Shown: positions 1 to 64,000 of the stretch, piece after piece
How the letters are laid out: every line of letters begins with the position of its first letter
How positions within the stretch are numbered: position 1 is the stretch's first letter
Assembly: GCA_025642075.2 (NCBI GenBank)
Contig: JAODUO010000114.1
Span: 887,001-951,000, forward strand
Length of the DNA stretch: 64,000 nucleotides
Direction: 5' to 3'
Origin: Ridgeia piscesae
Lineage: Eukaryota > Annelida > Polychaeta > Sabellida > Siboglinidae
Position numbers and translations under genes: made by a program
The notes under the pieces: generated by a model
The model's input: the letters and a program-made list of their open reading frames with translations, nothing else
Told to the model about the DNA's origin: nothing
Database searches by the model: none

Positions 1-107
1 TCGGGTATGTTAGTTGAAAAGAGCTGGAGTTTTAACATGGTCAACGTTTTCGCGGAGACGCCACGTCGGATGTCCAGCCCCAGGCATGTGACTTTCGTCC
101 GGTGTTA

Positions 108-126
108 TGACGTCATAATGACGTCA
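108..126. promoter_or_regulatory. Pair of CRE-like palindromes
   Basis: Two perfect TGACGTCA octamers begin 11 bases apart, about one helical turn. This is the consensus site for CREB/ATF bZIP proteins. No gene start is visible nearby, and a related sequence occurs near 32190 at the end of a large repeat, so they may belong to a dispersed element and not a promoter. Confidence 0.3.
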
Positions 127-1261
127 ATTGTTCTATAATTCGTGCAATTTCATAGTCTTAATTTCAGATTATGACAGTATTTTATCCTTCGTTGTAAATG
201 CATAATAGTATATCAACCTTCGTGCTTCAGCAGGCATCGATGACAACACCAGTCTCAGCACCCCGGCGAAACGCACGATAAACTTATTCTATAATTATAA
301 TATCGCGATTGTCTGTTATTGTTATCCTTCACGGGTGACGGCAAAACTCCAGTTGCCCATGGCCATGCATATTTTAGTTTGATGAAAAGCGTAAGATATG
401 CCATGGCATAAGTAGTAGGCCTGCATGCGTGTATGCTCTGTTTACTTCCCCTGGCTGGCGGAATTTGCAGTTTACTAGAAAAGGAGAGAGAAACAGTGGC
501 GTAGCCAGAGGGGGGGCCATGCCCCCAATCCCGGAAAAAATAAAGATGATGAGGAACGGAGGACCAATAACTGGCTGCCTGATTCACAGAGTCACAAATT
601 AAATACAATTGGTTTCAGGATGCCTCTGTAAGATTTTTCTTCCCACTCCTACCCTTTCATAAAAAAATCGTCATTCAAATAGGGTTAAGTTAGGAATTCT
701 CCTCTTGTCGCATGCTGCAGCATGAGAGTTAACGACAGAGCAATGAAAATGTCATTATTCTCAATGTGCATGATGGCTAATGGCTGTTAAGGATTCAAAA
801 TAATAGTTGCCTGGTTACTACACTAGTGTCAAATTGCATTTTGTTGTTATTATTTTCTTGGCGTCACTGTCGTTAGTGGTTAGTTGGCCATTATTTCCTT
901 TTCTATTGTATGTTTTATCCAATTCTTCTATCTATCGTTTTTTCCACTCTTTCTATGTCACTTAATGCAATCCCCATCGCAATTTCGGTCTTTCTCGCCT
1001 CCATTTCCCATCCACATTCTAGGCATCTGCTCTCATTGCCAGGTTTTCATCTCCCAGTTTTCCACATGACCAGCCATGTATAGTACTCCTTACCAATTTC
1101 TTTTTAGAACTTTCGTTCACTCCAACATCCATTCTCATTTCATCCATTTTTTCTATCAGCCCTCTTAACTCCCACGATTATTATTACCAGGTTGTTTTTC
1201 ACAAACCTGAACCTTCTGTTGTTTCTCTATTACTGCCATCGTCTCTAGTCATTCATGTTTA

Positions 1262-1264
<3 letters not shown>

Positions 1265-1343
<79 letters not shown>
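1265..1343. repeat. (TA)n microsatellite
   Basis: About 79 bases of uninterrupted TA dinucleotide. The YIYI open frame across it is an artefact of the repeat. Confidence 0.97.
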
Positions 1344-1347
<4 letters not shown>

Positions 1348-1572
1348 CATGACTCAGTTTTTACAACTTTATTCAATCTTACCATTTCTTTCACTGTGAT
1401 AGACAAATACCATACTGTGGTTGAAAATGTCAGGGCACTCTCGACTGCAGCTCTGTAAAAGATCAGCACGATCTGTGTGGTCAAACCAAATGATCTCAAC
1501 CTTCTTCAAAATCACAGCCGCTGCTGCGCCTTTTTGACAACAGTATCAATATTTAGCTCCCATTTAAGATTA

Positions 1573-3490
1573 TTAGATATTGTAGAACAAAGAAACTTGG
1601 AAATGTTGGACGATTTCAACTGTCCTGCTACCGATCAAAAGAGGCGAGAGGGGAGAATATTTCTTTCTCTTAAAATCCACAATCATTTCCTTTGTTTTGT
1701 TTACATTGAACTCCAGATTATTTTCGCTGCACCAACTGATAAGTTTGTTCACCTGATCACGATACTCAGATTCATCAGAGTTGGTAATAAGCCCTAGCAC
1801 TGTAGTATCGTCAGCAGATTTCCGTATTTGGGTACATTCATGACAAGATACGCAAACCTATATGTAAAAAGAGAGTATAACATTGGTGACAGAACACAGC
1901 CATGAGGGGTACCAGTAGATAAAGTAAGTGATGACGAAAGGTTGCCACCTATTTTCACAACCTGCGGTCTGTTCAATAGAAAATCGAGGATCCACAGATA
2001 CACGGACACCGACATCTTCTTAAACAGTTTTGAGGGGATAATTGTATTAAAACCATAGCTATAATCAACAAAAAGGATCCTACCGTAAATATGTGGACTG
2101 TCTAGATGTTGGAGAAGATAAAACAATCCTAGAGAAACAGCGTCGTCAACAGATCTATTTTCACGATGTGCAAACTGAAATTGGTCAAGCAATGGATCGA
2201 TAATTGATTTCAGAAATTGGAGGACCAATCGTTCGAGTGTCTTCATGACTACAGAGGTCAAGGCAATAGGCCTATAATCGTTTAAACAAGAGGCTGTATA
2301 TTTCTTTTGAACAGGAATGATAGTTGACTTTTTGAAGCAATGTGGGATTTTACATTGGGAAAGAGACACACTGAATATATGTCTGTAAAATCACATGAGA
2401 GATGGCCGGCACAATGTTTAAGTACACAAGGAGAGATGTTATCCGGGCCAGCAGCCTTCTTGCTCTTTAGCTGTTGAAACATGCATTTTACGACAAATTC
2501 GTCAACTGTGAAAGGAGGGAGGAGGCAGGAGGGAGGATCGTCACAGTGAAACCCTGTGACAGAGGAAGGGGGAATAGTGTTGTGCTTATCAAAGCGGCTG
2601 TAAAAGTCATCCAGTTTATCACGAATAGTAGTGTCGGTAGTGGTAGTATTCTTGGGCGACGGCTTATAGCCTGCCAGATGTTCTTAGAGTTGTTGGTGGT
2701 GAGATGTTCCTCAAGCTTGTCCCGGTATTTGGCCTTACCGGTCTTAATGGCATTTTCTGCTGCATGTCTCGCTTTCATTTATTTGTCTTTGTCATTGTCT
2801 TTGTACGCATCCTATTTCGCCTGTAGCTTGTGTTTGCAAGTATTAAACCAAGGTTTGTCGTTGGAGTAGCTTGTTATTGTTTTCGTTGGAATACGGAGGC
2901 CCTCGCTGAAGGTGGTGATATCGCTGACTGTCTGTGTGTATTCGTGAATGTCGGTTGCGGCCTCAGTCAGTGCATTCAAATTTCACAGCATCCGCGAAGT
3001 GTCTCCACCGCATTCAATGACCACTGTTTCACAGTTTTCATAGTTGGTTTAACACGCTTCAATTGTTGTTTGTCCGGCCATGCACAAGGTAAACCATGCA
3101 TGGTCCGAGCGGCCGAGTGGTGAGCGATGGGTGGAACGATAGGCTCGGCGCCTTTGATGGTTGTAAAACAGTGGTCAAGAATTCTACCATCCCTAGTTGC
3201 ACCTGCTGTATGAACTTCGGCATCTCTTTTTTTCGGATTGGCTTTCTTGACATCACGCGTCAAGATAACGAACGAGTCTGCCTGCGTGACGATGTCAAAC
3301 AGTTGAATCACAACCGGCACCTGTGTTAGCTTGAGTGGGTATAATATAGGCACTATATACACAATCAGAATTATCCTCCCTGGGCAAGTAAGTATAGAAA
3401 GGCTAACAGATATTTGTTTTCTGTTTGTCAGCAGAGCAGGTTTTTGACAAAATCTTGACATGAGGAACAACAAGAAATCGATGATCAAAG
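1573..3490 (-). mobile_element. Degenerate non-LTR retrotransposon (LINE), CR1/L2/Rex1-like
   Basis: Read on the minus strand, this holds in order: an endonuclease C-terminal remnant (about 3490-2976, ending in VKQWSLNAVETLRGC-like residues), a linker (about 2778-2488), and a reverse transcriptase (2482-1573). Recognisable RT pieces are KKAAGPDNISP, the FVDYSYGFNTIIP block that corresponds to the usual FxDxSxAF motif, GTPHGCVLSPMLYSLFT, and NNLEFNVNKTKEM. The catalytic ADD triplet is at 1815-1807 in a different frame from the segment before it, so at least two frameshifts separate the pieces. The copy cannot encode a working protein. It lies downstream of the adhesion gene and on the same strand. 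The family assignment within CR1/L2/Rex1 is by resemblance only. Confidence 0.88.
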
Positions 3491-3722
3491 CTCATCCCTG
3501 ATATAGATACATAAGAGGGGAAGGGGAGAAGAGCAACATTGGATGTGTCCGGACACTCTCTGTGCTGTGTGTGTTTGTTGGTCAGCAGACACTATAGACA
3601 AGTAGTTCACAGAGGTTCTGTAACGTCTGTGTTTTCTTTCACACCTAGCGCATCATTATTAGTACTCGAGGTCACGTGATCACTTTTACACGACATATTC
3701 CACTGTGGTTGTCCTAACTGGT
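3434..3722. repeat. Old dispersed repeat, copy A (5' part)
   Basis: This stretch resembles 9186-9392 over most of its length. Shared blocks include GAGGAACAA..AAGAAATC, CTGATATAG, and GTTGTCCT(A/G)ACT. Its continuation appears at 4603-4665. The intervening 880 bases look inserted, because in the second copy the two parts are directly joined near 9390. Confidence 0.6.
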
Positions 3723-3731
3723 GGGTCCGTG

Positions 3732-3880
3732 GTCTTTTCGTTTTCTAATTTGCGAACGAAAAAAGAAAAACGAATTCCTTTTTCGTTTTCAAATTTGCGA
3801 ACGAAAAACAAAAAACAATTCCTTTTTCGTTTTCAAAAGTGAAGTACGAAAAACGAAAAACTAATTCGTTTTTCGTTTTT
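3732..3880. repeat. TTTTTCGTTTTC tandem of small hairpins
   Basis: Two to three diverged units of about 50 bases each contain TTCGTTTTC followed by GAACGAAAA, so every unit can fold on itself. It lies inside the insert that splits dispersed repeat copy A. Confidence 0.7.
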
Positions 3881-4108
3881 GCATTTCGGAAACTTCGGCC
3901 ACACTGCTACTTCGGGTGGCCGGTAAAAGTTGGTAGTTCCGGCGGGATACTTCGGTCGCATTTTGAAAATAAGCTCGCAGAAATTGCATCGCCGAAGTGG
4001 TATATCTAAGTACATATAGGTGGATATTGATCGTTTCGGCGCTGCTTTTTATGTTTCGATAATTTAGTAAACTATACTCAACCTTCTGTGATAAACTACA
4101 GATATGTT

Positions 4109-4110
<2 letters not shown>

Positions 4111-4177
<67 letters not shown>
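4111..4177. repeat. (TA)n microsatellite
   Basis: About 65 bases of TA dinucleotide. It is followed by a short GATA-rich tail and AT-rich sequence to about 4590 in which no gene is seen. Confidence 0.95.
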
Positions 4178-4178
<1 letters not shown>

Positions 4179-4602
4179 ATAGATAGATAAATCGAGAGTA
4201 GATATATTTATTTTGTAACTGCAACTATGTGATGCAATAGTTATTTAAATTTACTTTGTAAACTATTTGACTTAGGAGACCCCTATTATGAATAATAAAT
4301 AGTCGCTATCATAGGGGCCACTTTGGGTTTTTAAATAATTATTTAAATATAATTATTGAATCCCATTGACGGACTATTACGGATAGCCCAATTGTATTTA
4401 GAAGTATTTTTTATTAAAATTTGTTAATTTACGCGTATTGTAATTAGATGATGTGTGGTAAAATATAATACATTTATGTGTTGCTAGTGTTAATTCATTA
4501 TTATTTTGCATATGTAGTAACTTACAACTGTAGAAATATGTTTGTATCTGTGGGTAATATGCTGTTTTACATAATGTATCAGTCTTTTTTAAACTGTGAG
4601 CG

Positions 4603-4665
4603 TTTATGTTTTGCAGACAGCTGGGGTTTGCCTGCTGACACAGCACGTTGATTGGTCAATACCCC
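4603..4665. repeat. Old dispersed repeat, copy A (3' part)
   Basis: GTTTTGCAGACAGCTGGGGTTTG followed by GCTGACACAGCACGTTGATTGG matches 9396-9450, where the same order of blocks is seen. It completes copy A that begins at 3434. A weaker relative (ACCCCATTGGTTGGGGGGTCAATAA) lies near 18503. Confidence 0.55.
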
Positions 4666-4782
4666 AACCTGATGTTAAAGCCACTTTGACAGTGGCTGGG
4701 TTTTCGCCGTGACTTCTTTGCAATTATCCTGCTCATGGACATGCACTCCACGTGGGGTTGCGTTGTTATTAGGCCTTGTTTT

Positions 4783-5094
4783 TGTCAAGGACTGCTATGA
4801 CGCCATTATATTTATATATGTGTTTTGTGAATTTATTTTGTTCAGTGATCGGTGACTCCATCTAGTGATTAATGGTTAGTGTTGATAAGCAGTGACAATA
4901 GGTGTCACTGCAGTTTGATCGGCGGGAAGATAGCGGGATTTGGAGGAGAGCAAGCAATGAACCCGAGGCATGAGGTGCAAAAAGCATGAGCATGTATTCC
5001 TGACGTCTGACCGTGGGCATGGTCTTGTCTTGTTTGTGTGTCAATAAAGAAGTGAATGAAACAGAGATCCAGCGCTCCGCGTCCATCCTCGACA
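4783..5094 (+). repeat. 5' long terminal repeat
   Basis: It aligns with 7410-7773 almost throughout. The 3' LTR has about 50 extra bases (near 7600-7655) that this copy lacks, while the shared parts differ at only scattered positions. It contains CAATAAAG near 5042, a likely poly(A) signal within the LTR, and ends in ATCCTCGACA. Confidence 0.85.
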
Positions 5095-5096
5095 AC

Positions 5097-5114
5097 TGGT
5101 GTCGAAAGTGGGAT
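5097..5114 (+). other. Putative primer-binding site
   Basis: TGGTGTCGAAAGTGGG starts two bases after the 5' LTR. The TGG start and position fit a tRNA 3'-end primer site of Gypsy-type elements. The tRNA species cannot be settled from the sequence alone. Confidence 0.55.
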
Positions 5115-5470
5115 TCGCCCAGCAATAAGTTAGGAAGAAAAGACCCTGTCGCACAGTCGTGTAGTTCATGGTGAGCTACGTTGTAATTGGTTGTGTATGT
5201 TTATGTGCTACAGTTATGTTACATGTGTATTATATAGCGTTGGTGTATGATTATCAGTTGGATGTGTGTCATCTAAGTTATGTTTTTTATTGTGAGTAAC
5301 CACACTTGGTCTTGGTTATATGGTCTATTTGTTTTTTAATGTTTTACATTGTAAGCTAGTCTGTGGTTGTATACCTTGATGTTTGTTGGGCCTGTTCAAT
5401 CACACATCTCAATGAGTTGACACCAATCTTCGGAATTCGTTTGATCTTTGAATTAACTTGCCACTTCTTT

Positions 5471-6093
5471 CCATCAACATGACTGATGAACAAATTGAGC
5501 TTTAATTGCACAGTCAAACGCGGCTTTAGCAACAACATTGGCTGGTGTCTTTCAGCAATATAGGGCCCCACCTGCTCCAACAATTAATCTGGCCAAATTT
5601 ATGGGTTACCCTTTGAGGGCTGGTGTCCCTAATGCTGCAAGAGAATGAACAATAACGTTGTGCTAGGCAAGAGGAAGATTCGTCTCCCATAGAATGTAGA
5701 TTCCTACAGATGCTGCAGATGCAGCAACAGCTGCAAACGCAAGTGATGCAGCTGGCATCACAGCAGTGCGAGACAGCTGGGCAAATTTAGACGGTGGTTG
5801 ACCAATTGCCCAGTCTGGCTTGCCAGCCTCGGTTGGCAGCGCCAGCTAGGCCGGTAAGAGCAGCAAGCTTGACCAAGCCCAATCCCAGGGATGGCTCGTG
5901 TTTTTATTGTAAAGAACAGGGCTATTTCGTCAGAAGGAAGAGGACTTCATCCACGCCACTTTCTGTCAGGTATAGCTCATGTTTCGGTTGTAAGCAGGAG
6001 GGCCATTTTGTCCGCGATTGCCCGCAGAAGAAGTGTGTAGATGTGATGAGCAGAGGGCCAGAGCAGAGCAGTGCTCAAATGACATCTGGCTAG
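5471..6093 (+). pseudogene. gag remnant with two CCHC zinc knuckles
   Basis: The readable part (5794-6093, 99 codons) has two zinc-knuckle motifs. The second (5980-6021) is a clean C-x2-C-x4-H-x4-C: CFGCKQEGHFVRDC. The first (from 5899) is CFYCKEQGYFVRRKR, in which the expected His is Tyr and the last Cys is missing, so it is degenerate. Upstream (5700-5790) is a glutamine- and methionine-rich stretch closed by a stop, and an ATGACTGATGAACAAATT start near 5480 runs into a stop after a few codons. Such knuckles bind element RNA during packaging in Gag proteins. The frame is interrupted, so this is a pseudogene or was never a full gag. Confidence 0.75.
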
Positions 6094-6135
6094 TGATCGG
6101 GTGGTTAGAATTTCATCTAGGGGGAGACAGAGAAA

Positions 6136-6714
6136 TTGGGTGCTGATGAAGATAAAATTGTAGAGTTGGAAGGGAGGTTGTTGGAGGCAGATACCTTGGA
6201 GGTACAGCTCCGTCAACAGGTAGTATCCCTAAAGGCTGGCCAGGAGCAGATGAGGGTGCAGGGCAAGGAATTGCACATGGTGGCAAATCAGAACTTGGGG
6301 TTAGCTAAAAGGTTGGACAAAGCAAATGTGGACATCTCAACATTGACATTCTCTGTGGAATCAGCCAGGGCTGACGCGGTGGTGGCATGCAGCAAGAATT
6401 CTCAACTGCTTAACCAGTTGAAGGGCAACCAAGTTGAATGTGGAGCCGTGGTGAACCAACTCGGGGAGGTGCGTAAGCAGCTGGAGGAGCTCGGTGAGCA
6501 GAAAAGCCAATTCCGCAGACAGGTGACAGAGCTGCAGAGCCATCTGTCCGCTGTCTGCAGCAAGAGAGATGCCACAGTTTGTCCATGCGAGGCCACCCAG
6601 GTGGATACGGAGCTCGTCCAAAGTCAGGTGGAGAGGCTGGAATGTGAGAGGGGGCGAGGTGGAGGTGAACAGAAAACATCGGCATTGGCTGGCTCCGAGG
6701 AGACAACCACATAA
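6136..6714 (+). CDS. Coiled-coil protein of the LTR element
   Basis: An uninterrupted frame of 192 codons sits where pol would be expected. Residues 8-150 show leucine and other hydrophobic residues at heptad spacing with Glu, Gln, Lys and Arg between (for example VELEGRLLEADTLEVQLRQQ and LGEVRKQLEELGEQKSQFRR), so a long coiled coil is predicted. The C-terminal 35 residues are Gly/Glu/Thr-rich and probably disordered. No enzymatic motif is seen. It is intact while the gag before it is broken. It could be a divergent gag-like ORF, an accessory ORF of the element, or a captured host fragment; the sequence does not decide. The start at 6136 is the first in-frame ATG; a GTGCTGATG context offers no independent support. 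Confidence 0.55.
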   Translation: MGADEDKIVELEGRLLEADTLEVQLRQQVVSLKAGQEQMRVQGKELHMVANQNLGLAKRLDKANVDISTLTFSVESARADAVVACSKNSQLLNQLKGNQVECGAVVNQLGEVRKQLEELGEQKSQFRRQVTELQSHLSAVCSKRDATVCPCEATQVDTELVQSQVERLECERGRGGGEQKTSALAGSEETTT

Positions 6715-7409
6715 TTTGGTTGGCAGAAAGGCCAACGCGTACCGTTGGTGCAGGAAGTGGCACATCTCTGCATGCCTGTAGATAATAGGTCCGTCTATCT
6801 CATGAACACAGCGACAATGGTAGTTGCCTGCATGAGCGGGACAGGAGTTTTCCCACTGCCATGTACTGTGTATGTCCGGTACGTATGTTTTGGTAGGTGG
6901 AGCCACACGCTGTCACATAGCCAAGGTAGTTGCCTGCATTAGCGGGACATGGGTTTCCTCTATCTTCGGCTACTGGGTGCTGCTTGTAAGTATAGCATTG
7001 TTTCCCAGGCTAAAGTAACTTTACATAATACTAGTTGTGACAATGGGTGTCACTGAGGAGTGCTGGTTGAGATATGGTGCAGAGGAAAATTCTACGTTTA
7101 TTTTTAGGTAATGTGAAAATGGTTATGATGTTTGCTCCATGTGGACACAGGGGTCGCCCGCATCATTTACTGTGTTTAATTTTCTGTTTTAAATTTTTGG
7201 TTTAAACCTTATTTACTTTATATTCGATGCTATGAAAGTGCAATGGTGTTTGCTCCAGGTGGAGACAGGGGTTGCCCGCACCAACCAGTGGATGTAGTCG
7301 TGTGTACTACTGTGTTTTTATTCTTATTTGGTCTATTGTGAGGCCATTTGGTCACGAGTGTTTCGTGTTGGCGTAATCCGTGGACTGATACAGACTAACC
7401 TGGGCCAGA
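6715..7409 (+). other. LTR element interior, non-coding
   Basis: No coding frame is supported. It holds an imperfect direct duplication: TTTGCTCCATGTGGACACAG at about 7131 and TTTGCTCCAGGTGGAGACAG at about 7249, both followed by GGGT(C/T)GCCCGCA. The bases before the 3' LTR do not form an obvious polypurine tract. Confidence 0.5.
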
Positions 7410-7773
7410 TGTCATGGACAGCCATGACGCTATTACATTTATATGTGTTTTGTGAATTTATTTTGTTCAGTGATCGGTGATTCCACCTAGTAATTAATGG
7501 TTAGTGTTGATAAGCAGTAACAATAGGTGTCACTGCAGTTTGATCGGCGGGAAGATAGCGGGATTTGGGGGAGAGCAAGCAATGAACCCGAGGCATGAGG
7601 TATTTTTGAGAAATTATAATTTGCTTTGCGTGATTGCTTCACCGATGCTTTAGGAGCAAAAAGCATGAGCATGTATTCCTGACGTCTGACCGTGGGCAGG
7701 GTCTTGTCTTGTTTGTGTGTCAATAAAGAAGTGAATGAAACAGAGATCAAGCGCTCCACGTCCATCCTTGACA
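7410..7773 (+). repeat. 3' long terminal repeat
   Basis: Partner of the 5' LTR. It starts TGTCATGGAC and ends ATCCTTGACA. It is longer by about 50 bases because of sequence after GAGGTA near 7600 that the 5' copy lacks. The two LTRs differ by several substitutions and this indel, so the insertion is not recent. Confidence 0.85.
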
Positions 7774-9185
7774 TTATTAATGTACATCCGGTTGCATTCC
7801 ATCTGGTCTCGCCGACACCCAACATTTATAAGCTGTATTTCTTCATTTCAGGAATCACTTAGGCAGCCTTCCTTGCCTGGTACATCACATACATGGTCTA
7901 TACATACCAGATCTGTCGACGGTCTTACTTCCCGTAGGCTCTCATCAGCTAACGTCGTGGAGCCGCCTGTGGAAGCATCATCTTCCAAAAATAAACTGTC
8001 TGTCTAACTTGGGGGTTTGATGTTAGTTGCATTATTTTTCGCTTCGGTTTCTATAAACGCCTGTTTCCCCTATATTAGTGATCAGTCCAGTCAGTGGGGT
8101 TTTCATGGGAAGGTTGTCCCTCCTTTAGCCCTTACTGTGTTTGTCCCCTTGGCCTGAGACTTGGATACAACAGTGTCACCACAAGTAGGTAGAGTCGGAC
8201 TTGTTCAAGAGAGGTTATAGGTTAGGTCACATACATTTAGACCCCATAAAGCTCAGGGTTCTGGTGAGTACATTCCAATAATAACAAATGTTGAATACTA
8301 TTGACGTTTTTCGTCGACGTCACATGTTTCATATCTCTCCATGCTCTCCGTAATCCACTATTTTCATTAACAAAAACCAGACACACCCTTTCCAAACATT
8401 GGATGTTAATCCAATCTCCAGACTTCTCCCTCAATGTTGGGGACTCAGTCCCACCCCGAAACAAAGCTTTTTAGCGGTTCAGCACGTCCAAATGCTGTAT
8501 GTCTTGCTGTCTCGGACAATGACATCGGAAGGGAGTGAGGCGGAGGAATGAAGGAGGGAGGGAGGCAGGGAGGCAGGGTTGGATGAATTGGCTGACAGGA
8601 GAGAGAGGGAGAAAAGGCAACACAACAGCGTCGTCCCCCTTCAATTTCGTCGTCAGACTGACCTGTCTGTTACATTTAGCCTTCCAACTGCAATGCGTAA
8701 ATGGATGTCGTCATCAATGTGGAATAAATTAACTTGCCCACCACTTGTAGTTTCAGTCCCCAGCAGACACCCAGGAGTCGAATGCCTCGTCTTAAAATCG
8801 GACCGCGGGTCGGGTAGGTCTCTAGCTGCACTGGCTTCACGGGCAACCGACTGAGTTACTAACATCCGAACAGTGACGAAGTATATTACTTCCCTGGCTA
8901 ATTTCTCAGCCTGATTCTGATAAACCTGTGTGTGTGTCTATGGACCCATATGTCCAACGGCTTTGCATGTATGGGGCTGTAGACGGTTTGTATGTTCCAG
9001 GCATCAGTGGGTTCACGGGGAGTAGTAATACTCACAATGGGGTTGCAGCAGAATTATTGACAGCACACAAGTCTTGCCCCACATTCTTCTAGCTGGGGTG
9101 ATTGCATAAGGAGAGACTTAGATAATTTGCATGTCTGGAGAAAATAGAACGAGAGACAAGAACAGAGTTGTCAGCTGGCAGAGAA
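7774..9185. other. Intergenic stretch, no gene seen
   Basis: No supported gene. The plus strand has a purine-rich GGAGG/GGCAGG run at 8537-8580. The overlapping short frames at 8535-8865 on both strands show no family resemblance. Confidence 0.5.
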
Positions 9186-9450
9186 GACAGTACAAGAGAG
9201 GAACAAGAAATCAGTGATTAGAATCAAAGCCAAACTCACCTCTGATATAGTGGGGAGGAGAAAAGAACAACGTTGGACACGTCCGAGGACTCGTTGTTAT
9301 ATGTGTGTGTTTGTTTATCAGTTGACAGTAGTCCAAAGTGGTCTTTGAAACCTACACGATCCATTGCGATTGTCCTGACTAGTCAAATTTTTTGCAGATA
9401 TCTGGAGTTTGGCAGCTGACACAGTGCATTGGTTGGGTGGTCAATAAAAT
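9186..9450. repeat. Old dispersed repeat, copy B
   Basis: It matches 3434-3722 and then 4603-4665 in order, without the 880-base insert found in copy A. It ends just before the 55-bp minisatellite. Confidence 0.6.
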
Positions 9451-9472
9451 GGTGTTAAAAATAGGCCTACTC

Positions 9473-11103
9473 AAGCTCATGACGGCAGGTGACGTTGTTC
9501 TCATCTCGTCATCTGACATCTGGCAGCAAGCACCAAGCTCATGACGGCAGGTGACGTTGTTCTCATCTCGTCATCTGACATCTGGCAGCAAGCACCAAGC
9601 TCATGACGGCAGGTGACGTTCTCATCTCGTCATCTGACATCTGGCAGCAAGCACCAAGCTCATGACGGCAGGTGACGTTCTCATCTCGTCATCTGACAGC
9701 AAGCACCAAGCTCATGACGGCAGGTGACTTTGTTCTCATCTCGTCATCTGGCAGCAGGCACCAAGCTCATGACGGCAGGTGACGTTGTTCTCATCTCGTC
9801 ATCTGGCAGCAGGCACCAAGCTCATGACGGCAGGTGACGTTCTCATCTCGTCATCTGACAGCAAGCACCAAGCTCATGACGGCAGGTGACGTTGTTCTCA
9901 TCTCGTCATCTGGCAGCAGGCACCAAGCTCATGACGGCAGGTGACGTTGTTCTCATCTCGTCATCTGGCAGCAGGCACCAAGCTCATGACGGCAGGTGAC
10001 GTTGTCCTCATCTCGTCATCTGGCAGCAGGCACCAAGCTCATGACTGCAGGTGACGTTGTCCTCATCACGTCATCTGGCAGCAGACACCAAGCTCATGAC
10101 GGCAGGTGACGTTGTTCTCATCACGTCATCTGGCAGCAGGCACCAAGCTCATGACGGCGGGTGACGTTGTTCTCATCTCGTCATCTGGCAGCAGGCACCA
10201 AGCTCATGACGGCAGGTAACGTTGTTCTCATCACGTCATCTGGCAGCAAGCACCAAGCTCATGACGGCAGGTGACGTTGTTCTCGTCTCGTCATCTGGTA
10301 GCAGGCACCAAGCTCATGACGGCAGGTAACGTTGTTCTCGTCACGTTATCTGGCAGCAGGCACCAAGCTCATGACGGCAGGTGACATTGTTCTCATCACG
10401 TCATCTGACAGCAAGAACCAAGCTCATGACGGCAGGTGACATTCTCGTCTCGTCATCTGGCAGCAAGAACCAAGCTCATGATGGCAGGTGACGTTCTTGT
10501 CTCGTCATCTGGCAGCAAGCACCAAGCTCATGACGGCAGGTGACGTTCTTGTCTCGTCATCTGGCTGCAAGCACCAAGCTCATGACGGCAGGTGACATTG
10601 TTCTCATCACGTCATCTGGCAGCAGGCACCAAGCTCATGACGGCAGGTGACGTTGTTCTCATCTCGTCATCTGGCAGCAGGCACCAAGCTCATGACGGCA
10701 GGTAACGTTGTTCTCATCACGTCATCTGGCAGCAAGCACCAAGCTCATGACGGCAGGTGACGTTGTTCTCGTCTCGTCATCTGGTAGCAGGCACCAAGCT
10801 CATGACGGCAGGTAACGTTGTTCTCGTCACGTTATCTGGCAGCAGGCACCAAGCTCATGACGGCAGGTGACATTGTTCTCATCACGTCATCTGGCAGCAG
10901 GCACCAAGCTCATGACGGCAGGTGACATTGTTCTCGTCTTGTCATCTGACAGCAAGAACCAAGCTCATGACGGCAGGTGACATTCTCGTCTCGTCATCTG
11001 GCAGCAAGAACCAAGCTCATGATGGCAGGTGACGTTCTTGTCTCGTCATCTGGCAGCAAGCACCAAGCTCATGACGGCAGGTGACGTTGTTCTCGTCTCG
11101 TCG
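9473..11103. repeat. 55-bp minisatellite, about 30 copies
   Basis: The unit runs CACCAAGCTCATGACGGCAG, then GTGACGTTGTTCTCATCTCG, then TCATCTGGCAGCAGG. Units of 52 bases lack GTT, and the first ones are about 61-63 bases with an extra ACATCTGGC. Variants (TAACG for TGACG, TCACG for TCTCG, GGTAGC for GGCAGC) recur in the same order at about 10200-10500 and 10690-11050, offset about 487 bases, so a block of several units was duplicated as one. Each unit carries CAGGTGACGT. The array lies immediately past the 3' end of the adhesion gene. Confidence 0.95.
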
Positions 11104-11142
11104 TTGCATATGAACCATCGGTGGATGAACTAGTAGTTTTTT

Positions 11143-11148
11143 TTTATT
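11143..11148 (-). promoter_or_regulatory. Distal poly(A) signal candidate
   Basis: AATAAA on the minus strand, about 190 bases past the first candidate and just before the minisatellite. It would extend the 3' UTR of the adhesion gene to about 11120. Confidence 0.35.
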
Positions 11149-11299
11149 AGACTGGGAGGTGCAATACTGGGCAGATCAAGAGAGGGTAGTATAGGGTCTA
11201 GGGGCACACACATCTCCAGTTGAACAACTTGGATCTTCAGCGGCTTATTCACCATGTTCCCATGCCAACGAAATTCTCGGAATAGCCACCACTGCTATC

Positions 11300-14167
11300 A
11301 AAAAAGACACCAATACATAAACTGAACATATTTATTTCAATTTCCTACTTATACAGTTTCAAAGCATGTATTTTTGCTTTATCCAATTAGTTGCTAATTC
11401 AGCGCTTTGGAGGAGAAGACACCAGTCAGGTCCAAAGACCACTTACTGACTACTGAGCTCCACAATTTTGACAATACACCTGATAATTCTTGATAGGTCA
11501 GAAAATTATAATGTACGAAACAACCAATCCTCGGTATATAAGACGTGCACTGCAACCTACTATAAAATCATGACCTTATACTTACAAATATATATTAATA
11601 TACACAAGGTATAAATTATACCCAGGCATTTTGCCACCATGTACATAATGCAATAGCAAAATATATGCTAAATATTTGCAAGCATCTGCACATTCTATTA
11701 CAGTAAAGTGTAACATCTATTGAAAGAACACTAAAAAGCACACTATGTAAAAATGTCTAGTCATGATGCTGCTTAAAATACAAACCCACACTTTTAGCAT
11801 TATTTCACACTATTCCAGTTAAAGCAGAAAATGTATTTAGTATCACTATTAAAATATCTGGTATTCTGGCTAGAAAACTGGTTTAAAGACAACCACTGTA
11901 AGATTCACAACACGTATAGTGTTTGCTCTCAATTAATATTCATAATTAAGTTGAATTAAAATGAAGATATCAACAGCAATTAAAGTTAAATCAAGCAACT
12001 AAACTGCACATTTCAAATGTGCCTCATGAAATCACAACTACCGCAAAAGATGAAGAAACTAGAGAAATTAACACAATACACAACAGCAAATATGAAAACA
12101 CTTATGATGCAACATGATCTTTACACGTACAAAACAAAGTTACAAATCCCCAAAACAGTCTGTACCCACAACTACCCATATTCACCTCTGTCCAGATACA
12201 TGTAAGTTTCAACATTTATTGATGTCCGAGACTTACTTGACCTTAAGACATGTAGAGGTCACATCAACACCATCCACCAATTTGTGAAGAAACTAATCTG
12301 GAAAACTTAGTACAAAGAATCTCCGGAACATGGAATTAATCCAATATTCCTGGTCTATGGCGACCTTTCGCATGTTTTGCAATTGTGGTAAAACACTGCC
12401 TACAAATCCAATGCATACATTCAATGCCACGTCGTTTAAGCTGCAGACACTACAAGCAAATCAACGATCGTTTCTGACTAAACCCAACAGGAAAAATCAT
12501 TGCAAAAATACATGTCCCAACAAACATACAGCCACATGTTAACAGGCACACACATACAAACTAATGATGACCCCATGTTGCATCACTCCTCTCTGACGTA
12601 GACATACACTAATGACGACGCAATGTTTCCTCAATGTAACATAAGCTGTTGCACAAGATAAACACACACCAACAACCTGCATCGACTAATTTAAAATATC
12701 TCACCACATTTATGAGTAACCCAACAGTGTAGGATAAAAACCCATCATAATTACGGATGTAAAATCACCTTGAGTATTCCACAGATGGTACCAGTGATTA
12801 TAGATTCCCCTCAGAAATCAAGAGAAGGCACTACCGCCAAGAATCAAAGGCACTTAACTTCTCAAAATGTTCATCTACAAGGCCATACAATATATTTGGC
12901 TAATGCACGCACACATACTCACAAGCATACACAAATGTTTAAAAATTTGTAAATGACCCCCCACTTTTTGAAGCATTCTAAATTGTGACAAACCAATCGA
13001 AACACATGGAGTATTCAAAGTCATCAACATGAAACAATAATGTCAGAACTTCCGGGCAGTTTCATGAATTCACAAAGTTTTAAAATGTCCAGTGTTTGTG
13101 GATTCATGTAACTATGACCCCACCCAACCCCACCAATACGTGGTGTGGCACTTCATTTTTTACTGAGCAATCCCAAATAGCTTCCAAAGCCACAGTCAAA
13201 AGGTAGCGCATTCTAATAACGCAACACGGTTGTCAAGATATTTCCCCCCGGCCTGACTTTGATATCTATGATAGTATAAATGTGCCGTAATACCTGTTCC
13301 ACTCATCAGGTGGCACTGATGCAGCAATTTATTTCCCAGTGATGACAACCAAATTTCTACCCACTTAGATGTACCATTGTACATGTTGTGAACGTTTGTG
13401 AATCATAACCAATGTTACATCCTCGTATGTCAAGCATTCACATACAAACGTCAACAGGAATCATCCGTCATTGGACAGTGCACAATGCATACCCATTTGC
13501 CCACCAGGTGGCACACGGTAGCTTGATCATCGGCAACTTCACGGTGTACCAAAGAATGATTATTTACACCTGTTAGACTCGAGTGCCACATCGTTCCCTG
13601 GACAAAGACGTTTCACACGCGAAATGCAGCAATGGCTTCCACTACGCGTAGATGTATTGAATTTAACCTATTAACCTTTCACATGGAAATTTTAGTTATA
13701 ATTTATTGTCTTTCACTAAATCTTAACTCATGATACTTTTTTGGTGCTTGAGACTTGCTAGATACGCAGACAAACAACAGCCATTATAGGTTTGACTCTC
13801 AACACTTTTGGAAATTGACCAGCGATAACACAATCTAACTGCCCAGTTTAGTTATTTGTTGGCAATGCAAAACCAGTTTCCATTTAGTGTGTCATTACAA
13901 CTTTAACTACAACAGCTGTTTTTGCCCTGCAAAACCAGCAAACTTTCATGCAGTCGGCTTAGTCAAATCTCAGAATCTTGGCTTGACCGTATTCTGAACT
14001 TTGCATTTTCACATTTTCCAATCTGAGATAATCAGTAATCATTGTTCAAGGCCATCCAGTGAAATGGCGGCCATCAGGCGGTGGATCTGGAGGAAAGCTG
14101 CATTTAGCTGTTCATTTGTCGACTGTCCTGACGTCATCCAGCTATCGTCCAATCAGATTGCTCCTGT
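11300..14167 (-). other. 3' UTR of the adhesion gene (inferred)
   Basis: After the stop codon of the last exon there is no further exon with the gene's features, and the sequence is AT-rich and without tandem repeats for 2.9 kb, unlike the introns. AATAAA signals on the minus strand occur at 13333-13328 and at 11336-11331; the latter fits a distal cleavage near 11300-11320. Long 3' UTRs are common in neural adhesion genes. The extent is an inference; no transcript evidence is available. Confidence 0.5.
11331..11336 (-). promoter_or_regulatory. Poly(A) signal candidate of the adhesion gene
   Basis: Canonical AATAAA on the minus strand; it is followed on that strand by ordinary mixed sequence in which cleavage would fall 10-30 bases later. 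Confidence 0.45.
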
Positions 14168-14253
14168 TCAAGCGAGCATGAGAAGACTTAGTGCGGTGAG
14201 GACAAGAGCAGCAATGGAGGTACTAGCGAACTGGGCTGCCACACTCGCTGAAC
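14168..14253 (-). CDS. Adhesion gene exon 8: GPI-anchor signal and stop
   Basis: Acceptor GGCGGTTGTTTTGTTGCAG, then 27 codons and TGA. The peptide SASVAAQFASTS-IAALVLTALSLLMLA is a small-residue region followed by about 15 hydrophobic residues that reach the C terminus with no cytoplasmic charged tail. This is the form of a GPI-attachment signal, with the cleavage site likely among the Gly/Ser/Ala residues at the exon 7-8 join (SDGSAS). The frame continues from exon 7 through a joined glycine codon. A true transmembrane anchor is less likely because nothing follows the hydrophobic run. Confidence 0.85.
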
Positions 14254-17200
14254 CTGCAACAAAACAACCGCCACGTAATTATAACAACGCTCAGTTATTG
14301 TATCATTTCAATCAAGAGATTGCTGGCAGGGCTTTTGACAAAACGTTTGTTTTGTACATACAAACTACACCAGATATTGCTACGTAGTTCATAGTCAAAC
14401 ACATAGTGGCATACAACACGTTGAATGAAGAGCTATTTTAACGATACAGTATACAATAATCTGTCAAAAGACACAATATTTACTGTAATTGTGTAAATAT
14501 GTTTTTGAGGTTTCAAGTCAAACCTCAATGTTGGTCAGACTGAAATGACTGTAGAATATCACCACAAGCCCATGACAAGTCTAGATAATGTTGCTTGCAG
14601 AAGTCAGGATTGTGATCAAGTGACAAAACTTGACTCTTATGTTTCCTTTAACTACATAACTATACTTCAAAATAGTGTCATTCTCGTTTTTAAAAGTGCT
14701 TTTTCAACTACCGGTAGTATAATCTGGTTCTTTAAGTTCAAACATGGTGGAATACTTTTAACTGATTTTGCCTGTAACATTGTTTTTGAAAGAGATCACA
14801 AAAATTTGGTAACATCCAACTCTGAAAAGTGTGCAAAAAATAGTTCACACACATGTAGATCAACAGTTTGAAAATGAGGAATCATGAAATCGATTCTTGG
14901 GCAACAATCACATTAGTTAATCAGTTAGCAAGTGTGATGATTTCACCAAAGAGTTGTACAAATGAGGACCGGTGGAGACCAGGAAGGTTCGCTTTATGCA
15001 ATATATATTTGAAATGACTGAACAAAACCGTGAACTTTAAATGACAGTTTTGATCACAACTCATTTCATGAGGTATAAATTACCCCTACTCTGACATATG
15101 GACTACCTAAATATGTTTCAATAAACACCAATTTAACATAATTTGACAGCTGTCTATTTAGAGATATAAATGTCATTCAGTGTCACCAATAACACCTGTG
15201 ACAACTTCTTCCTAGAGATAGTTTATTGGGACATGTCGTCCTAACAGCGAATAGTCGATGCAGCTTACAGCCGGTTTCATGAGACCAATTTAACATTCAC
15301 CCCACTAAATTGACGTAGAATTGACCTAGTTAGGTCGTGATGGGGAATCCCTGTATTTGTGCTGTGTCTGAATTTCTTTCTTTCTAGCTGCTGCCTTTGT
15401 CGTTCATATAGCAAATGGGAAGCTATGACGAATGTAAAGGATATCCCATGTAAACATAAAAAAATGTTATGTTGAGAGTGGAGCATACCGTACATATTTA
15501 CTAGCGTAAAGTTACGCCTACTAAATACATGGTGCAGCCTAAGTGCAACTATGGAGCAGAAACACAACTAGCGTAACTTTGCAACGTTTTAGGCTTTTGA
15601 CAGGTTATCGCCCGCTACGACGTCTTGAGTACACTCCATGAAACTGGGCCCTTGGGCTGTAATAATTAGCAGGAATTTGCATTGGTTGTCTTGAATTTGC
15701 TGTTAAACCAACCTGAAATATTGCTGAACATTCAAAATCTGAAAGTTTTGAGTACATTTTGTGGAATAAAAATTATGATTGCACAACAGCCTTATTTTAT
15801 GCAACTTGGAAAGTAGCATAGCAGTGTTCCTCTGGGTAAAATAAGGGTGAGGAGGTAGGGTGAGGTGAGATAGGGTGAGGTGAGGTACGGTGAAGCGAGT
15901 TAGGGTGAGGCGAATAAGGGTGAGGTGAGGTAGGGTGAGGTACGGTGAGGCGAGTTAGGGTGAGGTGAGTAAGGGTGAGGTAGGGTGAGGTGAGGTAGGG
16001 TGAGGTGAGTAAGGGTGAGGTGAGGTACGGTGAGGCGAGTTAGGGTGAGGTGAGTAAGGGTGAGGTGAGGTGAGTTAGGGTGAAGTGAGTAAGGCTGAGG
16101 TGAGGTAGGGTGAGGTGAGGTAGGGTGAGGTTAGGTAGGGCAAGGTGAGGTAGGATGAGGTGAGGTAGGGTGAGGTGAGGTAGGGCAAGGTGAGGTAGGG
16201 TGAAGTGAGGTAGGGTGAGGTGAGTAAGGGTGAGGTGAGGTAGGGTGAGGTGACTAAGCACTGAAGGCAGTGTGACGCTGGGTCATGTCCCCCTAGCTTC
16301 ACAAGGGTGCATGAAGTATGGTTTTAACACATTCCGTGGCATATAGTGAGGAAATAATTACACATTAGCATGTGAACATGTTTGTGGCATTACTTGTAAA
16401 CAGTCAGCAGGGTCATGTGAACATGTTTGTGGCATTACTTGTAAACAGTCAGCAGGGTCATGTGAACATGTTTGTGGCATTACTTGTAAACAGTCAGCAG
16501 GGTCATGTGAACATGTTTGTGGCATTACTTGTAAACAGTCAGCAGGGTCATGTGAACATGTTTGTGGCATTACTTGTAAACAGTCAGCAGGGTCATGTGA
16601 ACATGTTTGTGGCATTACTTGTAAACAGTCAGCAGGGTCATGTGAACATGTTTGTGGCGTTACTTGTAAACAGTCAGCAGGGTCATGTGAACATGTTTGT
16701 GGCATTACTTGTAGAGTCAGCAGGGTCATGTGAACATGTTTGTGGCGTTACTTGTAAACAGTCAGCAGGGTTATGTGCACGAAATAGCTGACGTGACAAT
16801 TTCAGTATATTTTGGGCAAGGTGGCTTAGACAAACAGTGGGGTGGCCCACCTCACTCACCATATAGCAGGGTAAACACAGGCATAGGTACCTTCAATGTG
16901 TTATTATCTCAAAACTCCCCTTTAGCACTCGTAAAATTACATTATTACAATTTACATTCATCCTCAAACATTCAGTTGAACAAACAGTGGTTTACATAAA
17001 AGTGGTCAACATTTTTAAGCAGTCCAAATGTTGCATCTCCATAACATCATTTATGATGAGTTTTAATACCAATAATGTCCTGCACCTGTAGTAAGATTTA
17101 TAACATAGCAGTACAGAGCAGTAGGTTTCAAGTTACTCACAGACAAAGAATTTCCATGTGGCAAACAGCATTTTTCATGTCAACGTTTTACATATGCAAA

Positions 17201-20200
17201 CTGAGATCAAATTACAACAAAAGAGCAACAAAGAAATGTGAGCTGATACACCTTGATGCTCTTACAATTGTAAAACAATATAATACACTAATTACATCTA
17301 TAATTGTACAGATAAATCGTAAAATATAAAACAATCATAACACAAGTTGTAATTTCCAATAAGCAAACAATGAGTAAATACATTTCATTTTGTAATACAC
17401 AACTTCAGGCGACACACATGAATAACCACCACGTGTGTTAAATTAACACAGAAACAATCATGCAGTGCTGGCAGTAAGCAAACAAATCTGTCATATTGTT
17501 ACGGCAGTGACAACCTACAAGTTCTAACTACACACCTTAAAAGCAACAACATCCTACCTGCCTGACAGCACAGCACGTCCGACAATCATTTCACAGACTA
17601 CTGGTACTGATCTAAATATTAGTGCTCTACTTCTATCACATTAGTAGACAACAAACTCCTACTTAAATACCGAAACATCATAACAGAAAACATTAGTAGT
17701 ATATAATGCAAACGATTAGACCTACTCATTATCATTCCGTTAGCAATAAACTGAATACAATACTGATTATACATGTTACTGGACAGTTTGGTTAATATTA
17801 TTAATGTCTACTCCCTCCCCCAGCACGCATGAAAGTTATAAACATCGGGGTCTCGTGACAACAAATTTCCTGTAATTTTCTGCAGAAAAGGGCATTGCTT
17901 ATCATACATTTGCATCTGTTATTTAGGTACTAATCTGATATGTAAATGATGTTATTACTACCACTCACAAAAAATGCGCAAATGAGTCTGAATTGTTTTT
18001 GTCTTCCTTGACATTTTTCTATTTTCATCTTTGTTTTCTTGCTATAATCAATATTGTGTCTGAATAGTTTCATCTGATAACATCAATGACCAACCATATA
18101 ATATTATTATTCTAAACGTGATCTTTTCCGTGGTATAGAACATTTTTGATTCTTAGTCATGAAAGGAAATGTGATTGCAAATGTTATGTATACTGATTTG
18201 TGTAATGTTTTTATTAAATATAAGAAGTATTAAATGTGTTATTTTTAGGTGCAGATACTAAAAAGAAGTGGTCCTTTCTATCTGAAGCATTTCATATTGG
18301 TTTCATAAATAACTAAACCTTACAACAATCAAAATAAACTTGTTACGTAAAATATTTCTCGTGACACTTTACCATTTTTATAATGCTGCTTTACTGCATA
18401 GAAACTCTTGCTATTTAAATCGGCCAATGTCAGTGAAACTAGAATTACCCAAAAGAACCCTCACAGAACACCATTGGTGGGAATTAGAACAACCACAAGT
18501 CCACCCCATTGGTTGGGGGGTCAATAAGCCATCAAGCCCAGCACTAGCGTCTCACACAGTCTAGTAAGTTTTAGCCGTCAGTACCGACAGTAAGCTGGGC
18601 AATTACGGTTGAGCAAATCGGTGCTGTATATGTAGAAGGGGGTTAAATTGTCGAACAAAGCGGTTACGTCACGTTGCTTGTTGCGCCGTTTAAGTACAAC
18701 TCACCTCCGGCATTTGGCTTCGTCACTTTCTTCACTGCGTCAGGCGGGGGCGCTACCTCTGGAGGGTGATAAGGGAGAAAGACAGGTTTACAGACTGTCA
18801 CACGGCGACTCCGGGGGGCGATTGCTCATGTACTCCCCAGGTGTGAGTACAGTGCTTACGCTATTGAACACTAGGGGGCAGTGCAGTGCCAGGGGTTGGG
18901 TGCGTATGTGAACGCAATCCTAAATACACCGTGTGTATGATGCTAAGTAAACTGCTGCATGCTTGTTATGTTATGTGACTTTAGCTAAACTTATGCAATC
19001 TGGAAACCACACCAATGGGTGAATCGCCATAGCAACGGAATTGGTTGCAGTCACGCATGCTCTCGTCAGTGAGGAAGTAAACTGGTCGGCACCAAAACAA
19101 CACCTGTCACCATAGCATCATGACTACAATGGTTGCATGCACTAGTTACCATAGCAACTACAAAATCTGAAGAAGGAAGGGCATTTTTGCTATTGCATAA
19201 AACCTTTGACAGTCTGTGGTCTATTTTTTGGCATGCAACAGAAAAGTTTGAAACACAATTCAGAAGAACACTGGTGAAGATGGGAATATGATATAACATG
19301 TTTATGAGGGGGAAATGTTCATACAATTATTGAAGACATTTCTACTATGACGAGTACTTTGAAATCATGCTGACCGATGTTTTTAGAAAGCTATTTTTTT
19401 ACACACTAAAGTGTAGTATTTATTTAAAAAGCCATTGACTAAACACAGTCTGTGTCTGTCATGTACACAGTCTTGTGTCTGTCATGTACACCATCATGCA
19501 TGTAAACTATGCATGCACACACACTATGGGGAGCAGCTATTAATTACGGTAACAAATCATAGAAATTCACTTGCATGGTCAAGGTTATTTTTGTAAGATA
19601 ACTTAGAATGCGATGTCTTGCAACCACACCACTACGCAATCAGGGAGACAGTCTATGTGCATTGGATAGAAAGTTTCGTGCAGTATTTACTGTTGAATTT
19701 CACATAGGAAATGGAGGAAACAAGAGAGTGTTTTGTGCTGCCAAGGAGTGCAGTTCTGTGGCAATGTGACGTGATTGTTTGGTGAAGTACAACACAATTG
19801 GACACACAGAATACATCTACAGATCTTTAGAAGTGTGCCGTCTTTGTTCATATTGAAAACACAGAGATTATTTGCAAATAAACAGAAATGGTGCAACATT
19901 TACTGAATACAACTTTCTACATTGGTCATAGTGAGACACATGTTTATGTACGTTCAACCATTTAAAATAATTACATTTCCAGCGCTGAAATCATGACTAA
20001 CACTTGCTTTGGTAATATATCTTAATATCTTTATATTAATAAACCAGATGTCACAACTTATACCCGTATGGCAAAGGTAAACTTCAAATCAACTTTGTTC
20101 TAATAGGAATCCAGCAACATGCATCTAGAGAGAGGAACTAACGGTTGCTATGCATACTGCCATTGTTGCTATGACTACCAGTGACGTTGCTATGGTACAT

Positions 20201-23200
20201 CAAGATTCGTGGGAATGGGTCCTGTCTAAGCACTATGGTGACTGCCTCTAACACACACACGTTTGCACACAAACCCCCCTCATAGACCCATGCCTAACAC
20301 TACGCAACAACAAACCTGACCAATCAGAGAAGGCGTTATAATCATGTGACCACTCACCATCAGATGTTGTGAATCGGAATCTCTCAGTCCACTCAGTCTG
20401 ACCAAATGCGTTGCGGGCACGCAGCCTCACTACATACGTTGTGTTCTGCTCTAGTTTCTTCAAAACCTTCTCTTCCTCGTACAGTGGCAACGTATACTGT
20501 CCTTTCGAACTTGGAATGGTCGAGTTCTGCCACTTAGACGGACCACTGTTGTTCACCTAGGACAATGCAGGATCAACCAATCAATTTATTCCAAAACACA
20601 CCATGAGAAACACATCAGGTCAAGTAAATAACTACTTAATCATAAATGATGTGGTAAGATATAAAATAATGAAGAAATATGCTTTGAAAAGGACTAACAA
20701 GCTATGTACTGTACTTGGTGAGTGGCATTACAGATTTACAGCATCGCTATTCGTGTAATAACGCTATAACGCGACTCGCTATAACGCGAATTGGCTATAA
20801 CGCGGTCGGTCGTGGACCCCGAATTTCTGCCGCCAGGGGGGAAATGGGCGCTACAGCTAACAATAACGCTGTAATTAACTGTCACTTATTTTTATGAATT
20901 CTTCATGTTTGTCTTGTACAGGCGTATCTAGAAACAATTTAATATTAAGAAATTTAACACAGAAGTACAACTGAGTTCGTTGTTTGTTGTGCCCCTGGCT
21001 TCTGGCTTTGCTCTGCCGTCGGCTTCGCAGCACCAATCCAATCGTTTTTCAAACCGATCTATTGTGTAACCAACGCTTGGTTTGTGTGGTAATTTCTTAA
21101 GTGTTTGTTTAAAACGTTACCAATTCCTTTGATTGCATTTAATTAACTTTAGGCACAGTAAATTTGGTACAAAGTCCTGTTTGTTTGCGCCGATATCAAT
21201 CGCGTTTGTCTCCTGCCAGTTCGCTGTGGCTTTGGCGAAGGCGCCCGTTCGCTGTGGCTTCCGCGAACGAGCGCCTTCGCCGGATTGTAAATGGCAATTA
21301 AATTGCTTACGAATCGGGCGGTGACGAAAAATAATTATGGTACTGAAATGGCAGGCTAAAGTTATGTTATGTTTTCTTCGCTACGTATACGAAAAAATAT
21401 TTACTTGTGCGCAAATATACGAATTCGTCAACTGCGTGTGAACCACAGTAGCCTCGAACCACCGTGAATTGCATTATAAATCGGCACGGTAAATGTGCGA
21501 TCTAAATTTTTATTTTGGGATTGATTAAAAGATGAAATTAATCCAACAGTGAGCGCAATTAGTATAAGTAATTAATCCAACAGTGAGCGCAATTAGTATA
21601 AGTATTAATATCTGACCGACTTTGGCAACATGTCAATTCATTTGTGCGTTTCGGCTGCTGAGTTCAAGGTTATTTTAGACCGCGACCGCGTACTGTGTTA
21701 TCGCTCCGCCTCAGTTCGCATCGCCAGACGAGGCCCGTTGGCTCTGAATTTATTTTAAAACTGTACACCATTCGCAAGATTTACTCAGTTCAACATTCGA
21801 CAGTGTATATTATTTTAACGTAATACACATTTACGTTGGTTTCAATGTCAGTTAGTTTTATAAATCACACATACACCACGCAACCAGCACATTGGCTTCG
21901 GTTGCTGTTGTGGCGTTTTGGGGGTGGTGGCGCCCCTGGCGGAATATAATCTATAACGCGCCTCGTTTACAACGCGGTTCCATTTCGTGGACCCCAACTA
22001 CCGCGTTATAACGAGGCGCGACTGTATATACATTGCAGTCTGGCAGTATTTTCTAGCCATCCAACTGTTTAGCAAATGTTTTTCTAATTGCATAAATGTG
22101 ACAGTTGTCCATGTTGTTTCAGGTGCAAAACCGACATAAATGTGACAGTTGTCCATGTTGTTTCAGGTGCAAAACCGGCATAAATGTGACAGTTGTCCAT
22201 GTTGTTTCAGGTGGAAAACCGACATAAATGTGACAGTTGTCCATGTTGTTTCAGGTGCAAAACCGGCATAAATGTGACAGTTGTCCATGTTGTTTCAGGT
22301 GCAAAACCGGCATAAATGTGACAGTTGTCCATGTTGTTTCAGGTGCAAAACCGACATAAATGTGACAGTTGTCCATGTTGTTTCAGGTGCAAAACCGGCA
22401 TAAATGTGACAGTTGTCCATGTTGTTTCAGGTGCAAAACCGACATAAATGTGACAGTTGTCCATGTTGTTTCAGGTGCAAAACCGGCATAAATGTGACAG
22501 TTGTCCATGTTGTTTCAGGTGCAAAACCTGCATAAATGTGACAGTTGTCCATGTTGTTTCAGGTGCAAAACCGGCATAAATGCTTTATAACTGGAAACAT
22601 GATTGGACTAACACTTCAATTTGCACTAGTACGTGTTGTGGCACTTGATATGGCAACATAAGTGATGACCGTGTCACTGCATATGGCGGGAGACTGCCGC
22701 AATTACATCAAATCTCCTGATCTCCCATGCAGGAGAACCAATCTACCGTATTTTTAACGAAACCTGTTTGTGTGAGTCTCCCGGTACTGTGCGTCATTGT
22801 GCAACATTTTGTAATGAATCCAAAACAAATTTTACCTAATAAAATTTTGGGAAGTATAAGTGCCTCCACACAGGACATGGGAATGAAGATGCACAATATG
22901 CAATGGGTGGTACTGTACTATCATCATCATGCTGTTGGTCGCATTGCGACAAAGACTGCTTCCATCACTTGACTATTGCTCTCCATTTATCTCTCTGCTG
23001 TGAGAGTGATGTCCATGAGTCAGTCTTTATGTCTCTCAGCTCCAGGTTTCTCTCGATGGTATCCTTGAACCGGACACGAGGCTGTCCTCTCTTTCTGTGA
23101 CCAGAATACAGTTAGGAGCAGAGAATCTGCTTTGGTAGCCTGTCTGGTGACATCCTCATGAGGTGTCCAGTCCACCGGAAATTCTTTCTGATAAGAAGAT

Positions 23201-26200
23201 CTTCCATAGATGGCAGCCCTGTCCGTTCGAGTATGTCATGAAGGCATGCAGCTTTTTCACCTGTCGTCTGTAAACTGTCCAGGCCTCGGCTCCATATAGG
23301 AGGGTGGACAGCACGATTGCACTGTATATCTTGCCTTTAACCCGCATGGACACATGGTGGTTGTTCCAGAGTCTCTGGCATAGTCGGCCGAAAGATGCAC
23401 TAGCCTTGGCCATCCTCCTCTGTATTTCATCGTCAATGCATCCATTACTTGATATAGTGCTTCTGAGGTAGGTGAATTCCAGAACAGAGTTCAGCTTGTT
23501 TCCATCAACCATGATATCCTCCTCTCGGGTTCTTGTAGAGTTGGGTTGGTACAGCACCTCGGTCTTCTTGATGTTAATCTTCAGGTCAAACTTCTTTGAC
23601 GCATCGGAGAAAGCATCCACTATTTTCTGCATCTCTTCAGCAGAGTGGGCAACCAGTGCACTGTCATCTGTGAAAAGCAGCTCTCTCATCAGTATCCGAG
23701 TAGTCTTGGTCTTCGCTCTGAAGTGTGTGACATTGAATAGGCCAGTGCTCTGTCTGGACTGTATGTAGACGCCATCCCCCATGTCTCGGAAAGCCTCGTC
23801 GAGCATTGCTGTTAGGAAGATGGAGAAGAGCGTGGGGGCCAGTATACAACCTTGCTTGTAGTGTTCACTGAATGATTCAGAGACTTCCCCTCCACCACTA
23901 ACATTTGCCATCATTCCGGTGTGTAGAGCCTCGATCATTGTTGTGAACTTCTCTGGGCAGCCTGACTTCCTCAGTAGCTGCCATAGCCCGGTCCTCCCAA
24001 CTGTAGCGAACGCCTTACTGAAGTCGACAAATACCATGTACAGTGGTCGGTCCTGCACAATGCATTTTTCTTGTAGCTGTCGGAGACAAAATATCATATC
24101 CACGGTGCTCCGGTTTCCTCTGAAGCCACATTGTTTCTCCGGAATTACCTCTGGTGTTATGTGGGTAGATAGTCTGTTGAGGATGATCCAGGCGAAGATC
24201 TTGCCTGCTATGGAAAGAAGAGAGATTTCTCTATAGTTCCCACAGTCTGTTCGATCACCTTTCTTGTCGATGGTTAGTTGGTTATAATGCTGGCATCCTT
24301 CCATGCTTGTGGTACAAAACCCACCTCTCAGGCATTGGTGATTAGTTGGTGCAGTCAGCTGAACAGATTGTCTGCTCCGTGGTTCCATACTTCTGCAGGA
24401 ATTCCATCTTCTCCAGGTGCTTTGCCATCTTTCAGGCCGGCGATTGCTCTAGCCATCACATCCATGGTTGGAATCTCATCGAGGCTTGTCTTGATAATGC
24501 ACTGCGGGATGTTGTCCAGAACTTCGTGATTTATGTCGCCAGGGACTTTGAGTAGTTTCTGAAAGTGTTCACTCCATCTTGCCACAACTCTCTTGCTCTC
24601 AGAGAAGGTCTCCATTCCATCTGTTGATTTCAGATGAACAGGTCCCTTCTTCTTGGGTCCCCTCAATTCCTTCAGTCCATTGTAGAAGCCCTTCATGTCG
24701 TTTCTGTCAGCAGCTCTCTGCAGCTCCACTGCCTTCCTTTCCCACCAGACTGACTTCAGTGCACGGGTGAGTTTTTGTAGCAGTCTGCAGGCATCTTTGT
24801 ATGCTGCAGTGGTGGATCTAGTGCTCCTGGTTTGCAACACTCTCTGGTGGGCTTGGTCTTCTGCTCATAAGAGTCTGTAGCTCCGGGTCATTGGGGTTGA
24901 ACCAGGCGTGGTGTTTTCTGTCTGGCGTGCCAAGATATTTTTTGGCTGTGTTGTATACGACCTGCTGCAGAGCAGCCCATTGCTCGTCTGGTGTTGAGCT
25001 TTCCTTCTCCTCCCAGTGGGCGAGAGCATTGTCCATCCCCTACTCAAAACTCTCCCTGTGGCTGATGGTGCAGTGTTGAGCTTGGTCGGCTTACTTGCCT
25101 GTTTTGCTTTTGTCTAAACTGTACTAAATACTACCGTAAAGGAAAAGGACTTAAGGTTAACTATTAATGCTGATATGAAGGTATCAGAGCAGTGTGGAAT
25201 TACAGCAGTGAAGGGAAACACAATTCTTGGATTAATTAGGCGAAATATATATAATGTACAAGGAAACAGAACCACTTTACAAAACAATAGTTACGCTTCG
25301 TTTAGAATATGGTATACAAGCATGGAGGTCAAATCGCAAGAATGATATTGATATGCTAGAAAGAGTACAAAGGAGAGTAACCAAAATGATACCAAAACTC
25401 AGATTGAGAGATCAGATACTGTTTAAAATATTGAATGGGTATAAAAATATTGACAGAAATATTTTGTTCTTGGTTAAGGGAGAGAAGAACCAGGACATGG
25501 AGTTACACTAACAAAGAAGCAGTGTAGACTTGACATTAGAAAATTCTAATTTTCATAAAGAAACACTGAGTCTTTTGAGATAATATTTCACCACACACTT
25601 AGATAAGAGATTTTAAATGCTGCTAAGATGAGTTATTTTAAGGGGTCCACAACCGTTCAATGTTGTGATCATTACAGTATAGAATCACAACTAAAATCAG
25701 TTAATTCAGAGAATAAATTTGGTGGACACTCCTGCTTTATAGTGCTACGTGCCCTGGCCCTAACAATGCCAGTTCTGACATCAAACACTGCCCAATTGGC
25801 CTACCCACCTCTTTCATCATGAAGCGGTAATCGATGATGGGGGACACGGAGACGACATGCCATTTGAGGGTGTACTGGTCACTGTACTTGCCTGTCCTCT
25901 TACTTACGATGGCCAGACTGTGAGGAAGGGCTGAAAGTAAGCACACATATTGTCACAAATGCCTAAATTGTTCAATATTTTCCAAATGACAAACAGACAA
26001 TATTGCATTCTACTGGTGTCGGAACAAAGTCATCGTTCTGTTATCCTCCCTGTTACTGGGTCCTTTGTACCTGTTGCGATAGAAATAAATATAATTATTG
26101 AGTAACAGTTTTATAAATTCTTAGAAGTTGTAACTCAAATGAAAATATTCTTAAAAACAACAAAATACACATTCTCATTCACACCTAAATGCAGTCACTA

Positions 26201-29200
26201 TTAAAACAGAACTGCACAACAATAAATGGAAACAAGAAGTTCTAACTATTAAAGGGTCTACGAAGAGTGGCTTAACAAATGCACACACTATAATAATATT
26301 TATTTTATATAATACATATAGATGGTTTTTTTACAAATTTAAATAATAAATCAATAAAACAAGATAAGACTGTTGTGTAAACATCATAAAAGAATTACAG
26401 TGGTACTTTAAGTAATGTTTTTTTCAGTTTACTTTATAAGAATATTAATAAATTAGAATAAAAATGTTTCTGCAGCCATTCAGTCAGTGTAAGCCATACT
26501 AAACAGGCATGTTCTAAAGCTGAGCTAAGTCAATTATAAGTTCCAGGAGCTTTTAAATCACAGCACACGTACCTGACAAAACAACGTCCTCAAACGCTGT
26601 GCCCCGGTCGTTGCCACCATCACAGCGATACTCCCCCAGGTCCATCGGCTGCAGATTACTGATTTCTAGAGTCTCGCGGTTGCCGTCCTTGGCAGGCAAC
26701 TTGCCCATATGAATGTTCTGTCGCTGGTCAAAGTCGATATCAGTGCCATTGTGTGTCCAGATGACGTTGACCGGAGGGTTCGCATCGAAGATGCACTCAA
26801 TTGACACTTTGTGGCCAGGACCAGTGTAGATGGTTGATTGTTCGACATGCACCGTCGGGGGATCTGAAAGTTGGGAACTTTGTGGAACAGTACCTCAAAG
26901 TTGTGTCTTCTTTGTATATAATTTATTTGCATGGGAATCTGGTACATTGCAATGATGGTATCTAGCAGACCTAAAATAAAATCACAAAAGTTTGGCTTCT
27001 AAAACTATGCGGTTACTAAGTCATGTATGCATTTGGACACCTAAAATTAGTAAAAATTATGTCTGAAAATGTATTGTACAAAAGAATAATTTTTGTACAT
27101 TTTTAAGGTGTCCACAACATCCATCGCCTAAATATATTAATGTCATTATGATGCCCTTAACGTAGTTGTATTTAGGAGACCACACAAAGAAAGGTGATCT
27201 TCAACATTTTGTGCACACATTTAATCACTGTCATGTAGGTGGTGCCACCATTGCATCCACATTTCCACATAATTCCACCAGACAGCGCCACCAATAAATC
27301 ATCGTCTTGGCACCAGTGCTCAGTTAACATGTTTGTATGTATTTTTGAACAGACAAAAGTGTGTGACAGAAACTGTGAACTATGTTTGAACCATTATCGA
27401 TTGTTAACTTCAGCAGTGGCAATGTGTGAACTAAACTGAGTGTTGGTGTCTAAGAGGACTTTGAAAAATAATCTGAGTGCAATGACACAAAGATAACGGA
27501 AAGGGAATTAAAACATTTATTGCTTGAATCAATATTATAATACATGCTGCTATATAGCACAAAGCCAAAAAAAATATAAAAAAAATCAATGAATTAGAAA
27601 TTTTACATTTTGTGCTATGCCTATGAACTTTTTCGAATATGCATGTTTTTACCGCGCTCTCTGGATGCACAGTTGCGATGTCAGACAGGACACATACTGT
27701 CATCAGAGCATGTTTACAAGGATAACTTTTGGGTCGCAACCAGTGTCAAAATTAATTATTGTGCGATACAAAAACTGGTCATCATAGAGAACATATGTGT
27801 ATTTTGATTCCGCACAAATTAATCAAATTTTGTTGAAAAATTGAAGCCAGATGTGGAGGTCTGTCTTAGCTTTGAGATCGCTGTCGTTGTCAGCTTGTTT
27901 TCAAAGTAACTGTATCAATTGCAGCCCCGTGACATAATCCACATCAGGACACATACATTACAAACAGTATGTATTTAACATCAGAAATAAACATTGTGTA
28001 ATCCATAAAAAATCATTAGTATGCTGATATGTGAAGGAGGAGTTGTATATTTAACATAACACTTTAAATCCAGGAGTAAAATTCCAATTGTTATCATTGT
28101 TCAATTGGTTGAAGTGTTTGCATTAAAGGGTATGTAGCATCAAAGACATTTTTTTGGGGAATATGTCCAGTCCTTGTAGTTGTTCCCCAATCTACCAATA
28201 TAATTTGCCATAGCATCTGTTATCTAATTGAAAATAGATAAATTAAATCAAAAATCGCAACTTTCCACGGAAATCCCCGAGGTCGCTCCGGAAACACCCG
28301 ATATACCCTGTGACGTAGAACATTCCGTTAATCCACAAAGCCATCCACATGTCGCCGTTAATCCACCATGATGTCCGATCTGTCTGAACCTTCGGACGAT
28401 TGCACTATTCAATCTGACGAGGAACAGTCACAAGGAGAGTTCGTCACCCACACTGGTGTACAGTGTTATCAGTATGAGCTCAAGAAGAAATATTCTGACG
28501 GAAATGAGCCGAAATCGTCGGCGACTGCTAGCGGCAGCGGGCTTGTTGATCAACGCAACCGAGTTGAAAACACGGTTTGGTTAGTTCAGTTATACACATC
28601 TGTTCTATTCTAAGCGTCTTTAAAATGGTTAACAAAGATCATTCATATATCTAGCATATAATGATCACTCTTTGTGTTGTAAATACGTGACAGAAAAGAA
28701 CTGTTTACCGGGCGATAATAAGTTACCGTAGCGGCGACTCGCAACTTGACAGCTACTGAGCTAGGGCTAGGCTACCGCGTATAGCTTTCGGATTAAAGTC
28801 AGCGATTGACAGATGTGATGTAATAGTTTTTTGTTCTGTTGTCATCATGTTGTGGTGTTTTAATCAGATTGGCATAACTATGATTAAACCTATTGATATA
28901 AACGTTCAAAATTAAAATCCGAGACGACCTTCACATGTAACACAAATTTATGACAGCATCCAGGATTGCCTAAATTCATGGGTGCTGGATGTTGCTTACT
29001 TGCAGTATCGCCACCAGTATAACATTTTATTTGCCTAGCTTAACCATTAGTAACATGAAATAGTCATGATATAGATATGATACATAACCCTAATCTAAAT
29101 AACACAGTACATGTTGCAAGAAATGTTACACATTAACATTTTATTGACAGTAACATTTATTTTTTCAGAATCTACCTGCATACAGTAAAATAGACAACTG

Positions 29201-32200
29201 GTCAGATGGTGCTGGGGTGTAGTTGGGCATGACAACAGGCTTCCACTGCCCTCGTGTGTGATCAACAAGATTAAGGAAAACATCCTTAGCCCAGACGGAG
29301 AATACACTGGATTTAAATGGCCAACATAGAAATCTACTTTGTGACTTGTATCATAAAATAATCTTAGAGCCAGTAATATTTTCCATATTGACCATTTGTT
29401 GTTTGCCATGTTTAGTACAATATTAAATGTGACAGGTTTGTTTCCCATTATCCTTTTGTGTATATAATGGATGGACTTAGTCAAGATCTGAATAGTATAC
29501 CCGTAGGTTGTAGAATGGGCATATCTAAAATTAATCACATCATGCTATGTTCATCGTCTGCAAAAGGTCTTTGTGCACTGTTGAAAATGTATGAGAACTA
29601 TGGTGATGATTATGATACAAGTGTAATACTAAGAAAAGTGCAATATTAGTATTTGAATGAAATATGTTGAAAAACAGTGTTAGTCAAAAAAAATTGTTTA
29701 ACAGTGTTTATATACCAATTGTTAATCAATATCTTGGTCATATCATGCGTAATAATACGAAAGATGAGTATACATATGGGTGTGCGTGTGTACACAGACA
29801 GTGTAGACTGGTTCAGTAGTGTGTTGTGAAAAGGGTAGTGTTGTGTTTCACCACATACTGTAGATCACTATATACAAGACATTTATGGTGCAAACACACA
29901 ATCTATTAATAAGTTGTATGTCACTTATAACATCTTTCGAATGATACGTCACAAGCCCAAGTGGCTATTTCAAGCATTTTTTTACCAGGCACCCATATGT
30001 TAATTGCAAATAGATATAATTTAAATTTCATTAAATAAAAATAATGTTTTTTGAAAAAGGGAAAAACTTTATTATTAGTGCAAGCAGTGTTTGTTACCAG
30101 ACATGCCCCATATGTTAATTTGCAAATATGTATATAATTTCATTTTCATTCAATGATAAATAATGTGTTTCTATGACTTCTATAATGCACACTCTTGTAT
30201 GTATATGGATTGTTTATTTCTGTAATAAAGTCATTCATTCATAGATAGCTGGTCAGATGGTGCTACGGTATTGTTGAGCTTGGCAACAGGCTTCCACTGC
30301 CCTCGTGTTGTCAACAAGATCAGGAAAACATTCCCTAGCCCAGACGGACAATATACTGGATTTAAATAGCCAACATAGAAATCTACTTTGTGATTTATAT
30401 CATAAAATAAATCGTAGAGCCATTAATAATATTTTCCATAATGACCATTTTGTTGTTTGTCACGTTTAGCATAATATTATATTTGACAGGTTTGTTTATT
30501 ACTGCACACTTTCTATTTATTTTATTTTAAAAAACCTTATACGTATGCATAACAAATCATAGGATCAATGAACTGATTTTTGAATATTGTACAATAAAAA
30601 CATAATGCAACATGATCTGCTGAGACTGTCGATGCCTAGGCTAGTCACAGCCGATGCCTAGCCCTAGCCTAGGGCCTAGGCTTGGTCTACTGGCTGAAAC
30701 GGCTGGTGTGTTGTTCTACTGGCTCATCTTTGTCAGGATGGAAGAAGGCAGCAACCATTACTTTTGACTGTTCTTCACGGAGCTGTCTGGTCCCTTATTA
30801 ATTAAAAATGAGTAACTTAATTATCCTGAAATGCACTTCGCATACGACGGCTTGTGAATTGCGAGTGGCATGAAGTCGGTCCACTTCACGGCAAATCACG
30901 CTCACAAAGCGTACCCACTGACTTCAGAGACCTTCTTTCTGAAATTCGTGCAGCGCATGTCCACTTTTTTGTATTATCACAGTTGTAGACAATACATCGT
31001 TTAACCATCGTTAAATTCGCGAGATCGATCACACTTGAAACGAAGCTGTTGGGTGATAATAGAAAGTGTTGCCATGCAAATTTCCCATACGCGAATGGGT
31101 TCTAGGTGTGACGTCAGCGACACCGGTGCTGCCGTTCTCAAAATAGTTCGCGGTGAAAATGTGCATCAGAATGTGGAGTGTTCTAAGAATATTTCTGATA
31201 AATTGATTGGGTTCAAAATTATTTTACCATTGCTTGTATCATTTTCATACTATATTCTATACATGTAATAAAAAAAATTAAACATTTTTTTGCCAATACA
31301 TACCCTTTAACTTTAACAATCGGAAGGACAACGGTTCAAACCCAACACAAAACCATTGATATTTTCTGTCACTTTTTGTTTAACCTTTCACAAATTAAAT
31401 CATTAAGCAATGATTTAGACTACTGCTTGTATTTAATTTTTGTAGTAATTATTTATGCGCAACAAAAATAAAAACATGTTAATTGTATTATAACAATGAT
31501 GTATGTATTTCTAAATTTCATTCATCAAGACAAATCTCAATTTGTTTTCATATGTAGTAACAATAATTAAAATTTTGAAATATTCATCATTGTTATATAC
31601 TATTATCATATTTTCATTTTCGTTGTGAATAAATAATTACTACAACAATAAAAACACTATTAGTACATAATTCATTGATTTAAAATGAATCTGTGTAATT
31701 ACTATTTAGTGAAAATATCATAAACAAAAGTGTATACAAATATTAATGGTTTCATGTCAGGTTTGAACCGGTGTCCTTCCGATTATAAAAGCAAATGCAC
31801 CTAACAAACAGGTTTACCAACTGAGCTACGGGGACAAGTGGGATTCTGGTACTGGATTTAAAGTGTTACGTTAATTTTACAACTCCTCCTTCATACATAA
31901 GCATACTAGTGATGTTAATGGATTATATAACATTTTTGTCTCAAGAGCCAAAGGCAGCAGCGAACCTGACACTCAGTCAGGCCTGCTTGAAACCTCTGTC
32001 CTGACTTAACTTTTGTAACAAAATTTGATTCGTGGGAAATTGTAAGACGACGATTTGTTCACTGTGGTGACTAGTATTACATCAGAATATCGCACACTGA
32101 TTTATTATGATGCTCATTTTGGCACAAAAACTATCCTTGTAAACATGTTCTGAATATGTAGAAAGGAACCGCCTCATGTCAGTATGTGTCGTCTATGACG

Positions 32201-35200
32201 CCATAATAACACGTCATTGCCCTGCAAATTAACTTTCAGCTTTCTGCGGGGATCGCTATGCTGATGGGTTTAAAACTGAATTTATGTATTTTTATTTATT
32301 TTTTGAATGTTGTCAAATTTTACATACAGATTTAATCTTTACGTATACATGACAAACACATTTTAGGTAATGCTTATTTCTATTCCATTTAAAGACAATC
32401 TCTAGTGTTATGTTTAATTACGTTATTTATTAAACCAAAAAATTATTATATACAAACATCTTTGAGTAGTATTATATTAGGTTTATTTAAATCGTCACCA
32501 GGCATAATATTAACTCTGCAATTAATGTATGCCCTAGCATTAATTTACAAGGTTCTTGAGATAGGAACATTCAATTAACTGTGAGATACAATTACACATG
32601 CTGTTTGTGTCAATATTGTTGACATTCCTCACTGCCCCAAGACAACCATGTAGTTCTGCGGTGTGAATGTTAATTGCTGACCCAGTAAATTACTTGCAAA
32701 TTATAAAATGTTATGCTCAAAGACAATTCTTTTGACCAACCAAACAAATGTAAGTCTTTCATAAAATATTCTTCAGATACAAACCCACACACGAACAATA
32801 CATAAACCCATTAAGGAGGCAGCTATAAGTAGTTTGAGATGTCACATGACACGGGGGGACTGGAAGGTCTACGTACAGTTGACTTTGATGCGGATGGTTC
32901 TGGAGACAGGGGAACCGGCACCATTGCTTGCGGTGCACGTGTAGACGCCAGCATCCTCCTTCTGGATGTTGTTGAGGACAAATCGACCTCCCTCAACATC
33001 CATCATGTCATCTTCCATCCCACCCTGCAACAACATCACAATCACATCCTGCAACAACTTCTCCATCCCACCCTGCAACAACATCACAATCACATCCTGC
33101 AACAACTTCTCCATACCACCCTGCAACATCACCGTCAGATCCTGCAACAATTTCTTCACCCCACCCTGCAACAACATCACCATCACATCCTGTAACAACT
33201 TCTCCATGCCACCCTGCAACATCACCATCACATCCTGCAACAATTTCTCCACCCCACCCTGCAACAACATCACCATCACATCCTGCAACAACTTCTCCAT
33301 GCCACCCTGCAACAACATCCCTATCACATCCTGCAACAACATCACCATCACATCCTGCAACAACTTCTCCATCACACCATGCAAAAACACCACCATACAT
33401 AATACCCATTCAACAACATATCCATCAAACCATGCAACAACAACACCACACATAATACCCATTCAACAACATATCCATCAAACCATGCAACAACAACACC
33501 ACACATAATACCCATTCAACAACATATCCACACCTTGCAACAACACCACCACACATAATACCCATTCAACAACATATCCATCAAACCATGCAACAACACC
33601 ACCACACATAATACCCATTCAACAACATATCCATCACACCATGCAACAACACCACCACACATAATACCCATTCAACAACATATCCATCACACCTTGCAAC
33701 AACACCACCACACATAATACCCATTCAACAACATATCCATCAAACCATGCAACAACACCACCACACATAATACCCATTCAACAACATATCCATCAAACCA
33801 TGCAACAACACCACCACACATAATACCCATTCAACAACATATCCATCACACCATGCAACAACACCACACATAATACCCATTCAACAACATATCCATCACA
33901 CCTTGCAACAACACCACCACACATAATACCCATTCAACAACATATCCATCACACCATGCAACAACATCACCACACATAATACCCATTCAACAACATATCC
34001 ATCAAACCATGCAACAACACCACCACACATAATACCCATTCAACAACATATGCATCAAACCATGCAACAACACCACCACACATAATACCCATTCAACAAC
34101 ATATCAATCACACCTTGCAACAACACCACCACACATAATACCCATTCAACAACATATCCATCAAACCATGCAACACCACCACACATAATACCCATTCAAC
34201 AACATATCCATCACACTATGCAACAACTTCCATCAAACTATCGCATCCTCCTCCATCATGCACTGCAACAACACCATTATCCTTTCAACAACATGTCTAT
34301 CACACAATGCGACAATATGTGACGTGTTCTAACAAAATGAGTCGTATGTCAAAAAGTAAAATAAGTTGAGTTAGTCACACCATTGGAAAGAAGATAATTA
34401 TATTAAGCTTTCCAACAGTGTAAAAATTATGGACCTATCACGCACACAGCCAATGGTATTGGACGCTGAACATGCCTGGGGTAGAAAGTTTCAAACGAAG
34501 AAAAACACACTTGAAGTTCGCAGTCACGTAAGCACAGTAAGCCTTAGTAAGCACACGGTCAAGTACATTGTCAATCCAAAATCGGCCGTTTTGCTTCTAT
34601 TACTCCATGTAATGCTTTCAAAATAAACTCCCAAGTCATATTCATTATCAAAGATAATATATCATGCTGTTTACTGAAATTATTACAAAATAATCAGAGT
34701 ATTTAGTAATGTTTTCTAGCAGTGACCCAATCGATCACGCTTGTTTATAGTTCGCACTGCGCCTGCATGCACAGCTCTAAGCCAATCAGGGGCTCGCAAC
34801 CAGCCCGCCCCACGTCCAGTGACATTTGTTTACAGATAGGTCTCTCGCAAAAGTGGAGCTATTGGCTAAAGTTGACGTCAGTGGGATTCCTGCTATAAGA
34901 ATCCGAAAGAGGGCTTTCAGGGCTTTCACGTAGTACCAAATACGTTGAGGAAACCCCAAAGAATGCGAGGCTATAAAAAGGCTATAAAATGAAGAATACA
35001 TTGGTGACAATAAGTCAAAATCATCGGAAATCATCATTGCATGTTTATGCGGTGTTTTCTCGAAATCCAGTTCGCTGACATGACTCATTATGTTAGAACA
35101 CGTCACATATCATCCGTACCACTCTGCACCAACAACATCCTCCATCACACCTCACAACAACATATCCCACCATCACACCCTTCAACAACATCTTCCATCA

Positions 35201-38200
35201 GTCTTTACACCTCGCAACATCCTTCATCACATGTCACAACAACATATTCCATCACACCCTTCAACAACATATCCCCTTTACACCTCGCAACATCCTTCAT
35301 CACATGTCACAACAACATATCACATCGCACCCTTCAACAACATCTTCCATCAGTTTTTACACCTCGCAACATCCTTCATCACACCTCACAACATATCCCA
35401 TCACACCCTTCAACAACGTATCCCACCACAGTCTTTACACCTCGCAACATCTTTCATCACACCTCACAACAACATATCCCATCACACCCTTCAACAACAT
35501 CTTCCATTAAAGTCTTTACACCTCGCAACATCCTCCATCACACCTCACAACAACATATCCCATCACACCCTTCAACAACATCTTCCATTAAAGTCTTTAC
35601 ACCTCGCAACATCCTTCATCACATGTCACAACAACATATCACATCGCACCCTTCAACAACATCTTCCATAACAGTCTTTACACATCGCAACATCCTTCAT
35701 CACACCTCACAACAACATATCCCATCACACCCTTCAACAACATCTTCCATCAGTCTTTACACCTCGCAACATCCTTCATCACACCTCACAACAACATATC
35801 CCATCACACCCTTCAACAACATATCCCATCACAGTCTTTACAACTCGCAACATCCTTCATCACATCTCACAACATCTTCCATTACATCCTGCACACACAA
35901 AACACAAATACACTGATAATTTTAGGTATTCCAGGATAAGAATTTTGCCAAAACTAGTGGGGAGCAGCCGAGCATGTACTTTCCAAAATCTAGGGACCCA
36001 CTGCAAAAACTGAGGGTCAACAGAGAGAGCATTTCAGCAAAATTTCTGTTGTTTGTCTGTACCAAATGTTGTTAGTACATAAAATATAGACAACTCTGAC
36101 TTTAGCCGAGTTGACCAGTGCCACTGACCATGGTGTCGCTGGGCAGTGACCACAAGATGTCCGGCTCAGGCTTGCCATGGGCGTCACACTGTAGGGTAAT
36201 CGTCTCCCCTATGTCCATGTCTATCTCATCCAAGTCTGGGATTAGGTCAACAGATGGTGGAACTGCAAGGGTTAACATTTATTTGATGTTATTATTGTGA
36301 CAACATCGCGATAGCCGCAAGATTACCTCCTGCAACCAAGTCACAAACAGAACAAGGTGGTCTTTGTCAAATTTTACTTTCTGCAAGGTTTTATGTAGAA
36401 AAAACTTGCCAGTAATACATTTTTTGGGTGTGAACTCCTAAACACACAAGCCAGTTGAAATGTGTTTATGACCTGAAATAAGCTACAAACACATGTGACA
36501 TCCATTTTCATTGCATAACTGACAATATCTATGATTTTTAAAGATCTTTTTTGCACCTTCATTTTGCACCCATCCACCCCCTAGCCAGTGATATTTCTAG
36601 CAGTCCAAATTTCAATTCATATAACCCAAATCATGAAAAACAGATCTCTATTTTTGTTGCTGGTTTCTAATATACATTTACACACCTGCAAAGTTTCTAA
36701 GTTGTATGCCCTATACCCTTGGAGACATGACCATGTTTGTATTGGCTAAAACTACGATTCATGTTGTTGCAACTATGTGACATCAACAAGCAGTGCAAGA
36801 GTCCTGATTTATTTCCGAGTAGCAACTACCTAGGTAGACCTATATACGAGTACTGAAAATAAGCATCAGTTGCTATTGGGTATCATGTTTTCATGTTTTC
36901 ATTTGCCTTGCAAATGTGAGCCAGAATAATAAACAAAACATTGACATGAAGGTACCACAGTTCCTCTTCTAATCGTCCAACTTAAAACTATGCCAGATTT
37001 GGATTAAATATTCACACTTTTATGAGCTCCTGAAAATTGTACGTTAGCTCATCACAACAACTCTAATAAGTTACACAATTTTAGATCTCCACAGAAATTA
37101 GAAAAAATCAAAGTTCACTGTTGAGGATATCATATTTTTCTACATATTTTATAAATAAAAAACGAGTCAGTTCTAAAATGGTGTGATGAAAAGCTGTGTT
37201 CATATGACATGGAATTAATCTAGTGTATTATTTCTTAACTACGTCTAGGGGGTGACAAAGAAAGCTTTCCTGTTCATGTTGGACTACGATGCCTAATAAC
37301 AACACTCACTAGTTACTGTCAACATGTTCTTCTGCTGAATGGTCCCGTCTGCGCCGGGAATCTGGCATGTGTATGAACCCTCATCGCTCAGTTTCACTTG
37401 GTTAATGACGAGGTCATATACGTTCCCTGTGCCCCCTACCAAGATGCGACCTCCGTCATTATTGAAGACATTCCGTGCCATTGCCATCACATTCGACCCG
37501 TTTTGCCAAAAGACGACTTGCGTATCTCCTGAAACAATGTGGTGGTTGGACGAAAAGGAATACATAAATAAATAATAAATAAATATACTTACATAGCACC
37601 AAATCTAGTTCACACTAGTGAAGATGCTTTAAATATAAAACAATACTGAATAACATAATTAGTTGAGAAAAAAACTAAGATAAATAGATAAATAAAATAA
37701 ATGTTACCTTGAAATAAAAATGCATAAACACAGTAATCACAAAATTTGTTATCCTCTTAATAGTTACAGTAGACATTTTCTTAGTTAAACTATTGATTGA
37801 AATGTAAACACTCAGTGAATTAAATTTTTGATAAAAATATTATGATAATATATGCTGGTTTCTAGTCCCCGCATATATATCCGCATATATATTTCTCTCA
37901 GTTCTATAAAAGATGGTCATTAGAAAAAAGGCAATTCAATGTATTGATTTAAATATTGCAATGTGACAATTTTCAAAATTGTGCATTTTTATCAAAGTTT
38001 TGTGCTGTTGAACTGATTACCCCCGTCTTAGACTCCTTTAGTCAATGGGTGATTATTGGTCTGTTGTATCCAGTTAACTCAATCTCTTGCTTTTAAAACC
38101 GAGGACTACATAATCAATTGCAAGCAGTTATTGAATTGTCAAAGTTCAATACATCGAAGGACACTTTAATACATTGACTAATGAGCCAGCTTTACATCCT

Positions 38201-38392
38201 ACGTAGAAATCTGCTATGCTAAACTGAGGCTTAGCGATGGAAATTGCAAAATTTCAATATTCCAAAAATGAACTGGACCAAGCCAGAATTGGAAAGTAAA
38301 CCAACCTAGATTTGCCACTTCACACCGGATGGTCGCTGAATCACCCAAGAGAACTGTGATCTCCTGATTCCCGGACAAGAAGCTGTACGCAT
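14168..38392 (-). CDS. Klingon/lachesin-like cell-adhesion protein (3 Ig + FN3 + GPI tail), 5' partial
   Basis: Eight coding exons on the minus strand join into 428 codons without a frame break: 38392-38306, 37528-37310, 36262-36129, 33024-32877, 26863-26573, 25930-25809, 20556-20358 and 14253-14168. All have AG acceptors and GT donors. Domains in order are Ig1 (about residues 5-105, Cys in IRCEV and YTCQI), Ig2 (106-196, Cys in LQCDA and YTCTA), Ig3 (197-293, Cys in IECIF and YRCDG), FN3 (about 294-400) and a hydrophobic C-terminal tail ending at a stop. NxS/T sites occur in Ig1, Ig3 and FN3. Three Ig domains, one FN3 and a GPI signal match Drosophila Klingon; lachesin and IgLONs lack the FN3. 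Such proteins mediate homophilic adhesion of neurons at the cell surface. The signal-peptide exon and promoter were not found, so the 5' end is missing. Introns hold many repeats. Orthology to klingon itself is inferred from architecture. Confidence 0.88.
15844..16254. repeat. GGTGA/GGTAG pentamer array
   Basis: About 410 bases of variants of TAGGGTGAGGTGAGG on the plus strand, with TTAGGG-like and AAGGGTGAGG interruptions. Strongly strand-asymmetric (G-rich on plus, C-rich on minus). The TSPYL/LTSP-like open frames on the minus strand are by-products. Confidence 0.96.
16370..16776. repeat. 45-bp minisatellite, about 9 copies
   Basis: The unit is CATGTGAACATGTTTGTGGC, ATTACTTGTAAACAGTCAGC, AGGGT. 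Copies are nearly identical except for one unit shortened by 4 bases (near 16710) and a G/A change. Since 45 is a multiple of three, both strands show long open frames that are not genes. Confidence 0.97.
18867..18881 (+). promoter_or_regulatory. CTCF-like motif
   Basis: AACACTAGGGGGCAG resembles the CTCF core (consensus CCACTAGGGGGCAG) apart from the first bases. It lies in a locally GC-rich stretch of intron 7. A similar CACCAGGGGGCAA occurs at 63197. Motif evidence only. Confidence 0.25.
19145..19158. promoter_or_regulatory. RFX X-box palindrome
   Basis: GTTACCATAGCAAC fits the X-box GTNRCC-RGYAAC bound by RFX factors. Half-site relatives lie nearby: GCCATAGCAAC at about 19026-19036, GTCACCATAGCATC at about 19106, and GTTGCTATG near 20143, 20165 and 20186. 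RFX sites often mark ciliary and sensory-neuron genes. Confidence 0.35.
20358..20556 (-). CDS. Adhesion gene exon 7: FN3, second half
   Basis: Acceptor GCATTGTCCTAG, 199 bases, donor GTGAGT. It begins VNNSGPSKWQNST and carries the FN3 signature KKLEQNTTYVVRLRARNAFG then TEWTERFRFTTSD. Three NxS/T sites are present (NNS, NST, NTT). It starts in phase 0 and ends in phase 1 after one base of a glycine codon that is completed by exon 8. Confidence 0.93.
21234..21281. repeat. 19-bp stem hairpin, GC-rich
   Basis: GGCGAAGGCGCCCGTTCGC at 21234-21252 pairs with GCGAACGAGCGCCTTCGCC at 21263-21281 with one mismatch and a 10-base loop. It sits in the middle of the Tigger-like element. Confidence 0.85.
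21537..21604. repeat. Direct duplication
   Basis: AATTAATCCAACAGTGAGCG followed by CAATTAGTATAAGT occurs twice in succession. Confidence 0.9.
22091..22582. repeat. 44-bp minisatellite, about 11 copies
   Basis: The unit is CATAAATGTGACAGTTGTCC, ATGTTGTTTCAGGTGCAAAA, CCGG. Two sub-types (CCGG and CCGA ends) partly alternate. Each copy contains TTGTTTCAGGTG, which looks like a splice acceptor on the plus strand, antisense to the host gene. Confidence 0.97.
22916..25085 (-). mobile_element. LINE fragment with near-complete reverse transcriptase
   Basis: On the minus strand, pieces run from a linker region (25047-24818, HAWFNPNDPELQTL-like) through a pre-RT region (24840-24355, WWERKAVELQRAADRNDM..) to an RT of 410 codons (24388-23156). 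RT motifs seen are KGDRTDCGNYREISLLS, FVDFSKAF, KQGCILAPTLFSIFL, and FTDDSALVAHS with the catalytic DD at 23668-23663. The C-terminal part continues in broken frame to about 22990. The element ends in a GATGAT-type tail near 22920. At least two frameshifts and a 5' truncation make it inactive. It resembles the LINE family widespread in molluscs and corals often mis-annotated as craniofacial development protein. It lies in intron 6, sense to the host gene. Confidence 0.9.
25100..25650 (+). mobile_element. LINE fragment, RT C-terminal part
   Basis: On the plus strand, EKDLRLTINADMKVSEQCGI and following residues (about 25142-25255) precede LYKTIVTLRLEYGIQAWRSN and MLERVQRRVTKMIPKLR (25254-25511). 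These are the conserved C-terminal blocks of CR1-like reverse transcriptases. The blocks are in different frames and a deletion removes the usual middle of the second block. It abuts the minus-strand LINE 5' end to 5' end and belongs to another family. Confidence 0.85.
25809..25930 (-). CDS. Adhesion gene exon 6: FN3, first half
   Basis: Acceptor TTACTTTCAG, 122 bases, donor GTGGGT. It encodes ALPHSLAIVSKRTGKYSDQY followed by LKWHVVSVSPIIDYRFMMKE, which gives the core tryptophan and the C strand of a fibronectin type III domain. It starts in phase 1 and ends in phase 0, matching exon 7. Confidence 0.9.
25931..26572 (-). other. Intron 5
   Basis: 642 bases, AT-rich, with no recognised element. 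Confidence 0.7.
26573..26863 (-). CDS. Adhesion gene exon 5: Ig3
   Basis: Acceptor CCAACTTTCAG, 291 bases, donor GTACGT. A single exon encodes all of Ig3, opening PPTVHVEQSTIYTGPG after the joined tyrosine (KVNY), with IECIF, the core tryptophan in VIWTHNG, and EYRCDGGNDRG. NGT is a probable glycosylation site. The NYPPTV junction is typical of the linker between Ig2 and Ig3 in lachesin-like proteins. Phase 1 at both ends. Confidence 0.94.
28368..28613 (+). pseudogene. P2X7-ballast-like protein, N-terminal exon remnant
   Basis: The frame starts MMSDLSEPSDDCTIQSDEEQ, an acidic disordered start, then VQCYQYELKKKYSDGNE, which resembles the (I/V)QPYQYEP block that precedes the cysteine-rich domain in invertebrate P2X7-like proteins. 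It then reaches NRVENTVW, like the RxGNxxW that leads into the zinc-binding CxC region, and diverges. The cysteine-rich middle was not found. It may have been coded by a lost exon. Function of this family is unsettled; in vertebrate P2X7 the domain is a cytoplasmic zinc- and nucleotide-binding module. Confidence 0.55.
29169..29329 (+). pseudogene. P2X7-ballast-like protein, last exon remnant (copy 1)
   Basis: After a TTATTTTTTCAG acceptor come NLPAYS and, after a one-base frame change, NRQLVRWCWGVVGHDNRLPL followed by PSCVINKI and SPDGEYTGFKWPT before a stop at 29327. The YRQ-x-VRW, LPSCVxxxI and PDGxYTGF blocks are the signature C terminus of this family. The frameshift makes it non-functional as read. 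Confidence 0.7.
29180..29465. repeat. Direct duplicate of 30241-30500 (3' end of the ballast-like gene)
   Basis: About 280 bases match 30241-30500 with scattered substitutions and small indels, including coding end and downstream GCCAACATAGAAATCTACTT and TTTCCATA(T/A)TGACCATTT. Confidence 0.88.
30241..30369 (+). pseudogene. P2X7-ballast-like protein, last exon remnant (copy 2)
   Basis: A second copy of the same region: LVRWCYGIVELGNRLPLPSC, then in another frame VVNKIRKTFPSPDGQYTGFK and a stop at 30367. It lacks a base relative to copy 1. The similarity with copy 1 continues past the stop to about 30500 (with 29465), so the whole 3' end of the gene was duplicated inside the element. Confidence 0.7.
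31757..31835 (-). repeat. tRNA-like (SINE-type) sequence in the right palindrome arm
   Basis: On the minus strand GTCCCCGTAGCTCAGTTGG opens like a tRNA with an A-box TAGCTCAGTTGGTA (31828-31815) and has a B-box GGTTCAAACC (31769-31760). The 3' end does not close the acceptor stem, so it is not a working tRNA gene. The left arm has the partner: a worn A-box side near 28095-28110 and an intact B-box at 31333-31342, separated by the 3.18-kb insertion. Confidence 0.7.
32877..33024 (-). CDS. Adhesion gene exon 4: Ig2, second half
   Basis: 148 bases, donor GTACGT. It encodes GGMEDDMMDVEGGRFVLNNI and KEDAGVYTCTASNGAGSP, with the second Ig2 cysteine, and ends in KVN. The acceptor is TGATGTTGTTGCAG at 33025. 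The same acceptor-like sequence recurs many times upstream because a 48-bp tandem repeat includes it, and the frame stays open through that repeat to 33462. The 33024 start is preferred because it gives an Ig2 domain of normal length. It starts in phase 0 and ends in phase 1. Confidence 0.87.
33025..33375. repeat. 48-bp minisatellite containing the exon 4 splice acceptor
   Basis: On the minus strand the unit is GGTGGGATGGAGAAG-TTGTTGCAG-GATGTGATTGTGATG-TTGTTGCAG, 48 bases with some of 45. The last TTGTTGCAG is the acceptor of exon 4, and the first 12 bases of the exon (GGTGGGATGGAA) are nearly the start of the unit. About seven units lie upstream. All unit lengths are multiples of three, and the minus-strand frame of exon 4 is open through the array to 33462. 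Confidence 0.93.
33376..34230. repeat. 50-53-bp minisatellite, about 16 copies
   Basis: The plus-strand unit is CACCACACATAATACCCATT, CAACAACATATCCATCAAAC, CATGCAACAA. Variants have CACACCTTGCAACAA or CACACCATGCAACAA. The CATGCAACAA end resembles the CCTGCAACAA of the neighbouring 48-bp array. Confidence 0.96.
35119..35895. repeat. About 78-bp minisatellite with internal sub-repeats
   Basis: The plus-strand unit is built from ACACCTCGCAACATCCTTCA, TCACACCTCACAACAACATA and TCCCATCACACCCTTCAACA plus ACATCTTCCATCAGTCTTT, with 26-base sub-repeats ending in CAACA. About 9-10 units; some lack one sub-repeat. The long plus-strand open frames are by-products of its lack of G and stop codons. Confidence 0.94.
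36129..36262 (-). CDS. Adhesion gene exon 3: Ig2, first half
   Basis: Acceptor AACCCTTGCAG, 134 bases, donor GTCAGT. It opens with PPSVDLIPDLDEIDMGET, gives LQCDAHGKPEPDILW with the first cysteine and core tryptophan of Ig2, and ends after SDTM in phase 0. This phase-0 intron splits the Ig2 domain in the middle and matches the phase of exon 4. An alternative donor GTCAAC ten bases later would shift the frame against exon 4. Confidence 0.88.
36263..37309 (-). other. Intron 2
   Basis: 1047 bases, AT-rich. No exon, RNA gene or element recognised. Confidence 0.7.
37310..37528 (-). CDS. Adhesion gene exon 2: Ig1, second half
   Basis: Acceptor CATTGTTTCAG, 219 bases, strong donor GTGAGT. It encodes from DTQVVFWQNGSNVMA to the strand GSYTCQIPGADGT with the second Ig1 cysteine and the DEGSYTC signature. 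NGS is a probable N-glycosylation site. Phase 1 at both ends; the joined codon at the start is glycine, and at the end isoleucine. Confidence 0.93.
37529..38305 (-). other. Intron 1
   Basis: 777 bases, AT-rich, with no recognised element or exon. Confidence 0.7.
38306..38392 (-). CDS. Adhesion gene exon 1 of those found: Ig1, first half
   Basis: Acceptor TTACGTTTCAG, 87 bases, donor GTTGGT after CTAG. It encodes the start of Ig1: a strand with QEITVLLGDSATIRCEVANL, giving the first cysteine. It starts and ends in phase 1, as is usual for Ig-domain borders. Since it opens with an acceptor, at least one more exon carrying the signal peptide must lie upstream at higher coordinates. The donor is weaker than the consensus, but the phase and the domain continuity with the next exon support it over the alternative GTTTAC four bases later. 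Confidence 0.85.
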   Translation of the reverse strand: MRTASCPGIRRSQFSWVIQRPSGVKWQI

Positions 38393-41300
38393 CTGAAACG
38401 TAAGAAAACATCAATATGAATTGACAAAAATTTATCACGAAAGAATTATAATGATAATAATATAGTTTATTTAGCCACCATCAAATCTGGGAATAGTGCC
38501 CCATTCACGGATGATTACAAATCAGTAAAAGGAACGTCTAAGAAACATATGTGGATTTAAAAGAAACAATTTAATAAAAAGCTGGTTAAGATCCTGTCAA
38601 ATTGAGTCAGACTTAAATGATTTTTTTAAATTCAAAGACAGAAACATGTTAAAATATTTTTATAATTAAGACATCAAATCAGCTGCTTTCTAACTGTCCA
38701 ACTGAACCTGCAATCAATTGAAACAGATTGAAAAGGACACCTTTTGTGACATAATTATTTTAATGTCACACACACAAAGAATGACAATGTGTTATAATGA
38801 TGGAACTATTATCTAATATCTACATCACCATGATGCAATAAGAGCTGCCATCTACCGGCAACAGTAGCACGGCTCATATTTATATACATTATTTATATAT
38901 ATTTGTTGTTTACCAACTTGTTTACTATTGTTGTGGATGAAGATTTATCATGAGACATACACCCTCTTTGGTCAGACAAGATGGTAACGGGTGCATGACA
39001 ATAAACATAACCGGCATAACTACTAGCATTGCAGTTAGTGTCAATAAGCCAAATATCTTGCCGGCGGCAACACGCAAATCGGCACCATGCAAATCGGCAC
39101 CATACAAATCAGCACCACGCAAATCGACACTTTCACCTGGTTATTGTGAGTGTACACGAATGCATATTTTATCTTCAAACATGATTTTAGCATAACTCCC
39201 AGCTGCATATATTGTTTCTACTGCCTCCAATTGTGTGATTTACTGCGCTTAAATACCGATTTACTATTCCACAGGTGAGGCATTTTGCCAGATTGCTAAG
39301 AGAATTATGTAAGTGCTCAAGGTCTTGGGATGATTTTGATCTACAGTTCTCATATTATATTTTACCTGTGGGACAACCAATTCCAAGTGTGAGATGACTT
39401 TGCACTGCATGACAAATACAGAAATATTACAGCAATGATGTCATATATCTGGCTGAAAAACATCATTTCAGAGCCATAAGTGGGCGCAGTGACGTCTACC
39501 AGAGCGGTGAGAAGAGATAACTTTGTGCCTTCTCAGATGCTACGGACTCAACCAGAGATCACTTCATGCAATGTGTGTTTTCAGAGATAACACAAGGCTT
39601 CAACTTTCGACATGAAGACAGGATGCAGCTGTCAGGCTTCTATACAGACAGTGGCCACGTTCTCACTCTTTGTTATGCCAAGCAATACTAGAAAACACAA
39701 TTCGTGGCAAAAAGTAGTAAAGAAAAGGGTTATTTTCTCAGAACATATTCACAACTGTTGGACTTGCTTAGATGCTATCTACATACATGTATGTAAAATA
39801 GAAATTTTTTTTCACTTCATTTCCTGTGACTGCAATTTTATTTCCAGTGTTAATGGGCCAAAGTTTAATTTTGCTACATGCATAAGAATAGCTTGCCTGT
39901 TCTTTGAGTGCTGGTAGATTAGCTTATCTTTCATCCCTGCCCACTCTCTTCACCCCAATTCATGTCTGTCACACCCCGCCCCCTCCACCTCCTCCTGCCT
40001 GCCCACTACTTCAACCACCCTTCCTGGAGTAACATACCCTCTGTTGTCACTCATCAACCCACTTGGCACTCACTGAGGGGTTTATTACCCCACAGATTAA
40101 TAAACCCAGTGCCTGGCTGCCTAGCAGGGTGATTAGGAACATATGCTTCACTTGCTTATACCAATTCTCTGATCAATCCCAGCAGGGTTCCTTCACTTCT
40201 GGCATAAAGTAAAATTGTGTGCTTCAAGTTTAATTTTTAAATTATTAGGTTATTGCATATGGTGCATTTGTTGAGTTTCATTCTTAAAGTTACACATGAA
40301 AGTGTGTTTGTTGAGTTTCCTTCATGCCCATGTCATTATTAAAAGTTGTAAATTTTAAATCGTACTCATATAATAAATTACCAACTTGCACTCACCGATG
40401 GAACACATTCAGGACTGTAGTTGTATTATTAGCATACTTCAATCTTTCAAAACTCATTCTTACCGTGCTATATCAAAAATGACTATACAATCTACAGAAC
40501 TGGTTTTGTTGGGTGTATTTAACGTTTTCCTTCAGTCACAAGGACGCGCCACACAACCAGGCTGACACTGATCAACCTCACACTTTTTCAATGCCACATT
40601 GCTGTCAGCTATTGCAGCACTGTCACCTTTTTATATTACTACTGACACAACATGCCCTGTTTTCATAGCTGTTGACATAACAAACCTGGCTATTGACAAA
40701 ACAGCTGAGTTTTTTCACACTCCCATATCAAATCCAACTTTTCACAACCGACCGTGTTTTTCCGCATTTATTCATACTTGTAACAAACCGTTTCTGCAGA
40801 TACCGACACTTTGTTACAACTATTTACACAACCGATCTTGTTCTTTACAACTATCCTCAAAAACAAACCACATTTTGTGCAGCTATTTCCTCCACAACCG
40901 CTGAACCATGTCAGCAACATAAACTTGTCATTAGGACCATAAGGTCCAGCCAATAAATCACGTCCCATGACAACAGACAGGAGGAGCCAGGTCTTGGAAC
41001 CTCCTCACTCCCAGTGAGTCACTAGGGACAGCTGCAGCTGATTACAACTGAATCAACACTGGTCATTCATAACTCCCTCCCAGCATTCCTTGTGCACAAG
41101 TCTCCGCCTTCATTGGTCAGGCCTCTTGGGCCAACCTCAAAATATCCTCAGGCGCCAGTAGCAGTCCCAACTCCATGTCCATGTCCATTTATTAGTGTCT
41201 TCACATAAAGAGCCCCACATGGCAGGCGCAGACATAACATCAGCAACAGCCTCGACCATTTAGTGTAACTTTCCCCACGCCTGCGAGGAGTGATTCACTC

Positions 41301-43912
41301 TATCAGACACAACTAGCACGTTAACGAAAACATTGTAAGGTAAATAGCAGCGACATAAATGTGTAACACCAGTACTAAAATATTCCTATAAACAAAAACT
41401 GACCACAGGAACATTCCCACCCTCAGCACAACAGAATCTAGCAGCTGGACTCAAAGGAAAATAAACAGACTAGGCTGTGTGTTGGAAAAGCTACAAACAT
41501 GTTAGTTAGGACAACTGAGGACTAGACTGGCAAAGTTGAACCAATGAACAGATATGTGGATATATCAAAAATAGAGCTCGAAGCCTTAACTAAATCCCAT
41601 CATTTGTAATAAACTTTAAAAAGTAAGGTCCATGTTGACCCCTTCTGGAGATGTCATTATGGGTTCATCCACACAATTTAAAGTAAATATCTTCTTCCTA
41701 GGAGAATATTGTTTTGTAAAATTATAATTTTAATTAATTAATTTAAAATTTTATTTATGTTCCTGAAGCAGCAAATTGCTATCCTTTGGTGGCACACTTC
41801 TTTGCCAGATGCTACATTGTTTCTCACATCCTAACTCCAGGGCATACGTCCAAACTCTCTCACATGTCATAAGCTGAACGAGCCACAAAACGCTCACCAA
41901 TGTCTGTGTAACTCGACAGGCCATAGCAGCAAACTAACTTTATAATTCCCCACAGCAGGTTAACTTTGCCCAGTGATTTTATGTGTAATTGTTTGTACCA
42001 TTTCACTCATTGACCAACGCTGTACTTGGCAGCCGCATTGCACAGAGGTGTAAATGTTATCGTTTCAACTACATTTCTCAGCAAACGGTTATGTTTCCGT
42101 ACTGTTTCACCTTTCGTTCAATGACCTACACCACGTTCACTTTAGTGTGCAGAGGAGTTTAGTTCATTATGATACAAATCAAGTCCCATTCGTTTGTTGC
42201 TTTTTTGGTGTTGGATGGAAATATTGCTTTTTTAAAGCCTTTTATGATTACTTAATAATTATTACAGCATGATGAAACAAAAAACATTAGAAACATCAGG
42301 ATTAACTGATCTGACATACATGTAGATCCCCCCAAAACAAGAGCATAATATGGGAATTCGCAATAGAAAATAACCAAACTGTTTCCTCCGTTTGAGATTT
42401 AATCGGCTCTCAGATCACGGTTGATCTTTTTATGCCTCTCCAGTCTCCACTGGACAGAGACAGACAAGGTCGTTTGGCTGAAGCATGCATCCAGGATTTT
42501 CCCGAGGCTCAGCCTTCAAGGTACACCGTTTAACCGTTGCCCTACCAATTCCCGGGAGTCAGACAGCCTTCTTCCCCTTGGCCAGCCTACATTACTCCCC
42601 TTTGTGTTTCCCAGGACAAAGTTCCTTTGTTCTGTCATTTTAGTGTCAATGACTGTCAAATCCAGTTCCTCCCCATCAGCAGATTCTGCCGGGGCCATTA
42701 ATTATAGATTACAGTAATGCTACTTAATTCTAATATAAAAAATCATTTCAAAAGTGAAACATGGCCACCACAGTGATTACTGCGACGGGAGCCGGCGATG
42801 AATGCTATTAAGTTGAATTATTTTTAAGTGGTGCAAATACTGCAAATTGAATGCAAGTTATTATTGGATTGGATTGTCGTTTTGTGTGAATTAAATCCGG
42901 TTTGTTTGTCGTTATGAAGTTGCGCGTGCAGATTATACATCCTCCTCCTCCTCATCTTCTCCATCTTCACAATACGGTGTGTGCAGTTTCAGGTGCAGCA
43001 GATTTAACTGCAAATATTTATGATCCTAAGTGGATCTCTAACAGAACACATAGTTTCTGTTTAATGTAGAAAATGTTTAACAGCCCAGTAGGTGGGGACT
43101 ACAGAGATATCACAGCCTGATGAGTCAATGAATAAAGTAATGTAAATTATAAATACAGAATTGAACTAGATATGCCATGTTTTCTTACTTGACGTCATTA
43201 GTGTACGATTCAAGAAAAACGCCTTTCTTATATCTGGTTTACCAAGTGCAGTCTCTGTAAAAACACGTTTCATATGTCTGACTGGAGTAAAACCTGAGCA
43301 ATTGTCAGTTGGTCGCCGCACATGCCCCTGCTTACACAAGCACATATATGTCACTTTCGAGCACAATCACCTATCCGTGTCAGTGCTGATAACCACAATC
43401 CAGCTCATGTTTAAAACCAAAATTGACTGATGGTCAACGTTACTAAAACAAGCACAGACAAATGCAGTTGCACAATTTGCTGAACCAGCTTCAGTTAGAA
43501 GAGATGGTTTTGGACTGAAAACCGTCCTTGCATTGATTGGGTAAAGAGAAGATTAATTTCCACTCACAGTAGCCAATCAGCCATGTACAAGATACATCAT
43601 ATCAAGTCTGTCTCTGAGGCAATGTTAAATCTCTGCATGGCACGCTGACAGCGAAACATTTGGCGTACCAACATTCAAATCTAAACTGGCAGTAATATCT
43701 CTTTTGATGTTCTATTTATGGTGTCTAAATAAATGTCTCAGTGTTTAATTTGGAATGCCTAGTGTCTTAATTATAATATGATTTATAGAGTGCCTAAATA
43801 ATTGAAGGCATAAAGAGTGTGTGAATTCTTCAATGCCAAAATTATGCTAAAATAATCAAATGCCTAAATGTGTCATACTATTAAAAAATCCTACCCGGGG
43901 TTTTGATGGCCA
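38393..43912. other. Upstream part of the adhesion gene, no exon found
   Basis: This 5.5-kb stretch presumably is the next intron of the adhesion gene. No exon encoding a signal peptide with a phase-1 donor was recognised on the minus strand. It holds a four-copy 15-bp tandem at 39071-39130. Nothing else could be supported. Confidence 0.5.
39071..39130. repeat. Four copies of a 15-bp unit
   Basis: CATGCAAATCGGCAC in four diverged copies. On the minus strand it reads GADLY-GADLH-GADLR, like pentapeptide repeats, but only because 15 bases encode five residues. Confidence 0.9.
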
Positions 43913-43970
43913 GAATAAAAACAAAACATTTCTAACTAACGGTTAGTTAGAAAATGTTTGTTTTTATAAA
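43913..43970. repeat. Nearly spacer-less palindrome
   Basis: ACATTTCTAACTAAC, a single G, then GTTAGTTAGAAAATGT. The arms extend outwards through ATAAAAACAAA to about 29 bases with one or two small differences. It could extrude as a cruciform or be the residue of a foldback element. Confidence 0.85.
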
Positions 43971-44510
43971 CAGTAACTAATTAGCTGCTCATTTGCAAAG
44001 TACAACTCTGTTTAGCATTTCCAAAATGCTAATACTTAATTTAAACCGAGTACCCAAATAATTGAACAGCTAAGGCATTCCTAAATAATGAAACATGCGA
44101 AGTGTCTGAATAATATAATTTATTATAGCCCTAAAAATCAGCAGAAAAAAAAGCAGCCTGCCAGGGTGTCCTTATTAGGGAGCTAGACGTCTGAACTGGG
44201 ATGCCGCCAGTTGCCCTGGCAAACAGCGACTCCATCTTCCTGCAGCTGTGACGGGTCGTCATTCCCACGTCTATCCTCCTCCTCTCATCAGCTCTCCCAT
44301 CCTTCCCTAATCACAACCACAATCCCGGCCAGCCGCCTTGGAGGAGAATCCAGTTCACAGGGAGTATGCAAACTTCGACTGCAGGTCAAACACATCGGGG
44401 CCCTTTGTCGGGATATTAATATCCGAAAACCGCAAGTGAGATTTTTGACAGTGATACAGCGCATCTGCAGGGTTCCAGAGGTGTGTGTTATGTGTACCTT
44501 ACTGTCACAT

Positions 44511-44770
44511 CATGTGTCACGTTGGTCATGTGTCACATTGGTCATGTGTCACGTTGGTCATGTGTCACTTGGTCATGTGTCACGTTGGTCATGTGTCACG
44601 TTGGTCATGTGTCACGTTGGTCATGTGTCACATTGGTCATGTGTCACGTTGGTCATGTGTCACGTTGGTCATGTGTCACGTTGGTCATGTGTCACGTTGG
44701 TCATGTGTCACGTTGGTCATGTGTCACGTTGGTCATGTGTCACATTGGTCATGTGTCACGTTTGGTCATT
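44511..44770. repeat. 16-bp minisatellite, about 16 copies
   Basis: The unit is GTCATGTGTCACGTTG with some CACATTG variants and one unit short of a base. Sixteen is not a multiple of three, so all three plus frames give the same peptide pattern; none is a gene. Confidence 0.97.
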
Positions 44771-45795
44771 TATCTTCAGATGGCGCTTCCTGTACTGTTA
44801 ACACCAACTAACTGAATGTACAATTTCACTGAATCCTACCGCCTCAGTGATGTCATGCCATCGGGATGCTTACTGAGTACAGCTGAATAATGAATTTGGT
44901 ACACAAGCCTTCAAAATGAAATAGATATAAATTGCAATGTAACAACGTAAAAATAAGGGAAACAAATTATACCTGGGTTAAATACACTGAAATGTAAACA
45001 TTTAAAACAATGCACTGGAAGTAGTCATTGACAATTTATGCTAGAATCAAAAAATTGCATTTCAGGTGATATCAACTTTTCAGGTGATATCTTTGGGAGA
45101 GCGAAGGGAGAGGAAGTCCCTGGGCTGAGACAGCAAAGTTAATTCTGCCTTCTACAAGGAGCTATCTTGGCAACCAATTCTGTTAATCGGTTAGACTTCC
45201 TCTGGTACGAGACAGTCATGTAAAAAGACTTCTTGTAGATTGTGACTATCAACTGGCATCATTTATAGACAAGCTATTCTTATATCAGTAATATTTTGTT
45301 TGTTAGCTGATGATGCACAGACATTAATGTCTGGAGCCTGCTCAATGATGCCAGACTACTGCAATAGCCCCAGACGAATCACATTAATTCCGACAACTCC
45401 ATCTGCAGCCGCAGAGGTCAACATGCTGCTCATCAATGTCAACAGATGGCAGCACTGCCTTATAAACGTCTTCCCTTGAGACTTAAACTGTGACACGTTC
45501 CTTCCAGTCGGGACTTTATTAAGCTAGGATGATACTGTATCTACTATCTACAAGCGCAGTATGCAAATGTACACTTCCCGCCAGCAAGGCATGCGTTTTT
45601 TGTGGGCATCGGAGCGCACTGTTGCTTCAGTCGGCATGGTGATACCGATGTGTTAAGAGTGTGCTAAGTCTGGGTTTTTTGTCGGTACCTCCCTCTAACC
45701 GCAGATTAGTTGAAGGAGCCTATGTGATTAAGCCAGTGGGTGTGATTCATGGGCTTCTAAAAATACACAAGTGTGATGTGTGCGTTTATATGTGG

Positions 45796-45851
45796 TGTGT
45801 GTGCGTGTGCGTGTGCGTGTGCGTGTGCGTGTGCGTGTGCGTGTGCGTGTT
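45796..45851. repeat. (GTGTGC)n microsatellite
   Basis: About nine GTGTGC hexamers in a row. Alternating purine-pyrimidine throughout. Confidence 0.95.
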
Positions 45852-46295
45852 TGTTTAATATGGAGAGGGAGAAGAGCTGATGAGGGAAATTATGGAAATG
45901 GTTGAACATCACGTGTCAGATGCAGTTCGGGTGTGAACACATACTACATAACTACAATAAACATAAACAAAAGTAGTTTATGGTTTAAACAACTTGGCAA
46001 TTTCATTAGAATGTCATATTCAAGGAGAGAGGGTGTTCAGGTAAAACGGCATGCCTCGTTGAGTTCTAGACTGGAGTTTGGGGAGAAGAGCATAATTTAT
46101 GACCCTGAAAGTGAGAATGCAGATTACTAAGGGATATGTCTGGCATAAAATATATGGATATGGCAGATTTTATGTGTGTACATTATGACCCATGCATGAG
46201 TAATACCTACAGCCAGCAGGTTTGAGTTTAGCACAAGATACACTAGTGTGTCTGTGTAGTCATCAAAGGGATACTCCAATCAGTGAGAGATTCAC

Positions 46296-46768
46296 ACCAT
46301 TTACTTACATACGTATAACATATTGGTTGTGCATAGTAATTGTGCACAAAGATCGTTAATAAACAATTAATTATAGTATAATTCTGTCAGAAACACTACA
46401 TGTTGGATTCAGGGCGCTGCCATCTTGAGACTTATGCGCCAGTGACGTAAACCGCTTACGTCATTGTCGCATGCACGTTCGAACGTCCTGTCTATCCAAT
46501 GGAATTTGATGTATCCAGTACGTCGCAGATTGCAATCACAATTATTAGCGAAGATTCCGCCAATCCTTGCCTTTTTCAACAATGCGCCAGTGACATAAAC
46601 GATTTGGCTTATGTCACTGGCGCATAAGTCTCAAGATGGCAGCGCCCTAAATCTAAGATAGTATGTTTTTGATACCATTAAACTACAACTAATTATTTAT
46701 TAATGATCTTTGTGCACAGCTACTAGGCACAACCAATATAGTATACATAATGAGTCACACGATGCAAG
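46296..46768. mobile_element. Foldback (MITE-like) element, about 470 bp
   Basis: The two halves are inverted copies. The inner core AGGGCGCTGCCATCTTGAGA and following 20 bases (46411-46450) pairs with 46609-46648 at 39 of 40 positions. Outside it, ATTGGTTGTGCATAGTAATT and TGTGCACAAAGATCGTTAAT on the left pair with ATTGGTTGTGCCTAGTAGCT and TGTGCACAAAGATCATTAAT on the right. Inside, each arm starts a second hairpin (ATGCGCCAGTGACATAA with TTATGTCACTGGCGCAT). No coding frame. The target duplication is not clear. Confidence 0.85.
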
Positions 46769-47012
46769 AAGTTCACAATAATTGCAATATAAATTACATG
46801 CCTAACATTTAAAAACTTGTTGTGTTCACAGTTAAAGGTGATTGATGCACTTTTTTTGTAAATTATCGTAATCAATTACTTTTATTAACACATTTTATCC
46901 TGAACCTAGTGCAGACGAGTTGCAGCCAGTTCCTGATCATTTCCTCAAATCAAACCGGCAAATGGCCCCTCATATTTCTTAGTCGTTTACATGACTGTGG
47001 CCACCAGGACAT

Positions 47013-47312
47013 CTTGTGTTCTAAGCTTGTGTTCTACGCTTGTGCTCTACGCTTGTGCTCTACGCTTGTGCTCTACACTTGTGCTCTCCACTTGTGCTCT
47101 CCACTTGTGCTCTACGTGTAGGTTCTAAGCTTGTGTTCTACGCTTGTGTTCTACGCTTGTGTTCTACGCTTGTGTTCTACGCTTGTGTTCTACGCTTGTG
47201 TTCTACGCTTGTGTTCTACGCTTGTGTTCTACGCTTGTGTTCTACGCTTGTGTTCTACGCTTGTGTTCTATGCTTGTGTTCTACGCTTGTGTTCTACTCT
47301 TGTGTTCTACGT
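47013..47312. repeat. 13-bp minisatellite, about 23 copies
   Basis: The unit is GTTCTACGCTTGT; the first quarter uses GCTCTACGCTTGT or GCTCTCCACTTGT. A break GTGTAGGTTCTAAGC near 47117 resembles the end GTGGAGGTTCTGA near 47311, so the array contains two tracts. Confidence 0.96.
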
Positions 47313-48235
47313 GGAGGTTCTGATATTAATCTGCTCAGGAAGTGGGCAGACTAGTTTATCAATAGCCCTATCAAGTTTGACATCTACCACTCATCCAGAA
47401 TCTGACGTTTGATATTGATGTCATCTGTGGTACAGTTAGCACAGTAGCAACTGTGTTTACTTGAAGGAGTCTTCAAGCAATGAGCAGCTGGAGTAGACCA
47501 ATTTCTAATGGAATTCATGTGTGCATTCATGCACATGTATTGTTGAGTTGAACCCCTACAATACCTGTATACCCTGTAGAGAATACCAGTGCTGAGAAGC
47601 CACTGCTCTCACCAAGGAGACGCCTCAGTCTACACCAGACGTTGTGCTTCCTTAGTAAACACTGCACAATAACAACGAGGAAGTCCCACTACGATTTCTT
47701 TCCATCTGAACTGGTACAAACAGCTGACAAAGGTCAACCAGCTCCACAGTGGACAGGCAATCTTGCCCACAGGAAATAGGATACTTTGAATTTAATTAGA
47801 AACACCTAAAGAACAGGGGTTCTATTTCATGGGCATATTGGGTTTGAGGGTCTACTGTGCAGATGAACTCAGAAATGCTATTCACCGAAAATTACATTTC
47901 CCACGCTTTCATTAATTCCATTGAAGGAAAATGTTCTACTGCTGAGTTTCTTGTTGTTTCATCCTAAGGGACTAATTATTCAGGCCTCAGTTGGGACAGG
48001 AAAACAGAGTCAGTGTAGTGATTCAGGTGAATCAAGTAAGTCTTATTTCACTGATTTTATGTCCTTTGTGTTTTGCACTATGCAGGAACTTGATCAACTT
48101 TACATTTTCTGTTTAAACCATTCTGTAACAACAGCATTGCACAAATTGTTTTTAAATGGATGCCATATTTTTGCAAGTTTTCTGACCAGAAACCCATGAC
48201 GTAACTTTTTTTGGAACACATGTTTTTTGCCATTT

Positions 48236-48284
48236 ATACATATATATATATATAGTATGTATGTATATATATATATATATAAAT

Positions 48285-48371
<87 letters not shown>

Positions 48372-48378
48372 TATATAT

Positions 48379-48413
<35 letters not shown>

Positions 48414-48417
48414 GTGT

Positions 48418-48462
<45 letters not shown>

Positions 48463-48571
48463 ATATTATATACATATATATATATATATATATATGTATT
48501 ATATATATATATATATATATTATAGTAATATATATGTATATATATATATTATATATATATGTATGTGTTTT

Positions 48572-48610
<39 letters not shown>
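48236..48610. repeat. Long (TA)n-rich tract
   Basis: About 375 bases of TA dinucleotides with short interruptions (TATGTATG, AAATAT, AGTAGTGTGTG). All open frames here are artefacts. Confidence 0.97.
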
Positions 48611-48615
<5 letters not shown>

Positions 48616-50361
48616 GATAAAAAACTGAACTGTAAATGCAGGCTCACTATGTCTACACTCTCACACGGATGGCGACTTCACATAACAGCAATTGTCAATC
48701 CTCCTGGGAATGCCAGGTCCTGACACCAAAGATAAATATTATTGCTGAACATGGCCAAACATTCCACTTCCTCTAGTTGTTATCAGTCAAAAGACTCTAG
48801 ACTCTACCCAGAGTTCCAATGCTAATTTATAACCAACTCAAATAGTTTTACTGTTTTAATAGTGTCATAACTGTAAGACAGATTTGGTTTTTAGGTAGTC
48901 CATGAGATTAAGAGGTCAGGACACCATAATACTATTATTTTAGTTTGTATTACACAAACAATTGCATATTTGTATGGTGGTGATATTGAGTGTCCACTTC
49001 AAACAGTAGTGACGTCTATATGAGAGTTGTACTCAGTGCAGACGGCCGTCACAAACCACACGGAGCTGAGGGCTGGATCACAGGTATTCCTGGACTAGAG
49101 TCACTTACAGGTACATTCAGTCCATAGGTCACAATAATGTAGACTTTCCATCAACGAATTGAAGCAGCAATTTTACAGTTTATGGCAGACATACGCAGGG
49201 TCCACGAGGCATGATTTGACCATATGCAGTATACATTCTAAGGAAGTCACTGTAATGAACCACCCATTTTTATTTACCAAAACAACTAGCACGATTTTCA
49301 TTGTCGATTGCTGGCATATGATGAAATGCGAGAACAGCACAGACAACTTCAGTCATCTGGTTCTATTTATGTGCCTGGAGTTGAAAGAAGCACTGCAACT
49401 CCAGTCAATGCACTAACTTTGGCACATTGTAACTACACCACCTCCCAGGTGTGAAATCAATTTTTTCCATGTTCCGTTATTTCATTGAACCAGTGACCAG
49501 CAACAAACTGTCAAATCGTTAGTTACAGTTATCAAAGATAAATGTAACATTACACATTCCTATTTTGAGAAGACTAAACGTGTATTTACACGGTGCAACA
49601 TAAATATAAGTCGCTTAAAATTGAAGTGTGTTTATACAGAGCAACTTAAATCCAACTCACTTAAAGTAAAGGTAAACTGTTTATGCACTCAAACAGAGCA
49701 AGTTGACAGACTTAAATCAAAGTCACTACAAAATAAACCGCCTACACTTTGTGTCAACGCAAATAAAACACATCATAGTTTCTTTTCAAATATTTTGTTA
49801 ATAATTTTTTAATCCCAACATGCCTGAAGTGGCCTCCCTTGGGAAGAAACGGGTAAGGATGTATTTCTGTGGGAGAAATACCTGATACTTGAGTGGCCTG
49901 ACTCCAGCGACTGGAGGACTGGCAGCCTCCAGTCATCTACAAGTCAGCCTACTGAGGCTTCAGATGCCTGGGAAATGTCACACTTTTTCTCGCTGCTACC
50001 ACTTATCAGCTGCTGTCATATATACCTCAGGGCGTTAACACATCCACCCTCACTCATCTCCCTCACAACCCTCCCACCAATAGGGTACTGGGTTAAATAC
50101 AGGACCACCAGTATTGGGGGTGGCAATGAGTCAGGGGTGGCTACAGCACCCAATCCCCCTTCATTGTACCCCACACCCTATTATCCATTGCTGGTTTACC
50201 TTTCAGGTAGAGCAACTATATTTGTTGGTCAACAACAACAAATTACAAGTCGACATCCATTTACCTGTCTTTTTGACAGGCAAAGTATGTTTTGGAAGGG
50301 TAAATATTTGACTGGACAGGTGTACCTTTATGCAGAAAAAAGCTTCATACTATTCACCCTG

Positions 50362-52206
50362 TGCACATTTACATTGGACTGTGTTGTGTGCCTACATACA
50401 TCTACTGACACATTTACACTGGACTGTGTTGTGTGCCTACACACATCTACTGACACATTTACATTGGACTGTGTTGTGTGCCTGCACACATCTACTGACA
50501 CATTTACATTGGGCTGTGTGCCTACACACATCTACTGACACATTTACATTGGGCTGTGTGCCTACACACATGCATGCACACATCTACTGACACATTTACA
50601 TTGGACTGTGTGCCTACACACATGCATGCACACATCTACTGACACATTTACATTGGGCTGTGTGCCTACACACATGCATGCACACATCTACTGGCACATT
50701 TACATTGGACTGTGTGCCTACACACATGCATGCACACATCTACTGGCACATTTACATTGGACTGTGTGCCTACACACATGCATGCACACATCTACTGGCA
50801 CATTTACATTGGACTGTGTGCCTACACACATGCATGCACACATCTACTGGCACATTTACATTGGACTGTGTGCCTACACACATGCATGCACACATCTACT
50901 GACACATTTACATTGGGCTGTGTGCCTACACACATGCATGCACACATCTACTGACACATTTACATTGGACTGTGTGCCTACACACATGCATGCACACATC
51001 TACTGGCACATTTACATTGGGCTGTGTGCCTACACACATGCATGCACACATCTACTGACACATTTACATTGGGCTGTGTGCCTACACACATGCATGCACA
51101 CATCTACTGACACATTTACATTGGACTGTGTGCCTACACACATGCATGCACACATCTACTGGCACATTTACATTGGACTGTGTTGTGTGCCTGCACACAT
51201 CTACTGACACATTTACATTGGACTGTGTGCCTACACACATGCCTGCACACATCTACTGACACATTTACATTGGGCTGTGTGCCTACACACATCTACTGAC
51301 ACATTTACATTGGACTGTGTGCCTGCACACATGCATGCACACATCTACTGACACATTTACATTGGGCTGTGTGCCTGCACACATCTACTGACACATTTAC
51401 ATTGGACTGTGTGCCTACACACATGCATGCACACATCTACTGACACATTTACATTGGGCTGTGTGCCTACACACATCTACTGACACATTTACATTGGGCT
51501 GTGTGCCTACACACATCTACTGGCACATTTACATTGGACTGTGTGCCTACACACATGCATGCACACATCTACTGACACATTTACATTGGACTGTGTGCCT
51601 ACACACATGCATGCACACATCTACTGACACATTTACATTGGACTGTGTGCCTACACACATGCATGCACACATCTACTGACACATTTACATTGGGCTGTGT
51701 GCCTACACACATGCATGCACACATCTACTGACACATTTACATTGGGCTGTGTGCCTACACACATGCATGCACACATCTACTGACACATTTACATTGGGCT
51801 GTGTGCCTACACACATGCATGCACACATCTACTGACACATTTACATTGGACTGTGTGCCTACACACATGCATGCACACATCTACTGACACATTTACATTG
51901 GGCTGTGTGCCTACACACATACATGCACACATCTACTGACACATTTACATTGGGCTGTGTGCCTACACACATGCATGCACACATCTACTGGCACATTTAC
52001 ATTGGACTGTGTGCCTACACACATGCATGCACACATCTACTGACACATTTACATTGGACTGTGTGCCTACACACATGCATGCACACATCTACTGGCACAT
52101 TTACATTGGACTGTGTGCCTACACACATGCATGCACACATCTACTGGCACATTTACATTGGACTGTGTGCCTACACACATGCATGCACACATCTACTGGC
52201 ACATTT
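50362..52206. repeat. 52-bp satellite, about 35 copies
   Basis: The unit is ACACATCTACTGACACATTT, ACATTGGGCTGTGTGCCTAC, ACACATGCATGC. Units of 40 bases lack ATGCATGCACAC and cluster at the left end and at 51280-51540; a few have GTGTTGTGTGCC. Two positions vary freely (TGACAC/TGGCAC and GGGCTG/GGACTG). The 52-base units each contain 20 alternating purine-pyrimidine bases around TGCATGCA. Confidence 0.97.
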
Positions 52207-52288
52207 TGGACTGGCAAAAATGTGACCCTTCATAAAAGCCTGAACAACAATCAACCAGTCAAGACTAGTTTACAAACCTGTCAATTCT

Positions 52289-52372
52289 GAAAAGTTCTCA
52301 CAGAAGTATTACTGGAATACGCCAACCATAATGAATGCCACTGAAAATGGTGATAAAAGGGGACTTTATTGG
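52289..52372. repeat. Dispersed repeat pair, copy 1
   Basis: TCTCACAGAAGTATTACTGG followed by GAATGCCACTGAAAATGGTG matches 58851-58932 in the same orientation at most positions. Both are directly followed by AAAAGGGG and a TTTAATGG or TTTATTGG sequence. The family is unknown. Confidence 0.8.
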
Positions 52373-52597
52373 TTATTAAGTTAGATTTTGACTGCACAAG
52401 TTGTAGTATTTATGTAAAAATGTTACTTCTACATTTGCCAAAGATGACATCCACAATTGGCCAGTAATAATAAATGGCCATCATGGATTTAGGCAACTAA
52501 CCAGCTACGAATGCGTTTTATTGATCGACTGCAGTTTGATGTGTTGCGTGGAATTATAAACCGTCACTGCTAGTGAACAGGTTGATTCAAAACTGCA

Positions 52598-52600
<3 letters not shown>

Positions 52601-52652
<52 letters not shown>
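52601..52652. repeat. (TA)n microsatellite
   Basis: About 50 bases of TA dinucleotide. Confidence 0.95.
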
Positions 52653-52656
<4 letters not shown>

Positions 52657-55199
52657 CCCACCAAACTTGGCAGAAATGAGAGCTTTTGAGCGAAGGAACG
52701 TGACTGAGGATTATGCATAAACTTACAAAAAGTCAAACCAACACAACACGTCTGTTACGATTAACAAGATATTCGCTCCCAGATTTCTGAATCACGCAAC
52801 CAACACCATCCATCACTTGCTGCCCGCCTCCCCAGAGTCTACACCCACTCCCTGCAACAGATCCATCTGATCTGTCCAGTTGTCATATTTAATTCACCAC
52901 ATCCTTTCTCTTGCAAGCGGCCGACCCTAAGACGACCCTAAAACAACCCTAAGACGCACTGCACTCATCCTCCTGTTTCTCTCTATGGCTCTCACCTCCA
53001 GCTAAGCGGTCAGTAGTCATCTGCTGACCGCATTCGACCTCTCCAGGTGTTTATTTTATCTAAATAGGAATCGCCAGGGTGAAACAGCTATTTAACGGCT
53101 GCATCTTCAGTTACAGCCGTCATATTCCAGGTTACTCACTGACCTGCTAAGGACGCTCCCTACACTTATCGGACCGTGAAAGCTTCCTGGGAAGATTCTA
53201 GGTGTGGTCAGGAACGTTCTCGGAAATTTTATTACCTGCTTTGCTGGGGGGAACTGCCCATTAAGATGGTGAGGGGATGCAAGATGTTAGACCTTTTGAT
53301 CCAAGTGGCTCTACTAAAAGGTTGTATGATAAACTAATTTAAACTATTTATTTTTTTCTGAGACGGTATGGGAAACATTAAGCAAAATTCTTTGTAAATG
53401 AAAACTTTCTATTTTTACAACTTTTGGTGATGCTGACTGCTTTTCAAGGCAGTGGTAAGATCTGGCAAATTAGTAAAACAATATAATTTTTCTTAATTTT
53501 GAGAAATCAATCTTAAATAAAGCTACATTAAATTTAAAGTAGAACCCAATTAATCAAAATCTTATAATCCTGACATCTTTACATATGGACGTCTTTGTAC
53601 GAGAATGGAATTACCAAATGCTAATGTATCCTATTAAGTACCCAACTCATTCATCACGAAGCTCATTCATCCAGACACGTACACTGGGGAACAAAGAGTC
53701 TTCATTAACCCTGTTCAACTGTATTCGTCACTGCCATCTAGAAGCCCCAGCCCATGAAAATGATGAATTTATGTAACAGGAAATCTGGTTTACTACACAA
53801 GCAACTTAGCTAAGTCTTACAGCATCATTCATTCTAAAACTGTGTTGCTAGCAAACACCCTTCGGGACACCAGCTGCTTGCTCGATTAATCACCCTCTGA
53901 CAGGCACCAAGCCACCCCCTTACCCTCCAGTCAACTGTCAGCAACCCTAGGCTGAAGACTGCTGACAACTGCTGACAACTGCCCCTCTCTCCTGGGTACA
54001 ACAAAAAATCACCTGCAAGTCCAGCCCAGCCTCCCTGTTTACCATCCCAGGAGACCTAGTTCAGTAGTTGGGAGGACATGATGTCTTCCTATCCCAAAGT
54101 TCATGTCCACAATACAGATTACATCAATGTTACATTTCAACTCTGTCGAAACCGTCAGATCTATTAAAATCATGCCTAATTCAGGAACAATATAATTTGG
54201 CAGTTTTGGATTTGTTTTACTCACAATGTTTTTAGGACAAATAACAGAAATAAAACATTAACAGCACAAACTAGCTGACATTTTGAGACGGATGGTAAGG
54301 CCATCTCCTGCAAAAGTACTGAAACTTAACCTCACTTTTGATAACTGAAAATAAACACATCTGCCCCTGTAACCCAAACAGAGCATCTTTCACTTGGTGT
54401 TTACTTACTGCGAGTTACACCACAAGGTAGGTAAGTGCTGCATCATATACAAACCTGCAGACTATTTTCCCATGTTCTGATCTACATATCCAAGTAGATC
54501 CAAATTGAGATTTATGTATTGCAATGTTAGCATTCTCTACATCTGATGAGTATTCAACATTTCTCTGAGCAGGAATATCTTAACAGACATTCCTTCAAGA
54601 CCAAAACAACTGTCAAACCAAATTCTAGGTTTTACCTGACAGCTGACCTATGTTTACCATTTAATGTGATGGGTACCTTTGTTCCTTTACTTTGAAATAA
54701 CATATATAAAAATTCACATACAGTAACTATTGCAACACAACTTCAGGGGGTCCACTAATGATTAACCAAACATGACAAATAAAATATGATTGTAATGCAA
54801 CAATAATACACATTTCCTGTCTTGACCAAAACCAACATGAACTACATAATGCTTATAGGTTTTTATTCAGTATTTCTCCCAACAGATATTACCTCTAATA
54901 GGTTGCTCCACAAACCAACCTCGCAGGAGTTCAAATCTGCATCAAGTACATATTTTCTTGAAATCCATTGTATAACAACAAATCTAAACTGCAAAATTAT
55001 AGCAATCAAACAAACTCTTCAGCTGCTAAACAGTCTACAGGAAAACACAACAGATTCAGTTGTGTTGATGACAACACTCAAATTGAAACGAACAACATAG
55101 TGAACCAATCAAAACAATGTAAACCTCAACAAAACAAAAACAAAAAATCACCAATGCAGGAAATGAGCTATATAGGTCACCTGACCTATGAAAAAGTAA
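52653..55199. other. Intergenic or intronic stretch, no gene seen
   Basis: No supported exon or RNA gene. The plus strand at 54800-55190 is A-rich and open for up to 90 codons, without family resemblance. Confidence 0.5.
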
Positions 55200-55355
55200 T
55201 CAGGATTAAAAGATGAGTACAAATGTCACCATTGCAGCGTCCAGCCTTGGAACAGTGATTCTACGGAAGAGGATCTGGGATTTATGGATACCCCACCCCA
55301 TGACCAGGAATATGAGAATCTGGCCGAGGGGGAGGGTGATATATATACACCATAG
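55200..55355 (+). CDS. Candidate 3' coding exon, acidic tail with YENL and YTP motifs
   Basis: The plus-strand frame reads SGLKDEYKCHHCSVQPWNSD, then STEEDLGFMDTPPHDQEYEN, then LAEGEGDIYTP and a stop. An AG at 55202-55203 could be an acceptor, but the bases before it are not a good pyrimidine tract. The composition (acidic, Pro, two tyrosine motifs EYENL and DIYTP about eight residues apart) looks like the cytoplasmic tail of a receptor and not random AT-rich translation. No partner exon was found upstream, so it could also be a pseudogene piece or chance. It is opposite in strand to the adhesion gene. Confidence 0.3.
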   Translation, partial: SGLKDEYKCHHCSVQPWNSDSTEEDLGFMDTPPHDQEYENLAEGEGDIYTP

Positions 55356-58300
55356 GAGAGATGATATATGCCTTGGCACTGACCACCTGCAGTGACAAAA
55401 CATGTAAACGCCCAAGTTAGTGCAAAACTGGCCTGTTTTTGGGTCATTTGCATCCGAGATGGCTATAAGCGTTACCCGCGTTACATATCAATTCCTTCTG
55501 CTGGGCAGTTCCAGAGTCTACGGCCCTGACTGTATCAGTGCCACACCTTGCTAGACTCAGGGTTTATAAAACCATAGGAATATTTTAAATATATTCGCTG
55601 TCACTACATATTCAAGCTGCCACTTCATTTTGACAATAATCAACAGCAAAATTTGCCACGTTAGAAACAATTTTTTTTTAACTGTTTAGAAAAACCTTCC
55701 CAAAGCACTGTCTATGGCATATTCTGGCTGAGTTATTCCGGACATTTGAGACCTAGAAGCTAAAATACAACTGGGAGACATAGTCTTTAGTGACAGCTGG
55801 CTAGGCCTGTCCCCTGACATAGTGCTATCTTATCTTAGAGGGGCAATTAATCCCTGGGTTCTGCCTCCTACAAGCCAATATTGGCCAGCCATAGCCCAGT
55901 CTCAATCTGAAATGGGACCACGCATGGAAATTCCTGCATTCCTCGGCTTAGTCCCTGGAAAACTTGCATAGGTTCACAGCTATCTCTATCTCCCAGATTT
56001 GCTGGATAGGAATTTGATGGTCAGTAATTTGTACAGGGTACCCCATAAAAATCACAAAAGTTGTAGTTACAGCTGTGGAATTTTTGGATCCAAGATGAGT
56101 TTGGTCTGATGTAGTATAATGGTAAAGGTTTATTTTCTGATATTTTCATGTTTTTACCATTTAAAATGGTCAAAATCCTATGTTTCAACGTGTTAATGGC
56201 TGAATCAAGTGCAGATCACAAGCACATTTCTTAATTAATTTAAATTGTAATTTCCCTCAGTACTTGAAGGTTCATCTTTGATAAGGGAAAATAATAAAAT
56301 AAAAAGTACACATATTGGCCGTTGCTGTCCTATCAGTTGCTTTGATTTTTCTTCTTAAGCTATTCAGCACAGTGAAGGAGCTCTTTTGCCCATAGGAGCT
56401 CCTTTTCAAGTTTCAGTTTCGTTGCAATCACATGTCAGCCACCTTGGCATCTTTTCTAACCCCAAAGCAACTGCCTCAGCCCAGTTTCAGCTTCTGTAAT
56501 CCTGGATGCTAGCTATAAGATCCGCAACATAATATCTGTAATGATGCCTGTGATTACTGGCACTGACAAATGAAACACTGTCAGTGTTTCAAGAGGGTTA
56601 CTTTCCCACATGTATCAACAACAAATTTAGATCCACATGGGGCCCACTCTGTTTGGAGAAAAAACTGCTTGCAAACTGACATAACCCTCACAAAAATTTT
56701 GGTTTGTCCCCAATCCAATTAAGACTATCTGGGAATAAGTATGCAGTGTTATCCTGGTTGATCAAAACTAAACAATGGCTGGACAGATCTGGAGTAAATT
56801 GAATCAGGGTCATTGGTGATAAAAGATTAGGGTCTGACTTGAAAATAAACATGCTCAATGTCGAGGCTTTGAAAGGGTCCCTCCCAATGTATTTACACTT
56901 TGTTTATTTTCAGAATCAAAGTAGTCTCCCTTTTTGGAATGCGAACACAGGAATATTTGTTTAGTCTATACCACCACATTTAGCTGTGTGCATTAAGAAT
57001 TTATCATTATGATGACAAAATAGCATTATATATATATATACATATATATATATATAAAAATTATATAATCTGTATGCATTATATCTAAGTTATTTTTATG
57101 ATCTTATTAACTACGTTCAAGTTCAGCCATGTAACCATCGTAGCTTTATGCAGAGACCCGTCCACCCGTCATTTGGATGGCTAAAACCCATTGTGGACGG
57201 GTTGAAATATGAGTGGACAGGTAATAAAATGAAGGAGCAGTCTTCCAAAACCATAGATATTGTCAGTTATTCCTAAAAAGTGAGTGTCAATAGTGTCACA
57301 TGTGTGTTTATAGTCCATTTCCAGTGATAAACACATTCCAAGTTTATCAAGTGGCGTAACAGTTAATGTCCACCAAAAAATGTGTGACTTGCAAAAAAAG
57401 TATCCTGCAAAAGGCCCTGGTAACCATGGAAACGTAAAAACAGTTTTAGTAGACAGCTTATAGTGACTCCATTATCACACCTAAACACTGCTGGAGTATT
57501 CTGTTCAGTACCACACTTCATTTAAAGTGTAATTTTTTCATCATACCACTGCACTGTATGACACTTGCTCCAAAACTGTTTTCTCTCATTATGATGTCAT
57601 ATCAATCATTTCAATAAATTGACAGATTAACTCCAATAACGTCTGCACATATACTAAAATGTCAAACTTTCACCAGTGTTTCATAAGATATCAGTCACAT
57701 AATTCATAGTAATTTGTATTCTAAATTACATTGACTGATATTGTTGGGCCACGTCATCTTTTTTCAAAATGGAATGTGTTCTTGCATTCCTTGCTGGTCA
57801 TTTTTATCGAAACAAGCTCACCAAACATTTCCTACGTCAGTCGCAATCCTGGGTAACTGACAAGGCATGTGAGTCTGCCTCTCTTTAGCTCGTAACTGGC
57901 GGTGTCTGGTGGTGTGCATACAGACCTGTCCCGAATAAGACTGGGACATGACCTAAATGACCGGATGCTTCGCCTTTCCCCGGACTTATTTTGGCACAGT
58001 TGTGCATAAATTTAGATTTGGTAGATGGAAGTTCAATCCCTACATTAAGCGTAACTACAACATGCGGTCTGTGTCTGTGAACTGTCAGGTCGAGTTGTTT
58101 TCATTGTTTTGTTCCTATCATTTTGGTTTATGTCATCGTCTCTGTAAGTCTGCAATTCACCACACATTTGCCCCGTGTGGGACCTTTTACTCCCCTCTGT
58201 ACAGACACAAGGTACAGGGGACCAACTGAATTTAGAATCCCTTCCAAAAGACAGCCACATGGGGTGAAAGAATTTGCCCAAATGTTGAACGGGTTGTGGG

Positions 58301-58847
58301 TTAATCAACACTAATGCATGTTAGTGTAGTGGTTAGCATATCTGCCAACGCCTAATACTCGGACAAAGGAGGTATGGTATATTTGGTTTAAAACCTGCCC
58401 CTCCCAAAACCGGGACAGCAATGTTCTCTACAGGGCTGCATAATTCTACTCGCTACAAGAGTTGATATCTGATAGCAGCAAGCTTTGCATGTACAGAGAA
58501 GTCGAGATGGTGTCCGACTGAACTGTCTGCCAGGGAGTAAAGTGTAAAGCACCTTGAGCAATCCTGAGGACTGGATACTGGCCTCTATAAGAACTAAATA
58601 GTTTTACTTGTTTACAATATATCACAGGCACCAAGTTAGTATTTCCTTTAAAACGTAAGTCTTGTATTTATCAATGTTCAATTTAATGTTTAAAAACAAA
58701 TCTACTTTATCCATTTTTGAAATGGAACACTTTCATGAATGGCCAGTACACTACACATGCACAATGGTGACAGTGAGTCGAGTTACTAGTCCCCAAGCCC
58801 CCCCCCATGTACCCTACTTGTTTATTTGTATAAACTTGTTGATTGTG
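55356..58847. other. Stretch without recognised genes
   Basis: Nothing supported apart from a short TA tract at 57031-57056. Confidence 0.5.
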
Positions 58848-58932
58848 AAAAAATCTCACAGAAATATTACTAGAACATGCCAACATTAATGAATGCCACT
58901 GAAAATGGTGACAAAAGGGGCTTTAATGGTGA
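58848..58932. repeat. Dispersed repeat pair, copy 2
   Basis: Second copy of the sequence at 52289-52372, same orientation, with about ten differences. Confidence 0.8.
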
Positions 58933-61900
58933 TCATCTGTAAGAATTACAACGCTGACTCCGGCAGGAAAAGGATGACTTCCTGAATCGTGAATCTAGTG
59001 CCTCCACCGCAGCTGTCAAGGTTAAAGTCCCAAGACATTTCCTGATTGTAACACCGCCAACATCATCGATAATTATAACATTGAGTAATGATGATGAAGA
59101 CGAATATTAATCATTTCCTACTTGAACCTGCTGATGCCTCGAATCAAGCTTCCAGGCACCCTTGTTTCCTACGTGTAACTGTGAACATGCTCCTGCCCCA
59201 GCAACAGGAGGCCATTCCCGCCAATTAATTATAAACCAGATGTTGTTTCTGTGCATTTCCTCTGGACAAAGGCTGTGTTCTGTGCCCCCGCGTGATTCCT
59301 CCTGCATATTTTATACGACAGAAACAACGGATTGAAGTCACTTCGAGGAAAACATAAATTGATAGTTTTATTATACTAGTGTAAAACGGATCACCATTTA
59401 GATTTATTTGTAGTATTTATAAGTGTGAGTATGAAACTTACGAAAAAGAAAATATTTTCATTATTTATATCTTTATTATTTATAAATACATTCGTAGGGA
59501 ACTTGGTTCTGATATTTATGCAACTATATTTCTCAATATAAAATGTGTTATTTCCTGTCCAGTTACACTTTTCCATAAAAAAATTGGCTACTTTTGTATT
59601 TGTCTGATTATTGCAATCAAATTATCTTGATCTTTGTCCCTTTGTGGGGATTCTAGCTTCCCTCTACACCCCCTCCCCCTCCCCCACTCACAATCATTCT
59701 ACCAGACAACATTACCCTGGACCTTTGACCTACAAATAACCCTTAAAACCCATTTGTGGGTGAGAATGAGGAGGGAGAATGGGGTAATGGGAGGGAGAAG
59801 CTCCCTACCTCTGTCATCAATCATTCTGTTTACTGCCCCAGCAGCTTGTAGCCTGCTGGGGGTACTTGATATCTTGTCACATCAAAGTCCAGAGACAGGA
59901 GAGGTCTCAGACACATGATGGAGACAAGATGCTCTGACATAAATGACTTTTTCTAACAGTGGGGTTTCTGACCTTCCTCAACCCCCTACAACTGAAAATA
60001 GGTCAAGCGGGGTAGGTTACCATCTGGACAGGGTGTAAGTAAATTGTTTTTTTAGTCCTTTTTAGAACAACTTCCGTATATGGAATGTGATTTAAAAAGA
60101 TACCACCCATAAATGAAAACTCAATTTGTATGTCTGAATATGTATGCCTATACAGTTTACATGTCATGTTAATTTGATATTATACATGTATTGTAATGGG
60201 GGTCTAAATAAAACTGTCTTCATGTTTTCACATCTGTAAATTGTTAAAAAGTTGCAAACAAGAACACAAAAATGTAAGAGCTATCAAAATGTAATTCCTG
60301 ATAAGAGGATATGTGCAGTCCTCATTTGCTGAAGTCCCAAGCTGAAGTCCCAGGCAGTCAGTCCTGTGTTCTTCTACATTTGTGCATTTGTTGATAAAAA
60401 GAGAAATCCACAAGTGTTGCCTACAACTAAAGTCCTCCCATATGTTATCACAGTGACGGGGAAAATTGTGCAGGGTCTAGAGAAATGTTAACTGGTTTAC
60501 GTAAGACTTGATTTACAAGCTATAACTCTTTCAAGACTAAGCACTTATGCCTTTATGCTACCCTTATGGTGGTCTTGAGCAGAGAAGAACGACACTTGAA
60601 ATGTGTTCTTCACATCAGGGGCTTCAATGGCCACAGCTTTACTCAGCCGCTTAGGTCAACTTAGTTTATCTGCAAACAATTCCTAGTGAAGCCAGGAAAA
60701 GTTAGTGGTGATAAATTGACCACACTTAGTCACTATCACAGTCCCGAGAATGTAGTGAACTTGATGTGATTCACTAGGAGTCATGGGTTGCTATTTTACA
60801 TACATATTAGTCATTATTCTTTAGATGTTCTGATTTTAGGATAACAGAGTATGTCACACCAGTCATAGTTATATATTGTGATAGTTAAAGTCTAGACTTG
60901 TATATTCTGTACATTTCTTCAAAACATGCTAGTAATGTTGACATCATATTAATTGTGTCCTCCAGAGTTCTACTTACAATCATGTCACTTTGTATGCACG
61001 AGTTGTTCATTTTTTACAGTGTTATGGAAATAGTATCCTCAATAATACGGCAGCAACTTTTAGCATTTTCAAAACAATCTCTGTATGTGTACTTGTCATC
61101 AGATTCTGTTTAATAATGGATTTTCCTTATCAATTTATTTGCCCAGTGAATATCTGGTGGAAGGTGACACCACTAATTCTGCACCCATTCTGCAAGCACT
61201 ACTAGGTACTCCAGTGACGATGACTCCTCCTTTTTTGCAATTCTCTCTCTCTCTCTCTCATCCTCTTGTGACTTTTGTGTCATAATGTATGTCCAGATTA
61301 ACTTTCAACTGAAGTTTTACAATCAGGTGCCAGAACGTGTATAACTGGTGCTCCATCGATAGGACACATAGCACTAATAGGACACACAGTTGATGACATT
61401 GGCGTCTTTTATGAGATTTAAAGTTTATTTTAAAGGTATTTTTCTCAAGACATTTTTATTTTTTAAATATTGAAGACCCAGAAGACATGAAGCAGCATCA
61501 GTTATTTACTGGTTGTGTTACATTTGTAGAGATGCTAGCAGCAAGAATACATTTAATGATTTACTAAAGTATAAGAAATTTGAAGGTGCTAAATACTGCC
61601 AGCAAACTTTGTGTGGAACCAAAGGAATGCTGTGATGTCTACAAGTAGGACTGTCTGCCAAATAGAATGCCGTTGTGGTCGGCCACCACTGTGCAGCATG
61701 TGAAGGACATAAAAGAGACCTGTCAGGCCCTATACTGTACACACAGGTCTGCTCCCACCTCTTGGTGTGATCCCTGCAGGGAAGAATCACGCCCAAGGGC
61801 CAGTCAAGGCTATGGGTAGTTTTCAGTGTCAACAAACATTTGTATCCATAGCACTGGGTCTGGGTTTCAAGTCACCATGGACGCAGAACAGGGAAGTTTC

Positions 61901-64000
61901 CCCTTGGATACCTTATCTACCCATTGACTTGATCCAGTAATATGTACCCTGGACCCCCTTTCACCATCATACCAGACTTATGATACCAACAAATGTATGT
62001 ATATGTATTTACCAATACCAACAAGTGTTTGCTGACACTTTAGAATGCAAATGTTCCAGTTTATCAAACATAAATGGGAAGCATTTATCAAACACAAATG
62101 ATTTTGTAAATGCATTTGGAAATGCAGTTTTCTTAATTGCAAATGATTTGTTTTTGCAATAATTCAGTAAATGTTTATCTAATTAATGACAATACCAGTG
62201 AAACAACAATGTACAGCACAAGATATGAATGCCTACAAATTATAACCACATCAAGCAGTGAGTTATCGCCACACCAGGAAGAATACAACAGTACTGATCA
62301 CAAACAGACATTTCTGTCTGTATGACACCTGACATGCATTACTTTTGATTAGGCATTTTTAAAATCCCATGTTTAGGGACCAACTCAAAAGCAGCTCAAA
62401 TTTGCCAGCGGCTGTTTGAAAGCAAATCCAAATACGTTTGCTAACAAGTGACATTAAGGGGCAGTAGCAGTGTCGATGGAAGGTCCTTGTTAAAAAAACC
62501 TACCCTGGCGTCTATAGCCACATGATAGCCCTGGCCACCCAGGCTGACAGAAGCAGGTTAGGTCCTGGCTACTCCCCAGATATCGCTACGACCAGTCTAG
62601 TTTATACTAACATTTGAGATTGTACACCAATTATATGGACCCTTTATAGATATGTTGGACATCTCCTGATATCTGCCAGCAGATACATTACGTCGCTGAA
62701 CCTGAAACATGCATAGAATTCTGGCAGCAAGCTTACCACTTCACAAACAAGATATATGTAGTTGTACTGGCAGACCACTGCCAACACTGCCACTACAGCA
62801 GCTGCAGGAACTGTCACTGACACAGCAATGCCATCAATCAGTCAAAAACACGGAAGAAAAAAGCAACTCAAATGTGTACATTATATAAAGCTTGGTTCAT
62901 GTCACAAAAATGGTGATTTATAGGCGGGGCTGGTGATCATCGATACAAACTATTTGGGTCACTCTGCAAGCAAATGCAGATCTCTGCTCAGGTTCCAGAA
63001 AAGGGTTTGCATTTCTTGAGTAACATAAACTGTTTATGAAAGAACTAATGCAAATTGATAAAACAAATTATTTGGACCTGTGAACCAGTTTTTAAATAAA
63101 ATTATCACATTTTATATTTATTAAATATCACGAACATGGTTCTGTGATTAGCCTCCAGGTTGTACTTATCCCCAGAACTTGGTTCCCTGTCTGAGCACCA
63201 GGGGGCAATTTTCTACTGAAACTGATAAAATATTCGGCATATCATTTTATACATGTGTTATATGAATTATTTCTTTGAATCAAATGGACAGATCCTGAAT
63301 CATGGAAGTAGGTGTGGTACAATTGTATCGTATCGGTACTCCGAAAAAAGGCGTGTGGTGCATTATTTCAACTAGTAACCAAAGAATTTTTATTAAAAAA
63401 CTTTCTAAGTACTTTTTTTCAGTAAACTATTGCATATCTTTTTGCTTCCAAGTAGCAACTACTCAAGGTCTCTACAGTCTCAGACATAACACTATCAGTC
63501 TCCGCAGACCATGATTTGGGCCAACCAGGCAAATAACACATAAATACGTCAACTAGCTAGTAACTCAACCCGTGGCCGCTTCGATTTATCGACTCACTTG
63601 ACTACAAAGTAACTACATCTCTCTCTCTCTGAATACACTCTCCAGATTCTGAATCACCCTTCCACAATCCCCACACACTCACCCCCAAATATCCCCAAAT
63701 ACCCCATACCCCATCCGTCAGCTAACAAGTGGCACTAAACAGCAAGGCTTATGCATGGGAATGTGCCTCATTTAGGGGTGATTAAGAAGCCATGCCATGG
63801 GTCTGTGGTGACATTTGTAAACAGTTGGTGGAACAAGTCACCTCACAGTTCAACTTCCTGTGCTAGATGAGAAACTGCATCAGTTGTTAATGGATAAACA
63901 GGTACTTTACCTATTAGTGTAACCACCTAACCAGATCATTACTGCCTTGTTTACTTCATACAGATAGGAATAATCGTTAAGATCATTAAATATGATTCGT
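58933..64000. other. Stretch without recognised genes
   Basis: No supported gene. A short CT tract lies at 61240-61261 and a CTCF-like CACCAGGGGGCAA at about 63197. The first exon and promoter of the adhesion gene could lie here or beyond the window, but no convincing signal-peptide exon was recognised on the minus strand. Confidence 0.45.

What the first reader, a model, noticed from the sequence alone, without database searches (positions are those of the whole stretch)
33008..33462. A minisatellite has multiplied a splice acceptor and kept the Ig reading frame
The acceptor of exon 4 (TGTTGTTGCAG then GGTGGGATGGA) is itself the repeat unit of a 48-bp array lying directly upstream in the intron. 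Every unit brings one or two further TTGTTGCAG sites, all unit lengths (48 or 45) are multiples of three, and the frame is open through the array. If an upstream site is chosen, in-frame 16-residue blocks (GGMEKLLQDVIVMLLQ-like) would be added to the middle of Ig2. Either the frame is kept by chance from the ancestral unit, or this is a graded source of Ig2 length isoforms. Copy number could vary among individuals.
Basis: partly seen in the sequence, partly recalled or inferred. Interest (0 to 1): 0.8.

Follow-up and report, generated by a model that had tools for sequence, protein, structure and literature searches.

The report
Splice acceptor multiplied by a minisatellite
A short piece of DNA holding the end of an intron and the first bases of the next exon has been copied many times in tandem in an animal cell-adhesion gene, and the same has happened at other genes of this genome, so the extra splice sites look like a recurrent by-product of DNA copying errors rather than a device made for this one protein.

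Summary
On the minus strand an array at 33014-33388 runs 11 nt into exon 4 of an Ig-superfamily gene. Fourteen CAG sites lie upstream of the likely acceptor (33024), all in frame, all additions stop-free.

The frame argument does not hold. A shuffled 48-mer is open in a given frame 34% of the time, 4 of 6 frames are stop-free, and substitutions show no significant coding constraint. Acceptor 33024 gives the best Ig2 fit.

In the same genome (siboglinid-like annelid, inferred) I tabulated ten more arrays ending at or near an exon acceptor, among them ALIX, DM-domain, ZO-1-like, ELMO-like and F-box exons. Of the 11, two have a period divisible by three; outside the Ig gene 3 of 311 upstream sites are in frame and stop-free.

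Best reading: a "mirage" minisatellite, the kind known from amphioxus: tandem duplication across a 3' splice site. The exon-proximal copy is probably used; the open frame here is chance. Ig2 length isoforms stay possible but unsupported; no RNA or second individual was available.

The parts
33014..33388 (-). 48/45-bp minisatellite; each half-unit ends in CAG; overlaps the first 11 nt of exon 4
32877..33024 (-). exon 4, second half of Ig2 (GGMEDDMMDVEGGRFVLNNIQKEDAGVYTC...), acceptor CAG just upstream of 33024, donor GTACGT
   Evidence: phase and translation; Ig fit
33025..33072 (-). unit nearest the exon; its upstream acceptor (33072) is identical to 33024 for 42 nt upstream and 11 nt downstream
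33389..34227 (-). 53-bp array in the same intron (TRF span 33358-34227), related to the 48-bp unit; TTGTTGCAT in place of TTGTTGCAG, no CAG, 5 AG in 839 nt
35133..35874 (-). 81/162-bp array in the same intron, distantly related to the 48-bp unit, no CAG
36129..36262 (-). exon 3, first half of Ig2, ends phase 0 (...PSDTM) before GTCAGT (inferred donor)
37310..37528 (-). exon 2, second half of Ig1
38306..38392 (-). exon 1 as found here (first half of Ig1; the true first exon was not sought)
26573..26863 (-). exon 5, Ig3
20358..20556 (-). downstream exon, FN3-like second half (23.4 bits, below the Pfam cut-off of 25); the exon before it was not found

Best explanation
A tandem duplication that spanned the 3' splice site of intron 3 (last ~13+ nt of intron plus the first 11 nt of exon 4) was amplified by slippage or unequal exchange into a minisatellite. 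The last copy keeps the exon intact, so the upstream copies lie in the intron and are probably ignored or used only rarely; the spliceosome probably uses the exon-proximal copy at 33024. The in-frame, stop-free character of the 14 extra sites is an accident of a unit whose length is a multiple of three and whose composition has few stops. It works like the 'mirage' minisatellites of amphioxus and recurs at other genes of this genome. Shown: anatomy, recurrence at other exons, no excess of frame-keeping periods. Inferred: the origin by duplication across the acceptor in this gene, and which copy is spliced.
For: Array overlaps exon by 11 nt. 33024 is phase-compatible with exon 3 and gives the best Ig2 fit: Pfam Ig_3 57.4 bits, against 54.9 (+8 aa), 53.4 (+16), 51.1 (+32), 48.7 (+110), 52.5 (-11). 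Searching the genome with the array gave 8 other contigs; the 3 whose arrays hold TTGTTGCAG units all end at an open exon: ALIX, DM domain, one without database match. Of the 10 TTGTTGCAG arrays in the listing, 7 are followed by an open exon-like frame, 4 of them with homology: F-box, ELMO, ZO-1, WD40. 9 of 11 tabulated arrays share 9-29 nt of exon start with the unit. In ALIX the ungapped match to the solved protein runs across the junction made by the last copy, and 0 of 41 upstream TTGCAG sites are in frame and stop-free. Published RT-PCR on amphioxus mirages reports regular splicing (PMC3087553, passages).
Against: No RNA was seen. Sites 33072 and 33024 have identical sequence over -42 to +11, so local sequence cannot tell them apart and some upstream use would be expected if the first AG after the branch point wins. 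The crude acceptor score puts 33024 only 9th among AG sites of the stretch scored. Exon status rests on homology for 4 of the 7; counting only these, 4 of 10 against 1 of 8 control arrays is not significant (P 0.31), whereas 7 of 10 against 1 of 8 gives P 0.025. TTTTGCAG arrays gave only 2 clear exons of 11, and one backward-motif control array also abuts an Ig exon. At two of the 11 loci (F-box, WD40) the exon-side identity is 1 nt. For the Ig gene itself no close orthologue was found, so its ancestral exon start is not known.
Confidence: 0.72

Rival explanations
1. Graded isoform source: upstream acceptors are used in a regulated or at least regular way and add 16-residue (or 8-residue) blocks to Ig2, with length tuned by repeat copy number; the frame has been kept by selection.
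For: 14 of 14 upstream sites in frame and stop-free, unlike the other ten arrays (3 of 311); 33072 identical to 33024 locally; IFI6 shows that a minisatellite of splice donors can feed three in-frame mRNAs (passage in PMC4526556); synonymous changes 4 of 11 against 18% expected, in the right direction but P 0.13.
Against: Open frame expected for about one array in nine (0.34/3), so at least one of 11 is expected with P 0.74. The added blocks are hydrophobic (56% VILMF) and lower the Ig2 score step by step. Two of three minus frames are open.
Confidence: 0.1
2. Leaky use: a few percent of transcripts take upstream A-type sites by noise; tolerated because they are in frame, with no function.
For: Identical local sequence of 33072 and 33024; splicing noise is general (established knowledge; PMC10809524 passages report much unannotated splice-site use).
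Against: Untested; published mirages were reported not to disturb splicing (PMC3087553, PMC3902484 passages). Compatible with the best explanation rather than opposed to it.
Confidence: 0.35
3. A generic intronic minisatellite happened to spread up to exon 4 and overwrote its start; the acceptor was not the seed.
For: The intron holds two further related arrays that lack CAG, 63% of intron 3 being array; related TTGTTG-rich arrays exist away from exons (C5, C9; part).
Against: At ZO-1-like and ALIX exons the shared bases encode conserved residues, so there the exon was copied into the repeat; arrays with this motif end at exon-like frames in 7 of 10 listed cases.
Confidence: 0.15
4. The first acceptor of the array (33354) is the real one and the whole array is exon, adding about 110 residues.
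For: Frame open from 33354 to exon 4; an AG-poor stretch lies upstream.
Against: Lowest Ig2 score of the six versions tested, domain split in two; 33354 is a weakly scoring site.
Confidence: 0.04

Closest known systems
'Mirage' minisatellites of amphioxus (Adh3, globins BflGb6 and BflGb9; also reported for TnC and PGBD5)
   Same: Minisatellite-like tandem duplications spanning an intron-exon boundary, units 10-72 bp in Adh3, copies holding splice signals (passages of PMC3087553; passage of PMC3902484).
   Different: Another phylum (annelid-like, inferred); here all extra acceptors keep the frame; allele and somatic instability and RT-PCR are known there, not here. The 2002 Adh paper itself was seen only as a reference.
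Minisatellite of splice donors in human IFI6 (6-16/G1P3)
   Same: Tandem copies of a splice site give in-frame alternatives (passage of PMC4526556; the 1995 paper is not held).
   Different: Donor, not acceptor; alternative use is documented there, not here.
Variable internal tandem repeats at exon-intron boundaries of human genes in segmental duplications
   Same: Minisatellites (mean unit 30 bp) at boundaries alter gene structure (passages of PMC2812944).
   Different: There linked to novel introns and repeats kept or spliced out; human, recent paralogues.
Dual-specific splice sites in tandem repeats (UBC)
   Same: A ladder of splice sites in tandem repeats (passages of PMC10809524).
   Different: Coding repeats with AGGT used as donor and acceptor; the units here carry CAG followed by GG or GA, not AGGT (sequence).

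Membership tests
mirage minisatellite | tandem repeat of minisatellite unit length | tested here: met
   48/45-bp units, 7.9 copies
mirage minisatellite | unit spans an intron-exon boundary and array abuts that boundary | tested here: met
   array reaches 11 nt into inferred exon 4
mirage minisatellite | copies carry splice signals | tested here: met
   15 CAG sites
mirage minisatellite | regular splicing is not disturbed | not testable with these tools
   no RNA; only indirect support from ALIX
mirage minisatellite | allelic or somatic length instability | not testable with these tools
   one assembly only
IFI6-type splice-site minisatellite | unit carries a splice donor | tested here: not met
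   unit carries an acceptor
IFI6-type splice-site minisatellite | extra sites used to give in-frame isoforms | not testable with these tools
   no RNA
dual-specific splice-site repeat | AGGT in each unit | tested here: not met
   half-units listed read CAG followed by GG or GA

The most novel reading that the evidence does not exclude
Mirage minisatellites are a genome-wide feature of this annelid-like genome, seeded again and again at 3' splice sites, notably those reading TTGTTGCAG, so that scores of genes carry hypermutable rows of acceptors; in the rare in-frame case, such as this Ig gene, repeat copy number sets a series of Ig2 lengths that differ between individuals or even between cells.
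Probability: 0.12. Interest if true: 0.8.

Novelty: new member of a known kind. Interest (0 to 1): 0.5.

Why it matters
It shows that multiplied splice acceptors, described as a curiosity of amphioxus, occur at several conserved genes in a distant animal genome. That gives a natural set of competing identical acceptors (up to ~90 copies at one exon), some frame-breaking and some not, with which one can ask how the spliceosome picks one of many equal sites and whether such arrays seed new introns or isoforms. For the Ig gene it replaces an adaptive reading by a testable neutral one.

Tried and rejected
Selection for frame: rejected as unsupported. Conservation of TTGTTGCAG among copies as a sign of function: not used, since the 53-bp units keep TTGTTGCAT equally without CAG. 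Close orthologues of the Ig gene: 7 distant proteins, none of 25 candidates for the Ig2 region. The repeat in viral and prokaryote contigs: 0 matches each. Identity of the C1300 gene: no Pfam or PDB match. CLPTM1 for the C46 exon is recalled only; Pfam and PDB did not support it. NCBIfam gave nothing for four exons. Donor-type arrays: AGGTGAGT triples 5834 against 4269 backward, but their exon edges could not be read. Literature: ten searches; mirages outside amphioxus were not seen in the listings, which is no proof of absence.

Full report
The window. It is animal DNA with a gene on the minus strand. I placed six exons by splice signals and reading frame: 38392-38306, 37528-37310, 36262-36129, 33024-32877, 26863-26573 and 20556-20358. 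The joined product of the first five has three Ig domains by Pfam; the last exon looks like half of an FN3 domain but scores below the Pfam cut-off. The best protein match is a Tribolium protein named MDGA2, 28% identical; the best solved structure is MDGA1. That 3 Ig + FN3 recalls Drosophila klingon and wrapper is from memory. The window lies in an assembly of 628 Mb in 4875 contigs. A reverse-transcriptase frame in the window has two named matches to Ridgeia piscesae, 67% and 79% identical, among the 120 of 1032 hits listed, most of them unnamed. I infer a siboglinid or related annelid.

The array. Confirmed at 33014-33388. Fifteen CAG sites, 14 of them upstream of 33024, all in frame, all additions stop-free. 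The array overlaps exon 4 by 11 nt. The rest of intron 3 also holds arrays, 53 bp and 81 bp, that align to the 48-bp unit better than any of 300 resampled controls; the three arrays make up 63% of the 3104-nt intron. The 53- and 81-bp arrays hold no CAG.

Which acceptor. Exon 3 ends in phase 0 before GTCAGT and 33024 starts in phase 0. Ig_3 scores are 57.4 bits for 33024, 54.9, 53.4 and 51.1 for additions of 8, 16 and 32 residues, 48.7 for 110, and 52.5 for a site 33 nt further down. The differences are modest. A crude acceptor score built on recalled frequencies gives 33024 and 33072 the same value, +2.87; other A-half sites lie between -0.54 and 1.46, B-half sites between -4.54 and -2.54, and the five other inferred acceptors of the gene between -2.75 and 3.56. 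Eight AG sites of the stretch scored as high or higher, so the score does not settle it.

Is the frame meaningful? In the array body 4 of 6 frames are stop-free. Of 5000 shuffled 48-mers, 34% are open in a given frame and 76% in at least one of three. Among 8 A and 6 B copies there are 11 changes, 4 synonymous; expected share 18%, one-sided P 0.13. The 21-nt halves lack one TTG, a three-base unit of its own. Nothing here asks for selection.

Other loci. A DNA search with the array gave 25 matches, 4 on the window's own contig and the rest on 8 others. Of the 8 loci fetched, 3 have arrays with TTGTTGCAG units and all 3 end in an exon-like frame: ALIX (Pfam 1e-21; PDB), a DM domain, and one that ends in a GTAAGT donor but matched nothing. 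The other 5 have different units; one of them holds a single TTGTTGCAG.

Pattern search. Triples of TTGTTGCAG spaced 8-38 nt gave 2151 matches against 594 for the pattern read backwards; matches are many per array. The listing shows only the first places, by contig number, and contains 10 arrays. After the last copy, 7 have an open exon-like frame: F-box, ZO-1-like, ELMO-like, WD40 (Pfam below cut-off; PDB), and three without database support (C35, C36, C46). One is unclear (C42), two show none (C5, C9). TTTTGCAG triples: 203 against 72; of 11 listed arrays 2 are clearly followed by an exon (NDUFA8; a coiled-coil-like frame with a GTCAGT donor), C266 and C186 are unclear, the end of C693 was not reached, repeats run on at C183 and C218, the other four show nothing evident. 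Control: of 8 backward-motif arrays, 15 edges read, one abuts an Ig exon; at 3 of the 15 edges the repeat still partly continues where the fetched piece ends. Seven of 10 against 1 of 8 gives P 0.025; with homology-backed exons only, 4 of 10 against 1 of 8, P 0.31.

Class table. For 11 arrays (Ig, ALIX, DM, C1300, F-box, ZO, C35, C36, C46, ELMO, WD40) spacings are 24/48, 23, 25, 33, 35, 44, 38, 43, 46, 32 and 31; two are divisible by three. In-frame and stop-free upstream TTGCAG sites: Ig 13 of 13; the other ten together 3 of 311 (2 of 93 at C1300, 1 of 21 at F-box, 0 elsewhere). The longest exon-side identity is 9-29 nt in nine and 1 nt in two (F-box, WD40). In the DM case the exon holds the start codon, so upstream copies may lie in the 5' UTR and frame may not matter there. 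In ALIX the exon joined by its last copy matches the human protein without a gap, while the copy before it is identical for 131 nt upstream and 9 nt downstream. If ALIX works, splicing must mostly take the last copy. This is the main argument for the exon-proximal site in the Ig gene, and it is indirect.

What is known. [quoted passage not shown] PMC3902484, passage). The Ig array meets the anatomical features of that kind. IFI6 is the donor counterpart in man (PMC4526556, passage). Boundary repeats in human segmental duplications (PMC2812944, passages) and UBC (PMC10809524, passages) are further relatives.

Verdict. Real, multiplied acceptor; most likely a mirage minisatellite whose frame is open by chance. 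What is of interest is its recurrence in this genome, not the Ig isoforms.

Noticed in passing
window 22090-22582: 44-bp array whose + strand unit holds CATGTTGTTTCAGGTGC, acceptor-like, but no open frame follows its end.
   Followed up: partly
window 23156-24448, minus strand: Reverse-transcriptase frame of 430 aa inside the Ig gene, with matches of up to 90% identity in unnamed records and two named Ridgeia piscesae matches.
   Followed up: partly
window 1794-2683, minus strand: Further reverse-transcriptase-like open frames in the ORF list, judged by eye only.
   Followed up: no
window 33389-34227: The 53-bp array has 5 AG in 839 nt against about 51 expected from base composition; one unit copied many times, so perhaps chance.
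   Followed up: partly
L013 (C779): The array at the DM-domain exon copies the likely start codon, so upstream copies carry ATGs.
   Followed up: no
L015 (C1300): Array of about 105 copies of 33 bp (3.4 kb) ending at an exon-like frame with a GTAAGT donor; no database match.
   Followed up: partly
L012 (C554): A 54-bp array begins within a few tens of bases after the end of the same ALIX exon.
   Followed up: no
L076 (C4): A control array chosen for a backward motif also abuts an Ig-domain exon.
   Followed up: partly
genome contig C40, 157324-157726: Donor-motif array whose opposite strand reads TACTTCAAG followed by GTGAGATC, a possible donor mirage; its edge could not be read.
   Followed up: no
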